Source: Rathayibacter tritici (GTDB lineage Bacteria > Actinomycetota > Actinomycetes > Actinomycetales > Microbacteriaceae). From it: a stretch of DNA of 61,586 nt. This document shows, in pieces, positions 1 to 61,586 of the stretch. Position 1 is the stretch's first letter. The number at the start of each line of letters is the position of its first letter. The stretch is from positions 1 to 61,586 of the forward strand of contig NZ_PSWS01000070.1 in assembly GCF_002932875.1 (NCBI RefSeq), in the 5' to 3' direction. The translations under genes and the position numbers were made by a program. The notes under the pieces are model-generated. The model searched no databases and had not been told where the DNA came from. It worked only from the letters and a program-made list of their open reading frames with translations.

Positions 1-208
1 CCCTTCCAGATGGCTCGCATGCGCCCAGTGAACACCGTGTCCCCGGCCGCCGGTAGCCCTGCCGCCCGCGCGAGGGAACCCCGAACCGTCGAGACCGCCT
101 ATAACAGCGGGCTCCCTCGACGGTCCGGGGTTCCCTCGCGCGGGCGGCAGGGCTACCGGCGGCCGGGGACACGGTGTTCACTGGGCGCATGCGAGCCATC
201 TGGAAGGG
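1..208. repeat. 93-bp near-perfect inverted repeat over the ku start
   Basis: Bases 1-93 are the reverse complement of 116-208, with a single mismatch (84 against 125) and a 22-base centre. The right arm contains the 5' leader and first codons of ku (MRAIWKG); the left arm, read leftward, carries the same leader and the same first codons and runs off the window. The centre contains TATAAC (100-105), a good -10 candidate. This is either the shared start of two divergent ku-like genes or an end-of-contig fold-back artefact. The sequence in view cannot decide between them. Confidence 0.9.
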
Positions 209-1160
209 CGCGATCACCTTCGGCCTGGTCAACGTGCCGGTGAAGATCTACAGCGCGACCGAGGACCACGACATCCCCCTGCACCAGGTCCACGACAAAG
301 ACGGCGGCCGGATTCGATACCAGCGCAGGTGCGAGATCTGCGGCGAAGTCGTCACCTTCGACCACATCGACAAGGCCTACGACGACGGCGAGCGCACGGT
401 GGTGCTCTCGAAGGACGAGTTGAAGGCGCTACCCGAGGAGCGCGACCGCGAGATCGACATCGTGCAGTTCGTGCCGAGCGAGCAGGTCGACCCGATCATG
501 TTCGACCGCGCGTACATCCTCGAGCCCGACTCCTCGTCCCCCAAGGCCTACGTCTTGCTGCGACGCACCCTCGAGCAGACGGACCGCACCGCGATCGTCG
601 AGTTCGCGCTGCGGCAGAAGACCCGGCTCGCCGCGCTGCGGGTGCGCGGCAACCTGCTGATGCTGCAGACCCTGCTCTGGGCCGACGAGGTGCGGGAGGT
701 CGAGTTCTCGTCGCTGGCGGGGAGCACCCGGATCGCGGCGCGCGAGCTGGAGATGTCAGCGCACCTGGTCGACGCGTACTCCGAGGACTTCGACGCCGCG
801 AAGTTCCACGACGCCTATCAGGAGGAGCTGCGCACGCTGATCGACGCCAAGATCGAGCAGGGCGACGCCCTCGACACCGCGGCAACCTTCGGCGAAGCTC
901 CGGGGGAGGAGGGCGGCGGCGAGGTGCTCGATCTGATGGAGGCGCTCCAGCGCTCGGTCGAGCGCAGCCGCGGAGCGAAGGGGGCAGCGGAGTCACCCGC
1001 GAAGAAGGCTTCACCGCCGTCACCACCGAAGACGCCTGCGAAAGCTCCCGCGAAGAAGAAGGCGGCCGCAAAGGCGGCTGACACGGTCGAGGAAGGTGCA
1101 GCACCCGCGAAGAAGCGGCCGACGAAGAAGGCCGCGACGACCGAGAAGGCCGCTTCCTAG
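189..1160 (+). CDS. ku: Non-homologous end joining protein Ku
   Basis: Bacterial Ku binds DNA double-strand ends as a homodimer and recruits ligase LigD for end joining. The protein of 323 residues begins with the family's usual MRAIWKGAITFGLVNVPVK, so the ATG at 189 is preferred over one five codons upstream. The Ku core (beta-barrel ring) fills about residues 1-255. The C-terminus from about residue 258 is a low-complexity Lys/Ala/Pro tail (repeated PAKK and KKAA units), as in other actinobacterial Ku proteins where such tails aid DNA binding. No ligD is in view; it may lie to the left. The start codon and leader lie inside the right arm of the 93-bp inverted repeat, which is unusual. Confidence 0.93.
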   Translation: MRAIWKGAITFGLVNVPVKIYSATEDHDIPLHQVHDKDGGRIRYQRRCEICGEVVTFDHIDKAYDDGERTVVLSKDELKALPEERDREIDIVQFVPSEQVDPIMFDRAYILEPDSSSPKAYVLLRRTLEQTDRTAIVEFALRQKTRLAALRVRGNLLMLQTLLWADEVREVEFSSLAGSTRIAARELEMSAHLVDAYSEDFDAAKFHDAYQEELRTLIDAKIEQGDALDTAATFGEAPGEEGGGEVLDLMEALQRSVERSRGAKGAAESPAKKASPPSPPKTPAKAPAKKKAAAKAADTVEEGAAPAKKRPTKKAATTEKAAS

Positions 1161-1194
1161 GCCGGCCGGGCGTGCCGCCGGAGCCCGCTGCTGG

Positions 1195-1689
1195 CTAGGC
1201 GCGCTCGTCCACCCGGCCGGGAGCGTCCGTCCCGTCGGCGTCGAGTACGTCGGCGGCGTCCACGTCGTCGAGGTCGACCGCGACCGAGCTGACCAGCGCG
1301 AGTAGCGCCTCCGCGTAGGCGTTCTCGGCCGCAGCGGCCTCGAAGGTCCGCGGCTGCCCGCCGAGTTCGACCTCGACGACGAACCGCAGCTGCGGCTCCG
1401 TCACCCGGCGGAGGGAACGGAACGTCCCGCGGAGCAGCTCCCGCAGCTGGTCCTCCCGCGGCAGCCAGAGCGAGTCCTCCAGCGAGACGGAGTCCAGGGC
1501 CCACTCCGTCGTGCCGTTGAAACCGAGGACCGTCCCGGTCGGATACTCGTGGGCCTCGATGGTCATGTCACTGACGGTGAAGACATCGCCGTCGAAGCCT
1601 TCCCGCTCGATGCGGAAGTGGTCGCCGGTGACGGGCGTCCAGCGCGCGCCCGCAGTGCGCAGGGCGCGGGCCAACTCGAAGGAGATCAT
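1195..1689 (-). CDS. Conserved actinobacterial hypothetical protein (often labelled CpaE-like)
   Basis: This soluble protein of 164 residues has a well conserved middle (GFNGTTEWALDSV, then LWLPREDQLRELL) and an acidic C-terminus. I recognise the pattern from Microbacteriaceae genomes, where it is commonly named pilus assembly protein CpaE, but it has no P-loop and is far too short for a CpaE ATPase, so that name should not be trusted. No signal peptide or membrane segment is seen. It is convergent with ku, separated by 34 bp, and diverges from the next gene. Function unknown. Confidence 0.8.
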   Translation of the reverse strand: MISFELARALRTAGARWTPVTGDHFRIEREGFDGDVFTVSDMTIEAHEYPTGTVLGFNGTTEWALDSVSLEDSLWLPREDQLRELLRGTFRSLRRVTEPQLRFVVEVELGGQPRTFEAAAAENAYAEALLALVSSVAVDLDDVDAADVLDADGTDAPGRVDERA

Positions 1690-1794
1690 CGGATGAGTGT
1701 GACGCGCGAAGCCGCGAACAGACCGCGAGTGCTGCCCTTCTCAACCGAGCCTTGTAAAGTCGCTCCGGCGAGAAGGAGAGCGAAAGGCAGGGCG

Positions 1795-2196
1795 ATGTCG
1801 GACACGATCGGACCCGACGGCGCGCGGGTGGTGTCGGAGCGGATCATCGATCTGATCGTGGCGACGCGGGAGCACCTGGACGGTGTGCCCGGCCCGACCG
1901 CCGCTGATTCGATCGGCGTGGATTCGATCGGGTCGGCCGTGGTCGCGGGCTCCGCGGTCGGCTTCGACATCTGGGCTCCGCACGGAAGCACCGCCGCCGC
2001 GGACGCTGCGCTCGTCGCTCTCTACTGGGAGTCGCTCGGGATGTCGGTCAGGATCGCCCGCGACCGCCCCCTCCCCGTCGTGCACGGCACCGGCGGACCG
2101 GTGGACCGGGCCAGCTTCCGGACCGGGAACCTCTTCGGTCTCCACGGCCTCTACGGCGTCGACGCGGTGGCGCCGTGCGGTCCGGATCGGGCCTGA
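1795..2196 (+). CDS. Hypothetical protein with a YWESLGM-type C-terminal motif
   Basis: The predicted protein has 133 residues. ATG at 1795 is chosen because GAAGGAGAG (1772-1780) lies upstream and the earlier in-frame starts overlap the divergent gene. The C-terminal half (YWESLGMSVRIA, GGPVDRASFRTGN) resembles small Microbacteriaceae lipoproteins that I recall having YWESLGM and GGPVQRA motifs, but the signal peptide and lipobox of those proteins are absent, so the export signal may have been lost. A short in-frame duplication gives DSIGVDSIG. Function unknown. Confidence 0.55.
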   Translation: MSDTIGPDGARVVSERIIDLIVATREHLDGVPGPTAADSIGVDSIGSAVVAGSAVGFDIWAPHGSTAAADAALVALYWESLGMSVRIARDRPLPVVHGTGGPVDRASFRTGNLFGLHGLYGVDAVAPCGPDRA

Positions 2197-2378
2197 CCGC
2201 ACCCGGCGCACGCCCCGATGTCGGTGGATGAGTTTACGTTCATGAAATGTCCGGTTCACAGGCCGGGCACCCGCACTGCATAGCGTGACCATGCGTGCCC
2301 CTTCTGGGGGTGTGCCGGCCGCGCCGCGCCGCGACGACGCTGCGACCGCTCTTCCGAGCGGCGATCGAGAGGACCACC

Positions 2379-5189
2379 ATGCCCGACTCTCCCACCCCGC
2401 CCGACCACCGACGCAGGCGCCGGCTCGGCCTAGCAGCCCTGACCGGCCTGGCCCTGGCGGCCACTGCGCTGGTCGCGACTCCCGCCACCGCCGCCCCCTC
2501 CGGCGACGAGCTGGTCATCAGCGAGATCTTCGCCCGCGGTGGCTCCGCCGGCGCGGCGTTCAGCAACCGCTACGTCGAGCTCTACAACCCCACCGCGGCC
2601 GAGATCGCCCTCGGCGGGCTCTCGATCCAGTACCGCTCCGCGACGGGCACCGCGAATCCTTCCACGACCGTGCCGCTCACCGGCTCCGTCCCGGCGGGCG
2701 GCCACTTCCTGCTCGCGGGCGCCAGCAACGGTACAAACGGAGCAGCCCTCCCCACTCCCGACCAGAGCGCGAACGGCCTGAACATGGCCGCGGCCGGCGG
2801 CACCCTCTTCCTGGTCGAGGGGACCACCGCGCTCGTCGCTCCGCCCACCGGCGCCGCCGCCCAGCCGGACTCGGTGCTCGACCTCGTCGGCTACGGCACC
2901 TCGAACACGTTCGAATCCGCCGTCGCCACGGTCCCCTCGCTCACGCAGACGATCGCGCGTGCGGACACCGCCACCGGCGACACCGACGTCAACGCGACCG
3001 ACTTCGTGCTCGGCGAGCCAACCCCGCAGACCGCGGGTACCGGATCCACGCCGCCGACGACCCCGCCCACCACTCCCCCGACGACCCCGCCCGCGGAAAT
3101 CCCGGCCGTCTCGATCGCCGACATCCAGGGCACCCAAGACGCGTCGCCGCTCGTCGGCCGCACCGTCACCACCTCCGGCGTGGTCACCGCGCGCTACCCC
3201 TCCGGCGGCTACAACGGCTACGTGATCCAGACCCCCGGCACCGGCGGTGAGAGCACCCGCACTGCGTCCGACGCCGTCTTCGTCTTCTCCTCCGCCTCCG
3301 TCGGTTCGGTCGAGATCGGCGATCACCTGCGTGTCACCGGCGCGGTGAGCGAGTACAACGGATTGACGGAACTCACGCCGACTTCGGCCGCGTCCGTCGT
3401 CACGCTCGACGCCGCCGCCGCTCCGGTGCCCGCAGCCGTCTCGCTCCCCCGCGCGACCGCCGAGCGCGAGGCGCTCGAGAGCATGCTGATCGCTCCGCAG
3501 GGGGCCTACACCGTCACCGACACCTTCGATCTGAACAGCTTCGGCTCGGTCGGCCTCGCCGCCGGCACGTCCCCGTTGCTCACGCCGACGGAGGTCGCGC
3601 GTCCCGGCTCGCCGGAGCTCGCCGCCGTCGTCGCCGACAACGCCGCCCGGGCGGTCACGCTCGACGACGGCGCCTCGATCAACTTCCTCGGCGCCGCCGC
3701 GAACAAGGCGATCCCGCTGCCCTACCTCACGCCGACCGAGCCGATCCGCGTCGGCGCTCCGGCGAGCTTCTCCCGCCCTGTCGTCCTCGACTACCGCAAC
3801 GGCGGCTGGGCCTTCCAGCCCACCACGCAGCTCACCGCCGACAATGCCGACGATGTCCAGCCCGCGACCTTCGCGAACACCCGCACCGCAAAGCCCGAGG
3901 CCGTCGGCGGCGACCTGTCGATTGCATCGTTCAACGTGCTCAACTACTTCTCCACCACGGGAGACTCGATCAGCGGCTGCACGTTCTACACCGACCGCGA
4001 CGGCGACCCCGTCACCGTCAATGGCGGCTGCGACGCGCGTGGAGCGGCCAACGCCGACGACCTCGAGCGCCAGCAGGCCAAGATCGTGACCGCGATCAAC
4101 GCGCTCGGCGCCGGCGTCGTCTCGCTCGAGGAGATCGAGAACTCGGCGAAGTTCGGCAAGCCCCGCGACGAGGCCCTCGCCACCCTCACCGCCGCGCTCA
4201 ACGCGGCCATCGGCTCCGAGGTCTGGGCCTACGTCCCCTCCCCCGCCGCGCTCCCCGCACTCGCGGACGAGGACGTCATCCGCACCGCCTTCATCTACAA
4301 GAAGGCCGTGATCGAGCCGGTCGGCGAGTCCGTCGTGCTCAACGACACGGTGAATTTCTCGAACGCCCGGAAGCCGCTCGCCCAGGAGTTCCGCCTGATC
4401 GGCGACAGCGCCAGCGAGTTCGTCGCGATCGTGAACCACTTCAAGTCGAAGGGCTCCGGATCGGGTGCCGACGCCGACCAGGGCGACGGCCAGGGCGCCT
4501 CGAACGCATCGCGCGTCGCTCAGGCGACCTCCCTCGTCGCCTTCGCCGACCGCCTGGGCACCGACAAGGCCACCGAACTCGTCTACCTGCTCGGCGACTT
4601 CAACGCCTACTCGCAGGAGGACCCGGTGAAGGTCATCACCGACGCCGGCTACATCGACCAGGGAGCGAAGGACGACACGTACTCGTACTCGTTCGACGGC
4701 GCGGTCGGCTCGCTCGACCACGTCTTCGCCTCTCCCGCCGCCGACAGGACGGTCACCGGGGTCGACACCTGGAACATCAACAGCGGCGAGTCCGTGGCAC
4801 TGGAGTACAGCCGCTACGACTACAACGCGACGATCTTCTACGACACCTCGGCGTACCGCTCCAGCGACCACGACCCGGTCGTCGTCGGCCTCGACCTGCC
4901 CGAGACCGCTCCGGTGACCATCGACGTCGCCACCACGGCGTCGACCAAGCGCCTCGCGGTGTTGCGCACGCTGACCGTCTCGGCGGTCAACAACGGGCCC
5001 GAGACGGTGTCGATCGAGATCACGACGGCCTACGGCTCGAAGACGCGGAAGTCGGTCAAGCCGGGCCAGTCCTTCACCGTGAAGACCGTGACCGTGCTCA
5101 AGCCGATCAAGGCCGGCACGGCGACCATCGAGGTCACCGCGCCCGACGGCACCGAGCGCATCTACCAGCAGGCGTACCGCGGCGCCTGA
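2379..5189 (+). CDS. Secreted ExeM/NucH-like endonuclease with lamin-tail domain
   Basis: A large extracellular nuclease of 936 residues. The start at 2379 has a GAGAGGA ribosome-binding site five bases upstream and opens a clear signal peptide: a run of arginines at 11-15, a hydrophobic core, and cleavage near ATPATA (about residue 38). A lamin-tail domain follows (about 43-170), then a Thr/Pro linker near 223-242, an OB-fold region (about 245-350), and an endonuclease/exonuclease/phosphatase domain (about 510-835) with SIASFNVLNYF, LLGDFNAYS, SLDHVFAS and SSDHDPVVVG, which hold the usual Asn, Asp and His catalytic residues. A beta-rich C-terminus of about 100 residues may attach to the wall. 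There is no LPXTG motif. Likely role: degrading extracellular DNA for phosphate or nucleoside supply. Confidence 0.88.
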   Translation: MPDSPTPPDHRRRRRLGLAALTGLALAATALVATPATAAPSGDELVISEIFARGGSAGAAFSNRYVELYNPTAAEIALGGLSIQYRSATGTANPSTTVPLTGSVPAGGHFLLAGASNGTNGAALPTPDQSANGLNMAAAGGTLFLVEGTTALVAPPTGAAAQPDSVLDLVGYGTSNTFESAVATVPSLTQTIARADTATGDTDVNATDFVLGEPTPQTAGTGSTPPTTPPTTPPTTPPAEIPAVSIADIQGTQDASPLVGRTVTTSGVVTARYPSGGYNGYVIQTPGTGGESTRTASDAVFVFSSASVGSVEIGDHLRVTGAVSEYNGLTELTPTSAASVVTLDAAAAPVPAAVSLPRATAEREALESMLIAPQGAYTVTDTFDLNSFGSVGLAAGTSPLLTPTEVARPGSPELAAVVADNAARAVTLDDGASINFLGAAANKAIPLPYLTPTEPIRVGAPASFSRPVVLDYRNGGWAFQPTTQLTADNADDVQPATFANTRTAKPEAVGGDLSIASFNVLNYFSTTGDSISGCTFYTDRDGDPVTVNGGCDARGAANADDLERQQAKIVTAINALGAGVVSLEEIENSAKFGKPRDEALATLTAALNAAIGSEVWAYVPSPAALPALADEDVIRTAFIYKKAVIEPVGESVVLNDTVNFSNARKPLAQEFRLIGDSASEFVAIVNHFKSKGSGSGADADQGDGQGASNASRVAQATSLVAFADRLGTDKATELVYLLGDFNAYSQEDPVKVITDAGYIDQGAKDDTYSYSFDGAVGSLDHVFASPAADRTVTGVDTWNINSGESVALEYSRYDYNATIFYDTSAYRSSDHDPVVVGLDLPETAPVTIDVATTASTKRLAVLRTLTVSAVNNGPETVSIEITTAYGSKTRKSVKPGQSFTVKTVTVLKPIKAGTATIEVTAPDGTERIYQQAYRGA

Positions 5190-5238
5190 TCCCGCGCGAC
5201 CCCTGACCTCGACGAGCCACGGCTCCTAGAGTTCGGGG

Positions 5239-6092
5239 ATGCCCGAGGGAGACAGTGTGCACCGTCTCGCCGCCCGCCTCAGACGGGCGGCGGACGGGCG
5301 CACCGTCCTCGACGGCGAGTTGCGCTCCGGGGACGCGGCCGGCACGTCCCTCGCCGGCCTGCAGATTGTGGAGCACGACACCCACGGCAAGCACCTCCTC
5401 ACCCGCTTCGCCGGCGGGTCAACACTGCACACCCACCTGCGTATGCAGGGCTCGTGGACCGTGACCACCCCCGGCCGCGTCGTCCCCGGTCACTGCAGAA
5501 GAACGTCCGCGTCCGCCTCCGCCTCGACGACGGCTCGACCGTCTGGGGCATCGACCTCCCCGTCGTCCAACTCCTCCCCACCCGGGACGAGTCCCGCGCC
5601 ATCGGCCACCTCGGCTTCGACCCACTCCGCTCCGACTGGGACGCCGAGGAGGCCGTCGCGCGCCTCTCCCGGATCCCGGACCGGCCCGTCATCGCCGCGC
5701 TCCTGGACCAGCGCTGCCTCGCGGGCCTCGGCAACCTCTGGGCCAACGAGGTCTGCTTCCTCCGCGGCGCCTGGCCCTGGCGACCGATCGGCTCCCTCGA
5801 CGTCCGCGCCCTCGTCGCGACGGTCGCGCGGGGCCTGCGCGCCTCCGTCACCGTCCCCGGGATGTTCCAGACCACCACCGGCGACACCCGCCGCGGCGAG
5901 AGGCACTGGGTCGCCGGCCGCGCCGGGCGTCCGTGTCTGCGCTGCGGCGTCACGATACTCGTCCGCGAGGAGGTGCGCGACGACCCCGAGCTGCGCCGCA
6001 CCTGGTGGTGCCCGCACTGCCAGCCGGAGTCGGCGGGCGGAGAGGTTAGCGCCTGCGATGACGCCGGAACGCCAGTACTCCGAGGGAGATAA
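5239..6092 (+). pseudogene. nei: Nei-type (endonuclease VIII-like) DNA glycosylase, frameshifted
   Basis: Base-excision repair glycosylase/AP lyase for oxidised pyrimidines. The first frame (from 5239) encodes the catalytic N-terminus MPEGD with Pro2/Glu3 and reads on to LRMQGSWTV. The sequence then continues only in another frame (NVRVRLRLDDGSTVWG, the H2TH region LLDQRCLAGLGN, and a zinc finger CLRCG...CPHC). The switch falls between about 5480 and 5500 and fits a one-base deletion. Together the two parts match the length and order of Nei2-like proteins such as M. tuberculosis Rv3297. It is either a recent pseudogene or a sequencing error; both halves look well conserved. The 3' end is duplicated downstream (see the direct repeats). 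Confidence 0.85.
6007..6040. repeat. 34-bp direct repeat, left copy (end of nei)
   Basis: The last coding bases of the nei zinc finger, from GGTGCCCGCAC to GTCGGCGGGCGG, recur at 6732-6765 with one mismatch (33 of 34). The two copies bracket about 690 bp containing the DUF6338 gene, as expected if a segment was inserted at, or captured into, the end of nei with duplication of the target. Confidence 0.85.
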
Positions 6093-6537
6093 TCGCGAGG
6101 ACGATGCGGGTGCCGCGACCGCGCCGACCGGGATCGGGGTGGTCCCGATCCGTCGGCGGGGCCCCACCGGTGATCGCGAAGTACCGAGCAGAGAGGTAGC
6201 GGAGGTGACGCGCACTGATGACAATGGACTCGGCCTCCAGGTGTCGGACCTCTGACGCGTCGGGCGGCTGAATCCACAGCGGTGAGACGAGGGCACGAGC
6301 CAGCTCCTCGCGGGCCCCGGGCACGACGACGGCGACGGCGATCACCACGACGAGCGGGACGATGTACGACACGGTCGTCGCGGCCAGGACCACACTCGTC
6401 TCGCGGAACGTCGACAAGCGTCGCGTCGGCCGGTGCTGCTCGCGAAACGTGATGAAGAGGAATCCGGGGAGCAACAGCACAATCAGGAGAAGAATGCCCG
6501 TGACGGTGGTGGGGATCATGCCATCTGCTTCCTTCAC
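6046..6537 (-). CDS. DUF6338-like membrane protein, probably truncated
   Basis: The protein has 163 residues. The N-terminus (MIPTTVTGILLLIVLLLPGF) forms one membrane helix, followed by basic residues with HRPTRRLSTFRET, a second strongly hydrophobic segment (about 58-75), then a soluble stretch. This pattern matches what I remember of DUF6338, a family of unknown function scattered in accessory regions. The end, from about residue 125, is Arg/Pro/Asp-rich and closes with FRRHRRR, which does not look like the family's usual C-terminus, so the gene may have been cut when the segment inserted. It runs opposite to nei and overlaps its last codons. It lies wholly between the 34-bp direct repeats. 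Confidence 0.6.
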   Translation of the reverse strand: MKEADGMIPTTVTGILLLIVLLLPGFLFITFREQHRPTRRLSTFRETSVVLAATTVSYIVPLVVVIAVAVVVPGAREELARALVSPLWIQPPDASEVRHLEAESIVISARHLRYLSARYFAITGGAPPTDRDHPDPGRRGRGTRIVLAIISLGVLAFRRHRRR

Positions 6538-6731
6538 GCGGCGCCGTGAGCAAGAATCTGAGTGTCAGTGTTTCATCGACGGGAGGAAGACCGCGTGCCG
6601 AGTCGTGTTCCGACGCCACCGCAACCTCGACCGATCCGTGTCAGGGAGGGCCAGCAGGTCGTCTCCAATCCCAAGCCGTTCCGAGCGACTCCCGTTTCGC
6701 TGGTGCCCAAGCCCAATCCGCGCCCGCGATA

Positions 6732-6765
6732 GGTGCCCGCACGGCCAGCCGGAGTCGGCGGGCGG
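6732..6765. repeat. 34-bp direct repeat, right copy
   Basis: Second copy of the nei 3'-end sequence. It still reads CPHGQPESAGG in frame terms, so it looks like the original end of nei left behind after insertion. About 190 bp between the DUF6338 start and this repeat hold no recognisable gene. Confidence 0.85.
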
Positions 6766-6812
6766 CGGAGCCGGGCGTACCGGCTGCGGGCCCGCCTGCG
6801 TAGGCTGACCGC

Positions 6813-7190
6813 ATGACGAACGAATGGGGAACTCCGGATCCGTCTGCGCGCCGCGACCGGTCCGCGGAGGTCGTTCCGGGCGCCGAGTCCGGCGAGGCGG
6901 TCGAGCCCGATCGCGTCGAGGACGCCGAGCGCGCACTGGCGGTGCGCGAGGTCAAGCGGCGCCGCGACTTCCTGGGGTCGGTCGGCGGCTGGGCGAGCGT
7001 CTCGGCGATCACCACGGCCGTCTGGGTCGCGTCGGGCGCCGACGGCTACTTCTGGCCGATCTGGCCGATGGTCGGCATCGGGATCGGCGTCGTGGGCCAG
7101 GCCGCGTCGATATGGGGGCCGACCCGCAAGGAGATCACCGAGGCGGACATCTCCGCCGAGATGCAGCGCCGGGAGAAGCGCGCCCGCTGA
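6813..7190 (+). CDS. 2TM domain-containing protein
   Basis: A membrane protein of 125 residues. The first 45 are hydrophilic and acidic; then comes a basic EVKRRRDF stretch followed by two hydrophobic segments (about 52-72 and 76-95) with the Trp-rich turn YFWPIWPMVGIGIG typical of the 2TM family. The C-terminus is charged. The family is common in actinobacteria and often found next to sensor genes, but the function is unknown. The stop abuts the stop of the convergent helicase gene with no gap. Confidence 0.8.
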   Translation: MTNEWGTPDPSARRDRSAEVVPGAESGEAVEPDRVEDAERALAVREVKRRRDFLGSVGGWASVSAITTAVWVASGADGYFWPIWPMVGIGIGVVGQAASIWGPTRKEITEADISAEMQRREKRAR

Positions 7191-9716
7191 TCAGTCCAGT
7201 CGGCCTACTGCACTCACGCGCACGACGGCCGCACCCTGCTCGTCCGACTCCGCCAGATCGACCGTCGCGGAGATCCCCCAGTCATGGTCGCCCGCCGGGT
7301 CGTCGAGGATCTGCCGTACCCGCCACTGCGTCGGCTCCTCCGTGATGAGGAGCATCGCGGGTCCCCGCGCGTCAGGCCCAGTGCCGATGCGCTCGTGCTC
7401 GTCGTAGTAGTCGTCCAGCGCCGCACCCCACGCGTCGGCGTCGAATCCGGCGGCCGCATCCAGCTCGCCGAGCGCCTCGTGGTCGTCGAGCGCGGCGAGC
7501 GTCACCCGGCGGAACATTTCGTTGCGCACCAGCACGCGGAAGGCGCGGTGGTTGGCGGTGAGACGGCGCGGAGCGGGCGGCACGATCGACTGGTCCGCCG
7601 CGTGCAGCGCCGGGTTGACCAGCTCCTCCCACTCGTCCACCAGCGAGGAGTCGACCTGGCGCACCAGCTCGCCCAACCACTCGATCAGGTCGTGCAGCTC
7701 CTCGTTCTTCAGCTCGTCGGGGATGGTCTGCCGGGCCGCGCGGAACGCGTCGGACAGGTACCGCAGCACCAGTCCCTCCGAGCGCGAGAGCTTGTAGAAG
7801 GCGGTGTATTCGCCGAACGACATGGCCCGCTCGTACATGTCGCGCACGACTGACTTGGGCGAGAGTTCGAAGTCCTTCACCCAGGGCTGCGCGGCCGTGT
7901 AGGTCTCGAAGGTCGCCGCGAGCAGCTCCTCGAGCGGCTTGGGGTGCGTCACCGACTCGAGCAGCTCCATCCGCTCCTCGTACTCAATCCCCTCCGCCTT
8001 CATCGCCGCGACCGCCTCGCCGCGGGCTTGGAACTGCTGGGCGCCGAGGATCGGGCGCGGATCATCGAGCGTCGCCTCCAGCACCGAGATCACGTCGAGC
8101 GCGAAGGTGGGCGACTCGGGGTCGAGCACGTCGAACACGGCGAGCGCGAACGGCGAGAGCGGCTGGTTCAGCGCGAAGTTCGGCTGCAGGTCGACGGTCA
8201 AGCGGATGCGCATCGCGCCGTCCGCACCGACGCTCTGCTCGATGACGCCCGCCTCCCGCAGGGTGCGGTAGATGCCCAGCGCGCGGCGGGCGAGCTGCAA
8301 CTGGCGCTGCCACGGCTCGTGGTTGTCGAAGATCAAGGCGTGCACGTTCGCGTAGGCGTCGCCGCCGCGGGCGATCACGTTCAGCAGCATCGCCGAGGTG
8401 ATGGTCATGTGCGAGGTCAGCGTCTCGGGCTCCGCGTCGACGAGCTTGCGGAAGCTCGGCTCGCCCCAGCTGACGAAGCCCTGCGGCGCACGTTTGGCGA
8501 CCCACTTCCTCCGCTTCTTCGGGTCATCGCCCATCTTGTCGAGAGCCTTGCGGTTCTCGGACTCGTGCTCGGGCGCCTGCACCACGACCGTGCCCGCTGT
8601 GTCGTAGCCCGCGCGGCCGGCGCGGCCGGCGATCTGGTGGAACTCGCGGGCGGAGAGCTGGCGCAACCGGGTGCCGTCGTACTTGGTCAGGGCGGTGAGC
8701 AGCACCGTGCGGATGGGGACGTTGATGCCGACACCGAGTGTGTCCGTCCCGCAGATCACCCGCAGCATCCCCTGCTGCGCGAGCTGCTCGACCAGTCGGC
8801 GGTACTTCGGCAGCATGCCCGCGTGGTGCACGCCGATCCCGAGCCGGAGGAGGCGCGAGAGCGTTTTGCCGAAGGCGGTGGTGAAGCGGAAGCCGCCGAT
8901 CACCTCGGCGATCCGGTCGCGGTGCTCGCGAGTGGCGATGTTCGCGCTGGTGAGCGCCTGCGCGCGTTCGAGGGCCGCGGCCTGCGAGAAGTGCACGACG
9001 TAGACGGGCGACTGGTTCGTCGCGAGCAGCTCCTCGATGGAGTCGTGGATCGGCGCGATCTCGTAGAAGTAGTGCAGCGGCACCGGACGCTCGACGCCGG
9101 TGACCCGGGCGGTCTCGCGGCCGGTGCGGCGACTGAGATCGGCGGCGAGCGCCGTCACATCGCCCAGGGTCGCCGACATCAGCACGAATTGAACGTGCGG
9201 GAGGGTGAGCAGCGGCACCTGCCAGGCCCAGCCGCGCGCCGGATCCGCGTAGAAGTGGAACTCATCCATCACCACCTGGTCGACCGGAGTGTCCGCGCCG
9301 TGCCGGAGCGCGAGGTTGGCCAGGATCTCGGCCGTGCAGCAGATGATCGGTGCGTCAGCGTTGACCGAGGAGTCGCCGGTGACCATGCCGACGTTCGAGG
9401 CGCCGAAGACCTCGACCAGCGCGAAGAACTTCTCGGAGACGAGCGCCTTGATCGGCGCCGTGTAGAAGCTGCGGCGTCCGGAGGCGAGCGCAGCAGCGTG
9501 CGCGCCGATCGCGACCAGCGACTTCCCGGTGCCGGTAGGAGTGGAGAGGATGAGGTTCGAGCCGGAGGCGATCTCGAGCATCGACTCGTCCTGCGCCGGG
9601 TAGAGCGGCAACCCCCGCGACTCGGCCCACTCCGTGAAGGCCAGGTACACCTCGTCGTCGTCGACCCGCCCGTCCGCGTCGGGCGTCGGCATCCGGTCGA
9701 GCAGCGTCGAGGTCAT
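7191..9716 (-). CDS. DEAD/DEAH-box RNA helicase with C-terminal DUF3516
   Basis: A superfamily 2 helicase of 841 residues. The ATG at 9716 is chosen because GGGAGG lies just upstream on the minus strand; a longer reading would add a Gly/Ala-rich leader. Walker A is TPTGTGKS (59-66), motif II is MDEFHFY, motif III is LMSATLGD, and motif VI is HQIAGRAGRAGYD. The long C-terminal half is the actinobacterial DUF3516 domain. The catalytic core resembles Ski2/Mtr4-like RNA helicases, so a role in RNA processing or decay is likely but unproven. It is downstream of aztA on the same strand with a 61-bp gap. Confidence 0.9.
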   Translation of the reverse strand: MTSTLLDRMPTPDADGRVDDDEVYLAFTEWAESRGLPLYPAQDESMLEIASGSNLILSTPTGTGKSLVAIGAHAAALASGRRSFYTAPIKALVSEKFFALVEVFGASNVGMVTGDSSVNADAPIICCTAEILANLALRHGADTPVDQVVMDEFHFYADPARGWAWQVPLLTLPHVQFVLMSATLGDVTALAADLSRRTGRETARVTGVERPVPLHYFYEIAPIHDSIEELLATNQSPVYVVHFSQAAALERAQALTSANIATREHRDRIAEVIGGFRFTTAFGKTLSRLLRLGIGVHHAGMLPKYRRLVEQLAQQGMLRVICGTDTLGVGINVPIRTVLLTALTKYDGTRLRQLSAREFHQIAGRAGRAGYDTAGTVVVQAPEHESENRKALDKMGDDPKKRRKWVAKRAPQGFVSWGEPSFRKLVDAEPETLTSHMTITSAMLLNVIARGGDAYANVHALIFDNHEPWQRQLQLARRALGIYRTLREAGVIEQSVGADGAMRIRLTVDLQPNFALNQPLSPFALAVFDVLDPESPTFALDVISVLEATLDDPRPILGAQQFQARGEAVAAMKAEGIEYEERMELLESVTHPKPLEELLAATFETYTAAQPWVKDFELSPKSVVRDMYERAMSFGEYTAFYKLSRSEGLVLRYLSDAFRAARQTIPDELKNEELHDLIEWLGELVRQVDSSLVDEWEELVNPALHAADQSIVPPAPRRLTANHRAFRVLVRNEMFRRVTLAALDDHEALGELDAAAGFDADAWGAALDDYYDEHERIGTGPDARGPAMLLITEEPTQWRVRQILDDPAGDHDWGISATVDLAESDEQGAAVVRVSAVGRLD

Positions 9717-9777
9717 CCCCCCATCCTCCCAGCCCGCGCCGGCCCCCGCCCCCGGAACCTCGCGCCCCGGTGATTCG

Positions 9778-10491
9778 TCACGAACGGTCGTCATTCCGCT
9801 CGTGTGACGACTCTTTGCGACGAATTACCGGGTATCGGCGCGGGGATCCGTCGGAGAGGGCGCCGTGGGCGAGCGCGAGGACGCGGTCGGCGTCGGCGAG
9901 GACGGCGGGGTCATGCGAGACGCAGACCACGCTCGCACCGCGTTCGGCCTCCGTGCGCAGGACCGCGCGGATCCGATCGGCGCTCGCGGCGTCCAGGCCG
10001 GTGGTGGGCTCGTCCAGCAGGAGCAGATCCGCTCCGCGGGCGAGCCCCTGCGCGAGCAGCGTGCGCTGCCGCTGGCCGCCGGAGAGCACCGCGAAGCTCT
10101 CACGGGCGAGGCCGGTCAGCTCCATCCGCTCGAGTGCGGCCGCGATCGCCCCGGCGGCTCGGGCGTCGCTCCGGCGGAGGCGGCCGAGCCTGCCCCAGGT
10201 GCCCACCGCCACCACGTCGCGCACCGTCACCGGCAGGCGGTCCGGGATCGACGTCCGCTGAGGCACGAACGCGATCGCCCCGGTGACCTCGCGCGAGCCC
10301 TCGGTCAGAGGCCGAACGCCAGCGATCACCTCCAGAAGCGTCGACTTACCGGCGCCGTTGGATCCGGCGATCGCGGTGAGGGAGCCCGCGGCGACGTCGA
10401 GGTCGAGGTCCGCGAGTGCACGGCGGGCGCCGAAGTCGACGCGCGCACCGCGGAGGCGGATCGGGGGCTCGGGCAGGGGCGGGACATCCAT
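9778..10491 (-). CDS. aztA: Zinc ABC transporter ATP-binding protein (AztA-like)
   Basis: ATPase of 237 residues for a cluster A-I metal importer. Walker A is GSNGAGKST (43-51), the signature is LSGGQRQRTLLAQ, and Walker B is LLLLDEPTTGLD. It is divergent from aztB, with 56 bp between the two starts that contain a probable Zur operator. The permease, substrate-binding lipoprotein and AztD-like genes on the other side make zinc uptake the best assignment; manganese cannot be excluded from the ATPase alone. The ribosome-binding site is weak (CGAG directly before ATG). Confidence 0.85.
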   Translation of the reverse strand: MDVPPLPEPPIRLRGARVDFGARRALADLDLDVAAGSLTAIAGSNGAGKSTLLEVIAGVRPLTEGSREVTGAIAFVPQRTSIPDRLPVTVRDVVAVGTWGRLGRLRRSDARAAGAIAAALERMELTGLARESFAVLSGGQRQRTLLAQGLARGADLLLLDEPTTGLDAASADRIRAVLRTEAERGASVVCVSHDPAVLADADRVLALAHGALSDGSPRRYPVIRRKESSHERNDDRS

Positions 10492-10508
10492 CTCGACGAG
10501 CGTACAGG

Positions 10509-10533
10509 AGTGATAAACGTTCTCATTATCGTG
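10509..10533. promoter_or_regulatory. Probable Zur operator between aztA and aztB
   Basis: The AT-rich block TGATAAACGTTCTCATTATCG (split here as TGATAAACGTT / CTCATTATCG) has GATAA and TTATC arms in inverted order, and on the other strand reads GATAATGAGAACG, close to the actinobacterial Zur consensus (TGA-N-AATGATTNTCA type). A second inverted pair, CGTACA (10501-10506) and TGTACG (10532-10537), brackets it. A single site centred here could repress both divergent units under zinc sufficiency. The assignment rests on pattern and context only. Confidence 0.6.
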
Positions 10534-10547
10534 TACGGTCGGGCAGC

Positions 10548-11411
10548 ATGCCCCACGCTCTCGTCGGACTCCTCGAACCGTTCGCCCACGACTTCCTCCA
10601 GCGCGGCCTGCTCGGCGGCGCCCTCGTCGCGGTCCTCTGCGGAGTCGTCGGTACCTGGGTCGTCATCCGCGGGATGGCCTTCCTCGGCGAGGCACTGGCC
10701 CACGGGATGCTCCCCGGCGTTGCGCTGGCGACGGTGCTCGGTGTCCCGGTGCTGATCGGAGGAGCGGCGAGCGCCGTCGCCATGAGCCTGGGCATCGCGG
10801 CCCTGCAGCGGCGCGGACGCCTGTCCTACGACACCAGCATTGGTCTGCTGTTCGTCGCGATGCTGGCGCTGGGAGTCATCGTGATCTCGCACTCGGGCAG
10901 CTTCGCCACGGATGCGACCTCGATCCTTTTCGGCGACATCCTCGCGATCACCTCCGTCGACATCGGTCTGCTCGCCGCAGCGGCCGGAGTCGGCCTGATC
11001 GTCGCGGCGGCGTTCCACCGTCCGCTCGTCGCCCTGGCGCTGGACCCGCGCATCGCCGCGGTACTCGGTCTCGGCCCGCGCTCGGCCCAGGCGGTGCTGG
11101 TCGGCCTGGTGACCCTCGCCGTCGTCGCGTCCTACCAGGCGGTCGGCTCGCTGCTCGTCGTGGGGCTGCTGCTGGCTCCCGCGGTCGCTGCCGGTCACTG
11201 GACCACCCGCATCCCGACTCGGATGGTGCTCGCCTCGATCCTCGGCGCGGCCTCCGTGCTCGTCGGCCTGCTCGTCTCCTGGCACGCAGCGACAGCCGCG
11301 GGCGCCTCGGTCGCCGGCACGGCCATCGCGATCGCGGCCGTCTCCTGGTCGGTCCGCGCGGCCACCTCGGCCCTCGCCTCCCGGTCGAGCGCTCCCCTGG
11401 CGGCCGCATGA
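10548..11411 (+). CDS. aztB: Zinc ABC transporter permease (AztB/ZnuB-like)
   Basis: An integral membrane permease of 287 residues with about eight hydrophobic segments, belonging to the ABC-3 (ZnuB/MntB) family. It has the family's GTWVVIRGMAFLGEALAHGM segment near residue 42 and the conserved AVGSLLVVGLLLAPA helix late in the protein. ATG at 10548 directly follows the Zur-like block, leaving a leader of under 20 bases. The next gene starts 41 bp downstream, suggesting one transcript through aztD2. Confidence 0.9.
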   Translation: MPHALVGLLEPFAHDFLQRGLLGGALVAVLCGVVGTWVVIRGMAFLGEALAHGMLPGVALATVLGVPVLIGGAASAVAMSLGIAALQRRGRLSYDTSIGLLFVAMLALGVIVISHSGSFATDATSILFGDILAITSVDIGLLAAAAGVGLIVAAAFHRPLVALALDPRIAAVLGLGPRSAQAVLVGLVTLAVVASYQAVGSLLVVGLLLAPAVAAGHWTTRIPTRMVLASILGAASVLVGLLVSWHAATAAGASVAGTAIAIAAVSWSVRAATSALASRSSAPLAAA

Positions 11412-11452
11412 GGCCGCCCAGAGACCGCCCCGCTCCCCGTCGAAAGGACTCC

Positions 11453-12685
11453 GTGCACTCCCGTACTGCCGCCTCCACCCTCCTGCTGGGCGCCCTCGCA
11501 CTCGGCCTGGCCGCCTGCTCGACCGATCCCGCCGCACCGACCGATCCCGCCGCACCGACCGCAGGGGACTCCGGCCACGGCGCGATCGCGAACGCCGCCG
11601 AACTGGCCGAACCCCGCCTCGGCCTGACCTCGATCGACCCCTCCGGTGCCGTCTCGCATCTCGATCTGCTCGACGAGAGCGTCAGCGCCCTCGGCTCCAT
11701 CGGCGAGCCCGCCGCGATGACGACCGACGGCCGCTACCTCTTCGCGCAGACCGCCGCGGGCGTCGAGATCATCGACAGCGGAGTGTGGACCTGGGACCAC
11801 GTCGACCATTTCCACTACTACCGCGCGGATCCGCGCCTGGTCGGTACCGTCGAGGGCGCGGGGACGGCGACCGTCGCCACGACGAACCTCTCGACGAGCG
11901 GCGGCACGGGCCTCTTCTTCCCCGACTCCGGCGAGGCGGTCCTCCTGGACACGGAGGCCCTGTCGCGGGGCGAGATCGTCGAGCGGTTCCGAAGGGACGT
12001 CGAGCCCGGACCCGGGATGGTCGTGCCAGTCGGCTCCTCCGCCCTGGTGACCGAGGGCTCCGGATCCGCAACGGACGTCGTCGGCTACGACTCGGACGGC
12101 GAGCCGACCGGCCTGCGCGAGGCGTGCCCCGATGCGGCCGGCACGATCACCACCCGCGTGGGCGCCGTCATCGGCTGCTCCGACGGCGCCCTGCTCGCCT
12201 CCGTCGAGGGCGAGGGACTCGTCATCGAGCGCATCACCTACCCCTCGGGGACCACTGCCGCGCCCGCCACCGCCTTCGCGAATCGGGAGGGCCGCCCCAC
12301 CGTCGCGGCCCTCGCCGGGGAGGACGGCATCTGGCTGCTCGACACCCGCGACCGCTCCTGGAGCCTGCTCCCGGCACCGACTCCGCTAGTGCAGGTCACC
12401 GCGGTCGACGATGCGGACGACACCGTGCTCGCCCTCGCCGCCGACGGCCGCGTCCTGGTGCTCGACGGCGCCGACGGGGCGGTCCTGGCCGAGACGGCAC
12501 CCCTCGTCGCCCAGTCACTGGCGACCGGGGCCCGGCCTGTCCTGGTCGCCGACCAGCAGCGCGCCTACCTCAGCGCTCCTGCCGAGCGGAGGCTGCACGA
12601 GATCGACTACGCGGACGGAGCGCGGATCGCCCGCAGCTTCGAGACCGCCTCCGAGCCGGCTTTCGTCGCGGAGACGGGACGATGA
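11453..12685 (+). CDS. aztD: AztD-like zinc-chaperone lipoprotein, copy 1
   Basis: A predicted exported lipoprotein of 410 residues. GTG at 11453 has GAAAGGA five bases upstream and opens a signal peptide with lipobox LAAC. The mature part has repeated beta-propeller strands, as in AztD, the periplasmic zinc metallochaperone that hands zinc to AztC. This copy keeps the His-rich loop WDHVDHFHYYRADP (the family's zinc-site region) but has lost the PGHVV-H-G and HHG motifs present in copy 2. It overlaps aztC by an ATGA. Lipid anchoring replaces the periplasmic location known from Gram-negatives. Family membership comes from remembered motifs and the operon context. Confidence 0.75.
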   Translation: MHSRTAASTLLLGALALGLAACSTDPAAPTDPAAPTAGDSGHGAIANAAELAEPRLGLTSIDPSGAVSHLDLLDESVSALGSIGEPAAMTTDGRYLFAQTAAGVEIIDSGVWTWDHVDHFHYYRADPRLVGTVEGAGTATVATTNLSTSGGTGLFFPDSGEAVLLDTEALSRGEIVERFRRDVEPGPGMVVPVGSSALVTEGSGSATDVVGYDSDGEPTGLREACPDAAGTITTRVGAVIGCSDGALLASVEGEGLVIERITYPSGTTAAPATAFANREGRPTVAALAGEDGIWLLDTRDRSWSLLPAPTPLVQVTAVDDADDTVLALAADGRVLVLDGADGAVLAETAPLVAQSLATGARPVLVADQQRAYLSAPAERRLHEIDYADGARIARSFETASEPAFVAETGR

Positions 12686-13590
12686 GGCGCCGCTGGGCGC
12701 TCGCCTGCACCGCGGCAGTCCTCCTCCTCTCGGGCTGCGCCACCGCGGAGGAGGACGACCGAGCACTCGTGATCGTCTCGACGAACATCCTCGGCGACGT
12801 CGTGGGAGAGCTCGTCGGCGACGAAGCGCAGGTGCTTACCCTGATGAAGCCGGACGCGGATCCGCACTCCTTCGAGATCTCGGCGCAGGAGGCGGCCCGC
12901 CTCCGCTCCGCCGACCTCGTCGTCTCGAACGGGCTCGGGCTCGAGGAGGGCCTCCAGCAGCACCTCGACGAGGCCTCGGCCGCCGACGTGCCCGCCTTCA
13001 TCGCCGGAGACGTGATCGACGTCCTCGACTACAGCGAGGGCGACGCCGAGGGGAGCCCGGACTCGCACTTCTGGACGGACCCGGGACGGATGCTCGACGT
13101 CGTCGACGCCCTCGGCCCCGTGCTCGCGGAACTCGACGGCATGGATCCGACGGTGCTCGCCGAGCGGACGGCCGCGTACCGCGCCGAGCTCGAGGACCTC
13201 GACTCCGAGATGACCGCGGTCTTCGCCGGCATTCCTGATGAGCGCCGAGCGCTGGTCACCAACCATCACGTCTTCGGGTACCTCGCCGCCCGCTTCGACT
13301 TCGACGTCGTCGGCGCGGTCGTCCCCGGCGGCACCACCCTCGCGGCACCCTCCGCCTCCGACCTCGCCGACCTCGTCGACGCCGTCGAGCAGACCGGTGT
13401 CCCCACGATCTTCGCGGAGTCCTCATCCCCCGACCGCCTGGTCCAGGCGCTCGCGAGCGAGGCCGACATCCGCGTGGAGGTGGTCGAGCTGTTCACGGAG
13501 TCCCTGACCGGACCCGAGGGCGGCGCTCCCGACTACCTCGCCATGATGCGCGTCAACACGCAGCGCATCGCCACCGGGCTCTCGCCCTGA
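12682..13590 (+). CDS. aztC: Zinc-binding lipoprotein of ABC transporter (AztC-like)
   Basis: A cluster A-I solute-binding lipoprotein of 302 residues (ZnuA/TroA fold) with lipobox LSGC. Likely metal ligands are His62 (DPHSFE), His129 (SHFW), His195/196 (NHHVFGY) and Glu246 or Asp251 (AESSSPD). The loop between the first two ligands is short and acidic (YSEGDAEGSPD) rather than the long His-rich loop of ZnuA, which fits AztC-type proteins that rely on a separate chaperone. Its ATG overlaps the stop of aztD copy 1 by four bases, so the two are probably translationally coupled. Confidence 0.85.
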   Translation: MRRRWALACTAAVLLLSGCATAEEDDRALVIVSTNILGDVVGELVGDEAQVLTLMKPDADPHSFEISAQEAARLRSADLVVSNGLGLEEGLQQHLDEASAADVPAFIAGDVIDVLDYSEGDAEGSPDSHFWTDPGRMLDVVDALGPVLAELDGMDPTVLAERTAAYRAELEDLDSEMTAVFAGIPDERRALVTNHHVFGYLAARFDFDVVGAVVPGGTTLAAPSASDLADLVDAVEQTGVPTIFAESSSPDRLVQALASEADIRVEVVELFTESLTGPEGGAPDYLAMMRVNTQRIATGLSP

Positions 13591-13625
13591 ATCCGCACAC
13601 CCACCACCAGGAAGAAGACACACCC

Positions 13626-14831
13626 ATGCAGAACCCCCACCTCCGGCGGGCGGGCCTCGGCCTGATCGCTCTCGGCTCGATCGCGGTCCTCGCGGCCTGC
13701 TCCTCGAGCACGCCCCCCGCCGCGGAGTCCTCCGCCACGAGCACGACCGCAGCCGCCGGTCCCCGCGTCGCCGTCGCCTACGAGGGCGGCATTCTCGTCC
13801 TCGACGGCACGACCCTCAAGACCGTCGCGGACATGGACTCCGAGGAGTTCACCCGTCTCAACCCCGCCGGCGACGGCCGGCACATCATGGTCACGATGAG
13901 CGAGGGCTTCCAGCTCCTCGACACCGGCGCCGGCACCACCGGCGAGCCGGAACTGACCGGCACGGTCTTCCCCGCGGACACCCCGGGCCACGTCGTCCGC
14001 CACGCCGGGAAGACCATCCTCTACGCGGACGGCACGAGCGACACCACTGTCCTCGAGACCGCCGACCTGGCCACATCGAACGGCGCGCCCGAAACCGAGA
14101 CGATCCCCGGAGTCCAGGCCCACCACGGCGTCTCGATCGTCCTAGAGGACGGCACCTTTCTCACGACGGTCGGCACCGCTGACGGACGCACCGGGATCGA
14201 GGTGCGCGAGGCGTCCGGCGCCGTCACGGCCACGAACGACCAGTGCCCCGGCGTCCACGGCGAGGGCACGGCCGAGAACGAGGTCGTCGTCTTCGGCTGC
14301 GAGGACGGCGCCCTCGTCTACGACGGCGGCGAGATCACCAAGCTCGACGCACCCGACCAGCCGTACGGCCGGATGGGCAACGCCTGGGTGAGCGAGACCA
14401 GCCCGATCGTCGTCGGCGACTACAAGGACGACCGCGACGCCGAGGGCTACCTCCTGAACCGCGTGGCGGTGATCGACACGGCCGCGAAGACCCTCGACGT
14501 CATCGATCTGCCCGACGGCGTCGAGTACACCTTCCGCGGTGTCGCCCGAGGCCCCGATGATCTGGCCTACCTGATCGGCTCAGACGGCGCGATCCACGTG
14601 CTCGACCCCGAGACCGGGGCGCTGACCGCCGCCTACCCTGTCGTCGAGGCGTGGGAGAGCCCCGTCGAGTGGCAGGACCCGCACCCCGCCATCACCATCG
14701 CGGGCGACATCGCCTACGTGACCGACCCGGCCGCCGACAGCATCCACGCCGTCGACCTCGTCACGGGCGAGATCGTCGCCACGGGCGAGCTCGACGTGAC
14801 CCCGAACGAGATCGCCGTCGCCGCGAGCTGA
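13626..14831 (+). CDS. aztD: AztD-like zinc-chaperone lipoprotein, copy 2
   Basis: A lipoprotein of 401 residues (lipobox LAAC after a clean signal peptide) and a beta-propeller-like protein. An AGGAAGAAG ribosome-binding site precedes ATG 13626. It keeps PGHVVRHAG, QAHHGVS, CPGVHGE and FGCEDGALVY, motifs I associate with the AztD family, but the DHFHYY loop of copy 1 is replaced by TGAGTTGEPELTG. It is the last gene of the zinc operon and is followed by a hairpin terminator. The two copies seem to carry complementary halves of the family's His-motif set. A Ser/Thr/Ala linker tethers it to the membrane. Confidence 0.77.
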   Translation: MQNPHLRRAGLGLIALGSIAVLAACSSSTPPAAESSATSTTAAAGPRVAVAYEGGILVLDGTTLKTVADMDSEEFTRLNPAGDGRHIMVTMSEGFQLLDTGAGTTGEPELTGTVFPADTPGHVVRHAGKTILYADGTSDTTVLETADLATSNGAPETETIPGVQAHHGVSIVLEDGTFLTTVGTADGRTGIEVREASGAVTATNDQCPGVHGEGTAENEVVVFGCEDGALVYDGGEITKLDAPDQPYGRMGNAWVSETSPIVVGDYKDDRDAEGYLLNRVAVIDTAAKTLDVIDLPDGVEYTFRGVARGPDDLAYLIGSDGAIHVLDPETGALTAAYPVVEAWESPVEWQDPHPAITIAGDIAYVTDPAADSIHAVDLVTGEIVATGELDVTPNEIAVAAS

Positions 14832-14850
14832 CGAGCTGACGAGCTGCGGG

Positions 14851-14882
14851 CAGGAGGGGCGGGAACCACTCCGCCCCTCCTG
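14851..14882 (+). terminator. Terminator after the zinc operon
   Basis: A perfect 12-bp stem (CAGGAGGGGCGG with CCGCCCCTCCTG) with an 8-base loop lies 19 bp after the aztD copy 2 stop. There is no strong U-tract, which is common for high-GC actinobacterial terminators. Confidence 0.75.
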
Positions 14883-14909
14883 TTCACCTCCACCGTGCAG
14901 GATCACCGC

Positions 14910-15119
14910 ATGACGACCGACTTCGATCTCGACCAGGTGGTGCGCGACGTGACCGCGAACGTGCGCAAAAAGTTCCCCGACCACTCCGAGGAGCAGGTCG
15001 CGCCGCTGGTGCGCGAGGAGCTCGCCGGGCTGCAGGACCGGCCCGTGCAGGACTACCTGACCGTGCTCACGGAGCGGGCGGTCAAGCGCCGACTGAAGCG
15101 CGAGGCGCGCGGCGAGTAG
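14910..15119 (+). CDS. Small three-helix-bundle domain protein
   Basis: A small acidic-then-basic helical protein of 69 residues (MTTDFDLDQVV; VRKKFPDHSEEQVAPLVREE; ERAVKRRLKRE). The pattern fits the actinobacterial three-helix bundle dimerisation family, whose function is unknown. A GTG five codons upstream (14895) is an alternative start. It lies just after the zinc operon terminator and is probably a separate unit. Confidence 0.7.
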   Translation: MTTDFDLDQVVRDVTANVRKKFPDHSEEQVAPLVREELAGLQDRPVQDYLTVLTERAVKRRLKREARGE

Positions 15120-15334
15120 CCGACCTCGGGCGAGCGCCCGCTCGATGCTCGCCCGCAGCGCCGACGCCGGGCGCAGTGATCCCGCCGCCTCAGCGTCGAC
15201 GAGCGCTTGCGCGTCGGCCGGGCTGTGCTCGCGGTACCACCGGTCGACCAGGACGCCGTGCTGTCGCGCACGCCGACCGTACCGGAGTCGGGCAGGAGGC
15301 GGACGACGCGGCACACGGCGAGCAGGCGGGGCAT
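15120..15334 (-). pseudogene. MOSC-domain protein remnant
   Basis: On the minus strand, ATG 15334 opens MPRLLAVCRVVRLLPDSGTV, which looks like the N-terminus of actinobacterial MOSC (molybdenum-cofactor sulfurase C-terminal) proteins. After VGV the frame changes, and the neighbouring frame gives QHGVLVDRWYREHSPADA followed by a helical end (SALRASIERALAR), like the C-terminus of the same family. About 100-150 central residues, including the expected catalytic core, are missing. It is best read as an internal deletion with frameshift. The 324-bp stretch between 15119 and DUF3054 holds nothing else I can support. Confidence 0.5.
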
Positions 15335-15443
15335 GCCGACATGGTGCCAGGAGGAGGCGCGCCGCGTGTGCGGCGCGACGGGGCGTCACCGAGAAGTGCC
15401 CCGCGACACAGGCGCGGACGGTTCGACCGAGCGGGCGGTCCCG

Positions 15444-15803
15444 CTAGCGTCGGCGCCCGACCAGCTGCGTCAGTGCGCGGCGGCCCAGGAGGAACACGGC
15501 CAGCACCACGGCAGTCACGATCACGAAGCTCCACTGCACGCCCTGGCCCGAGGCGATCCGGAGCAGCATCCCGCCCGCCACGGTCACCGCCCAGACGACC
15601 AGCCCCGTGGGCACGATCCGGTCCGGCGCCCGCCACGAGCGCGACACCGCCCAGGCCGCGAGGAGCGCGACGAGGAACGGCCAGAGCGTGCCGAGCAGAC
15701 CGAGCAGAGCCGACCCCTCCTCGTGGCTTCGCCGCCCGATCAGCACGAACACCAGGACGAGCACCGCATCGAGCGCGAGCGCGAGCCCGGCGCGGCGGGT
15801 CAC
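15444..15803 (-). CDS. DUF3054 family membrane protein
   Basis: The protein has 119 residues and four hydrophobic segments, with the family pattern LDAVLVLVFVLIGRRSHEEG near the start and IVPTGLVVWAVTVAGGMLLR in the middle. The start is GTG at 15803, overlapping the stop of the upstream DUF3097 gene as GTGA, so it is probably translationally coupled. Function unknown. Confidence 0.87.
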   Translation of the reverse strand: MTRRAGLALALDAVLVLVFVLIGRRSHEEGSALLGLLGTLWPFLVALLAAWAVSRSWRAPDRIVPTGLVVWAVTVAGGMLLRIASGQGVQWSFVIVTAVVLAVFLLGRRALTQLVGRRR

Positions 15804-16648
15804 GCCGGCTCCGTCACGAAGTCGATCAGCTGCTCGACTCGGCCCAGCAGCGCCGGCTCCAGGTCCTGGAAGGTGCGCACCCGGCCGAGGATGCGCTGCC
15901 AGGCGCCCGCAATATCCGCCTGCTCCTCGTGCGGCCAGCCGAGCGCCTCGCAGATGCCGTGCTTCCACTCGATCCCGCGCGGGATCTCGGGCCAGCGTTC
16001 CAGGCCCAGCCGGTCGGGCTTCACGGCCTGCCAGACGTCGATATAGGGGTGGCCCACGACGAGGACATGGGCGCCGTGCGGGCCAGCCGCGACCTTCTCG
16101 GCGATGCGCGTCTCCTTCGACCCGCGCACGAGGTGGTCGACGAGCACGCCGATACGACGCCCCGGCCCTGGCCGGAACTCGCGGACGAGTTCGTCGAGGT
16201 TGTCGACGCCCTCGATGTACTCGACGACGACCCCCTCGATCCGCAGGTCGTGGCCCCAGACCTTCTCGACCAGCTCGGCGTCGTGCCGCCCCTCCACATA
16301 GATGCGGCTCGGCAGCGCGACCCTGGATCTCGCGTCCGCGACGTGGAAGGACCCGGAGGCGGAGCGAGCGCGGCCGAGGTTGGCGTCGCGCTTGAGCCCG
16401 GGCGCCTTGAGCGACACGGGCTTCCCGTCCAGAAGGAACCCCGGACCGAGCGGGAACACGCGGACCTTGCCGAACCGGTCTTCCAGCCGCACCATCCGCA
16501 GCTCCACGCCGAGCACGGCACCGACGAAACCGGAGGCGACCTCCTCGACCACCAGATCGCGCTCGGCCTCGACGACCGCCACCTCGACCCTGCCCCGCGC
16601 CCGCCAGTCCCCCGCGAGCACGTCCTGCCCGTACCTGTCCTCGTCCAT
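15800..16648 (-). CDS. DUF3097 family protein
   Basis: A soluble protein of 282 residues conserved in actinobacteria. It contains SRIYVEGRHDAELVEKVWG, EYIEGVDNL, IGVLVDHLVRGSKE and HVLVVGHPYIDVWQAV. The VEGRHDAE and acidic segments resemble a Toprim-type nuclease/primase core, so a nucleic-acid role is possible, but this is inference from pattern. It is the first gene of a two-gene unit with DUF3054 (4-bp overlap). Confidence 0.88.
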   Translation of the reverse strand: MDEDRYGQDVLAGDWRARGRVEVAVVEAERDLVVEEVASGFVGAVLGVELRMVRLEDRFGKVRVFPLGPGFLLDGKPVSLKAPGLKRDANLGRARSASGSFHVADARSRVALPSRIYVEGRHDAELVEKVWGHDLRIEGVVVEYIEGVDNLDELVREFRPGPGRRIGVLVDHLVRGSKETRIAEKVAAGPHGAHVLVVGHPYIDVWQAVKPDRLGLERWPEIPRGIEWKHGICEALGWPHEEQADIAGAWQRILGRVRTFQDLEPALLGRVEQLIDFVTEPA

Positions 16649-16737
16649 CGCACCGAGGGTAGCCGGAGGCGCGCCCGCCGCCGGGCGGACACGGCGCGTG
16701 CGCCTCGGCGCTCTCCTCCGACGACACCTTCTGAGGG

Positions 16738-16766
16738 TTGCGCACTTTTGTCGTCCTCGTTACTGT
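16738..16766 (+). promoter_or_regulatory. Candidate promoter for the truncated ABC unit
   Basis: TTGCGC (16738-16743) and TACTGT (16761-16766) are spaced by 17 bases, a good sigma-70-type match, in a locally less GC-rich stretch and 42 bp before a small ORF with an AAAGGGG ribosome-binding site. Confidence 0.5.
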
Positions 16767-16808
16767 GACCGGCACGTGACACTTCTTCGCCTAGAAAGGG
16801 GATCACGC

Positions 16809-16856
16809 ATGGACGCGCTGACCGAACGGGCCCGAGCACCGAAGTCTCGGACATGA
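16809..16856 (+). other. Short 15-codon ORF before the ABC fragment
   Basis: MDALTERARAPKSRT is preceded by AAAGGGGATC and overlaps the next ATG as ATGA. It could be a leader peptide, or the fused remains of a larger upstream gene. Only its position and ribosome-binding site support it. Confidence 0.35.
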
Positions 16857-17068
16857 GCAGCAGTATCAGTTTCCGCCGCGTCACTCAGCGGTTCGCAGCG
16901 ACGACCGTCTTTCAGGACGACAGCTTCGAGCTCCGTTCGGGGCTGACGTTTCTGGTCGGACGCAATGGTGCAGGCAAGTCCACCCTTCTCCCTGCCGGGC
17001 GCGCCCGAAGCCGACCGCTCCCCCCGAGTGTGACCCGCGGGGCCTGCCACCCCTCGACAGGTGGGTAG
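16853..17068 (+). pseudogene. ABC transporter ATP-binding protein, N-terminal fragment
   Basis: The reading frame gives 71 residues. The first 50 are a normal ABC ATPase start (SFRRVTQRFAATTVFQDDSF, then Walker A GRNGAGKSTLL). Directly after, the sequence becomes Pro/Arg-rich and stops; the signature, Walker B and H-loop are missing. The break falls near 17000, just before the riboflavin leader. It is most likely a deletion that joined the start of an ABC gene to the upstream flank of the rib operon. It keeps a promoter and ribosome-binding site, so it may still be transcribed. Confidence 0.7.
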
Positions 17069-17080
17069 GCTGACCGGACA

Positions 17081-17213
17081 GCACGTGCTCCGGGGTCGGT
17101 GAGAATTCCGAACCGGCGGTGACAGTCCGCGAGCCACAGCCCCTCCCGAGGGGCGGTGGTTGACCTGGTGGAACTCCAGGACCGACGGTGAAAGTCCGGA
17201 GGAGAGGCAGCAC
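17081..17213 (+). ncRNA. FMN riboswitch (RFN element)
   Basis: The conserved blocks are present in order: CTCCGGGGTCGGTGAG, ATTCCGAACCGGCGGTGA, CAGTCCGCGAG, a variable arm (about 17136-17158), CCTGGTGGAACTCCAGG, ACCGACGGTGAAAGTCCGGA and GGAGAGGCAGCAC, with GTGCTCC and the 3' GGAGAGGCAGCAC forming the closing stem. Bound FMN represses the downstream riboflavin operon. The element lies 92 bp before the ribD start. Confidence 0.96.
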
Positions 17214-17220
17214 GAGCGTC

Positions 17221-17265
17221 GCGCATCATCGCGCGATGCGCAGCGACGGTGCCCGCGCACCGTCG
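17221..17265 (+). promoter_or_regulatory. Paired hairpins after the FMN aptamer (likely expression platform)
   Basis: Two consecutive perfect hairpins follow the aptamer: GCGCATC/GATGCGC (17221-17241) and CGACGGTGC/GCACCGTCG (17244-17265, 4-base loop). The second is a compact 9-bp stem that could end transcription or be exchanged with part of the closing helix. There is no U-tract, so a Rho-dependent or translational mechanism is also possible. Confidence 0.5.
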
Positions 17266-17305
17266 ATCGAGACCCCGGAGTTCGGCGACGAACGGAAGAC
17301 CGGGA

Positions 17306-18382
17306 ATGACGATCGACTACGAGCACGCGATGCGCCGGGCGCTGGCGCTCGCCGAGCGCGGGCCCTCCCGCGGACCCAACCCACGCGTGGGCTGCGTGAT
17401 CCTCGCGCCCGACGGCACAGCGCTGGGCGAGGGCTGGCACCGCGGCGCCGGTACCGCGCACGCCGAGGTCGACGCGCTCTCGCATGTCGCGCCCGGCGCC
17501 GCCTCCGGAGCCACGGCCGTCGTCTCGCTCGAACCCTGCGACCACACCGGGCGCACCGGCCCGTGCAGCCGCGCCCTGATCGAGGCCGGCATCTCGCGCG
17601 TCGTCTACGCCGTGGCCGACCCCGGCGAGCGCTCGGCTGGCGGCGGGCGCACCCTCCGCGCGGCAGGCGTCGAGGTGATCGAGGGCGTACTCATCGAGGA
17701 GGGCGAGCAGTTCCTGCACCCGTGGCTCAGCGCGACCCGCCGACGCCGCCCCTCCGTCACGCTGAAGTGGGCCTCGACGCTCGATGGCCGCACCGCGGCC
17801 GCCGATGGCAGCAGCCGCTGGATCACCGGCGCGGCGGCCCGCCAGCGTGTGCACGAGCAGCGCGCCGCGCACGACGCGATCCTCGTCGGCACCGGCACCG
17901 TCCTCGCGGACGACCCCGCACTCACCGCCCGCGGCGACGGTGGCGAGCTGATGACTGATCAACCGGTGCCCGTCGTCGTCGGCACCCGGTCCATCCCAGC
18001 CGGCGCCCGACTGCACGCGCACCCCCGTGCCGCGATGTTCGAGCGCACTCACGACCTCGCCGCCGTCCTCGGGCGCCTCTACTCCGCCGAGATCCGTAGC
18101 GTCTATGTCGAGGGCGGGCCGACGCTCGCCTCCGCCCTCGTCGCCGCCGGGTTGGTCGATGAGTACCTCGTCTTCCTCGCACCCGCCCTGCTCGGCGGCC
18201 CTCGACTCGCGCTCGGCGATCTCGGCGTGACGAGCATCGGCGACGCTCGACGCCTCTCCCTCCGCTCGGTCGAGGTCCTCGGCGACGACCTGCTCGTGAT
18301 CGCACGCCCCGACGCCCTCCCCGCGGGCGGTGCCGGGACCCCGGCCCGCCGCCCCCACGCCCTGCAGATGGAGGCGCACTGA
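17306..18382 (+). CDS. ribD: Bifunctional deaminase/reductase RibD
   Basis: Catalyses deamination of the pyrimidine and then side-chain reduction in riboflavin synthesis. It has 358 residues, starting at ATG 17306 with GGAAGACCGGG upstream. The deaminase domain (about 1-145) has the zinc site HAEVDAL and PCDHTGRTGPC; the reductase domain follows with LKWASTLDGRTA and an NADPH-binding region (YVEGGPTLASALVAAGL). It is the first gene of the FMN-riboswitch operon and overlaps ribE by one base (TGATG). Confidence 0.95.
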   Translation: MTIDYEHAMRRALALAERGPSRGPNPRVGCVILAPDGTALGEGWHRGAGTAHAEVDALSHVAPGAASGATAVVSLEPCDHTGRTGPCSRALIEAGISRVVYAVADPGERSAGGGRTLRAAGVEVIEGVLIEEGEQFLHPWLSATRRRRPSVTLKWASTLDGRTAAADGSSRWITGAAARQRVHEQRAAHDAILVGTGTVLADDPALTARGDGGELMTDQPVPVVVGTRSIPAGARLHAHPRAAMFERTHDLAAVLGRLYSAEIRSVYVEGGPTLASALVAAGLVDEYLVFLAPALLGGPRLALGDLGVTSIGDARRLSLRSVEVLGDDLLVIARPDALPAGGAGTPARRPHALQMEAH

Positions 18383-19008
18383 TGTTCACCGGAATCATCG
18401 AGGAGAGGGGCGTCGTCACGGCCGTGGAGCCCGGCACCGACGCCGTCCGCCTCAGCATCCGCGGCCCGCTGGCCGTCGAGGGCGTGCGCCACGGCGACTC
18501 GATCGCGGTCTCGGGCGTCTGCCTCACCGTCGTCGAGCACACCGACGAGGGCTTCACCGCCGATGTGATGGCGCAGACCCTGCGGATGTCGACGCTGGAC
18601 GGCGTCAGCGTGGGCGACCCGGTGAACCTCGAGCGCGCTGCACTGGTCGGCGACCGGCTCGGCGGGCACATCGTCCAGGGCCACATCGACGGCACCGCGA
18701 CGCTGCTCACGATCACCCCGGGCGAGGCCTGGCGGGTGCTGCGCTTCTCGCTGCCGGCGGGGCTCGCTGCGCTGGTGGTCGACAAGGGCTCGATCGCGGT
18801 CGACGGCGTCTCGCTGACCGTCTCAGCGATCAGCCCCGCCGCGGAGCCGGAGCAGTGGTTCGAGGTCTCGCTCATTCCCGAGACGCTCGCCGTGACCACT
18901 CTGGGAGCGCGCGCGATCGGCGAGCAGGTCAACATCGAGACCGACGTCCTGGCCCGACACGTCGAGCGGATGCTCGCGCTGCGCTCCGTCGCAGAGGCCC
19001 ACTCGTGA
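18382..19008 (+). CDS. ribE: Riboflavin synthase alpha chain
   Basis: Dismutates two 6,7-dimethyl-8-ribityllumazine molecules to riboflavin. It has 208 residues starting with the diagnostic MFTGIIEERG and contains the two tandem lumazine-binding barrels of the family (NLERA-GDRLGGHIVQGHIDG in the first half, AIGEQVNIETDVLARHVER at the end). Second gene of the rib operon; its stop overlaps the GTG of ribBA (GTGA). Confidence 0.95.
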   Translation: MFTGIIEERGVVTAVEPGTDAVRLSIRGPLAVEGVRHGDSIAVSGVCLTVVEHTDEGFTADVMAQTLRMSTLDGVSVGDPVNLERAALVGDRLGGHIVQGHIDGTATLLTITPGEAWRVLRFSLPAGLAALVVDKGSIAVDGVSLTVSAISPAAEPEQWFEVSLIPETLAVTTLGARAIGEQVNIETDVLARHVERMLALRSVAEAHS

Positions 19009-20327
19009 GCCTCGCGACCATCCCCGAGGCCGTCGAGGCCCTGCGTGCCGGCCGGCCGATCATCGTCGCCGACGACGAGGGCCGCGAGAACGAGGGCGAC
19101 GTCATCGTCTCGGCGCAGCTGGCCAGCCAGGAGACGATCGCCTGGATGGTCCGCCACTCCTCCGGCTTCATCTGCGCGCCGATGACCAACGAGATCGCCG
19201 ACCGCCTCGCACTCCCGCTGATGGTCCTCGAGAACGAGGACCCCCGCGGCACCGCGTACACGCTCTCGGTCGATGCGGCCGATCGCCTCTCGACCGGGAT
19301 CAGCGCGTCCGACCGCGCACACACGCTCCGGGTGCTGGCCGACCCGGAGGCGACTCCCGCCCGCCTGAACCGACCCGGGCACATCCTGCCGTTGCGCGCC
19401 GTCGACGGCGGCGTGCGCGAGCGCGACGGGCACACCGAGGCGGCGGTCGATCTGATGAAGCTCGCCGGTCTGTACCCCGTCGGCGCGATCTCCGAGATCG
19501 TCGCGGAGGACGGAGAGATGATGCGACTGCCCGGCCTGATCGCCCTCGGCGAGCGCGAGGGCGTACCGGTGACGACGGTCGCGGCCCTCCTCGCCTACCT
19601 GCAGGAGTTCCACTGCGACACCGAGGTGCCCGTCGCAGTCTCCGTGCCGGAGAGCCCGCGGGTGAGCTTCGAAGTCGAGACCACGGTGCCGACCAACCAC
19701 GGCCCGTTCCGGATCCGCGCCTACCGCGATCGACAGACCGGAGCCGACCATGTCGCGATCCTCGCCGGTGGCGTCACCGCGGGACTACCCGCACTGGTGC
19801 GCGTGCACTCCGAGTGCCTGACCGGCGAGGCGTTCGGCTCGCTCAAGTGCGAGTGCGGGCCGCAGCTCGACGCCGCCCTCGACACGATCCAGCGGGACGG
19901 AGGCGTCGTCGTCTACCTCCGCGGCCACGAGGGCCGGGGCATCGGCCTGATCAACAAACTCCGCGCGTACCGCCTGCAAGAGGACGGCCTCGACACTCTC
20001 GACGCGAACCTCGCGCTCGGACTCCCCGCCGACGCCCGCGACTACGGAGCGGCGGTCGGGATCCTCGAGGACCTGGGCCTCCGCGAGGTGCGCCTGCTCA
20101 CCAACAACCCCGAGAAGGTCCGCCAACTCACCGACCGCGGCATCGTCGTCGCCGAGCGGGTCCCGCTCGTGGTCGGGATCGGCGCATTCAACGAGGGCTA
20201 CCTCGAGACCAAGCGCGACCGGATGGGCCACGCTCTGGACAGCGTCCTCGACCACCACCCCCTCGACGCCGGGATCTCCGGCCTCGCCCTTGACGCCGGG
20301 CTCTCCGGCGCCACCACGAAGGAGTAG
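19005..20327 (+). CDS. ribBA: Bifunctional DHBP synthase / GTP cyclohydrolase II
   Basis: Supplies both riboflavin precursors. It has 440 residues from GTG 19005. The N-terminal domain (about 1-205) makes 3,4-dihydroxy-2-butanone 4-phosphate, with [10 protein letters not shown] and the GHTEAAVDL metal/substrate motif. The C-terminal GTP cyclohydrolase II domain has the zinc cysteines in [19 protein letters not shown] and [10 protein letters not shown]. Both sets of key residues are intact. The last 25 residues contain a short [14 protein letters not shown] repeat. It overlaps ribE by four bases. Confidence 0.95.
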
Positions 20328-20329
20328 CA

Positions 20330-20803
20330 ATGGCCGGTAGCGGCGCCCCCACCACCTCCCCCCTCGACGGCTCGAACCTGCGCGTCGTCGTCGTCGCGGG
20401 GACCTGGCACGAGCAGATCAGCGACGGTCTGATCGCCGGAGCGAGCCGGGCCCTCGACGAGGCCGGCGCCTCCTGGTCGCTCGTGCGCGTCCCCGGCTCG
20501 TTCGAGCTGCCCGTGGCCTGCAAGGCGGCGCTGGAGGCGGGCGCCGACGCGGTCGTCGCGCTCGGCGTGATCATCCGCGGAGGCACGCCGCACTTCGAGT
20601 ACGTCTCGGACGCCGCCACCTCCGGGCTCACGACCGTGTCGATCCAGACCGGCAAGCCGGTCGGCTTCGGCGTCCTCACCCTCGACACAGAGCAGCAGGG
20701 CATCGACCGGGCCGGCCTTCCCGGCTCGAAGGAGGACAAGGGGCGCGAGGCGGCGGAGGCGGCGGTCTCGACCGCGCTGCTCCTGCGCTCGCTGCGGGGC
20801 TAA
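20330..20803 (+). CDS. ribH: 6,7-dimethyl-8-ribityllumazine synthase
   Basis: Condenses the two riboflavin precursors. It has 157 residues with the family motifs [26 protein letters not shown] and [13 protein letters not shown], the last holding the catalytic His. It is the last gene of the rib operon, two bases after ribBA, with a GAAGGAGTAGCA ribosome-binding site within the ribBA end. No strong terminator is seen after it. Confidence 0.95.
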
Positions 20804-20985
20804 CCGGCTGCGGGGAGGCCCGTCCTGCGCCAGAGCGCACACGAGCCTGGGAGAACTCGGACTAAGGTGATCGGGTCGTCACAAGCGACCCCTCTCCTCC
20901 CCTCGCCCGGCGGCCCGCGACGCCCGACCGACGCCCCGCCCCGCCGGCTCGAGGGGAGCCGCCGTTCACACGGAGCGCCTCCCAC

Positions 20986-22332
20986 ATGTCTTCTCCCACT
21001 GTCTCCGACGCGCCTGCCGCCGCCCCGCAGAACTCCCGCGGGCGCGTGATCCTCGCGAGCCTCATCGGCACGTCGATCGAGTTCTACGACTTCTACGCCT
21101 ACGCAACCGCCGCCGTCCTGGTCTTCCCCGCGCTCTTCTTCGCCAACGACGACCAGGCCACCGCGCAGCTCGCCTCCTTCGCCGTCTTCGGCGTCGCCTT
21201 CATCGCGCGCCCGATCGGATCGATCATCTTCGGCCACTTCGGCGACCGCATCGGCCGCAAAGGCACCCTCGTCGCGTCCCTGCTCACGATGGGCGTCGCG
21301 ACCTTCCTGATCGGCTGCCTGCCCACCGCGCTCACGCCGGGGTGGGACTTCCTCGCTCCGTTCCTGCTCGTCGTGCTGCGCTTCTGCCAGGGCCTGGGCC
21401 TGGGCGGCGAATGGTCAGGAGCCGCGCTGCTCGCGACCGAGAACGCACCCGCCGGCAAGCGCGCCATCTACGGCACGTTCCCGCAGCTGGGCGCGCCGAT
21501 CGGCTTCATCGTCGCCAACGTGCTGTTCCTGGTGCTGTCGAGCACTCTGGACGACGAGACATTCGCCGCCTGGGGCTGGCGCGTGCCGTTCCTGGCGAGC
21601 GCCGTGCTCGTGATCATCGGCCTGTACGTGCGGTTCAAGCTCGTCGAGACTCCCGCGTTCCAGAAGGTGGTCGAAAAGGGCGAGGTGGCCAAGCTGCCTC
21701 TGGCTCGCGTCTTCGTCACGAGCTGGCGCCCGCTCATCCTGGGCACCTTCATCATGCTGGCGACCTACGTGCTCTTCTACCTGATGACCACGTTCACGCT
21801 GACCTACGGCACGGCGCCCGCCGACGGCGCCGTGCCGGGCCTCGGCTACAGCCGCAACGACTTCCTGATCATGCTGATCGTCGGCGTCGTGTTCTTCGGC
21901 GTGTTCACCCTCGTCTCCGGCCCGCTCGCCGAGCGCTTCGGACGTCGACGCACGCTGCTCACGGTGACCGCGGCGATCATCGTCTTCGGCCTGCTCTTCG
22001 TGCCGCTGTTCAGCGCCGGCTTCGCGGGCGCGATGGCGCTGCTGGTCCTCGGCTTCACGCTGATGGGCCTGACCTTCGGCCCGATGGGCGCCGTCCTACC
22101 CGAGCTGTTCCCGACCAACGTCCGCTACACCGGCTCGGCGATGGCCTACAACCTCGCGTCGATCCTCGGAGCGGCACTCGCGCCGATCATCGCGGTCGCG
22201 CTGTGGAAGGCCGCGGCCGGTAGCACCGTGCTGGTCGGCCTCTACCTCAGCGCCGCGGCGGTGCTGACGCTGATCGCGCTCCTGCTCTCCACGGAGACGA
22301 AGAACGCGTCGTACCACGACAACATCTCGTAA
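20986..22332 (+). CDS. MHS-family MFS transporter
   Basis: A major facilitator of 448 residues with 12 predicted helices. The start (IGTSIEFYDFYAYATAA), GHFGDRIGRKGTL after helix 2, and RFCQGLGLGGEWSGAALLATENAPAGKRA are hallmarks of the metabolite:H+ symporter group (ShiA/ProP/KgtP/YhjE). The substrate cannot be told; organic acids, betaines or shikimate are typical. It stands alone between ribH and an ABC exporter; GGAG lies 14 bases before ATG, and a terminator follows. Confidence 0.88.
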   Translation: MSSPTVSDAPAAAPQNSRGRVILASLIGTSIEFYDFYAYATAAVLVFPALFFANDDQATAQLASFAVFGVAFIARPIGSIIFGHFGDRIGRKGTLVASLLTMGVATFLIGCLPTALTPGWDFLAPFLLVVLRFCQGLGLGGEWSGAALLATENAPAGKRAIYGTFPQLGAPIGFIVANVLFLVLSSTLDDETFAAWGWRVPFLASAVLVIIGLYVRFKLVETPAFQKVVEKGEVAKLPLARVFVTSWRPLILGTFIMLATYVLFYLMTTFTLTYGTAPADGAVPGLGYSRNDFLIMLIVGVVFFGVFTLVSGPLAERFGRRRTLLTVTAAIIVFGLLFVPLFSAGFAGAMALLVLGFTLMGLTFGPMGAVLPELFPTNVRYTGSAMAYNLASILGAALAPIIAVALWKAAAGSTVLVGLYLSAAAVLTLIALLLSTETKNASYHDNIS

Positions 22333-22346
22333 GTCTCTCCGCTCGA

Positions 22347-22378
22347 AACGGCCCGTCGGTGTCCCCCGGCGGGCCGTT
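22347..22378 (+). terminator. Terminator after the MFS gene
   Basis: The 9-bp stem AACGGCCCG/CGGGCCGTT with a 14-base loop lies 14 bp after the stop. It ends in GTTCGCG with only a short T run. Confidence 0.7.
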
Positions 22379-22448
22379 CGCGTTCCCGCCGCACCAGCTC
22401 GCCCGCTGGCGGCCTGCTCGCAGCGATCCCGGGGCAGAATAGACGGCG

Positions 22449-24284
22449 ATGAGCACCACCACCTCCCGGCGCGGCGGCCGACGACCCTCCCGCGACGACG
22501 GACCCCGCGCCTCCTTCTCGCAGCTCGTGCCCTACCTCCTCGAGCACCGCGGCATCCTTTCGGTCGTCGTCGTACTGAGCCTGTTCGGGGCGGCGGCGAG
22601 CCTGGGCCAGCCCCTCCTCGTCGGCCAGGTCATCACCCGCGTGCAGTCCGGGCTCGACCTCGGGCCGCTGGTCTGGGCGCTCGTCGGCCTGGTGGTCGCC
22701 TCCGGGCTCATCTCGGGCTTCGCGCACTACCTGCTCCAGCGCACGGGCGAGGGGATCGTGCTCTCGAGCCGACGCCGACTCGTCGCACGGCTCCTGCGCC
22801 TGCCGATCCGAGAGTTCGACGCGCGCCGCACCGGCGACCTCGTCTCGCGCGTCGGCTCCGACTCCACGCTCCTGCGGGCGGTGCTGACTCAGGGGCTCGT
22901 CGACTCGATCGCCGGCTCGCTGGTCTTCGTCGGAGCGATCATCGCGATGGCGGTCATCGACTGGGTGCTGCTGCTGATCATCGTGGTCGTGGTGGCGGTG
23001 GCCCTCGGGCTGGCGCTGACCCTCGGCCGCGGCATCCGCACGGCCAGCCGCAAGGCGCAGGAGAAGGTCGGCGACCTGGCCGCCGCCGTCGAGCGTGCGA
23101 TCAGCGCGGTGCGCACGATCCGCGCGGCCGGAGCGACCGATCGCGAGATCGCGGTCGTCGACCAGCACGCGACCGAGGCCTACCGCCTGGGCGTCCGCGT
23201 CGCGCACATCTCGGCCCTCGTCGTGCCGGTCGCCGGGATCGCCCTCCAGGTCGCGTTCCTCGCCGTCCTCGGCGTCGGCGGCTACCGCGTCGCGTCCGGA
23301 GCGATCGACATCGCTCAGCTGATCTCGTTCATCCTCTTCCTCTTCATGATGGTGATGCCGCTGGGCAACTTCATCGGCGCGATCACCTCGGTGAACTCGG
23401 CCCTGGGGGCCCTCGGCCGCATTCAGGAGATCATCGACCTGCCGATCGAGGGCGACGGCGACGCCAGCTCCGGCGGATTCGGCGCGGGCGTCGCGGAGGA
23501 GGCGATCTCGTTCGAGGACGTGGTGTTCTCGTACAAGGAGGGCGCTGTGCCCGCTGCAGAGGGCGCCGTGCTCGCTGAGCAGGGTGCCGTCGAGGAGCGC
23601 GACCGGACGGTCCTGCGCGGAGTCTCGTTCACGGTGCCGCGCGGCAAGCGCACCGCGCTGGTCGGCCCGTCGGGCGCGGGCAAGAGCACGATCCTGGCCT
23701 TGATCGAGCGCTTCTACGACCTGGAAGCCGGCGTCGTCCGCCTCGGCGGTGTCGACATCACGGCCATCGACCGCGACGCCCTGCGCGCGCAGATCGGCTA
23801 TGTCGAGCAGGACGCTCCTGTTCTGGCCGGTACCATCCGCGAGAACCTCGTCCTCGGCCGCCCCGACGCCGACGATGCCGAGTGCCTCCGCGTGCTCGAG
23901 GCCGTCAATCTGACCGACGTGCTCGAACGCAATCCGCTCGGCCTGCACGCACCCGTCGGCGAGAGCGGAGTGATGCTCTCGGGCGGCGAGCGCCAACGCC
24001 TGGCGATCGGCCGCGCGCTCCTGGCGGCCCCGCCGATCCTGCTCCTGGACGAGTCCACCTCGAGCCTGGACGGCCTGAACGAGCAACGGCTGCGCCTGGC
24101 GATCGACGCGGTCGCCGAGAACCGGACCCTGCTGGTCATCGCGCACCGCCTGTCGACGGTCGTCGACTCCGACCGCATCGTCGTCCTGCAGAAGGGCGAG
24201 GTTGTCGGAGTCGGCACTCACTCCGAACTCGTCGAGTCCACCCCGCTCTACCGCGACCTCGCGAAGCACCAGCTCCTGGTCTGA
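22449..24284 (+). CDS. ABC transporter, fused permease and ATPase (exporter type)
   Basis: A half-transporter of 611 residues. The membrane domain has six helices (about 25-320); the ATPase domain has Walker A GPSGAGKST, a Q-loop GYVEQDAPVLAGTIREN, signature MLSGGERQRLAIGRALL and Walker B ILLLDESTSSLDG. It resembles lipid/drug exporters of the MsbA/BmrA class and probably works as a homodimer. The substrate is unknown. Between the two domains sit three 21-bp repeats that add three GAV-containing heptads exactly where the NBD begins (FSYK ... TVLRGVSF). Confidence 0.9.
   Translation: MSTTTSRRGGRRPSRDDGPRASFSQLVPYLLEHRGILSVVVVLSLFGAAASLGQPLLVGQVITRVQSGLDLGPLVWALVGLVVASGLISGFAHYLLQRTGEGIVLSSRRRLVARLLRLPIREFDARRTGDLVSRVGSDSTLLRAVLTQGLVDSIAGSLVFVGAIIAMAVIDWVLLLIIVVVVAVALGLALTLGRGIRTASRKAQEKVGDLAAAVERAISAVRTIRAAGATDREIAVVDQHATEAYRLGVRVAHISALVVPVAGIALQVAFLAVLGVGGYRVASGAIDIAQLISFILFLFMMVMPLGNFIGAITSVNSALGALGRIQEIIDLPIEGDGDASSGGFGAGVAEEAISFEDVVFSYKEGAVPAAEGAVLAEQGAVEERDRTVLRGVSFTVPRGKRTALVGPSGAGKSTILALIERFYDLEAGVVRLGGVDITAIDRDALRAQIGYVEQDAPVLAGTIRENLVLGRPDADDAECLRVLEAVNLTDVLERNPLGLHAPVGESGVMLSGGERQRLAIGRALLAAPPILLLDESTSSLDGLNEQRLRLAIDAVAENRTLLVIAHRLSTVVDSDRIVVLQKGEVVGVGTHSELVESTPLYRDLAKHQLLV
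23538..23600 (+). repeat. Three 21-bp in-frame repeats in the ABC exporter
   Basis: Units at 23538-23558, 23559-23579 and 23580-23600 encode EGAVPAA, EGAVLAE and QGAVEER. They extend the first beta strand region of the ATPase domain. Such in-frame repeats can vary between strains. Confidence 0.75.
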
Positions 24285-24366
24285 CGCCCCGCTGCTCCGG
24301 GCGGGCGACAAGCGGCGCAGTCTCGTGACCCGCCTCCGCCGTGGTGCCCCGTGGTCCCTCGGCGGC

Positions 24367-25110
24367 TCAGCGCGGCGGCAGCCGCAGCGCGCCGTCGAGC
24401 CGGATGGTGTCGCCGTTGAGCAGGGGGTTCTCGACGATGTGCCGCACGAGCGCGGCGAACTCCTCGGGGCGGCCGAGGCGGGCCGGATGGGGTGTGGCGG
24501 AGCCGAGCGCCTCCCGCGCCTTCTCCGGCAGGCCGGCGAGCAGGGGCGTGTCGAAGGTGCCCGGTGCGATCGACACCACGCGCACCAGCCGGGCGGCGAG
24601 CTCCCGCGCGAGCGGCAGCGTCAGCGCGGCCACGGCTCCCTTCGACGCGGCATAGGCCGCTTGCCCGATCTGCCCCTCGAAGGCGGCGATGGAGGCGGTC
24701 GTCACCAGCACACCGCGCTCGCCGTCGATCGGCTCCCGCTCGGCGATCGAGGCCGCCGCGAGCCGCAGCACGTTGAAGGTCCCCGTCACGTTCACGCGCA
24801 CTACCTGCTCGAACTCCTCCAGCGGCAGCGGCCCGTCCCGTCCGAGGAGCCGCCCCGGTGGGGCGATGCCGGCACAGCTGACGGCGATCCGCAGCTCCCC
24901 TGCCGCCTCGACGGCCCGTGCGAGCGCGTCGGAGTCGAGCACGTCTCCCGCGATCAATCGCACCGACCCGGGCAGGCTCGCCGCCTCGACGGCCCGCGGC
25001 AGGTCGAGCACGACGACTCGGGCTCCCGCGAGGGCGAGCGCGGTCGCAGTTGCGGCCCCGAGTCCGGAGGCGCCGCCCGCGACCAGCGCGGATGTCCCGT
25101 CCAGTCGCAC
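24367..25110 (-). CDS. Short-chain dehydrogenase/reductase (HSD10-like)
   Basis: An NAD(P)-binding oxidoreductase of 247 residues. The cofactor motif is AGGASGLG, followed by DVLDSD and the CAGIA turn. Catalytic Ser/Tyr/Lys lie in TTASIAAFEGQIGQAAYAASK. The sequence pattern (FEGQIGQAAYAASKG, NPLLNGDTIRLDGALR) is that of 3-hydroxyacyl-CoA dehydrogenase type 2/17-beta-HSD10-like SDRs, so the oxidation of a short 3-hydroxyacyl-CoA is plausible. It lies two bases downstream of the lipoprotein gene on the same strand. Confidence 0.87.
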   Translation of the reverse strand: MRLDGTSALVAGGASGLGAATATALALAGARVVVLDLPRAVEAASLPGSVRLIAGDVLDSDALARAVEAAGELRIAVSCAGIAPPGRLLGRDGPLPLEEFEQVVRVNVTGTFNVLRLAAASIAEREPIDGERGVLVTTASIAAFEGQIGQAAYAASKGAVAALTLPLARELAARLVRVVSIAPGTFDTPLLAGLPEKAREALGSATPHPARLGRPEEFAALVRHIVENPLLNGDTIRLDGALRLPPR

Positions 25111-25112
25111 GA

Positions 25113-25598
25113 TCAGCCCTCCGCGGCTCGGGTCGGCTCGCCCCCGGGCACCACGGTGGGCTCACTCCCGGAATCACCTGCGCTGTCGCTCCCGGGCTCA
25201 CCGGTCGGGTCGGTTCGCGGCTCGCCGGTCGAGTCTGTCCCCGGCTGGGGAGACGCGAGCGCCTGGGCCGAGCAGTTGGTCAGAGTCGAGTCGTACGCGT
25301 CCCGGGCACGCTGCGCCGCAATCCGGTCCTGGTCGTCGGCGAGGGGGCTGGCGAGCGGCGGGCGCTCCCCCAGGCCGTAGCGGGCAAGGCAGTCCGTGAT
25401 CAGGCGGGCGATGCGCGCTGCGTCCTCTGGATCGCTCGAACTCGACGACGTCGGTTCGGTGGTCGGGACGGTGCTCGACTCCTGGACGGCGTCGTCGGGC
25501 ACGTCGGCAGTAAGGCCCGTGCAGGCGGTGAGACCCAGGGCGAGCGCGGCGCCAACGATCAGCGCGATGGGCGGGCGGAGCCTCGTACGCGGGAGCAT
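25113..25598 (-). CDS. Hypothetical lipoprotein
   Basis: The protein has 161 residues. ATG 25598 opens a signal peptide (LRPPIALIVGAALALGLTAC) with lipobox LTAC. The mature part has a Ser/Thr/Pro-rich linker, a helical core of about 70 residues with Cys residues (TDCLARYGLGERPPL; STLTNCSAQAL), and an acidic Gly/Ser/Pro tail with repeated GEP/GSDS units. I do not recognise the family. It is probably co-transcribed with the SDR gene. Confidence 0.65.
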   Translation of the reverse strand: MLPRTRLRPPIALIVGAALALGLTACTGLTADVPDDAVQESSTVPTTEPTSSSSSDPEDAARIARLITDCLARYGLGERPPLASPLADDQDRIAAQRARDAYDSTLTNCSAQALASPQPGTDSTGEPRTDPTGEPGSDSAGDSGSEPTVVPGGEPTRAAEG

Positions 25599-25746
25599 GG
25601 GCGACCTCGTTCGTGACCGGTGCGGTCGGGATGCGGGCGAAGGTGCGGGCGGGACTGCGGCCACGGTAGCGCAGTGACCGAGCGTCGTCAGGGGTGGGCG
25701 CGCTCTCCCGACGACTGTCACCCCCAATGGGGCACAATGTCCTGTT

Positions 25747-26550
25747 CTACGAGGGATCGGCGAGCGCCCACATACCGACCGCGGCGGCCGCCGCGACGTT
25801 GAGCGAGTCGATCCCGTGACTCATCGGAATCTGCACGGCGACATCGGCCGCGGAGAGCGCCTGAGCGCTGAGCCCCTGACCCTCGGTGCCGAGCACCAGG
25901 GCTACCCGCTCCGGGGCACGGGCGGCGAATTCCCGCAGCGGCACAGCCTCCGGTGTCAGCGCCATCGCCGCGATGGTGAAGCCCGCCCCGCGCAGGAGCC
26001 GCTGCGTCGACTCCCAGTCGCCGACGCGAGTCCACGGCACCTGCAGCACGGTGCCCATGCTGACCCGGATAGCGCGGCGATAGAAGGGATCGGAGCAGCG
26101 CGCCGTGACGAGCACAGCGTCCGCTCCGATGGCTCCGACAGAGCGGAAGATCGCGCCGACGTTGGTCGGATCGACCACGTCCTCGAGCACGACGATGCGT
26201 CGAGCGCCGGCGAGCAGCTCGGCGGGATCGGGCAGCTCGGGCCGGTCCACGGCCGCGATCAACCCGCGGTGCAGGGTGTACCCGGTGAGCTCGGCCAGCA
26301 GCTCGCCCGGGCCGGTGAAGACGGGCACATCGAACGCACCGACCAGGCGCTCCGCTTCCGCAGCCGACCCGCCGAGAGCGAGCACCGATCTCGGCCGATG
26401 GCCGACACTGAGCGCGCGCTCCAGGACGAGCGCCGACTCCGCGATGTAGAGCCCGAGCGGCCCGCGGGCATTCTTCAGCGCAACGTCCGTGGCGTGCGCA
26501 TAGTCGCGAAGACGCGGGTCCTCGAGCGTCGTGATCTCGATGCGCTCCAT
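25747..26550 (-). CDS. TrmH-family (SPOUT) RNA methyltransferase
   Basis: A 2'-O-ribose methyltransferase of 267 residues. An N-terminal substrate-binding region (about 1-105) precedes the SPOUT fold with motif 1 NVGAIFRSV, motif 2 LVLGTEGQGL and motif 3 IPMSHGIDSLNVAAAAAV, which form the trefoil knot that binds S-adenosylmethionine. The exact rRNA or tRNA target is not evident. It is 4 bp downstream of the aldehyde dehydrogenase gene. Confidence 0.9.
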   Translation of the reverse strand: MERIEITTLEDPRLRDYAHATDVALKNARGPLGLYIAESALVLERALSVGHRPRSVLALGGSAAEAERLVGAFDVPVFTGPGELLAELTGYTLHRGLIAAVDRPELPDPAELLAGARRIVVLEDVVDPTNVGAIFRSVGAIGADAVLVTARCSDPFYRRAIRVSMGTVLQVPWTRVGDWESTQRLLRGAGFTIAAMALTPEAVPLREFAARAPERVALVLGTEGQGLSAQALSAADVAVQIPMSHGIDSLNVAAAAAVGMWALADPS

Positions 26551-26554
26551 GTGA

Positions 26555-28042
26555 TCAGACGAACGGATCGGGGGTGAGCGTGTACTTGGTGCTGAGGTAC
26601 TCGTGGATCCCCTCGAGCCCGCCCTCGCGGCCGAGCCCCGACTGCTTCACCCCGCCGAAGGGTGCTGCCGCGTTGGAGACGACGCCGACATTGAGGCCCA
26701 TCATCCCGGTCGCCATCCGCTCGACCATCCGCTGGCCGCGGGCGAGATCGCGCGTGAAGACGTACGAGACGAGCCCGTACTCGGTGTCGTTCGCGAGCGC
26801 TACCGCCTCGTCCTCGTCACCGAAGGGCACGATCGCGAGGACCGGTCCGAAGATCTCGGTGCGGAGGATCTCGCTCCCCCGATCGACTCCGGTGAGAACG
26901 GTCGGCTCGTAGAAATGGCCGGGCCCGTCGAGGCGGCTCCCTCCCGTGCGCAGGCTCGCACCGCGCGCGACCGCGTCGGCCACGAGGGAGGCCGCCTTCT
27001 CGACGGCGTGCTCATCGATCAACGGACCGATGCTCACCCCGTCCTCGGTGCCGCGGCCGATCCGCAACTCGTTCACGCGTTCGGTGACCCGCGCGGCGAA
27101 CTCCTCGGCGATCGACTCGTGCACGAAGAAACGGTTTGCGGCCGTGCAGGCCTGGCCGATGTTGCGGAACTTGGCGAGCATGGCGCCCTCGACGGCGCGA
27201 TCGAGATCGGCGTCCTCGAACACGACGAACGGCGCGTTGCCGCCGAGCTCCATCGACGTCCGCAGCACGTTCTCGGACGCCTGCTGCAACAGCGTCCTCC
27301 CGACCGGCGTGGAGCCGGTGAAAGAGAGCTTCCGGAGCCGGGGGTCCGCGAGGATCGGAGCCGAGACAGCCCCGGCCGACGAGGTGGTGATCACGTTGAC
27401 GACACCCGCGGGCAGCCCCGCCTCGGCCAGCAGAGCCGCGAAGGCGAGGGTGGTCAGCGGAGTGAGTTCGGCCGGCTTCACGACGACCGTACAGCCCGCT
27501 GCGAGGGCCGGGGCGATCTTCCGGGTCGCCATCGCGAGGGGGAAGTTCCACGGGGTGATCAGATAGCAGGGGCCGACCGGGTGCTGCGAGACGATCATCC
27601 GCCCGCTGCCCTCGGGCGAGACGCCGTAACGGCCCGTGATGCGCACGGCCTCCTCGCTGAACCAGCGCAGGAACTCGCCACCGTAGACGACCTCACCCCG
27701 CGCCTCCGCCACCGGCTTGCCCATCTCGAGCGCCATCAGGAGCGCGAACTCCTCGGTGCGCTCCTGCAGGAGGTCGAAGGCCCTCCGCAGGATCTCGCCG
27801 CGCTTTCTCGGCGCGGTCGCCGCCCACGCGGGCCCGGCTGCGACCGCGGCGTCGAGCGCACGGACACCGTCCCCCGGGGTCGCATCGGCGATCGAGACGA
27901 GGACCGCCCCCGTCGCCGGGTCCTCGACATCGATCGAGCCGCCGCCGGACGCGTCCACCCACTCACCACCGATCAGCAGCTGCGTGGGAATGCTCGCGAG
28001 CAGAGCGGTCTCGGCGGCGCTAGCGGCGACGGAATCAGTCAC
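26555..28042 (-). CDS. gabD: NAD(P)-dependent succinate-semialdehyde-type aldehyde dehydrogenase
   Basis: An aldehyde dehydrogenase of 495 residues. ELGGNAPFVVFEDADLD holds the catalytic Glu, and GQACTAANRFFVHES the catalytic Cys. PWNFPLAMATRKIAPALAAG and the GLGREGGLEGIHEYLSTKY end match the succinate-semialdehyde/glutarate-semialdehyde group, which feeds GABA breakdown into the TCA cycle. The exact substrate is inferred; no GABA transaminase is nearby. GGAGGGAACC precedes the start on the minus strand. Confidence 0.85.
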   Translation of the reverse strand: MTDSVAASAAETALLASIPTQLLIGGEWVDASGGGSIDVEDPATGAVLVSIADATPGDGVRALDAAVAAGPAWAATAPRKRGEILRRAFDLLQERTEEFALLMALEMGKPVAEARGEVVYGGEFLRWFSEEAVRITGRYGVSPEGSGRMIVSQHPVGPCYLITPWNFPLAMATRKIAPALAAGCTVVVKPAELTPLTTLAFAALLAEAGLPAGVVNVITTSSAGAVSAPILADPRLRKLSFTGSTPVGRTLLQQASENVLRTSMELGGNAPFVVFEDADLDRAVEGAMLAKFRNIGQACTAANRFFVHESIAEEFAARVTERVNELRIGRGTEDGVSIGPLIDEHAVEKAASLVADAVARGASLRTGGSRLDGPGHFYEPTVLTGVDRGSEILRTEIFGPVLAIVPFGDEDEAVALANDTEYGLVSYVFTRDLARGQRMVERMATGMMGLNVGVVSNAAAPFGGVKQSGLGREGGLEGIHEYLSTKYTLTPDPFV

Positions 28043-28195
28043 GGGAGGGAACCTTTTCTTCGGATCGAAGCGCGGAGACCGCGCGGAGAGGAGCTTTCCG
28101 TCCTCCAGTGTAGGTCGGGACGTCCCACCGCGAGCGAGGTCCTGGCCCGTCGTGAGAACTCCCGCGCCGCCAAGCCCTGTGGAGGGAGATCTCCC

Positions 28196-28771
28196 TCAGC
28201 GTGAGCGCTCGACGCGGACCCCCGCCTCCGTCAGCTCGCGCAGCGCCGCCGCACTCGCCTCCTCAGAGACGCCCGCCACCAAATCACTCAACACCCGGAC
28301 CTCGAGCCCCGCCCGGCGCGCATCCAGTGCCGAGGCGCGGACGCAGTGATCCGTCGCGAGTCCCACGACGTCGAGTTCCGTGATGCCCCGGTCGGCGAGC
28401 ACGGCGTCCAGCGCCGCCCCCTCCTGCGTCGCACCCTCGAACGCGGAGTAGGAGGGACGGCCCTGGCCCTTGAGGATCTGCACGTCGATGTGCGCGGTGT
28501 CCAGGCCCGGGTGGAACTGCGCCCCCGTCGTGCCTGCGACGCAGTGCACAGGCCAGCTGTCGACGAAATCTGGCTCCGTTGCGAAGTGACCACCGTTGTC
28601 GGAGTGGCCCTCGTGCCAGTCGCGCGAGGCGAGCACCGCGGCGTAGCGGTCCGGGTGCGCCGCGAGGTACGCGCTCACGCCCTCGGCGACGGCCGTGCCA
28701 CCGGTGACGGCGAGCGCACCTCCCTCGGTGAAGTCGTTCTGCACATCGACGATGAGGAGTGCGGTGGTCAT
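28196..28771 (-). CDS. pncA: Nicotinamidase (isochorismatase family)
   Basis: Hydrolyses nicotinamide to nicotinate in NAD salvage. It has 191 residues with the triad Asp in LIVDVQNDF, Lys in QILKGQG and Cys in LATDHCVRAS, and metal ligands in SRDWHEGHS-----H. Its length and motif spacing are normal for PncA. A perfect 16-bp palindrome (28182-28197) overlaps the stop codon region and may act in 3' end formation. Confidence 0.9.
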   Translation of the reverse strand: MTTALLIVDVQNDFTEGGALAVTGGTAVAEGVSAYLAAHPDRYAAVLASRDWHEGHSDNGGHFATEPDFVDSWPVHCVAGTTGAQFHPGLDTAHIDVQILKGQGRPSYSAFEGATQEGAALDAVLADRGITELDVVGLATDHCVRASALDARRAGLEVRVLSDLVAGVSEEASAAALRELTEAGVRVERSR

Positions 28772-28817
28772 CGTGGTCCTTCCGAGACGAGGAGGTGGTG
28801 GTCGACGCCGCTTCGAA

Positions 28818-30227
28818 TCACGAGTCGGACAACGCCCCGCCGCAGCGGTAGACGCCGGTGACCAGGGTGTCGATGGCCGTCTTCGCCGAGTCCGTGACGT
28901 CGCCGAGAGCGTAGATCGCGAAGGTCAGCTCGGTGCCGTCCGCCGCGGTGATCACGCCGGCGAGGGTGTAGCCCGTGTCGATCCAGCCGGTCTTCGCGCG
29001 CACCGCCCCGTCTGCGGCAGCGTTGTCACCGGCGAAGCGGTCGGCGTAGGACAGCGACCCTGTCCGGCCGGACACCGGCAGGCCGTCGAGGAGAACGCCC
29101 AGCTGCCCCTCGCGGGCCTGCACCCTGCGCAGCAGCTCGGTGAAGAACGCCGGGGCGACCGCGTTGTCGTCGCTGAGACCGGAGCCATCGACGAGTGTGA
29201 TGCCGGACGTGTCGACTCCGTATCCCGCGAGCCCCTGGAGCACACCGGCCTGCTCCGCGCCGAAATCGCTGCCCGCGCCCGTGCGGATCGCGACGAGCCG
29301 CGCGAGCATCTCGGCGATCGCGTTGTCGGACACCAGCAGCATCTGCTGCACCAGGGTGCCGACCGGGGCCGACTCGACCGTCCCGAGCACGGCGGCACCG
29401 GCGGGCGCGGTCCCGGTCGAGATCGTGGGCGCGCCGCTCAGTTCGTCGGCGAATGCCTGGCCCGCGCGGCCGACCGGATCGGTGCCGCGCTCGGAGGTGG
29501 AGGCCGCCGGATCCTCGCGGTCGCCGTCCACCTGGAGCGACGTGATCTCGGGCATGTACCCGTCGACCTGCTCCTTGCGGTTCCAGCTGGGCTGCCATGT
29601 CTCACCGGAGTAGAGGGAGGAGTCGAGCACGAGCGACGTGATCGACGTGCCGTCCGTCGAAGGGTCGGCGTCCCAAGCGCTCTCGACCTGCGCCGCGAGG
29701 TCGTCGAGATGCGCTGCCCCTGCGTAGGTGGACTCCTGCCCGGTGGGCAACCGGCTCAGGGTGAGGTCGCCACCGCCGACGAGGACGACGCTCCCCGGCG
29801 CGCTCCCGCGCACCACCGTGGTGGCAATGCGCGCGTCGGGCCCGAGCACGGCGAGTGCCGACGCTGCCGTGAGGATCTTGAGAGCGGAGGCGGTGCGGGA
29901 CGCCGTCGCGCCCCCACGGTCGAAGAGCACCTCGCCCGTCGCGGCGTCGACCACCCGCGCCTGCAGCGAGCCCAGTCGCGGATCGGCCGCGAGCCCTGCG
30001 ACGGAGCAGGTGCGCAGCGCCTCACCTGCTTCGGCGGCGCTTGGCCGCGCCGTGGCGGTCGGACTCGGAGGAGCGGTTCGAGCCGCGGCCACTGCCACCA
30101 CCGGCGCGTCCGGCTCCGTGGCCCTGCCCACTGCCGTACCAGCGCCGAAGGCAGCGATACCCAGCACGGCGGCGAGGAGCACCGCGGCGATCGCGAGGAG
30201 GCGGCGGCGAGGCGGAGTGGCGATCAT
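28818..30227 (-). CDS. dacB: D-alanyl-D-alanine carboxypeptidase/endopeptidase (PBP4 type)
   Basis: A penicillin-binding protein of the S13 family with 469 residues that trims peptidoglycan cross-links. ATG 30227 begins a basic, hydrophobic signal-anchor (LLAIAAVLLAAVLGIAAFGAG). Motifs are SALK (SXXK, in RTASALKILTAAS), SDN (LVSDNAIAEM) and KTG (RAKTGWID), with the family's long insert between SXXK and SDN (about residues 150-320). An A/T/P-rich linker follows the anchor. Between its start and the tRNA-Thr gene lie 15-bp tandem repeats. Confidence 0.88.
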   Translation of the reverse strand: MIATPPRRRLLAIAAVLLAAVLGIAAFGAGTAVGRATEPDAPVVAVAAARTAPPSPTATARPSAAEAGEALRTCSVAGLAADPRLGSLQARVVDAATGEVLFDRGGATASRTASALKILTAASALAVLGPDARIATTVVRGSAPGSVVLVGGGDLTLSRLPTGQESTYAGAAHLDDLAAQVESAWDADPSTDGTSITSLVLDSSLYSGETWQPSWNRKEQVDGYMPEITSLQVDGDREDPAASTSERGTDPVGRAGQAFADELSGAPTISTGTAPAGAAVLGTVESAPVGTLVQQMLLVSDNAIAEMLARLVAIRTGAGSDFGAEQAGVLQGLAGYGVDTSGITLVDGSGLSDDNAVAPAFFTELLRRVQAREGQLGVLLDGLPVSGRTGSLSYADRFAGDNAAADGAVRAKTGWIDTGYTLAGVITAADGTELTFAIYALGDVTDSAKTAIDTLVTGVYRCGGALSDS

Positions 30228-30272
30228 CACGACCAGGCTAACCGGCTGCGACCTGGGCGTCGCAGGTCGGGC

Positions 30273-30317
30273 GACACGGAGCCCGAGGACACGAAGCCCG
30301 AGGACACGGAGCCCCGG
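30273..30317. repeat. 15-bp tandem repeat next to tRNA-Thr
   Basis: Three units of about 15 bp (GACACGGAGCCCGAG at 30273, GACACGAAGCCCGAG at 30288, GACACGGAGCCCCGG at 30303) and a degenerate fourth run into the 3' end of the tRNA gene. They fill most of the gap between dacB and tRNA-Thr. Confidence 0.85.
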
Positions 30318-30325
30318 CAACACGG

Positions 30326-30398
30326 AGCCGCCTGTGGGAATCGAACCCACGACCTTCTCATTACGAGTGAGACGCTCTGCCGACTGAGCTAAGGCGGC
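30326..30398 (-). tRNA. tRNA-Thr (CGU)
   Basis: The minus strand folds as a normal tRNA: acceptor GCCGCCT/AGGCGGC, D arm AGCTCAGTCGGCAGAGC, anticodon arm TCTCACTCGTAATGAGA with anticodon CGT, and T arm GTGGGTTCGA. No CCA is encoded. Confidence 0.96.
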
Positions 30399-30523
30399 GT
30401 GTACGTAGGGCCGGAGCCTCGGACACGATTAACCAGCATAGCCTGCTCGCGCACCCTGGAGTGAATCGGGCCACTGCCCCGCCGGGTGGCGCCCGGAACG
30501 CGCCCGAGACCGCCGCGGCCCGC

Positions 30524-31144
30524 TCAGGCCAGCGCACCGCGCAGCTCCTCGAACGAGCGGGCGATTCGGCCGGGCAGCGCCTCCTTGCCGTCGTGATCGA
30601 CCCAGGCCGCCCAGGCGTGGCGCACTGCGGCCAGACCGAGGAGAGTCAGCATCCGCGCCCGGCTGCGGACGCGCTCGACGTCATCGTCCTGGTGGCCGAG
30701 GCGCTCGACGACCAGCCCCTCGATCGCGAGCTCGAACTCGCGCATCCCGGCGATCTTGAGCCCCACGAGGTGGGGATGCTCGCGGAAGAGTGCGCGCCGG
30801 AGGACGTGCAGCTCTCGGTCCTCCTCGAACGGCTCCTCCATCGCCGCGACGAAGACGACCTGGAGATCATCGAGTACCGTGCCCCGACCGGCGACGAAGG
30901 CGGCGGCGGTCTCGTCGGCGATTACGGGGAGACCGCCGACCAGCGCGTCCTCCTTCGAGGCGAAGTAGTTGAAGAACGTACGTGTCGACACGTCGGCGGC
31001 ACGCGCGACGTCCTCGATGGTCACGCGCTCGGGACCGCGCTCGCTCGCGAGGCGCAGGACCGCGATCTCGATCGCCCGACGCGTGGCGCGGCGCTTGCGC
31101 TCGCGGAGCCCGAGCTGCTGCATGCACTCCTGCTCGGTCAGCAC
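30524..31144 (-). CDS. TetR-family transcriptional regulator
   Basis: A repressor of 206 residues. The start is taken as GTG 31144 because AAGGAGG lies seven bases upstream on the minus strand; it overlaps the end of the hydrolase gene by 7 bp. The N-terminal HTH reads VTIEDVARAADVSTRTFFNYFASKEDALVG, a standard TetR DNA-binding domain (given here in two parts: VTIEDVARAADVSTRT and FFNYFASKEDALVG). The C-terminal ligand domain is helical and unassigned. It is the last gene of the topA-tmk-holB-hydrolase chain, so it is probably co-expressed with the hydrolase. Confidence 0.88.
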   Translation of the reverse strand: MLTEQECMQQLGLRERKRRATRRAIEIAVLRLASERGPERVTIEDVARAADVSTRTFFNYFASKEDALVGGLPVIADETAAAFVAGRGTVLDDLQVVFVAAMEEPFEEDRELHVLRRALFREHPHLVGLKIAGMREFELAIEGLVVERLGHQDDDVERVRSRARMLTLLGLAAVRHAWAAWVDHDGKEALPGRIARSFEELRGALA

Positions 31145-32664
31145 TGCGGGTCCTCCTTCGGAACGGTCCCCTCGAGCAGGTACGCGTCGACCGCGTCGTT
31201 CACGCACGAGTTCGACTTGTTGTAGGCCGTGTGGCCCTCGCCGTCGTACGTGACGAGGTGACCGGCGGCGAGTTCACCCGCCAGGGCCTGGGCCCAGACG
31301 TAGGGGGTCGCCGGGTCGTTCGTCGTCCCCACGACCAGGATCGGTGCCGAGCCCTCGGCGGTGATCGGCGCGCGCGACCCCTCGAACGCGGCCGGCCACT
31401 GGCTGCAGAGGATGTCTCCGTAGGCAAGGTAGCGCCCGAGCGTCGGCGCGGCCTGCTCGAGGGCCGCCTCGTTGGCGCGCATCGAGGCGGTGTCGGCGTT
31501 GTAGGAGTAGTCGACGCAGTTGATTGCGAGGAAGGCCTCGGTGGTGTTGCTCGAGTACTGCCCGTCCCCGTCGCGTCCGTTGTACGCGTCGGCGAACTGG
31601 AAGGCGATCTCGGGGTCGCCCCTGCGCACCTCGGCGAGCATCCCGCTCAGCGATCCCCACGCGGTGGCGTCGTAGAGCGGGTAGACGATGGCCGTGAACA
31701 ACGTGTTCGCGCCCAGCTCGCGGCCATCGGAGGCCCGGATCGGCGACGCCTCGACGTCCTCGAGCATCCGGCCCAGCTGGGCCGCGCCCGCGTCGACCGT
31801 GCCGGTGAACGGGCAGTCGGCCGAGCGGAGGCAGTCGGCCAAGTAGGCGCGCAGGGCGCTTTCGAAACCTTTCGCCTGTTGGAGCGCCGCGTCGAACGAG
31901 GTCGCCGCCGGGTCGATCGCGCCGTCGAGGACGAGACGCCCGACCCGCTCGGGGAAGAGCCCCGCATAGGTCGCGCCGAGGAAGGTGCCGTAGGAGTAGC
32001 CGAGGTAGTGCAGCGTCTCGTCACCGAGAGCTGCGCGCAGCACGTCGAGGTCGCGGGCCGCGCTCGTCGTGCCGACCTCGCCAAGAAGCGGACCACTGCG
32101 CTGCTCGCACGCGGACGCGAACGCCGCGTCCGACGTGCGCTGCGCCTGGATCCACTCGTCACTGCCCCGTTCCCCCGGCGTGATGTCGTAGAGGTAGGAG
32201 TCGAGTCCTGCGGCGTCCACGCACGAGACCGCGGTCGAGGCCCCCACTCCGCGGGGGTCGAAACCGACGACGTCGTAGCGGGCCGCGAGCGCCGAGTCGA
32301 CCGCGTAGTCGGCGCTGTCCCGAATGAGGTCGGCGCCCGAGGCACCCGGCCCGCCCGGGTTCACGAGCAGTGATCCGAGTGCAGGACCCCGCGTCGCGGG
32401 GCGGCGGACCAGCGCAATCGACGCGGTCCCGCCCGACGGGTTGTCCCAGTCCAGCGGCACGGTCGCGTCGGTGCAGAGGGCGCCGTCGCCGCAGTCGTCC
32501 CAGACCAGGACCTGGGAGTAGTAGGGCTCGAGACCGGCTGCGACGGCCTGCGGCTGCGGGGAGGAGGTCCGCTCCACGCTCGGTCCGGGTGCGAAGCAGG
32601 CGGTGAGGAGCGACGCGGCCGCAATGATCGCGAGCACGGCTGCCGACTGGCGCCCCCTCCTCAC
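31138..32664 (-). CDS. Secreted alpha/beta hydrolase with TAP-like C-terminal domain
   Basis: A lipoprotein of 508 residues (GTG 32664; lipobox LTAC) of the S33/tripeptidyl-aminopeptidase-like group. The oxyanion/glycine motif NPGGPGASG precedes the nucleophile elbow GYSYGTFLG; the late acid and His are in VVGTTNDPATP and YDGEGHTAYN, the last within the TAP-like C-terminal domain (about residues 400-505). Likely an exported peptidase or esterase. Its start overlaps the holB stop by GTGA, and it overlaps tetR downstream. Confidence 0.87.
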   Translation of the reverse strand: MRRGRQSAAVLAIIAAASLLTACFAPGPSVERTSSPQPQAVAAGLEPYYSQVLVWDDCGDGALCTDATVPLDWDNPSGGTASIALVRRPATRGPALGSLLVNPGGPGASGADLIRDSADYAVDSALAARYDVVGFDPRGVGASTAVSCVDAAGLDSYLYDITPGERGSDEWIQAQRTSDAAFASACEQRSGPLLGEVGTTSAARDLDVLRAALGDETLHYLGYSYGTFLGATYAGLFPERVGRLVLDGAIDPAATSFDAALQQAKGFESALRAYLADCLRSADCPFTGTVDAGAAQLGRMLEDVEASPIRASDGRELGANTLFTAIVYPLYDATAWGSLSGMLAEVRRGDPEIAFQFADAYNGRDGDGQYSSNTTEAFLAINCVDYSYNADTASMRANEAALEQAAPTLGRYLAYGDILCSQWPAAFEGSRAPITAEGSAPILVVGTTNDPATPYVWAQALAGELAAGHLVTYDGEGHTAYNKSNSCVNDAVDAYLLEGTVPKEDPQC

Positions 32665-33827
32665 GCGGCCACCGGGCGCCGAGCGGCGACCACGAGCAGG
32701 GCCTCGAGAGCAAGGACCGGGGAGACATTGGCGTCGATGCGCTGCCGGGCGGTCGCGATCGCCTCGAGGACGGCGAGAGTGCGCTCGGGCAGAGTCGACT
32801 CCGCGAGGGCCGTCATCTCGGCGCGGACCTCTTCGTTGATGACGCCCCCGGGCGCTCCCAGCTGAAGGCGCACCACGTCGCGGTAGAGGGAGAGGAGGTC
32901 GACGAGGATCCGGTCCAGGCCGTCGCGGAGGCTGCGCGTCGCCCGCCGCTTCTGGTCCTCGTCGAGCGCTCGGAGCTGCGAGCGGAGCTGCGCCGGCACG
33001 GTGCCGCCGGGCTCGACGCCCAGCGACCGCAACGCTTGCTGCCGCTCGACCTCGTCGCGCTCGATCGTGATCGCCTTGGCGTCCTCGGTCGCGACCTCGA
33101 TCATCCGCGCGGCGCCGAGCACGGCGTCCGAGACTCCGCGCAGGCGCAGGGCGATCCGGAGGGTCTCTTCCCGCCGTTCGCGGGCGTTCGCGTCGGTCGC
33201 GAGACGGTGCGCCATGCCGATGTGACTCTGCGCCTGGCGGGCGGCGCGCTCGGCGGTCTCGGCGTCGACACCGTCGCGGCGTCGGAGCAGCCCGGCGACG
33301 TCCGCCACGCTCGGCACGCGCAGGCGCACCGAGCGCACGCGGGAGCGGATGGTGGGGAGCAGGTCGGCCTCGCTCGGGGCGCACAGGATCCAGACCGTCC
33401 GCTCCGGCGGCTCCTCGAGCGCCTTCAGCAGGACGTTCGAGGTGCGCTCGCTCATCCGATCGGCATCCTCGATGACCATGACGCGATAGCGCGAGACCGA
33501 GGGCGAATACTGCGAGCTGCTGACCAGGCGGCGCACTTCGTCGATCGAGATGATCACGCGTTCGGTCGCGAGCACCGAGAGATCGGGGTGCGAGCGGGCC
33601 GCGACCTGGCGGCAATCGGGGCACTCACCGCAGCCGCCCCGCCGGCAGAGCAGGGCGGAGGCGAAGGCGTAGGCGAGGTTCGAGCGCCCGGACCCGGGCG
33701 GGCCGGTGAGGAGCCAGGAGTGGGTCATCGACGCCGACTCGCGGCCGCGGCCGTCCCGGGGCGCGGCCGCGTCGTGCAGGGCGTCGATGGCGTGCTCCTG
33801 CCCGACGAGCTGGCTCCAGACGGTCAT
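32661..33827 (-). CDS. holB: DNA polymerase III delta-prime subunit
   Basis: A clamp-loader subunit of 388 residues. The AAA+ fold has a modified P-loop GPPGSGRSN (Arg in place of Lys, usual for delta-prime), a zinc module CGECPDC after GGC, VMVIEDADRMSE and the sensor region LLKALEEPPERT. The C-terminal collar is helical. It follows tmk by 9 bp and overlaps the hydrolase gene, as in the common topA-tmk-holB actinobacterial order. Confidence 0.92.
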   Translation of the reverse strand: MTVWSQLVGQEHAIDALHDAAAPRDGRGRESASMTHSWLLTGPPGSGRSNLAYAFASALLCRRGGCGECPDCRQVAARSHPDLSVLATERVIISIDEVRRLVSSSQYSPSVSRYRVMVIEDADRMSERTSNVLLKALEEPPERTVWILCAPSEADLLPTIRSRVRSVRLRVPSVADVAGLLRRRDGVDAETAERAARQAQSHIGMAHRLATDANARERREETLRIALRLRGVSDAVLGAARMIEVATEDAKAITIERDEVERQQALRSLGVEPGGTVPAQLRSQLRALDEDQKRRATRSLRDGLDRILVDLLSLYRDVVRLQLGAPGGVINEEVRAEMTALAESTLPERTLAVLEAIATARQRIDANVSPVLALEALLVVAARRPVAA

Positions 33828-33836
33828 GCCACCAGG

Positions 33837-34484
33837 CTAACCATGAGTACCGACAGCGGACGGACGCTCGAGCAGCGCCTCGACGCGGGAGCGAATCTCG
33901 GCCGCGATCTCCTCGATCGGACGTGAGGCGTCCACCACGAGAAACCGTTCCGCATCGCCCGCGGCAATGGCCAGAAACCCCTCGCGGACGCGTCCGTGGA
34001 ACTCCGCCTTCTCGGCTTCGAGCCGGTCGAAGCGGGTGCGGGCCGCGTCGAGCCGGCCGCGTGCGACGGAGGGGTCCAGATCGAGCAGGACACTCAGATC
34101 GGGCCGCAGGTCATGGGTCGCCCACTCCGAGAGGCGCCGGACCTCGACCGCGTCGAGCACCCGGCCCGCACCCTGGTAAGCAACCGAGGAGTCGATGTAG
34201 CGGTCCTGTACGACGACCTCGCCGCGCTCGAGCGCCGGACGCACGAGCGTGCCGATGTGCTGGGCGCGGTCCGCGGCGTAGAGCAGCGCCTCGGCCCGGG
34301 GGGCGATCTCGCCACGGTGGTGCAACACGATCTCGCGGATCTGCACGCCCACCTCGGTGCCGCCGGGCTCCCGGGTGCGGACGACGGTCTCGCCACGCGA
34401 GCCCAGCCACTCCTCGAGCAGCCGGGCCTGCGTCGTTTTGCCCGCGCCGTCCCCGCCCTCGAGGGTGACGAACAGCCCCGTCAC
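33837..34484 (-). CDS. tmk: Thymidylate kinase
   Basis: Phosphorylates dTMP to dTDP. It has 215 residues starting at GTG 34484, which overlaps the topA stop (GTGA). The P-loop is LEGGDGAGKTT, the DR motif DRYIDSSVAYQGAGR, and the LID region has ARGRLDAARTRFDRLE. All key residues are present. The coupling to topA and holB fits replication-linked expression. Confidence 0.95.
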   Translation of the reverse strand: MTGLFVTLEGGDGAGKTTQARLLEEWLGSRGETVVRTREPGGTEVGVQIREIVLHHRGEIAPRAEALLYAADRAQHIGTLVRPALERGEVVVQDRYIDSSVAYQGAGRVLDAVEVRRLSEWATHDLRPDLSVLLDLDPSVARGRLDAARTRFDRLEAEKAEFHGRVREGFLAIAAGDAERFLVVDASRPIEEIAAEIRSRVEALLERPSAVGTHG

Positions 34485-37345
34485 GACTCGGTCGCGTCCG
34501 TCGCCTCGGGGGTCGCCGACGCCGCCGCGCGGCTTGCGGCGGTCGCGCGCGCCGCGGCAGGCTTCTTCGCGGCGGTGGTCTTGGCCGCCGTCGTCTTCGC
34601 GGCGGGTATCTTCGCGGCGGTCGTCTTCGCGGCCGTCGTCTTCGCGGCAGGTTTCTTCGCCGGCGCGCGCTTGGCCGGAGCCTTCTTCGCCGGACCCTTC
34701 GCCCGCTTGTCGGCGAGCATCTGGACCGCGTGCTCGAAGTCGATCTCCTCGATCGTCATGCCCTTGGAGATCGTGACATTGGTCTCGCCGTCGGTGACGT
34801 ATGCGCCGAAGCGGCCGTCGCGGATGCGGATCGGCTTGCCGCTGACCGGGTCCGCCTCGAACTCCTTGAGTGCGCTCGACGCACGCCGCGCCCCGTACTT
34901 GGGCTGCGCGAAGATCTCGAGCGCGCTCGGGAGGTCGACTTCGAAGATCTGGTCCTCGCTCGTGAGCGACCGGCTGTCGGTGCCCTTCTTGATGTACGGG
35001 CCGTAGCGGCCGTTCTGCGCAGTGATCGGCTCCCCGCTCTCGGGGTCCTCACCGACGGTCCGCGGCAGATCGAGGAGACGCAGTGCCGTGGCCAGGTCGA
35101 TCGACGCGACGTCCATCGACTTGAACAGAGAGGAGGTGCGCGGCTTGACGACCGCGGACTTCTTCGCGCCGCGCTTCACGGGTGCAGGTTCGACGACCTC
35201 ACCCGTTGCCGGATCCGCCGTCGTCTCGGGCTCGGGGTCGATCTCGGTCACGTACGGGCCGAACCGGCCGTCCTTGACCACGACCGTCTTGCCGGAGTCG
35301 GGGTTGCTGCCCAACACGCGGTCGGTCTGCACCGGGGCGTCGACGAGCTCCTGCGCCTTGGCGGGGGTGAGTTCGTCGGGGGCCAGCTCGAGCGGCAGGT
35401 TAACGCGCCGGGGCGTCTCCTGCCCCTCCTCCTGCGCGACCTCGAGGTAGGGCCCGTACTTACCGATGCGCAGGGTGATGTCGTCGGTGATCCGCACGGA
35501 GTTGATGCTCTTCGCGTCGATTTCACCGAGGTTGTCGACGACGTGGCGGAGCCCCGGGTGGGTACCTCCGCCGAAGTAGAAGCGGTTGAGCCAGGAGACG
35601 CGGTCCTCCTCGCCACCGGCGATTCGGTCGAGGTCGCCCTCCATCTCGGCCGTGAAGTCGTACTCGACGAGGTCCGAGAAGAAGTCCTCCAGCAGCCGCA
35701 CCACCGAGAAGGCGATCCAGTTGGGCACGAGGGCTGTGCCGCGCGGAGTCACGTAGCCGCGGTCCACGATCGTGGAGATGATCGAGGCGTAGGTCGAGGG
35801 ACGGCCGATGCCGAGTTCCTCGAGCGACTTGACCAGGCTTGCCTCGGTGTAGCGCGGGGGCGGGGACGTCTCGTGACCCTTCGCCTCGACCTCGGCCACG
35901 ACCAGCTTCTGGCCCACCTCGAGCGGAGGCAGCTTGGCGTCCTTCTCGTCGCGGGCTCCGTGGCGCTCCTCGTCGCGGCCCTCCTCGTAGGCGAGCAGGA
36001 AGCCGCGGAAGGTGATGACGGTGCCGGAGGCGGTGAACTCGACGGTCTGCGCGATGTCGCCCGCCGGCTCGGCGAGGAGCGTGACCGTGGCGGTCGAGCC
36101 CTTCGCGTCCGCCATCTGCGAGGCCACCGTACGCTTCCAGATGAGTTCGTAGAGGCGCAGGTCGTTGCCGCGGAGGGTGCCCGAGAGCTGGTCGGGAGTG
36201 CGGAAGGTCTCGCCCGCTGGCCGGATCGCCTCGTGCGCCTCCTGTGCGTTCTTGTTCTTGCCGGAGTAAAGACGCGGCTTGTCCGGGACCGTCGCCGCGC
36301 CGTAGAGCGAGGCCGCCTGGGTGCGCGCAGCGTTCAGCGCCTGCTGCGAAAGCCCGGGCGAGTCGGTCCGCATGTAGGTGATGAAGCCGTTCTCGTAGAG
36401 CGACTGCGCGACGCTCATCGTCTGGCGCGCCGAGAAGCGGAGCTTGCGTGCCGCCTCCTGCTGAAGCGTGGACGTGGTGAATGGGGCGGCGGGGCGCCGC
36501 GAGTAGGGCTTGGACTCGAGGTTCGAGACACGCACCGTCGTGGCGGGGTCGCGCAGTGCGACGGCAAGGGCTTCGGCGGAGGACTCGTCGAGGACGGTGA
36601 CATCGCCCTTCAGCTCTCCGCGGTCGTCGAAGTCGCGACCGCTTCCGATCCGTTTGCCGTCCAGCCGCGCCAGGCGCGCGTCGAATCCTGCCGCAGCGTC
36701 CGACTCGGGTGCGAGCACGGTCGCGAGGCCCCAGTAGCTCGCCGAGACGAAGGCCAGGCGCTCGCGCTCGCGGTCGACGACGAGGCGAGTCGCCGCCGAC
36801 TGCACGCGTCCGGCCGAGAGCCCCGGGCCGACCTTGCGCCAGAGCACGGGCGAGATCTCGTAGCCGTAGAGGCGATCGAGGATGCGGCGGGTCTCCTGCG
36901 CGTCGACGAGCGAGGTGTCGATGTCGCGCGTGTTGTCGCGTGCCTTCTGGATCGCGTCCTTCGTGATCTCGTGGAAGACCATCCGGTGCACGGGCACCTT
37001 GGGCTTGAGCTCCTCGAGCAGGTGCCACGCGATGGCCTCGCCCTCGCGGTCCTCATCAGTGGCGAGGTAGAGCTCGTCGGCGTTCTTGAGGGCACGCTTG
37101 AGATCGGCGACCGTTTTCTTCTTCTGGTCGGAGACGACGTAGTACGGCTCGAAGCCGTTGTCGACGTCGACGGAGAACTTGCCGAGCGGGCCCTTTTTCA
37201 GCTCCGGCGGGAGGTTTTTCGGCTCGATGAGGTCGCGGATGTGCCCGACGGAGGCGAGCACCTCGTAGCCGTCGCCCAGGTACTGGGCGATGGTCTTGGC
37301 TTTCGCCGGCGACTCGACGATCACCAGCTTCTTCGTGCCGGACAC
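34481..37345 (-). CDS. topA: DNA topoisomerase I
   Basis: Type IA topoisomerase of 954 residues that relaxes negative supercoils. GTG 37345 is chosen because AAGGAG lies 4 bases upstream and homologues begin close to KKLVIVESPAKAKTI. Toprim occupies about 1-125; the catalytic Tyr is in FITYMRTDS. The C-terminus has three or more topo C-terminal repeats (GRFGPYVTE, GRYGPYIKKG, GRFGAYVTDGE) and then a basic tail of about 75 residues built of KTTAAK-type repeats, like the tails that make actinobacterial TopA highly processive. First gene of the minus-strand chain. Confidence 0.95.
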   Translation of the reverse strand: MSGTKKLVIVESPAKAKTIAQYLGDGYEVLASVGHIRDLIEPKNLPPELKKGPLGKFSVDVDNGFEPYYVVSDQKKKTVADLKRALKNADELYLATDEDREGEAIAWHLLEELKPKVPVHRMVFHEITKDAIQKARDNTRDIDTSLVDAQETRRILDRLYGYEISPVLWRKVGPGLSAGRVQSAATRLVVDRERERLAFVSASYWGLATVLAPESDAAAGFDARLARLDGKRIGSGRDFDDRGELKGDVTVLDESSAEALAVALRDPATTVRVSNLESKPYSRRPAAPFTTSTLQQEAARKLRFSARQTMSVAQSLYENGFITYMRTDSPGLSQQALNAARTQAASLYGAATVPDKPRLYSGKNKNAQEAHEAIRPAGETFRTPDQLSGTLRGNDLRLYELIWKRTVASQMADAKGSTATVTLLAEPAGDIAQTVEFTASGTVITFRGFLLAYEEGRDEERHGARDEKDAKLPPLEVGQKLVVAEVEAKGHETSPPPRYTEASLVKSLEELGIGRPSTYASIISTIVDRGYVTPRGTALVPNWIAFSVVRLLEDFFSDLVEYDFTAEMEGDLDRIAGGEEDRVSWLNRFYFGGGTHPGLRHVVDNLGEIDAKSINSVRITDDITLRIGKYGPYLEVAQEEGQETPRRVNLPLELAPDELTPAKAQELVDAPVQTDRVLGSNPDSGKTVVVKDGRFGPYVTEIDPEPETTADPATGEVVEPAPVKRGAKKSAVVKPRTSSLFKSMDVASIDLATALRLLDLPRTVGEDPESGEPITAQNGRYGPYIKKGTDSRSLTSEDQIFEVDLPSALEIFAQPKYGARRASSALKEFEADPVSGKPIRIRDGRFGAYVTDGETNVTISKGMTIEEIDFEHAVQMLADKRAKGPAKKAPAKRAPAKKPAAKTTAAKTTAAKIPAAKTTAAKTTAAKKPAAARATAASRAAASATPEATDATES

Positions 37346-37626
37346 AGTTCTCCTTGATTGGTGCTGTCGGGTCGGACGACCAGTGGTCCGACATCCCCTG
37401 CTGCGGGGAGACGGTGCGCGGCGACGTGGTGCGGGGAACGGCGACGCGTCCCCATCGGCGGGGCCGCCCGACAGGCACACCATACACACTGACTCCGGGC
37501 GTCCTGTCCCCTCGCCGGGCCTGGACCCCAGGAACCCCGGGACAATACAGGCCACAGCCTCCGCGTCACCTGCCTGGGCCACTGGGGGTGGGGTGACGCG
37601 CGGCGCCGATCGGCGCATGATGAGGC

Positions 37627-37875
37627 ATGGCAACGACGCACACCACCACGACCTCCGCCTATACGGCCAAGCTCCTCGACGGCCCACTGGAGGGGAAGAC
37701 CCTCCGCCGCGGGTACGGCGACGACTCGGCTCCCGCCGCGCGCTTGGAGATCCCCGGCACCCGCGCGGGTTCCCGCTACATCTACCTCCTCTCCGGCGGC
37801 CTAGAGCATGACGAGGGGTCGGGCGCCCTGCCGACCGCTGCCGCGTACCGCTACCAGCGCCTCAGCTCCGACTGA
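37627..37875 (+). CDS. Small conserved hypothetical protein
   Basis: A protein of 82 residues opening with a His/Thr-rich stretch (MATTHTTTTSAYTAKL), then LLDGPLEGKTLRRGYGDD and RYIYLLSGGLE. It looks like a small beta-rich soluble protein seen in related actinobacteria; function unknown. The 281 bp between it and the topA start hold no gene; GACAATACAG near 37541 could be part of its promoter. Confidence 0.65.
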   Translation: MATTHTTTTSAYTAKLLDGPLEGKTLRRGYGDDSAPAARLEIPGTRAGSRYIYLLSGGLEHDEGSGALPTAAAYRYQRLSSD

Positions 37876-37900
37876 GGTACCCTCGCGCAGGACGCCCGGC

Positions 37901-38263
37901 TCATGGGGGCGGCCCCGCCCGCGACCGCGCGGTGAAGGTGAGAGAGAGCGGCTCCACGGCAACCGCCGCCTCGACGCTCGCTCCGCCTCCGTCGATCGTG
38001 CAGAGACGGAGTTCGGCGCTGTTCGCGCGAGCGACCTCCGCCGCCCGCCCGCATGGGTCGCCGGCGAGCAGTCCGGACGCGACGTCCGCGGCGGCGAGCG
38101 CCGACGCGTCCGCCGCCGCCACCGCCCGCTGATGCCCGACGACTCCGCCGCAGCCGGCGAGCACGGCGGCCGTCACCAGGATCGTGCCTGCGACAACCCC
38201 GACGGCGACGACCGCGGCCGATCCCTGGTCCCCGTCGCAGATCCCGCGAAGCGCCGGGCGCAT
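37901..38263 (-). CDS. TadE/TadG-like secreted protein (Rv3654c family)
   Basis: A protein of 120 residues. A single N-terminal membrane segment follows DGDQGSAAVVAVGVVAG, the pilin-like GSA cleavage/assembly signature of Tad minor proteins, then HQRAVAAADASALAAADVA as in the helicase/secretion-neighbourhood TadE-like family. Only a short beta domain with two Cys remains beyond. Last gene of the Tad locus; its ATG overlaps the upstream stop by one base. Confidence 0.8.
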   Translation of the reverse strand: MRPALRGICDGDQGSAAVVAVGVVAGTILVTAAVLAGCGGVVGHQRAVAAADASALAAADVASGLLAGDPCGRAAEVARANSAELRLCTIDGGGASVEAAVAVEPLSLTFTARSRAGPPP

Positions 38264-38613
38264 CAGCCGCCCCCGCCCAGTGCACAGGACCGGACCGAGA
38301 CCGGGAGCGACAGCGTCGGCACGGGGTGCAGGCGAGCCGCGACGTCGACGCAGACCAGTCCGTCCTGCTCCCCCGTCGAGACGGACGCCGCCACCACGCG
38401 GGCGAGCGGCACGCCGGGGTCGTCACCACGCGCCGCGGACCGAGCGGCGTCCGCCGCGGCGTCGACGAGCCGGATGTATTGCGCCGAGGCCGCCACCGAC
38501 CCCAGGCACAGCGCCAGCACCACGACCACTGCCGGGAGCACGAGGGCGAGCTCGGCCGTCGCCGACCCCTGCTCCGGCGCGAGCCGCGCCCGCAGGAGCG
38601 AGAGAGCTCTCAT
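38263..38613 (-). CDS. tadE: TadE-family pilus protein
   Basis: A minor pilin-like protein of 116 residues with QGSATAELALVLPAVVVVLA, the classic TadE N-terminal segment, and then YIRLVDAAADAARSAARGDD. The C-terminal third carries two Cys. Its ATG overlaps the DUF4244 stop (ATGA), showing a tightly packed operon. Confidence 0.87.
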   Translation of the reverse strand: MRALSLLRARLAPEQGSATAELALVLPAVVVVLALCLGSVAASAQYIRLVDAAADAARSAARGDDPGVPLARVVAASVSTGEQDGLVCVDVAARLHPVPTLSLPVSVRSCALGGGG

Positions 38614-38768
38614 CCCGCTGCGGTGAGCGCGCGGGTCACCAGATCGGTGAGGATGCTCCGCACCTCGTCGCCCTTGAGGATGACCACCAGCAGCCCGGCG
38701 AAGCCGACGGCAGCCATCGTCGCAATCGCGTACTCCGCCGTCGCCGACCCCTCCTCCTCGCTCAGCAC
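38610..38768 (-). CDS. DUF4244 family protein, Flp-pilin-like
   Basis: A small protein of 52 residues from GTG 38768, chosen because AAAGGGG precedes it and the longer reading adds a low-complexity Gly/Arg leader unlike the family. EEGSATAEYAIATMAAVGFAG followed by LLVVILKGDEVRSILTDLV is the DUF4244 signature (given in two parts). In actinobacterial Tad loci this is the probable major Flp-type pilin. The 343 bp upstream (38769-39111) hold no convincing gene. Confidence 0.8.
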   Translation of the reverse strand: MLSEEEGSATAEYAIATMAAVGFAGLLVVILKGDEVRSILTDLVTRALTAAG

Positions 38769-39111
38769 GCTGAACCCCTTTCTCCCGCGCCAACGCCACT
38801 GGTCGTCGTAGCCGCCCAGCGAGAGGTGGCCGCCGACTCCTGCCTGTGACGCGACACTCCCGCCGCTCGCCGGGCCGGGGCTCCGCCCTGCCCGGCCACT
38901 CCCCGCACCGGGGCCCCGGCGGACCCTCCCGCTCCGCGCGACTCCCCCACTGCTGATCGCCGTGTCGCTGCCCATCTGTCCTGCTCCGTTCTGCCCCGCT
39001 CCATGCCCCCGTCCTCCGAGGATCGCGCACCAGTGCTCCCGCCGGGGCGGCTGTCGGCCGATCTGTGGAGCACAGCGGGATCCCGCCCCTGTGGAGGAGC
39101 CGTTGACCGCC
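38769..39111. other. Gene-free 343-bp gap inside the Tad locus
   Basis: The stretch is open in several frames, but the translations are Arg/Gly/Ala-rich and show no helix or pilin signature. Neither a hairpin terminator nor a clear promoter was found. In relatives this place can hold another pilus gene, so it may be a deletion scar. Confidence 0.5.
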
Positions 39112-40110
39112 TCACGCCGCGACCGAGAACGTCGAGAGCAGCACCGAGACGACCATCGGAGCCACCCCGAGCAGGAGGAACGCCGGCAGCACGCAGACCC
39201 CCAGCGGCAGCATCAGGGTCACACCGAGCCGAGCGGCGCGCTCCCGCGCCCCGGAGGACGCCCGAGCCCGCACCAGCGCCGCCTCGCTCCGCAGCAGACG
39301 GCCTGCCGGGACGCCCGCCGCCACCGACAGTGCGAGCACCGGGTCGGCGTCGGCCAGAACCCGCTCATCAGCGTCGAGGCCGCATTCGGCGAGCGACGCC
39401 AGCACCCGGGCGCGCGACGAACCGATCGATCCCCCGCCGGCCAGCGCGACCGCGAGGAGGTCGAGGGCGAGGCCGGGCGCCGGATCGTCGGGGAACGCCC
39501 GGTGCACGAGCCGCCGCGTCCAGGCGTGCGCGCCTGCCATCAGCCCGACGCCTCCGACCAGGCAGACCAGACCCGGCACTGTCCCGAGGAGCACGCCCAC
39601 CACGTCGAAGCCCAGCAGCCCACCCAGACCCAGTGCGGCGAGCGGCAGAGCGCCCACGACCCGCCCCGTCACGGCGGGGCCGGCCAGAGCCACGGCGATG
39701 TCCCGGCGCGCGCGGGCCAGCTCGCGCAGCGACTCCGCCAGCTCGCCGAGAGCGCTGGCGACCGGCGCGCCGGAGTCCGCGGCCACCCGCCACGCAGCGG
39801 CCAGCGCCGCCCACGCTGTCGCTTCACCGGCATCCGGTGCAGGGGCTTTCCACCGGGCGGGGCGCCGCCGCCGGCCGCCCCGCCGCGAGGCCGGGACCCC
39901 GCGCAGCAGCGCCTCGGTCACGTCGCCGCCGCGCGCGGCCTCCTCCGACACCGCCCGAAGGAGCCGCCGTCGCTGCGCGTCCCCGCGGTCCGCTCCCTCC
40001 GCAGCCGCGAGGTACGCAAGTGCCGACGCCGGAGCAACTCCCGCCGCGAGGAGCACAGCCAGCCGGTGCACCACAGCTGCGACCTCGTCCAGGCCGTCAC
40101 GGCCTCTCAC
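39112..40110 (-). CDS. Type II secretion F-type protein, TadB/TadC-like
   Basis: An inner-membrane platform protein of 332 residues from GTG 40110 (overlapping the tadA stop as GTGA). The first half (about 1-190) has one F-domain with two hydrophobic segments near 120-165; the second half repeats the layout with a final pair of helices (VTLMLPLGVCVLPAFLLLGV). Separate TadB and TadC genes are absent, so this single protein probably fuses both. An Arg-rich insert (SRRGGRRRRPARWK) sits in the first half. Confidence 0.8.
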   Translation of the reverse strand: MRGRDGLDEVAAVVHRLAVLLAAGVAPASALAYLAAAEGADRGDAQRRRLLRAVSEEAARGGDVTEALLRGVPASRRGGRRRRPARWKAPAPDAGEATAWAALAAAWRVAADSGAPVASALGELAESLRELARARRDIAVALAGPAVTGRVVGALPLAALGLGGLLGFDVVGVLLGTVPGLVCLVGGVGLMAGAHAWTRRLVHRAFPDDPAPGLALDLLAVALAGGGSIGSSRARVLASLAECGLDADERVLADADPVLALSVAAGVPAGRLLRSEAALVRARASSGARERAARLGVTLMLPLGVCVLPAFLLLGVAPMVVSVLLSTFSVAA

Positions 40111-41123
40111 CCGCCCGACCTCGATGAGCTCGGCAGCGTCCCCCGCTCGACCCGCAGCCGCCCGTCGCCATCGAGCGCGAACGTCCCGGACGCCGCGAGC
40201 CGCCGCCGCCCGCCGCGTCGTTCGAGGTGCAGCACCAGGTCGATCGCGCTGACCGTCTGTCGGGCGGTCGCCTCGGGCCCCAGACCCGCGAGGACCCCGA
40301 GCGCTTCGAGCCGCGCGGGCACGTCCTCGAGCGAGTTCGCGTGCAGGGTGCCCGCGCCTCCGTCGTGCCCGGTGTTCAGCGCGGACAACAGCTCGCGCAG
40401 CTCCCCGCCGCGGCACTCCCCGAGGACCAGACGGTCGGGTCGCATCCGCAGCGCCTCCCGCACGAGCCGATCCAGGCCGATGGCTCCGGCGCCCTCGAGA
40501 TTCGGCTGCCGCGCCTCGAGCGACACGACGTGCGGGTGCGCCGGCCGGAGCTCGCCGACGTCCTCGATCGCCACGATCCGCTCGGTGGGCGACGCGCAGC
40601 CGAGCAGCGCACCGAGCACGGTCGTCTTCCCTGATCCGCCCGCCCCCGAGATCAGCAGGTTCCAGCGCTCGCGGACCGCGCGGCGCAGCAGCCGGACCCC
40701 GTCCTCGTCCAGCATCCCCGCCGCCCGCAGCTCCGCGAGCGTCCAGGAGTCGGCCCGCGGGACCCGCACCGAGACCAGCGCTCCCCCGGTCGCCACCGGC
40801 GGCAGCACGACGTGCACCCGCACACCGTGCCGCAGCCGGACATCGACGCAGGGGCTTGCTTCATCGACGTGCCGCCCGCCGGCCGCGACCAGCGCCACCG
40901 CGAGCCGCCGCGCTCCTGGTGCGTCCAGCGTCCACTCCGGCACTCGCTCCGCACCATTGCCGCGGTCGACCCACAGGCCCGCGCCACCGTTCACGAAGAG
41001 GTCGGTCACTGCGGGATCGGCGGCGTGCGGGGCGAGCAGCCCGAGGGCGGCGGCGGCCGGGCGTACCGGCGTCGAATCACGGCGGTGCTCGGGTGGGACG
41101 AGGGGGACGAAGTCAGGGCTCAT
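40107..41123 (-). CDS. tadA: Tad pilus assembly ATPase (TadA/CpaF)
   Basis: A secretion ATPase of 338 residues. Walker A is SGAGGSGKTT, the Asp box IVAIEDVGELRP, Walker B MRPDRLVLGECRGGE and the His box TGHDGGAGTLHANS. It powers assembly of Flp-type pili. ATG 41123 gives a normal N-terminus; longer readings run into the acs region antisense. It heads the Tad operon and lies 134 bp downstream of the 6C RNA terminator on the same strand. Confidence 0.9.
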   Translation of the reverse strand: MSPDFVPLVPPEHRRDSTPVRPAAAALGLLAPHAADPAVTDLFVNGGAGLWVDRGNGAERVPEWTLDAPGARRLAVALVAAGGRHVDEASPCVDVRLRHGVRVHVVLPPVATGGALVSVRVPRADSWTLAELRAAGMLDEDGVRLLRRAVRERWNLLISGAGGSGKTTVLGALLGCASPTERIVAIEDVGELRPAHPHVVSLEARQPNLEGAGAIGLDRLVREALRMRPDRLVLGECRGGELRELLSALNTGHDGGAGTLHANSLEDVPARLEALGVLAGLGPEATARQTVSAIDLVLHLERRGGRRRLAASGTFALDGDGRLRVERGTLPSSSRSGG

Positions 41124-41249
41124 CCCCGCACGGTAGAAGCCGCCGCCGCCCGTCAGGGCGTCGAGGCAGTCGATCGGAAGAGAGACGCGCTCGTCCGGAC
41201 CTGTGGAGGAGGCATCACGAGCCGCGCTCGCTGCGCGGAGGCCCCTCGG

Positions 41250-41411
41250 ACGAGGAAACGCCCCCGCGAGCCGGGCTCGAGCGGGGGCGTTCGTCCACCG
41301 TGATCCGGCGGAAAGAAGGGGGCGGCACCCATTGGGGGGAACAGGTGCCGCCTCGGCGGCGCTGGATTGGGGGGAATCGCTTGCGCCGCTGGGCCGAAGT
41401 TCATTCGGCCG
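41250..41411 (-). ncRNA. 6C RNA (C-rich-loop small RNA)
   Basis: On the minus strand two strong hairpins each show an exact CCCCCC loop: GCGGCGC...GATT-CCCCCC-AATC...GCGCCGC (41389-41356) and GGCGGCACC-TGTT-CCCCCC-AATG-GGTGCCGCC (41352-41321). A third hairpin, AACGCCCCCGC/GCGGGGGCGTT (41291-41257), followed by TCCTCG, is the terminator. A 5' hairpin (GGCCGAA/TTCGGCC) begins the transcript. This is the defining architecture of the 6C RNA class of actinobacteria. C-rich loops are thought to pair with G-rich ribosome-binding sites. It lies upstream of tadA on the same strand, matching the mycobacterial location I recall. Ends are estimated. Confidence 0.9.
41257..41291 (-). terminator. Terminator of the 6C RNA
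   Basis: A perfect 11-bp stem (AACGCCCCCGC/GCGGGGGCGTT) with inner GAGC/GCTC pairing. On the minus strand it is followed by TTTCCTCG, giving a short U-run. Confidence 0.85.
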
Positions 41412-41417
41412 TATGTA

Positions 41418-41446
41418 ACTGTAGGGGACGGACCGCGATTCGCCAA
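41418..41446 (-). promoter_or_regulatory. Promoter of the 6C RNA
   Basis: On the minus strand TTGGCG (41446-41441) and TACAGT (41423-41418) are separated by 17 bases, giving a predicted start near 41411, just before the 5' hairpin of the RNA. Confidence 0.65.
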
Positions 41447-41600
41447 GTCCGGATGCTGTTCTCTGCGAACTCTTATCCGAAGCCCGCCGGACACTCAGCT
41501 TCACCAACCCGACCGTGAGCGTCGGAGCCGAGCGATACGGTGGTTCGACGCCGACCGCGCGGGCCGGCGAACGTCTCACTCGCGAAGGAGCGAATCGCAG

Positions 41601-43595
<1,995 letters not shown>

Positions 43596-43612
43596 CGACG
43601 GGCCTTCGGCGA

Positions 43613-43657
43613 CCGCCGCTCCTCCCCCCACCGCATCGGGCGGGAGAGGAGCGGCGG
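43613..43657. terminator. Bidirectional terminator between acs and ridA
   Basis: A perfect 12-bp stem, CCGCCGCTCCTC/GAGGAGCGGCGG, with C-rich and G-rich inner parts that can pair further. It sits between the convergent acs and ridA genes. Confidence 0.8.
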
Positions 43658-43662
43658 CTGCG

Positions 43663-44118
43663 TCAGTCGAACGCGACGATCAGCTCGACCTCGACCGGAG
43701 CGCCGAGCGGCAGCTGGGCCACGCCCACGGCCGAGCGCGCGTGCCGACCGGCGTCGCCGAACAGGTCGCCGAGCAGCTCCGAGGCGCCGTTGATCACGCC
43801 GGGCTGACCGGTGAAGCCGGCGGCCGAGGCGACGAATCCGGTGAGCTTCACGATGCGCGTCACGCGGTCCAGCGAGCCGATCGCGTCGGCGACCGCCGCG
43901 AGCGCGTTGAGCGCGCAGGTGCGGGCGAGGTCCTTCGCCTGCTCGGGCGACACCTCGGCGCCGACAGTGCCCGTCAGCGGCAGGGCGCCGTCGACGAAGG
44001 GGATCTGCCCGGCCGTGTAGACGAGGCCGCCGTGCACGACCGCCGGGACGTACGCACCGGCGGGAACCGCCACCGCGGGCAGCTCGATGCCGAGCTCCGC
44101 GAGCCGCTCGGCGATCAC
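43663..44118 (-). CDS. ridA: RidA family protein
   Basis: A protein of 151 residues of the YjgF/YER057c/UK114 superfamily. VYTAGQIPFVDG and the end APVEVELIVAFD are typical. However, the Arg of the archetypal RidA active site (normally in a CRxxV-type motif near the C-terminus) is not obvious: the region reads RHARSAVGVAQLPLGAPVEV. This fits subgroups whose imine-deaminase activity is unproven. GTG 44118 overlaps the DUF4177 stop by GTGA. Confidence 0.87.
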   Translation of the reverse strand: MIAERLAELGIELPAVAVPAGAYVPAVVHGGLVYTAGQIPFVDGALPLTGTVGAEVSPEQAKDLARTCALNALAAVADAIGSLDRVTRIVKLTGFVASAAGFTGQPGVINGASELLGDLFGDAGRHARSAVGVAQLPLGAPVEVELIVAFD

Positions 44119-44285
44119 GCGCCCGCCTCGGCGACGGGGCGCTTGAGGTACGCGACGAGTCCGCCCTCGGGCCCGGTCACGATCTGGACCAGCTCCCAGC
44201 CCTCCGACCCCCAGGTGTTCAGGATTGCCGTGGTGTTGTGGATCATCAGCGGGGTGGTGATGTACTCCCAGCGCGGGACGGACAT
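44115..44285 (-). CDS. Small DUF4177-like protein
   Basis: A protein of 56 residues encoded from ATG 44285 with GAGGAGAGCC upstream. It begins MSVPRWEYITTPLMIHNT and contains NTWGSEGWELVQIV and GGLVAYLKRP, the compact Trp-Glu-Leu pattern of DUF4177. Function unknown. It is coupled to ridA by a GTGA overlap, and the pair occurs together in related genomes. It diverges from the broken PBP gene. Confidence 0.82.
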   Translation of the reverse strand: MSVPRWEYITTPLMIHNTTAILNTWGSEGWELVQIVTGPEGGLVAYLKRPVAEAGA

Positions 44286-44413
44286 GGCTCTCCTCGGGTG
44301 CGGCCGGTGCGGGACGACTGCTGAGCGCCGCGCGTCGGCGGGATGAGCGCCGCGGCTCGTCCGAGCGCGGCGACTACGCTGATTCTACGTCGGGCCAGGG
44401 TGGGACCAGAGTC

Positions 44414-45728
44414 GTGAAGACCATCGGGGGCGCCGTCGGAGGCGCGATCGGCATCGTCGCGATGAGCGTCGTCGCGAGAGTCCTGGTGGCCGCCTCGCTG
44501 ACGCCCGCGATCGCGCTGAGCGGCATGGCCGCCGGGAATACGGTCCAGATGTTCGACAACCTCCCCGAGTACCTCGAGATCGGGGACCTCGCCGAGAAGA
44601 GCAACGTCTCTGCGAAGGACTCCTCCGGTGGCGACGTACTGCTGGCCTCTTTCTCCGCGCAGAACCGGGTAGAGGTGGGCTGGGACGACATTTCGCCGTT
44701 CGTCAAGGACGCGGCACGGCGCGCGCCGCGGCGACGACGGCGATGGGCGGTGACGTCCAAGGCGGTTCCTCGATCACGCAGCAGTACGTCAAGAATGTGC
44801 TCGTGATCACCGAGCCCAGTACCGGCTGCCAGACTGCCGGAGTAGCGGCCTTCGGGGCGAGCCAGGACGAGCGCGACGCGACCTTCAAGCGCGGGCGAAC
44901 GTTAACATCGGCAGCGCGAGCGTGTCGGTCGAGGTCGGCACCGGCCGCATCCTCGCGATGACCCAGAACAAGGACTACTCCAACGATCCGGATCTGACCG
45001 GCGCCACGTCCACAAGTGTCAACGACAACGCCGACTTCGGCTACGGCGGCTCCTCCGGATTCCAGGTCGCTTCGACCGACAAGGTGTTCACTCTCGCCGA
45101 GTGGCTGCAGGAGGGGCACTCGCTCGGTGAGAGCGTCGACGGCACCCGCCGCGCGTACACGACGTTCCGCGACAGCTGCGAGCCCGACGGGGTCTACTAC
45201 GTCAGCGAGCCCTGGAACCCCGGGCACGACGAGGGCGGCAATGGAGGAGTCACCACGACGCTCCAGGCCACCACCGGTTCCATCAACACCTCCTTCGCCG
45301 CGATGGCGCAGCAGCTCGACCACTGCGGCATTCGCAACACCGCCCTCCCGACGGGTGTGCACCGCGCCGACGGCACCGAACTCCAGAAACTCGCGCCCAC
45401 CCTTCTGGGCACCACCCCGGTCGCGATCGACCGCATCGTGGACCGCACGGGCGCCGATATCGCCCCGCCCGCCTCGGAGTGCAGCCAGGGCATGTCGGAG
45501 GAGGTCGCCGCGACCGCCGGGTACGCGCTACAGCGGGTGGTCACCGGAGGAACGGGGGCGCTCTCCACCCCCCGCAGCCGAGTTCCGCACATCGGCAAGA
45601 CCGGCACCACCGACAACGCGCTACACACCTGCATGGTCGGCACCAGCACCGACCCCGCCGGCTCCCGCCTCTCGAGAGGGGCCGAGGTCACCCTGCTGAT
45701 GAGCGCCGGGCCCGCGCCCCGTGGTTGA
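44414..45728 (+). pseudogene. Class A penicillin-binding protein, broken by several deletions
   Basis: Bifunctional transglycosylase/transpeptidase remnant of about 1.3 kb against about 2.3-2.7 kb usual. Three pieces remain. 44414-44715 gives the membrane anchor and domain start (KTIGGAVGGAIGIVAMSV to GWDDISPFVKDAA). About 44720-44900, in another frame, gives the transglycosylase motif GGSSITQQYVKNVL fused directly to the later TGCQTAG region. From about 44905 to 45728 comes the transpeptidase, with SXXK (ASTDKVFTL), a possible SXN-type site (GSINTSFAAMA) and KTGTT (HIGKTGTTDN). The catalytic Glu motif of the transglycosylase and any PASTA tail are lost. The neighbours (ridA, metallophosphoesterase, tRNA-Pro) suggest this is the normal locus of a house PBP. 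Confidence 0.85.
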
Positions 45729-45805
45729 GCCAGGGCGCCACTGCCGGGAGCGTCCGGCAGAATGAACGCGGTCGCGCTCGCGGCCGACCCGCGAGAGAAG
45801 GACCC

Positions 45806-46783
45806 ATGACTGGACGCAGCAGCCGCCCCCTCACCACCGCCCTCGCGACCATCGCCGCCGCCGGAACCCTCGCGGCTGCCTGGGGCATCGGCATCGAGCG
45901 GACGCTGTTCACCGTCCGCCGCACCTCGTTCGCGGTGCTGCCCGCGGGTGCCGATCCGATCCGCATCCTGCACGTATCGGACCTGCACATGGCCCCCTGG
46001 CAGTCGAAGAAGCAGGAGTGGGTCCGCTCGCTCCTCGCGCTCGCGCCGGACATCGTCGTGGACACCGGTGACAACCTCGGCCACCGCGACGGCGTTCTCG
46101 GCATCCGCCGGGCCCTCGAGCCCTTCGCGGGGATCCCCGGCGCCTTCGTGAACGGCTCGAACGACTACTTCGGCCCGCGGATCAAGAATCCGCTCCGCTA
46201 CTTCCTTGGTCCCTCCACCAATCCGAAGCAGCACGAGGCCGACCTCGACATCGAGGGCCTCACCGGCTTCTTCTCCGGCGGACTCGGCTGGATCGATCTC
46301 AACAACCGCGCCGAGAGCATCACCGTGAAGGGCACGCGGATCGAGTTCTTCGGCGTCGATGACCCGCACATCGGCCTCGACCGCATCGACCTCGTCGCCG
46401 GTGCCGTGGACGAGTTGCGCGGCTCGGAGGACGGACCGGCGGGCGTCAGCATCGGCGTCGCCCACGCGCCCTACCAGCGCGTCCTCGACGACTTCGTCGC
46501 CCGCGGAGCCGAGGTGATCCTCGCCGGACACACCCACGGCGGCCAGGTCTGCGTCCCGGGCTTCGGCGCCCTCGTCACCAACTGCGACATCCCGCGCGAT
46601 AAGGTCGCCGGCTCGACGACATGGGACAGCGGACGGCGCAGCGCCTACCTCAACGTCTCGGCCGGAGTCGGCACGTCGATCTACGCGCCCGTGCGCTTCG
46701 CGTGCCGCCCCGAGGTGACGCTCGTGACGCTCACTCCCCCCGCCGCTCCCTCCGCCGCTCCTTCCGCCGCTCCCTCCGCCTGA
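45806..46783 (+). CDS. Membrane-anchored metallophosphoesterase
   Basis: A calcineurin-like phosphoesterase of 325 residues (YkuE/YaeI type). An N-terminal anchor (about 8-30) precedes ILHVSDLHMAPWQ, VVDTGDNLGH, NGSNDYF (in place of the usual GNHD), VAHAPYQR and ILAGHTHGGQV, which provide the dinuclear metal site. The tail ends in AAPS repeats from small tandem DNA repeats (46741-46780). GAAGGACCC lies before ATG 45806. In relatives it follows the PBP gene. Confidence 0.88.
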   Translation: MTGRSSRPLTTALATIAAAGTLAAAWGIGIERTLFTVRRTSFAVLPAGADPIRILHVSDLHMAPWQSKKQEWVRSLLALAPDIVVDTGDNLGHRDGVLGIRRALEPFAGIPGAFVNGSNDYFGPRIKNPLRYFLGPSTNPKQHEADLDIEGLTGFFSGGLGWIDLNNRAESITVKGTRIEFFGVDDPHIGLDRIDLVAGAVDELRGSEDGPAGVSIGVAHAPYQRVLDDFVARGAEVILAGHTHGGQVCVPGFGALVTNCDIPRDKVAGSTTWDSGRRSAYLNVSAGVGTSIYAPVRFACRPEVTLVTLTPPAAPSAAPSAAPSA

Positions 46784-46791
46784 CAGGGATG

Positions 46792-46821
46792 TCCGACAGC
46801 GCCCCGGAAATCGGCTACTAT
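46792..46821 (+). promoter_or_regulatory. Candidate promoter for tRNA-Pro
   Basis: TCCGAC (46792-46797) and TACTAT (46816-46821), spaced by 18 bases, lie 38 bp upstream of the tRNA. The -10 is a good match; the -35 is weak. Confidence 0.4.
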
Positions 46822-46859
46822 TGTCGAGGCTCGTGAGCGGTTCTCCGTGACGAGCACGC

Positions 46860-46933
46860 CGGGGTGTGGCGCAGCTTGGTAGCGCGCCTCGTTCGGGACG
46901 AGGAGGTCGTGGGTTCGAATCCCGCTACCCCGA
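46860..46933 (+). tRNA. tRNA-Pro (CGG)
   Basis: The acceptor CGGGGTG/TACCCCG, D arm GCGCAGCTTGGTAGCGC, anticodon stem CCTCG-TTCGGGA-CGAGG with anticodon CGG, and T arm GTGGGTTCGAATCCC fold normally. No CCA is encoded. Confidence 0.96.
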
Positions 46934-46940
46934 CCGGTGA

Positions 46941-46976
46941 GAAGCCCGGCCAGGATCGATGATCCGGCCGGGCTTC
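46941..46976 (+). terminator. Terminator after tRNA-Pro
   Basis: A perfect 11-bp stem GAAGCCCGGCC/GGCCGGGCTTC with an inner GGATC/GATCC pair, followed by GTCGTTTCC. It begins eight bases after the tRNA. Confidence 0.9.
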
Positions 46977-47173
46977 GTCGTTTCCAGGCCGGGCTGCCTC
47001 GCGGCTCGCGAGCCTACGGAGTCGCTTCCCGCCTCCCCGCGACCCTTGACGTCTTCTCCCGCGCCTCTCACAGTGTCCCCCTGCGCCTCCCGGCCCTATC
47101 CCAGGGGCCACAGGTCAGACTGAGCTTCCGCCGCCGTCGTCGCCTCTGCCCGACGCCCGACGAGAGGAGCACC

Positions 47174-47689
47174 GTGACTCGGTCGCTCAGCCGCCTCACC
47201 CTCGCCATCGGCGTGCCCTACCTGATCGCACTCGCGATGATCGCCTTCTGGCCGACGCCCGTCGATAGCGGGATGAGAGGCGACCTCGGCCGAGTGGGCT
47301 CGTGGTTCTCCCGGCACCATCTGCCCCGGGTCGACTACGCCTTCCTCGAGGCCAGCGCCAACATCGCCCTGTTCGTCCCCCTCGGCCTGCTCCTCGCGCT
47401 CAACCTGCGCCCCCGGTCGGCGTGGATCGCGGTCGTCGTCGGCGCCCTGGTGAGCTCGCTGATCGAGACCGGACAGCTGCTCTTCCTCTCGTCCCGCTTC
47501 GCAAGCCTGCAGGACGTGGTGATGAACACCTCGGGAGCCCTGCTCGGTGCTCTGGCCGGGGTTCTGCTGCGGATCATCGTCCATGCGCAGCGACGCCGGA
47601 GGGCTGCCGAGCGAGACGACGCTTTCGCGCACATCCCCCTCCGCGGCACCTCCGGCGTTGTGGCGGATCAGCCGAGCCGCGTGCTCTGA
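47174..47689 (+). CDS. VanZ family membrane protein
   Basis: A protein of 171 residues from GTG 47174 with GAGAGGA five bases upstream. Four membrane segments match the VanZ family: a first helix ending in FWPTPVD, then NIALFVPLGLLLAL, LVSSLIETGQLLF and the conserved DVVMNTSGALLGALAG. VanZ homologues can lower teicoplanin sensitivity, but most such chromosomal copies have unknown function. The C-terminal 35 residues are hydrophilic. Confidence 0.87.
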   Translation: MTRSLSRLTLAIGVPYLIALAMIAFWPTPVDSGMRGDLGRVGSWFSRHHLPRVDYAFLEASANIALFVPLGLLLALNLRPRSAWIAVVVGALVSSLIETGQLLFLSSRFASLQDVVMNTSGALLGALAGVLLRIIVHAQRRRRAAERDDAFAHIPLRGTSGVVADQPSRVL

Positions 47690-47714
47690 GAGCGCGGCCG
47701 ACGGCCCGGGCGGA

Positions 47715-49019
47715 TCAGCGACCGAGGCCGCGGTACTCCCAGCCGGCTGCGCGCCAGGCCGCGGGGTCTAGGCAGTTGCGTCCGTCCACGAGGAAGGTGT
47801 TGGCCACCTTTTCAGCGGCGGCAGCCGGATCGAGGGCGCGGAACTGCTTCCACTCCGTGACGACGACCACGGCGTCGGCGCCGGTCAGGGCCTCGTCGAC
47901 GTCGCTCGTATAGCTGAGCTCGGGGCAGCGGCGGCGCGAGTTCTCGATCGCCTCCGGGTCGGTCGCGACCACCACGGCGCCGAGGTCGTGCAAGCGCATA
48001 GCCACGTCGAGAGACGGCGAGTCACGGATGTCGTCCGACTCGGGCTTGAACGCTAGGCCGAGCACCGCGACTCGGCGCCCCGTGACGGACCCACCGAGGC
48101 CCTCGGTGACGAGATCGACGACACGCTGGCGGCGGCGCAGGTTGATCGCGTCGACCTCCTTGAGAAAGGCGACTGAGCCGCCCACACCGAGCTCGTCGGC
48201 TCGCGCGGAGAAGGCCCGAATGTCCTTGGGGAGGCAGCCGCCGCCGAAGCCGATGCCGGCATTGAGGAAGCGGCGGCCGATGCGCACGTCATAGCCGATC
48301 GCGTCGGCGAGCTGTGTGACGTCGGCACCGGTGACCTCCGCGATCTCGGCAATCGCGTTGATGAACGAGATCTTGGTGGCGAGGAAGGCGTTCGCCGAGA
48401 CTTTCACCAGCTCGGCGGTGGCGTAATCGGTCACCACCAGTGGGGTCTCGGCGGCGAGCGCGGTCGCGTAGACCTCGTCGAGGGTCGCCTTGGCCGCGAC
48501 TCCGGCTGCGCCCTCGGGCACGCCGTAGACCAGGCGGTCGGGGCTGATCGTGTCCTGCACGGCGAAGCCCTCGCGGAGGAACTCGGGGTTCCAGGCAAGG
48601 GTCGCGCCGGAGGAGGCGATCCGCTCGGCCAAGCGCGCAGCGGTGCCGACGGGGACGGTCGACTTGCCGACCACCAGGGAGTCGGCGCCGAGGTGCGGCA
48701 GGAGGCCGTCGATCGCCGAGTCGACGTAGGTCATGTCGGCGGCGTTCTCGCCCGGCTTCTGGGGCGTGCCGACGGCGACGAAGTGCACCGCGGCACCGGC
48801 TGCGTCAGCCATGTCGGTCGAGAAGCGCAGGCGGCCGGAGGCGACCCCGGAGGACAGCAGCTCGGGTAGGCCCGGCTCGAAGAACGGCGCGGTGCCGGCG
48901 GCGAGAGCGTCGATCTTCTTCTGGTCCACGTCGATGCCGATGACGTCGTGGCCGAGTTCGGCCATGGCGGCGGCGTGGACGGCACCGAGGTAGCCGCAGC
49001 CGATGACAGAAAGCTTCAC
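47715..49019 (-). CDS. UDP-glucose/GDP-mannose dehydrogenase family protein
   Basis: An NAD-dependent sugar-nucleotide dehydrogenase of 434 residues. The Rossmann motif is VIGCGYLGAVHAAAMAELG, the catalytic Cys lies in GFGGGCLPKDIRAF, and there are VGTPQKPGENAADMTYV and WNPEFLREGFA. It most resembles UDP-glucose 6-dehydrogenase (Ugd), making UDP-glucuronate for polysaccharide. It is downstream of the LMW phosphatase on the same strand and ends the exopolysaccharide module. Confidence 0.88.
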   Translation of the reverse strand: MKLSVIGCGYLGAVHAAAMAELGHDVIGIDVDQKKIDALAAGTAPFFEPGLPELLSSGVASGRLRFSTDMADAAGAAVHFVAVGTPQKPGENAADMTYVDSAIDGLLPHLGADSLVVGKSTVPVGTAARLAERIASSGATLAWNPEFLREGFAVQDTISPDRLVYGVPEGAAGVAAKATLDEVYATALAAETPLVVTDYATAELVKVSANAFLATKISFINAIAEIAEVTGADVTQLADAIGYDVRIGRRFLNAGIGFGGGCLPKDIRAFSARADELGVGGSVAFLKEVDAINLRRRQRVVDLVTEGLGGSVTGRRVAVLGLAFKPESDDIRDSPSLDVAMRLHDLGAVVVATDPEAIENSRRRCPELSYTSDVDEALTGADAVVVVTEWKQFRALDPAAAAEKVANTFLVDGRNCLDPAAWRAAGWEYRGLGR

Positions 49020-49117
49020 AGGGGGTCTCCGAATCGTGACAGGCTCGTGTCGCGGTCGCGACGGTGAGGAGGGAGCGAGGTGATGCGGCGAGGCGTCGGC
49101 GCGCCGGTGGCGCGCGA

Positions 49118-49789
49118 CTACCGCCGCGCCAATGCTCTCAGATCACGGGAGACGTCGGCGACAGCGGCCGAGATCTGCGCGGCGACGCGTTCGTGCACGG
49201 CCTCGCTCCGGCCGATCGGGTCCTCGATGTCGTCGCCCTCACCGCGCGGGGCACGCCCACGATGGGCGGCGGCCAGCCGCACGACGGCGCGGAGTCGCGC
49301 CGCCGGATCCTCGATGGCCGGCAGCGGCACTTCACGTACCACGAACGGGAGTACTCGCGCGAATTCGAGCAGAGTGAATCCGCGGAGCAGGAGCGACGGG
49401 AAGCGCCGGGAGGCGTCGACCAGGTGGTCGCGGGTCATCGTGAGCAGAAGGTCGGCCCCGCCGACGACCGCCTCGTCCAGCACAGCACTGGTGTGAGCGG
49501 CCGGGTCACCGCCGTGCTGCGCCGAGAAGCGCGCCGACATCGCGTCCATCGGCAGCCCGGCGCGGGTCCGCACTCCGGCGCTGGTGAACGCGAAGAGCGG
49601 ACCGCCGTTCGGGGAGGTCGCATCGCCGAGCGCAGCGCGCAACAGTTGTTCGGCCATCGGCGACCGACAGATGTTTCCGGTGCAGACGGACAGCACAGTG
49701 AAGACCGGGGCGGCGGAGGCGGCGACCGGCTCGTCCGGTCGCCAGCTCCGTCGTGCGGGGCGGGCGGAGTCGTCTCCGGACAGGATCAT
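49118..49789 (-). CDS. Low-molecular-weight protein tyrosine phosphatase
   Basis: A protein of 223 residues from ATG 49789. The P-loop VCTGNICRSPMAE has the catalytic Cys and Arg, and IEDPIGRS supplies the general-acid Asp. It likely dephosphorylates the adjacent tyrosine autokinase (Wzb/Wzc-like pair), controlling polysaccharide chain export. It starts 10 bp after the kinase gene. It is longer than the usual 150-180 residues, with an insert between P-loop and acid region. Confidence 0.87.
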   Translation of the reverse strand: MILSGDDSARPARRSWRPDEPVAASAAPVFTVLSVCTGNICRSPMAEQLLRAALGDATSPNGGPLFAFTSAGVRTRAGLPMDAMSARFSAQHGGDPAAHTSAVLDEAVVGGADLLLTMTRDHLVDASRRFPSLLLRGFTLLEFARVLPFVVREVPLPAIEDPAARLRAVVRLAAAHRGRAPRGEGDDIEDPIGRSEAVHERVAAQISAAVADVSRDLRALARR

Positions 49790-49799
49790 CGCGGAACGC

Positions 49800-51266
49800 T
49801 CAGGCCGAGGTCGGCGCGGGCTCGGCCTCGACGGCCGTGTCCGGGCGGGCGCCCGATCGCTCGGAGCCGTAGTAGCTCGTGTAGTAGTAGCCGTAGCCTC
49901 GGCCGACCTGACCGCGCGCGGGCACACGGTTGAGGATCACGCCGAGGGTGTGCCCGCTGACCCGCTCGAGGTTCTGGATCGCCTTGCCGAGTTCATCCGT
50001 CGTCGTCTTGCCGGCCGAGATCACGACGAGCGCACCATCGGTGCGGGCGGTGAGGATGGCGCCGTCGGTCACGGGAAGCAGCGGCGGTGCGTCAACGATG
50101 ACGATGGCTTCGCGGGCGATCTCGTGCAGAAGGATGTCCATCCCGTTGGAGCCGAGGAGCTCGGACGGGTTCGGCGGGATCGAGCCCGCGCCGAGCACCC
50201 AGAGGTTGCCGGAGGGGCCCCACGGCTGCAGGACGTCCTGCAGCTCGGCCTTGCCGATCAGCAGATCGGTCAGGCCCACACCGGGCACGAGGCCGAAGGA
50301 CTTGGCGACGGTGGGCTTGCGAAGATCGCCGTCCACCACGACGGTGCGCTGACCGGACGCGGCGAGGGTGACTGCGAGGTTCGCGGTCACGGTCGACTTG
50401 CCGTCAGAGGGCAGCGGGCTCGTCACGACGATGATCCGCGGCGGGCTGTCGATGTTCATGAACTGCAGGTTCGTCCGCAGCTCGCGAAGGGACTCCGCGA
50501 GAGCGTGCTTGCCGTCGGCCTTCACATAGTCCGTGGTGTCGGCCTCGGGGACGATGCGGTTGGTCTCGCTCAGGCGCTTGTCGACGGGGAGGGTGCCGAC
50601 CACGGGCAGATCGAACAGGCGCTCGACCATCTCTGCGGTGCGAATGCGACGGTCGAGGGTGTTGCGGACGAACGCGTAGATCAGGCCGAGCACGAGGCCG
50701 ACGAGCGCGCCGACCGCGAGGACGAGGCGCAGATTCGGGAACGCCGGTGCGGACGGAAGTGCGGCGGTCTGCAGGACGGTGAGGGTGACGGTGTCGCCCA
50801 CTCCCGTCTCCTGGTTGACCTGCTGCACCTTCGTGGCGATCGCCGAGACCCACGCGTCGGCGAGCTTCTGCGCGCCCTCCGGCGTGGAGGCGGTGGCGCT
50901 GACCTTCATCACCGGAGCGACGGTGTCGGGCTGCACGGTGATCGCCGAGATCAGCGTGGCGGGCGAGACGTCGAGCCCGAGGCTGTCGATCGCGATCTGC
51001 GCCACATCGCGCGAGGTGGCAATGGGGATGTAGGTCGCGAGGTTCGACTTGGCGACCGTCTGCGCGATCTGCTGGGTGTAGATCGCTTGGCTGTCATCGC
51101 TGCCCCCGCCCCCGGTGGCGACCGAGACGAGACCCTGCGAGTCGGCGACGTAACGCGGCTTCTGCGTCAGTGACCAGCCGAAGGCGACGAGGGTACCGAG
51201 GAGGATCGCCGCAACGATCGGGATCCAGTGGTCACGAAGCAGCCGGAGGACGTCTCGAAGTTCCAC
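49800..51266 (-). CDS. Polysaccharide co-polymerase with tyrosine autokinase (Wzc/CpsCD-like)
   Basis: A protein of 488 residues. The Wzz domain is bounded by membrane helices near residues 13-32 and 172-194. The C-terminal BY-kinase has Walker A LPSDGKSTVTANLA, Walker A' VVVDGDLRKP and Walker B IVIVDAPPLLPV, and ends with the phosphorylatable cluster GYGYYYTSYYG. It sets polymer length and export. It is fused (single chain), unlike the two-gene CapA/CapB form. It sits between the HprK-like gene and the phosphatase. Confidence 0.92.
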   Translation of the reverse strand: MELRDVLRLLRDHWIPIVAAILLGTLVAFGWSLTQKPRYVADSQGLVSVATGGGGSDDSQAIYTQQIAQTVAKSNLATYIPIATSRDVAQIAIDSLGLDVSPATLISAITVQPDTVAPVMKVSATASTPEGAQKLADAWVSAIATKVQQVNQETGVGDTVTLTVLQTAALPSAPAFPNLRLVLAVGALVGLVLGLIYAFVRNTLDRRIRTAEMVERLFDLPVVGTLPVDKRLSETNRIVPEADTTDYVKADGKHALAESLRELRTNLQFMNIDSPPRIIVVTSPLPSDGKSTVTANLAVTLAASGQRTVVVDGDLRKPTVAKSFGLVPGVGLTDLLIGKAELQDVLQPWGPSGNLWVLGAGSIPPNPSELLGSNGMDILLHEIAREAIVIVDAPPLLPVTDGAILTARTDGALVVISAGKTTTDELGKAIQNLERVSGHTLGVILNRVPARGQVGRGYGYYYTSYYGSERSGARPDTAVEAEPAPTSA

Positions 51267-51367
51267 GGAGTCAGATTCCTTCGCTGGTACGGATCACGCG
51301 GCGGACGCCGTGGACATGTTCTTCCGAAGTCTGGCACAGGGCTCCATCACCCTCGACGCGAGGCGCG

Positions 51368-52549
51368 TCATACGTGCCACCCGTCGGGGGTGAGCCTCGG
51401 AGAAGTCCCTCTCGTGATAACGCGGAGGCCCTCGAGCTCGACCAGGGCCGCCTCGACCACCGCCGCGGCATCGACCCCGGGAGGCGGCGGACCGGCCTCG
51501 TCGAGCACTGCGGCGACGAGGCCGTCGACGTCCACTGCGCTGCCGAGGTGCCGCCAGACAAGCGGCCCGATGCCGGAGAGACGCACGAGGGTGTCGTCGC
51601 AGAACACCAGGAGCTGTCCGTCGGGAAGGGCGACCGCGTCGTCGGCGGGAGCGCGCCGGACCGAGCCGGGGCGCGCCTCGTGGAGCGGTTCGAGCGGCAG
51701 GGCGACGACCTCGCTCCAGATCGTCGGAGCCGGGGCGCCGAGAGTGGCGAACACCTCCTCGACCCGCGGCACGACGCTGTCGGCCTCGGAGTACACCAGA
51801 CGCCGGACGCCGCCGAGACTGGTCAGCCTGCGGACGAGGTCGGTGATCGGGCGCGGACGAGCCGAGAGGTAGGACGTCTGCGGCACGAGGTCCTCGATCG
51901 CCTCCATAGGGTCGACGTGCTCGAGGAACGGGGCCCCGACTCCGTCCCGACGCTCGAGCAGGACGACTCCCGCGAGCCGTAGCGGTGCCTTCGGGACCGG
52001 CAGCAGTGAGAGGGACGCTGGGGCGACCTGGGCCTTGGGCGCGGAGCCGGTCAGTGGCTTCACCGACAGCGGCTTGGGGTACGGAAGGACGCGGCCGTCG
52101 GCGGCCACTGCGACGGTCTCGTCCGTCACGTAGCCGAAGCGGAGGCCGAGCGTCCGGGCGATCGTGGTCTTGCCGGTGCCCGAGGCGGCCACGAAGGCGA
52201 GCACGCGGCCGGAGTCGTCGGCGATCCCGCACGCGTGCAGCATCAGCAGGTCGCCACGCCGCGCGCCGATCGCCTCGACGGTGAGGGTCGAGGTGAGCGA
52301 CTCCTCCAGCTGCGCGAGAGTGGTGCTCGAGACCCGCGGCGAGTCGTCGAGCGGGGCGGAGGGAGTGACGGCCACCTCGGCGAGGACGTCCCGCGCCGCG
52401 CCGTCCGGCTCAGCGGCGCAGGACGCCCAGCTGTCGGCGATGCGCGCCGCGTCTTCATCGCTGACGCCGTCACCGAAGACGACTCGGAACGGGGTCTCGA
52501 GTATCGAGAGGGACAGTGTGCGGGGCTCTCGGGCCCTGACGGCGGCGAT
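51368..52549 (-). CDS. HPr-kinase-like P-loop protein with PqqD-like C-terminus
   Basis: A protein of about 390 residues. The centre has LAFVAASGTGKTTIARTLG (P-loop) then FGYVTDETVAV, a pattern of HPr kinase/phosphorylase relatives. The last 85 residues (LLVFCDDTLVRLSGIGPLVW ... LVAAVLDEAG ... ALVELEGLRVI) look like a PqqD-type carrier/recognition domain. The start is uncertain: the only ATG is at 52666, deep in the sugar transferase gene, and no GTG/TTG occurs until 52375, which would cut the N-terminus; 52549 (just at the transferase stop) is my estimate. It lies in an exopolysaccharide module, so a kinase acting on a carrier or peptide of that system is possible; function unknown. Confidence 0.72.
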   Translation of the reverse strand: MAAVRAREPRTLSLSILETPFRVVFGDGVSDEDAARIADSWASCAAEPDGAARDVLAEVAVTPSAPLDDSPRVSSTTLAQLEESLTSTLTVEAIGARRGDLLMLHACGIADDSGRVLAFVAASGTGKTTIARTLGLRFGYVTDETVAVAADGRVLPYPKPLSVKPLTGSAPKAQVAPASLSLLPVPKAPLRLAGVVLLERRDGVGAPFLEHVDPMEAIEDLVPQTSYLSARPRPITDLVRRLTSLGGVRRLVYSEADSVVPRVEEVFATLGAPAPTIWSEVVALPLEPLHEARPGSVRRAPADDAVALPDGQLLVFCDDTLVRLSGIGPLVWRHLGSAVDVDGLVAAVLDEAGPPPPGVDAAAVVEAALVELEGLRVITRGTSPRLTPDGWHV

Positions 52550-54033
52550 TAGTACGCTCCGTCGCGGGCAAGCACAGCGCGCGCGGTCTTGAAGAGGATG
52601 ACGATGTCGCCGGTCATCGACCAGTTCTCGACGTAGTAGAGGTCGAGACGGACGGTGTCCTCCCACGAGAGGTTCGAGCGACCGCTGACCTGCCAGAGGC
52701 CGGTGATGCCCGGCTTCATCAGGAAGCGGCGATGCACGTGCTCCTCGTACTGCTCGACCTCGCGCGCCAACGGCGGCCGGGGGCCGATCAGCGACATGTC
52801 GCCGCGGAAGACGTTGAGGAACTGCGGCAGCTCATCGAGGCTGAAGCGGCGCAAAATCGCACCGACGGGCGTGACGCGCGGGTCCTTCGCCATCTTGAAG
52901 AGGATCGAGTTCCCCTCGGCGCGCTGCTGCGAGGCGAGAGCGTCCAGACGGGCTTCGGCGTCAACAACCATCGAGCGGAACTTGAGCATTTCGAACGTCG
53001 CTCCGTTCAGACCGATGCGCTCCTGGCGGAAGAGCACCGGCCCCGGACTCGTCATCGTGACCAGAGCGGCGACGACCACGAGGACCGGCGCGCTGAGGAT
53101 GATCAGCATCGTCGAGGCGAGGATGTCGAACAGCCGCTTGGCGAAACGCTGGCGTCCGTCGAACCGCGGGGTCTCCACGTGGATCAGCGGCAGACCGGCG
53201 ACCGGGCGGGTGTGGATGCGGGGGCCACCGATATCGGTGAGGCTCGGCGCGACAACCAGGTGCTCGCGCCCCGGCTCGAGCGTCCAGCTGAGCTCGCGGA
53301 TCCGCTGCGGAGCGAGCTCGTCCGAACTGGTGACGACCACGGTGTCGGCGCCGGTGGCGTCCATCACCGCGCGGACTCCGTCGATCCCGGTGAAGCTGTG
53401 GACCGCGAGGCCCGAGAGCTCCTGCTCGCTCTCCAGGGCGGCCGCACCGCCGACCGACGTGGAGACGGCGCCGACGAGCTTGTAGCCCGCCTCGCTGCCG
53501 CGGCGCAGCTCACGCGCGGTGTGCAGGACACTCGCGCGGGAGCCGAGCAGCACGACCTGGCTCGAAAAGCGGCCCGAGCGGCGCTGTCGGGTAAGCCACG
53601 AGCGCCAGACCAGACGGCCGACGCAGATGAGCACGATCCCGGCGGGAAACGCCGTGATGATGTAGCCGCGCGCCAGCAGGATCTGCAACAGGTAGGCGAT
53701 GATCGCGACGATGCCGAAGAGCCAGATCGACGCGTCGACCACGCGGCGGTACTCGACGTAGCCGGTGCCGACGATCCGCCGGTCACGGGTGTCGAAGACC
53801 TGAAGGGCGAGGAGCCAGCCGACCGAGAGGGCGACGGACACCCAGGTGTAGCTGACGGCGATGTCTGCGGGGTTCTGGAAGCCCACGTCGGAGTTGAGGT
53901 TCAGGTCGAACCAGAAGAGCTGCGTCCCGAAGACGGAGAGGACGATCGCGACGATGTCCGTGATCAACAGCCGTCGCCGGTAGTCCTGCTCCCACGACGG
54001 TCGACGTTTCGGCGATGTCCCTTGCGCCGTCAT
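52549..54033 (-). CDS. Exopolysaccharide undecaprenyl-phosphate sugar-1-phosphate transferase
   Basis: A polyprenyl glycosylphosphotransferase (WbaP/WcaJ/CpsE type) of about 494 residues that loads the first sugar onto undecaprenyl phosphate. Four N-terminal helices are followed by a Rossmann-like CoA-binding region (VVLLGSRASVLHTARELRR), a fifth helix and the catalytic domain with KRLFDILAST, MLKFRSM, LDELPQFLNVFRGDMS and GITGLWQVSGRS. ATG 54033 has GGAAAGG upstream; GTG 54093 is an alternative adding 20 residues. It is the first gene of the minus-strand polysaccharide module. Confidence 0.9.
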   Translation of the reverse strand: MTAQGTSPKRRPSWEQDYRRRLLITDIVAIVLSVFGTQLFWFDLNLNSDVGFQNPADIAVSYTWVSVALSVGWLLALQVFDTRDRRIVGTGYVEYRRVVDASIWLFGIVAIIAYLLQILLARGYIITAFPAGIVLICVGRLVWRSWLTRQRRSGRFSSQVVLLGSRASVLHTARELRRGSEAGYKLVGAVSTSVGGAAALESEQELSGLAVHSFTGIDGVRAVMDATGADTVVVTSSDELAPQRIRELSWTLEPGREHLVVAPSLTDIGGPRIHTRPVAGLPLIHVETPRFDGRQRFAKRLFDILASTMLIILSAPVLVVVAALVTMTSPGPVLFRQERIGLNGATFEMLKFRSMVVDAEARLDALASQQRAEGNSILFKMAKDPRVTPVGAILRRFSLDELPQFLNVFRGDMSLIGPRPPLAREVEQYEEHVHRRFLMKPGITGLWQVSGRSNLSWEDTVRLDLYYVENWSMTGDIVILFKTARAVLARDGAY

Positions 54034-54157
54034 CGATTTCCCCGACCTTTCCTGCTGCTCCGAAAGGCGTACTTCCGTTTCCGGTGTTGTCACGTCGCCA
54101 GGCTACCCACTTCCTCGTTTCCGATGGGTGTCGGCCAGGCGAGAGATGCTCCTCAGG

Positions 54158-54766
54158 TTAGCCGCGGAGCCGACCGCGGCTCTCCTGGAGGTAGCACGCG
54201 CCGCACAGGGACTCGTAAGTGACCGCCGCTCCGTCGATTGCGACCTGGTCACCGTCGAACACGAAACGGCCGTCGACGACGCGCCCGTTGAAGATCGCTT
54301 TGCGCCCGCACCGGCAAATCGTCTTCAGCTCCTCGAGGCTGTGGGCGATCTCGAGGAGCCGTCGGCTGCCCGGGAACGCGGCGGTGCGGAAGTCCGTCCG
54401 GATGCCGTAGGCCAGCACGGGGACGTTCTCGAGGATGGCGATCCGGAGCAGATCGTCCACGTGCGACTCGGGCAAGAACTGTGCCTCGTCGACGAGGAGG
54501 GCGCTGACATCGCGCGCCGACTCGGCCAGGACCCGGGCCCGCGCGGCGGTGAAAACGGCCACCGGATCGCCGTCGGGCTCGAACAGGACGTCCACCGAAC
54601 GGGTGACACCCAAACGCGACACGATCAGCTCGTCACCCTTCGTATCGACGGCGGGCTTGGCCAGCAGCACCCGGTGGCCCCGCTCCTCGTAGTTGTGCGC
54701 GGCCTGCAGGAGCGACGTGCTCTTCCCGCTGTTCATCGCGCCGTAGCGGAAGTACAGCTTGGCCAT
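54158..54766 (-). CDS. tdk: Thymidine kinase
   Basis: Type II thymidine kinase of 202 residues for nucleoside salvage. The P-loop is YGAMNSGKST, the Asp-Glu pair VDEAQFL, and zinc Cys residues lie in CRCGRKA and CGACYLQ. The substrate lasso Tyr region is VTYESLCGA. GAGGAGACCTG precedes ATG. Ordinary single gene. Confidence 0.93.
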   Translation of the reverse strand: MAKLYFRYGAMNSGKSTSLLQAAHNYEERGHRVLLAKPAVDTKGDELIVSRLGVTRSVDVLFEPDGDPVAVFTAARARVLAESARDVSALLVDEAQFLPESHVDDLLRIAILENVPVLAYGIRTDFRTAAFPGSRRLLEIAHSLEELKTICRCGRKAIFNGRVVDGRFVFDGDQVAIDGAAVTYESLCGACYLQESRGRLRG

Positions 54767-54821
54767 CAGGTCTCCTCGAGGTTGGTGCGGAGGAGACTCC
54801 CCCGTGGCGAGTGCGCGGCGC

Positions 54822-55523
54822 TCACGGGAGGAACCCGTCCTCGCCGGCTCGGCGGATCAGATCGGCGCGCCGGCTCGCGGGGCGGCCGACGGCGACGTAT
54901 TTGCGGCGCACGCGCTGTAAATACGTCTTGGCAGTCTCGAACCGCACATTCATCTTCGCGGCCACCTCCGGCGTGCTCGAGCCGGACGCGTACAGGCGCA
55001 ACGCCTCCAGCTCGCACGCGCTCAGGCGAGGGCGCTGTTGCGCGGCGACCCCGGACGGCAGCGGACGCCACTGCGCGGACGAGAGGTCGGCGGAGCGCAT
55101 CTCGAGAGCGGCGCGAGTCTGCTCCATCACCTCGGCGATCGGACGCGACTTCGCGAGGTGACGGACGGCTCCGGCGCGAAGCGCGCGCTCGTGGACCTCG
55201 TCGTCCTCGCTGTCCGAGAGCACAACCACAGCGGCGCCCGCGGCACGGCAGGTACGGATCCGCGCTTCGATCGAGATCGGCTCGCGCAACTCGGTGGCCA
55301 TGACCACCACCTGAGTGGGGAACACGTCGCTCGTGACGAGATCGAGCCAGGTGCACGCGGCGACGACGACCTCGAAGTCCGGGGCGTGCGAGCGGATCCA
55401 CGCGCCGCTCTCGGCGAGCTGGTCCTCGTCGGGGTCGAGCAGGCCAAGGCGGACCGGGCGCGGGCCCGTGTCGCGAGCGCTCCGGGCGCAGGAGCCCGAG
55501 GGCTCACCGGAGCGGGTGATCAT
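54822..55523 (-). CDS. LuxR-family regulator with degenerate receiver domain
   Basis: A protein of 233 residues from ATG 55523. The C-terminal LuxR HTH is intact (LSACELEALRLYASGSSTPE, MNVRFETAKTYLQRVRRKYV). The N-terminal half has a receiver layout (VRLGLLDPDEDQL; VVVLSDSEDD; HLAKSRPI), but the position of the phosphorylated Asp reads VVVMATEL, with Ala instead of Asp. It is therefore probably a pseudo-receiver, regulated by something other than a histidine kinase. No kinase gene is adjacent. It lies between tdk and the radical SAM gene. Confidence 0.82.
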   Translation of the reverse strand: MITRSGEPSGSCARSARDTGPRPVRLGLLDPDEDQLAESGAWIRSHAPDFEVVVAACTWLDLVTSDVFPTQVVVMATELREPISIEARIRTCRAAGAAVVVLSDSEDDEVHERALRAGAVRHLAKSRPIAEVMEQTRAALEMRSADLSSAQWRPLPSGVAAQQRPRLSACELEALRLYASGSSTPEVAAKMNVRFETAKTYLQRVRRKYVAVGRPASRRADLIRRAGEDGFLP

Positions 55524-55560
55524 GCGGACGATCCTAGCCGCGGCCTGCTGCGCCACCGGC

Positions 55561-56688
55561 TCAGAACAGCGTCGGCTGCCCGACGCCCGGCAGGATCGCG
55601 GCGCGCTCGGCACCGAGCTCGCCGACGAGCAGACCGTCGTGCTCGAGGGAGCGGCGCTCACCACCGAGGGTTCGCAGGGTGCCGAGCGAGCCCAGCGCAG
55701 AGGAGCGGACCGATCCGGTCGCCGGATCCTCCTCGCCGCGCTCCAGCCGGTGTGCCCGCATCAGCGGGCGCATGCGCTCCGACAGCCAGCGGCGGTACTC
55801 CAGCGGGGCGTAGGCGGCGCGGCCCGGGTAGAGGGAGCGGTAGCGGTCGACGAGCTCGGGGTGCTCCTGCGCAAGCCACTGCAGGAACCACTCCTTGACT
55901 CCGGGCTTGAGGTAGAGGGTCGAGTACATGATCGTGCTGGCGCCGGCCTCACGGCAGGCTCGGAGCGATTCGTCGAGGTGCGCGCGGGTGTCGGTCAGGA
56001 AGGGCAGGATCGGCATCAGGAACACCGAGCACTCGAATCCCGCCTCCCGTGCCGCGGTGACCGTTGCCAATCGAGCCGCGGCCGTGGGCGCCCCCGGCTC
56101 GACGGAGCGCTGAAGTTCCTCGTCGTAGACGGCGATCGAGACACCGAGGTCGACCGGAACGTGCTCCGCGGCCTCGCGGAGAAGCGGCAGGTCGCGCCGC
56201 AGCAGGGACCCCTTCGTCAGGATCGAGATCGGGGTGCCGGAGGCAGCGAGCGCGGCAATGATGCCCGGCATCAGCCGGTACCGGCCCTCGGCGCGCTGGT
56301 ACGGGTCGGTGTTGGTGCCGAGGGCCACCGGGTGGCGCTCCCAGCTCGGCTTGGCGAGCTCCCGCGTGAGGACCTCGGCGACGTTCACCTTCACCACGAT
56401 CTGCGAGTCGAAGTCGCGCCCGCCGTCGAATTCGAGGTACTCGTGCGTGGGCCGAGCAAAGCAGTAGGTGCAGGCGTGCGTGCAGCCGCGCATCGGATTG
56501 ATGGTCCAGCCGAACGGCATCTTCGAGGAGGTGTGCACCCGGTTGAGCGCCGACTTCGCGAGCACCTCGTAGAAGGTGATTCCGTCGAATTCCGGCGTGC
56601 GCACTGTCCGCACCAGATCGGTGAGCTTCACCAGCCCGGGCAGCGCGGCCTCGTCGGCCGTACCGATCGACTGCCCGTTCCACCTCAT
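55561..56688 (-). CDS. Rv2578c-type radical SAM protein
   Basis: A radical SAM/SPL-like protein of 375 residues. The cluster motif is RGCTHACTYCFARP (CX3CX2C). PMRGC, LGTNTDPYQ and SVFLMPILPF are family features of the spore photoproduct lyase-like Rv2578c group. Function is unknown, but a LexA-type box lies 10 bp before its start, and I recall that Rv2578c belongs to the mycobacterial SOS regulon; a DNA-damage role is therefore plausible. The C-terminus ends in PGVGQPTLF, as in relatives. Confidence 0.87.
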   Translation of the reverse strand: MRWNGQSIGTADEAALPGLVKLTDLVRTVRTPEFDGITFYEVLAKSALNRVHTSSKMPFGWTINPMRGCTHACTYCFARPTHEYLEFDGGRDFDSQIVVKVNVAEVLTRELAKPSWERHPVALGTNTDPYQRAEGRYRLMPGIIAALAASGTPISILTKGSLLRRDLPLLREAAEHVPVDLGVSIAVYDEELQRSVEPGAPTAAARLATVTAAREAGFECSVFLMPILPFLTDTRAHLDESLRACREAGASTIMYSTLYLKPGVKEWFLQWLAQEHPELVDRYRSLYPGRAAYAPLEYRRWLSERMRPLMRAHRLERGEEDPATGSVRSSALGSLGTLRTLGGERRSLEHDGLLVGELGAERAAILPGVGQPTLF

Positions 56689-56696
56689 GCAGCTAT

Positions 56697-56713
56697 TAGA
56701 ACATACGTTCGAA
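56697..56713 (-). promoter_or_regulatory. LexA (SOS) box
   Basis: GAAC-ATAC-GTTC (56699-56710) matches the actinobacterial SOS core GAAC-N4-GTTC, within TTAGAACATACGTTCGAA. On the minus strand it is followed at once by TTCTAATAG, a -10 candidate (TAATAG), so bound LexA would block the promoter of the radical SAM gene. Confidence 0.82.
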
Positions 56714-56727
56714 CGACGCGCACGCAG

Positions 56728-58215
56728 TCAGACCGAGGCGGAGAGCTCCAGCGTCTCGGCGGTCGCGCTGACCGTCCGCTCGGCCTTCTCGGGCGCATCG
56801 TTGAGCGTCGAGCCGTAACTCGGCACCAGTGCGCGGATGCGCGGCTCCCAGGCCTTCATCCGATCGGGGAAGCACTTCTGCACGATGTCGAGCATGATCG
56901 GCACGGCGGTCGACGCTCCGGGCGAAGCACCGAGCAGCCCGGCGATCGTGCCGTCCCCCCCGGTGATGACCTCGGTGCCGAACTGCAGCACTCCGCCCTT
57001 CTTCTCGTCTTTCTTCATCACTTGGACGCGCTGGCCGGCCGTGATCAGGTACCAGTCCTCATCGCGGGCGGTCGGCAGGAATTCGCGCAGGGCCTTCATC
57101 TTCTTGCCGCGGCCGGCGAGCACCTCGCCGATCAGGTACTTCATCAGGTCGAGGTTGTCGCGGGCAACCGCGAGCATCGGGACGATGTTGTGCGGCCGGA
57201 TCGACAGCGGCAGGTCGAGCCACGAGCCGCGCTTGAGGAACTTGGGCGTGAATCCGGCGTACGGACCGAACAGGAGCGACGACTCGCCGTCGACGACGCG
57301 CGCGTCCAGATGGGGCACTGACATCGGGGGCGCGCCGACGGCCGCCTTGCCGTAGACCTTGGCTGTGTGCCGGGCGACCAGCTCCGGGTTGTCGGTGCGG
57401 AGGAACTGCCCGGAGATGGGGAAGCCGCCGAAGCCCTTGATCTCGGGGATGCCGGACTTTTGCAACAGATGCAGCGCGCCCCCGCCGGCGCCGACGAAGA
57501 CGAAGCGGGCGGTCACTCGCTGGGGCGTCCCGCCAACGAGCTGCTTGAGATCGAGGCGCCAGGTGCCGTCCTTCTGGCGGGTGATGTCGGTGACCTCGCG
57601 ACCAGTGTCGAGCGTGCCGCCGTGGGCGACGACGTAATCGAACAGCTGGTGCGTCAGCGAGCCGAAGTCGACATCGGTTCCGGCCGGCATGCGGGTCGCG
57701 GCGTAGGGGCCGCCGCCCGCCGGCCGCTGCTCCATCAGCAGGGGCGCCCACTCGTGGATCGTCGTGATGTTCTCGGTGAACTCGATGCCGGCGAACAGCG
57801 GCTGGTCTTTGAGGGCCTCGTAGCGTTTGCGGAGGTACTCGACATTGGCTTCGCCGTGCACGAAGGTCATGTGCGGCGCCGGGTTGATGAAGCTGGACGG
57901 CTCACGGATGTCGCCGGACTCGACCAGGCTCGACCAGAACTGGCGCGAAATCTGGAACTGCTCGTTGATCTGAATGGCCTTCGCCGGGTCCACGGAGCCG
58001 TCGGCCGCCTCGGGCATGTAGTTGAGCTCGCAGAGAGCGGCGTGACCGGTGCCCGCGTTGTTCCACGGGTTCGACGATTCCTGCGCGACGTCGCCGAGGC
58101 GCTCGTAGGCGGCGATCGTCCAGTCGGGCTGCAGCTGGGTGATCAGGGCGCCCAGAGTGGCGCTCATGATGCCCCCACCGATGAGGGCGACGTCGACCGG
58201 TTCCGAGGAGTTCAC
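56728..58215 (-). CDS. mqo: Malate:quinone oxidoreductase
   Basis: FAD-dependent peripheral membrane enzyme of about 495 residues that oxidises malate to oxaloacetate and passes electrons to quinone. The FAD motif is VALIGGGIMSATLGALI, with NPWNNAGTGHAALCELNY, LLFGPYAGFTPKFLK and the end GASPGASTAVPIMLDIV. GTG 58215 is used; the ribosome-binding site is weak, and an ATG 23 codons upstream is possible. It is a typical TCA-cycle enzyme in actinobacteria. Confidence 0.93.
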   Translation of the reverse strand: MNSSEPVDVALIGGGIMSATLGALITQLQPDWTIAAYERLGDVAQESSNPWNNAGTGHAALCELNYMPEAADGSVDPAKAIQINEQFQISRQFWSSLVESGDIREPSSFINPAPHMTFVHGEANVEYLRKRYEALKDQPLFAGIEFTENITTIHEWAPLLMEQRPAGGGPYAATRMPAGTDVDFGSLTHQLFDYVVAHGGTLDTGREVTDITRQKDGTWRLDLKQLVGGTPQRVTARFVFVGAGGGALHLLQKSGIPEIKGFGGFPISGQFLRTDNPELVARHTAKVYGKAAVGAPPMSVPHLDARVVDGESSLLFGPYAGFTPKFLKRGSWLDLPLSIRPHNIVPMLAVARDNLDLMKYLIGEVLAGRGKKMKALREFLPTARDEDWYLITAGQRVQVMKKDEKKGGVLQFGTEVITGGDGTIAGLLGASPGASTAVPIMLDIVQKCFPDRMKAWEPRIRALVPSYGSTLNDAPEKAERTVSATAETLELSASV

Positions 58216-58297
58216 GAGAGACGAGTTTACGCTCGCCCAGGCGCGCCACGGCGGGGAGAGGGCCGACGCGCCCATCAATTTCACGACTTTTCCACGC

Positions 58298-58329
58298 GGG
58301 AGGGGCGGCCGGACTCAGCAGCCCCTCCC
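58298..58329 (-). terminator. Terminator after asd
   Basis: A 9-bp stem GGGAGGGGC/GCCCCTCCC, extended by CGC/GCG with a bulge, lies 8 bp after the asd stop on the minus strand. Downstream (minus) reads GTGGAAAAGTC. Confidence 0.65.
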
Positions 58330-58336
58330 CCGCGGA

Positions 58337-60795
<2,459 letters not shown>

Positions 60796-60898
60796 GTGCT
60801 GCTCCCGGGTCAGTGGCTGGAGGGCCGTCGCGACCCGACGGGCGAGTCTACCGGTCGCCCGCACTCCGGGCCGGTCACGTGAGTGGTCGGCGGTCGCG

Positions 60899-61498
60899 TC
60901 AATTCTCGACGAGGCGGCGGCCCTCGAAGGCACGGCCGAGCGTGATCTCGTCGGCGTACTCGAGGTCACCGCCGACAGGCAGACCCGAGGCGAGTCGGGT
61001 GATGCGGATGCCGAGAGTGCTGAGCATGCGGGAGAGGTAGGTCGCGGTCGCCTCGCCCTCGAGGTTGGGGTCGGTCGCGATGATCACCTCCTGCACCTCG
61101 CCGTCGGCGAGGCGTTGCAGCAGCTGGCGGATGCGGAGCTGGTCGGGGCCGATGCCGTCGATCGGGCTGATCGCGCCGCCGAGCACGTGGTACAGCCCGC
61201 GGAACTCGCGAGTGCGCTCGATCGCGGGGACGTCCTTCGCCTCCTCCACGACGCAGATGACCGTGCGGCTGCGACGCGGGTCGCGGCAGATCCCGCAGGT
61301 CGCCTCCTCCGCCACGTTCCCGCAGATGTCGCAGAAGTGCACCCGGTGACGCAGCTCCAGCAGAATCTCGGCGAGGCGGGTGACGTCGAACGTCTCAGTC
61401 TGCAGGATGTGGAACGCGATGCGCTGGGCGGACTTGGGGCCGATGCCGGGGAGTCGGCCGAGCTCGTCGATCAACTCCTGGACGATGCCTTCGTACAT
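60899..61498 (-). CDS. recR: Recombination protein RecR
   Basis: Works with RecO/RecF in loading RecA at gaps. It has 199 residues with an N-terminal helix-hairpin-helix ([20 protein letters not shown]), a zinc module CDICGN...CGICRD and a Toprim domain ([30 protein letters not shown]). GAGAGGAGGCGACCGC lies before ATG. The 88 bp to the window end hold no stop in any minus frame and no gene I can support; dnaX normally lies just beyond. Confidence 0.95.
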
Positions 61499-61586
61499 GC
61501 GGTCGCCTCCTCTCGAGTGGGGCGGACGAGTGGGACGAGATCGAGCGGGCGAGCGGGATCGACGAGGCGCGTATCCGCACTGTCGC

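What the first reader, a model, noticed from the sequence alone, without database searches (positions are those of the whole stretch)
41250..41446. 6C small RNA with two exact CCCCCC loops at the head of the Tad locus
The minus strand encodes two stem-loops with six-C loops closed by GATT/AATC-type pairs, a promoter with 17-bp spacing and a strong terminator. This matches the 6C RNA class. I recall the mycobacterial 6C/B11 RNA lying near Rv3660c, also beside the tad genes, so this synteny may be ancient and functional. Direct C-loop pairing with G-rich ribosome-binding sites, many of which (GGAGG, GGGG) occur in this window, is a testable idea.
Basis: partly seen in the sequence, partly recalled or inferred. 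Interest (0 to 1): 0.75.

Follow-up and report, generated by a model that had tools for sequence, protein, structure and literature searches.

The report
6C small RNA, sub-threshold family variant
This stretch encodes a small RNA of the 6C (B11) kind already studied in mycobacteria; it carries two loops of six cytosines that probably switch off other genes by pairing with their start regions, and it belongs to a bacterial family in which the standard model mostly scores it below its cut-off.

Summary
On the minus strand (about 41410 to 41311) lies a predicted ~100-nt RNA gene: a promoter (TTGGCG-17-TACAGT), a 5' hairpin and two hairpins with exact CCCCCC loops, the second terminator-like. Rfam's 6C model finds it at 39.1 bits, below its cut-off of 47. 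That is usual in Microbacteriaceae: 28 of 40 genomes match at E<=0.1, 1 of 40 over the cut-off. A model built from loci gathered through tadA finds 32 of 40 and agrees with a Rfam place in all 28. Covariation supports both C-loop hairpins.

Synteny is real: tadA lies downstream on the same strand in 39 of 40 class-wide 6C loci; in Microbacteriaceae acs is divergent and close in 69 of 70. tadA seems to have its own near-leaderless promoter, so 6C is unlikely to be a tad leader.

Best mechanism: a trans-acting repressor pairing its C loops with G-runs at ribosome-binding sites, as shown for mycobacterial B11. New lead: the pilM start has five or more G in 12 of 28 Microbacteriaceae loci (about 3% of other ORFs), but in 0 of 45 class-wide, and R. 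iranicus, the nearest relative found, has no pilM hit. The window holds no convincing target.

The parts
41441..41446 (-). -35 element TTGGCG of the 6C promoter
   Evidence: sequence; conserved placement in 62 of 74 loci against 15 of 7300 random positions
41418..41423 (-). -10 element TACAGT, 17 nt from the -35
41311..41410 (-). predicted 6C transcript, ~100 nt; both ends inferred, not measured
   Evidence: spacing from the -10 and T-rich tract after hairpin 2; R2 model match 41313-41394 at 95.8 bits, the window being one of its training sequences; Rfam 6C match 41317-41390 at 39.1 bits
41392..41410 (-). 5' hairpin P0 (GGCCGAA/UUCGGCC), outside the Rfam model
   Evidence: support moderate
41356..41389 (-). 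hairpin P1 with loop UUCCCCCCAA; six C at 41369-41374
   Evidence: covariation; fold
41321..41352 (-). hairpin P2 with loop UUCCCCCCAA; six C at 41334-41339; terminator-like
41256..41290 (-). second GC-rich hairpin followed by three T; the start of a corresponding sequence is seen in L001 and L002 (R. iranicus, R. tanaceti), not in L003-L006, as far as the 100 nt printed reach
   Evidence: sequence; fold; not reported by the terminator scan
41201..41210 (-). box TCCTCCACAG upstream of tadA
41130..41135 (-). -10-like TACCGT six nt before the tadA ATG (near-leaderless promoter, inferred)
   Evidence: sequence; same layout in Rathayibacter loci and a few others among 24 printed (by eye)
40107..41123 (-). 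tadA (CpaF-type ATPase), first gene of the Tad locus
   Evidence: Pfam T2SSE E 7.4e-42
41601..43595 (+). acs, acetyl-CoA synthetase, divergent from 6C
   Evidence: Pfam ACAS_N and AMP-binding for 41604-43595; start by eye; synteny

Best explanation
A 6C/B11-type small RNA gene. It is transcribed from its own sigma-A-type promoter, divergently from acs, as a ~100-nt RNA of three hairpins, and ends at or shortly after the second C-loop hairpin. The two exposed UUCCCCCCAA loops pair with G-runs at ribosome-binding sites of distant mRNAs, block translation and promote decay. Shown here by computation: structure, covariation, promoter conservation, homology, synteny. Inferred from mycobacterial B11: the pairing mechanism. 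Not known: the targets in this organism, and whether the RNA is made.
For: Rfam 6C match over the full model at E 8.7e-4 in a 411-nt search. Covariation: A1 13 of 23 pairs and A2 13 of 24 pairs with changes on both sides, 96.5% and 93.1% of cells paired, slid controls 30-55% (the structures were derived from these sequences, which favours them over the slid versions). Rfam and a model gathered without Rfam meet at the same place in 28 of 28 Microbacteriaceae genomes (compared by eye; in 27 it is Rfam's best place, in G330 its second). Promoter in 62 of 74 loci. The three-hairpin layout with a C-rich loop in the terminator is that probed for M. marinum B11 (PMC12395582, passages). Either C loop suffices to repress a target with a six-G tract in M. 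abscessus (PMC10470900, passages). Loop-to-pilM duplexes of -17.3 to -17.5 kcal/mol for three stretches picked for their G-runs, against -10.4 for the window's tadA start. The distance from 6C to tadA grows to 1.9, 4.1, 4.2 and about 6.4 kb in L023, L016, L064 and Plantibacter while 6C stays divergent from acs, as expected of an RNA that does not depend on tad.
Against: No transcript data. Score below Rfam's cut-off. No convincing target in the window. The pilM signal is absent class-wide (0 of 45 assigned starts), and R. iranicus has no pilM hit. In M. marinum only the terminator loop mattered, so equal roles of the two loops are not assured. Mutation of scr3558 in S. coelicolor is said to have had no effect (personal communication cited in PMC8539372).
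Confidence: 0.78

Rival explanations
1. A cis-acting leader or attenuator of the tad operon: read-through at the C-loop terminators would set tad expression.
For: Rfam files 6C as Cis-reg; tadA is downstream on the same strand in 39 of 40 class-wide loci and, with Plantibacter counted, in 71 of 80 tadA loci of the family, which were gathered through tadA.
Against: Own promoter and terminator-like end; -10-like TANNNT directly before the tadA ATG in Rathayibacter and a few relatives, suggesting a separate near-leaderless mRNA (by eye); distance to tadA runs from about 0.2 kb to 6.4 kb.
Confidence: 0.1
2. A protein-binding sponge or scaffold: the C-rich loops bind a protein rather than, or as well as, mRNA.
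For: In most sequences of A1 both loops keep the letters UUCCCCCCAA while stem 1 changes; the authors of PMC12395582 suggest a conserved core function other than base pairing, possibly with proteins.
Against: No binding protein was looked for here; base pairing is supported by compensatory mutation in M. marinum; Microbacterium-type elements have other letters around the C run.
Confidence: 0.07
3. Two terminator-like hairpins with C runs that arose by chance in GC-rich DNA, with no sRNA.
For: Near-matches to the loop string are at chance level in the window.
Against: Found in 70 of 80 tadA loci with covariation and a conserved promoter.
Confidence: 0.02

Closest known systems
6C RNA, Rfam RF01066
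   Same: Two adjacent hairpins with loops of six C, size, place upstream of tad genes, full-length model match
   Different: 39.1 bits against a gathering score of 47; 1 of 40 Microbacteriaceae genomes over the cut-off; UUCCCCCCAA in both loops of the window's element; 5' hairpin not in the model
Mycobacterial sRNA B11 (M. marinum, M. abscessus)
   Same: Three stem-loops, two C-rich, the last one a terminator; sigma-A-type -10; 93 nt; Rv3660-Rv3661 intergenic region (PMC12395582, passages). That Rv3660c belongs to a tad-like cluster is recalled
   Different: Nine C in loop 3 of M. marinum; the targets named there (lipooligosaccharide, ESX genes) were not looked for here; [quoted passage not shown]
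scr3558 of Streptomyces coelicolor and cgb_03605 of Corynebacterium glutamicum
   Same: 6C RNAs with verified expression; C. glutamicum 6C is ~100 nt with a 27-nt 5' extension over the Rfam prediction (PMC8539372, PMC4046766, passages)
   Different: C. glutamicum has two runs of eight C; mutation of scr3558 is reported without effect on physiology (personal communication in PMC8539372)
Scr3202 and CcsR1 (Rfam)
   Same: C-rich loops; weak hits at 20.4 and 19.8 bits
   Different: Far below their cut-offs of 52 and 65.3

Membership tests
6C RNA (RF01066) | Two neighbouring hairpins, each with about six C in the loop | tested here: met
6C RNA (RF01066) | Covariance-model score at or above the gathering score (47 bits) | tested here: not met
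   39.1 bits; no match at gathering in the window. Formally outside Rfam's family; treated here as a homologous variant
6C RNA (RF01066) | Stems supported by compensatory change among relatives | tested here: met
6C RNA (RF01066) | Same genomic place as accepted 6C RNAs (upstream of tad genes, same strand) | tested here: met
   39 of 40 class-wide loci, picked by hand from the 76 best-scoring matches, all over the cut-off; window. The 80 Microbacteriaceae loci were found through tadA, so tad linkage there is partly by design
6C RNA (RF01066) | Found in Actinobacteria | tested here: met
   nearest relatives Rathayibacter, tadA 90% identical
B11-type trans-acting sRNA | Separate transcript with own promoter and terminator | not testable with these tools
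   promoter and terminator predicted; no RNA data
B11-type trans-acting sRNA | Represses mRNAs by C-loop pairing at G-runs near the ribosome-binding site | tested here: inconclusive
   pilM enrichment in the family, absent class-wide; no direct test

The most novel reading that the evidence does not exclude
In Microbacteriaceae 6C is a carbon-status switch on surface pili: it is transcribed head to head with acs under shared, lineage-specific operators, and represses type IV pilus assembly through a G-run in the pilM ribosome-binding site, while its old place beside the Tad pilus genes reflects the same pilus-related role.
Probability: 0.15. Interest if true: 0.65.

Novelty: new variant of a known kind. 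Interest (0 to 1): 0.38.

Why it matters
Annotation that relies on Rfam's cut-off would miss 6C in nearly all of the Microbacteriaceae genomes sampled (1 of 40 over the cut-off, 32 of 40 with the family model). The class-wide synteny with tadA, the tight acs pairing in this family and the pilM lead give concrete starting points for the question raised in PMC12395582 of why 6C/B11 is kept while its known targets differ between species.

Tried and rejected
Rejected: cis-leader of tad as the main reading (see rivals). Rejected as targets in the window, all three calls with five or more G before the start: the DEAD/DUF3516 helicase gene at 9716(-), where the six G abut the ATG, where a leaderless promoter spacer would be (inference); mqo at 58167(-), where the called start is inside the reading frame and the G-run encodes the glycines of the FAD-binding motif (motif recalled); a short ORF of doubtful coding at 47634(-), where the run abuts the ATG. 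Rejected: PafBC/RecA-NDp control, compared by eye from recall only, no clear match.

Target search: GGGGGGAAN{2,8}ATG in 10 genomes gave 31 sites (4 for the pattern read backwards); 30 were held as loci and 17 of these start coding-like ORFs; the one pair of orthologues is pilM in G335 and G320 (places agree). The idea thus came from data that overlap the test: the G335 gene is among the 28. Without it the count is 11 of 27. The 12 of 28 uses starts fixed by the conserved N-terminus, the background a cruder start caller; with one caller pilM is 7 of 17 against 14 of 418 others. The binomial P values printed rest on a crude background (215 ORFs, none with six G) and on related genomes and are not used. 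Class-wide: 72 of 296 genomes had a pilM hit; 70 starts were examined (two truncated hits left out), 45 assigned, 25 unassigned, none of the 45 with five or more G, in 25 genomes with 6C and 20 without. At least G199 of these, and by its R2 hit G208, are of this family. That start finder accepts GTG and TTG and some of its starts look doubtful, so this negative is soft. It also means that pilM G-runs do not follow 6C presence class-wide.

Box TCCTCC[AC]CAG: in R. iranicus it also precedes genes that look like hrcA, dus, ppk and tyrA (names recalled from the translations, no family search), and it is only 1.7 times as common there as the same pattern read backwards (48 against 29; the other three genomes 23/12, 25/7, 32/15). 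No copy was found between 6C and tadA in the 40 class-wide loci. So it is not specific to competence and not class-wide.

Mistakes mended: one search missed reverse-strand loci, redone. The automatic pick in L063 was wrong and replaced. L030, L033 and L042 were dropped after R2 did not support them; they are still in the 74 and the 73. The TopA query was in a wrong frame and its column is not used. One of five duplexes was taken at a wrong place and discarded. Plantibacter was first read as 6C without tad nearby; one search corrected this.

Full report
What is there. The minus strand between acs and tadA carries a promoter of the form TTGGCG-17-TACAGT, a short 5' hairpin, and two hairpins whose loops are exactly CCCCCC. 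The fold is far more stable than shuffles (z -5.9). Next to it lie tadA (T2SSE), a T2SSF protein, a DUF4244 protein, a TadE-like protein and topA on the same strand, and on the other side acs on the plus strand and then a RidA-like gene. The nearest relatives found are Rathayibacter (tadA 90% identical to R. iranicus); no whole genome is held for the window.

Is it 6C? Rfam's 6C model matches the whole element at 39.1 bits, E 8.7e-4 in a search of 411 bases, and does not reach the gathering score of 47. This is a family matter: of 40 Microbacteriaceae genomes 28 match at E<=0.1 and 1 passes the cut-off, while in a class-wide sample 162 of 296 match and 111 pass. I gathered loci independently of Rfam, through tadA (best 80 kept of 501 relatives), and built model R2 from 51 elements, the window and 50 loci. 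R2 finds 32 of the same 40 genomes at E<=0.01, one place each; three of these are marginal (E 0.0017 to 0.0044) and R2's E-values are rough. In all 28 genomes with a Rfam match the R2 place overlaps one, in 27 the best one (by eye). R2 is narrow: 12 of 296 genomes class-wide. Some of the 40 genomes may be among those used to build R2, so its reach within the family is partly by construction; the agreement with Rfam is not.

Conservation. Of the 80 tadA loci, 70 hold the element on the tadA strand: 50 are in R2, 20 more were found by R2 among the other 30. One of these, L031, is weak (E 0.007). In 67 it lies within 1.5 kb of the tadA match, in L023 at about 1.9 kb and in L016 and L064 at 4.1 and 4.2 kb. 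Ten loci gave no hit: L014 (locus cut 240 nt upstream), L019, L025, L030, L033, L042, L062, L065, L075, L080. Six of these genomes were searched whole (L019, L025, L030, L062, L075, L080); only Plantibacter (L062) has a hit, beside acs and about 6.4 kb upstream of tadA on the same strand, just outside the locus. Covariation: 13 of 23 pairs (36 sequences) and 13 of 24 (51 sequences) change on both sides, 0 or 1 of 500 shuffles as good on each measure, slid controls clearly lower; related sequences inflate such shuffles. A promoter of the same form sits at the same distance in 62 of 74 loci, against 15 of 7300 random positions. The 5' hairpin: per-locus shuffle p is 0.05 or less in about 40% of 74 loci, median 0.07, and weak in Microbacterium; a loose test is passed by 71 of 71 loci, 54% of shuffled segments and 84% of random genomic segments. 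Its support is moderate.

Synteny. From the 76 best class-wide matches, all over the cut-off, I picked 40 by hand and took up to 14 kb around each: tadA is downstream on the same strand in 39 and acs divergent upstream in 24. In Microbacteriaceae acs is divergent in 69 of 70, its aligned part beginning 140 to 334 nt from loop 1; the exception is L031. These loci were found through tadA, not acs, so that figure is not by design, though the three share a neighbourhood. In R. iranicus and several relatives a TANNNT hexamer lies about six nt before the tadA ATG, the layout of a leaderless mRNA (24 loci printed, judged by eye), which argues against 6C being the tad leader.

How it works. In M. marinum B11 has three stem-loops, and the C-rich loop of its terminator pairs with G tracts near ribosome-binding sites, supported by compensatory mutation (PMC12395582, passages). 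In M. abscessus either C loop represses a target with a six-G tract (PMC10470900, passages). The present element has the same layout and exposed loops. I infer the same mode of action. Other reported contexts: 6C rises about two-fold with mitomycin C in C. glutamicum (cited in PMC6789036) and was linked there to GlxR (cited in PMC4046766).

Targets. Loop-complement start sites in 10 Microbacteriaceae genomes pointed to pilM. pilM is found in 42 of 80 genomes of the family, not in R. iranicus. Among 30 pilM loci 28 starts were assigned; 12 have a G-run of five or more and 6 of six or more in the 20 nt before the ATG. With one generic caller: pilM 7 of 17; other ORFs in the same loci 1 of 28, tad loci 11 of 325, comEA loci 0 of 21, box loci 2 of 44. 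Class-wide 0 of 45 assigned pilM starts have five or more, with or without 6C in the genome. So pilM is at best a target acquired in this family, and not one for the window's organism if it resembles R. iranicus. In the window three ORF calls of 38 have five or more G before the start, and none convinces.

Known or new. The kind, its mechanism and several of its places are known. I saw no paper on 6C in Microbacteriaceae in the searches (one paper with all three terms, not opened; 10 of 256 listed, none with the term 6C RNA), and none on 6C with tad in the 15 of 480 listed. The library holds open-licence papers only; Mai 2019, Pahlke 2016 and a 2007 paper recalled as the first 6C description were not held. 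New here as far as those searches go: the family-wide shortfall against the Rfam cut-off, the class-wide tadA count, the acs pairing, and the pilM lead.

Noticed in passing
window 41201-41210(-) and 39089-39098(-); L001-L080: Box TCCTCCNCAG: 45 copies in 951,534 nt of tad loci; 33 of 80 loci have one within 500 nt upstream of the tadA match, nine more copies lie near +1900 to +2260, in the window's case before the DUF4244 gene, and three elsewhere; also upstream of comEA in 3 of 30 loci and as a tandem pair before a yraN-like gene (by eye) in two genomes. In R. iranicus it also precedes other genes and is only 1.7 times its backward control; absent between 6C and tadA in 40 class-wide loci.
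   Followed up: partly
L008, L010, L013, L015 and others, about 100 nt upstream of loop 1: Palindrome TGTCC-N10-GGACA or a near variant just upstream of the 6C -35 in 19 of 73 loci (Cryobacterium, Agromyces, Leifsonia). The exact ends occur 16 times in 951,534 nt, as many as at these promoters. Not in the window by eye.
   Followed up: partly
L011, L054, L060, L061, L068, L070, L072, L073, L077, L079: GATATAT[CG] upstream of the 6C promoter in 10 loci, nine of them Microbacterium; GATATATC occurs 8 times in all 80 loci.
   Followed up: no
L385 and L062 (Plantibacter): 6C beside acs but about 6.4 kb from tadA, with other DNA in between; similar gaps of 4.1-4.2 kb in L016 and L064.
   Followed up: partly
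L030, L033, L042 (Pseudoclavibacter): Hairpin pairs with C7 and C5 runs upstream of tadA that R2 does not recognise; possible strongly diverged 6C.
   Followed up: no
L232 (genome G338): A prepilin-like gene (by eye) also starts behind GGGGGGAA; with pilM this points at type IV pili, but it is one case.
   Followed up: no
window 17082-17216(+): FMN riboswitch, 82.8 bits, ordinary.
   Followed up: no
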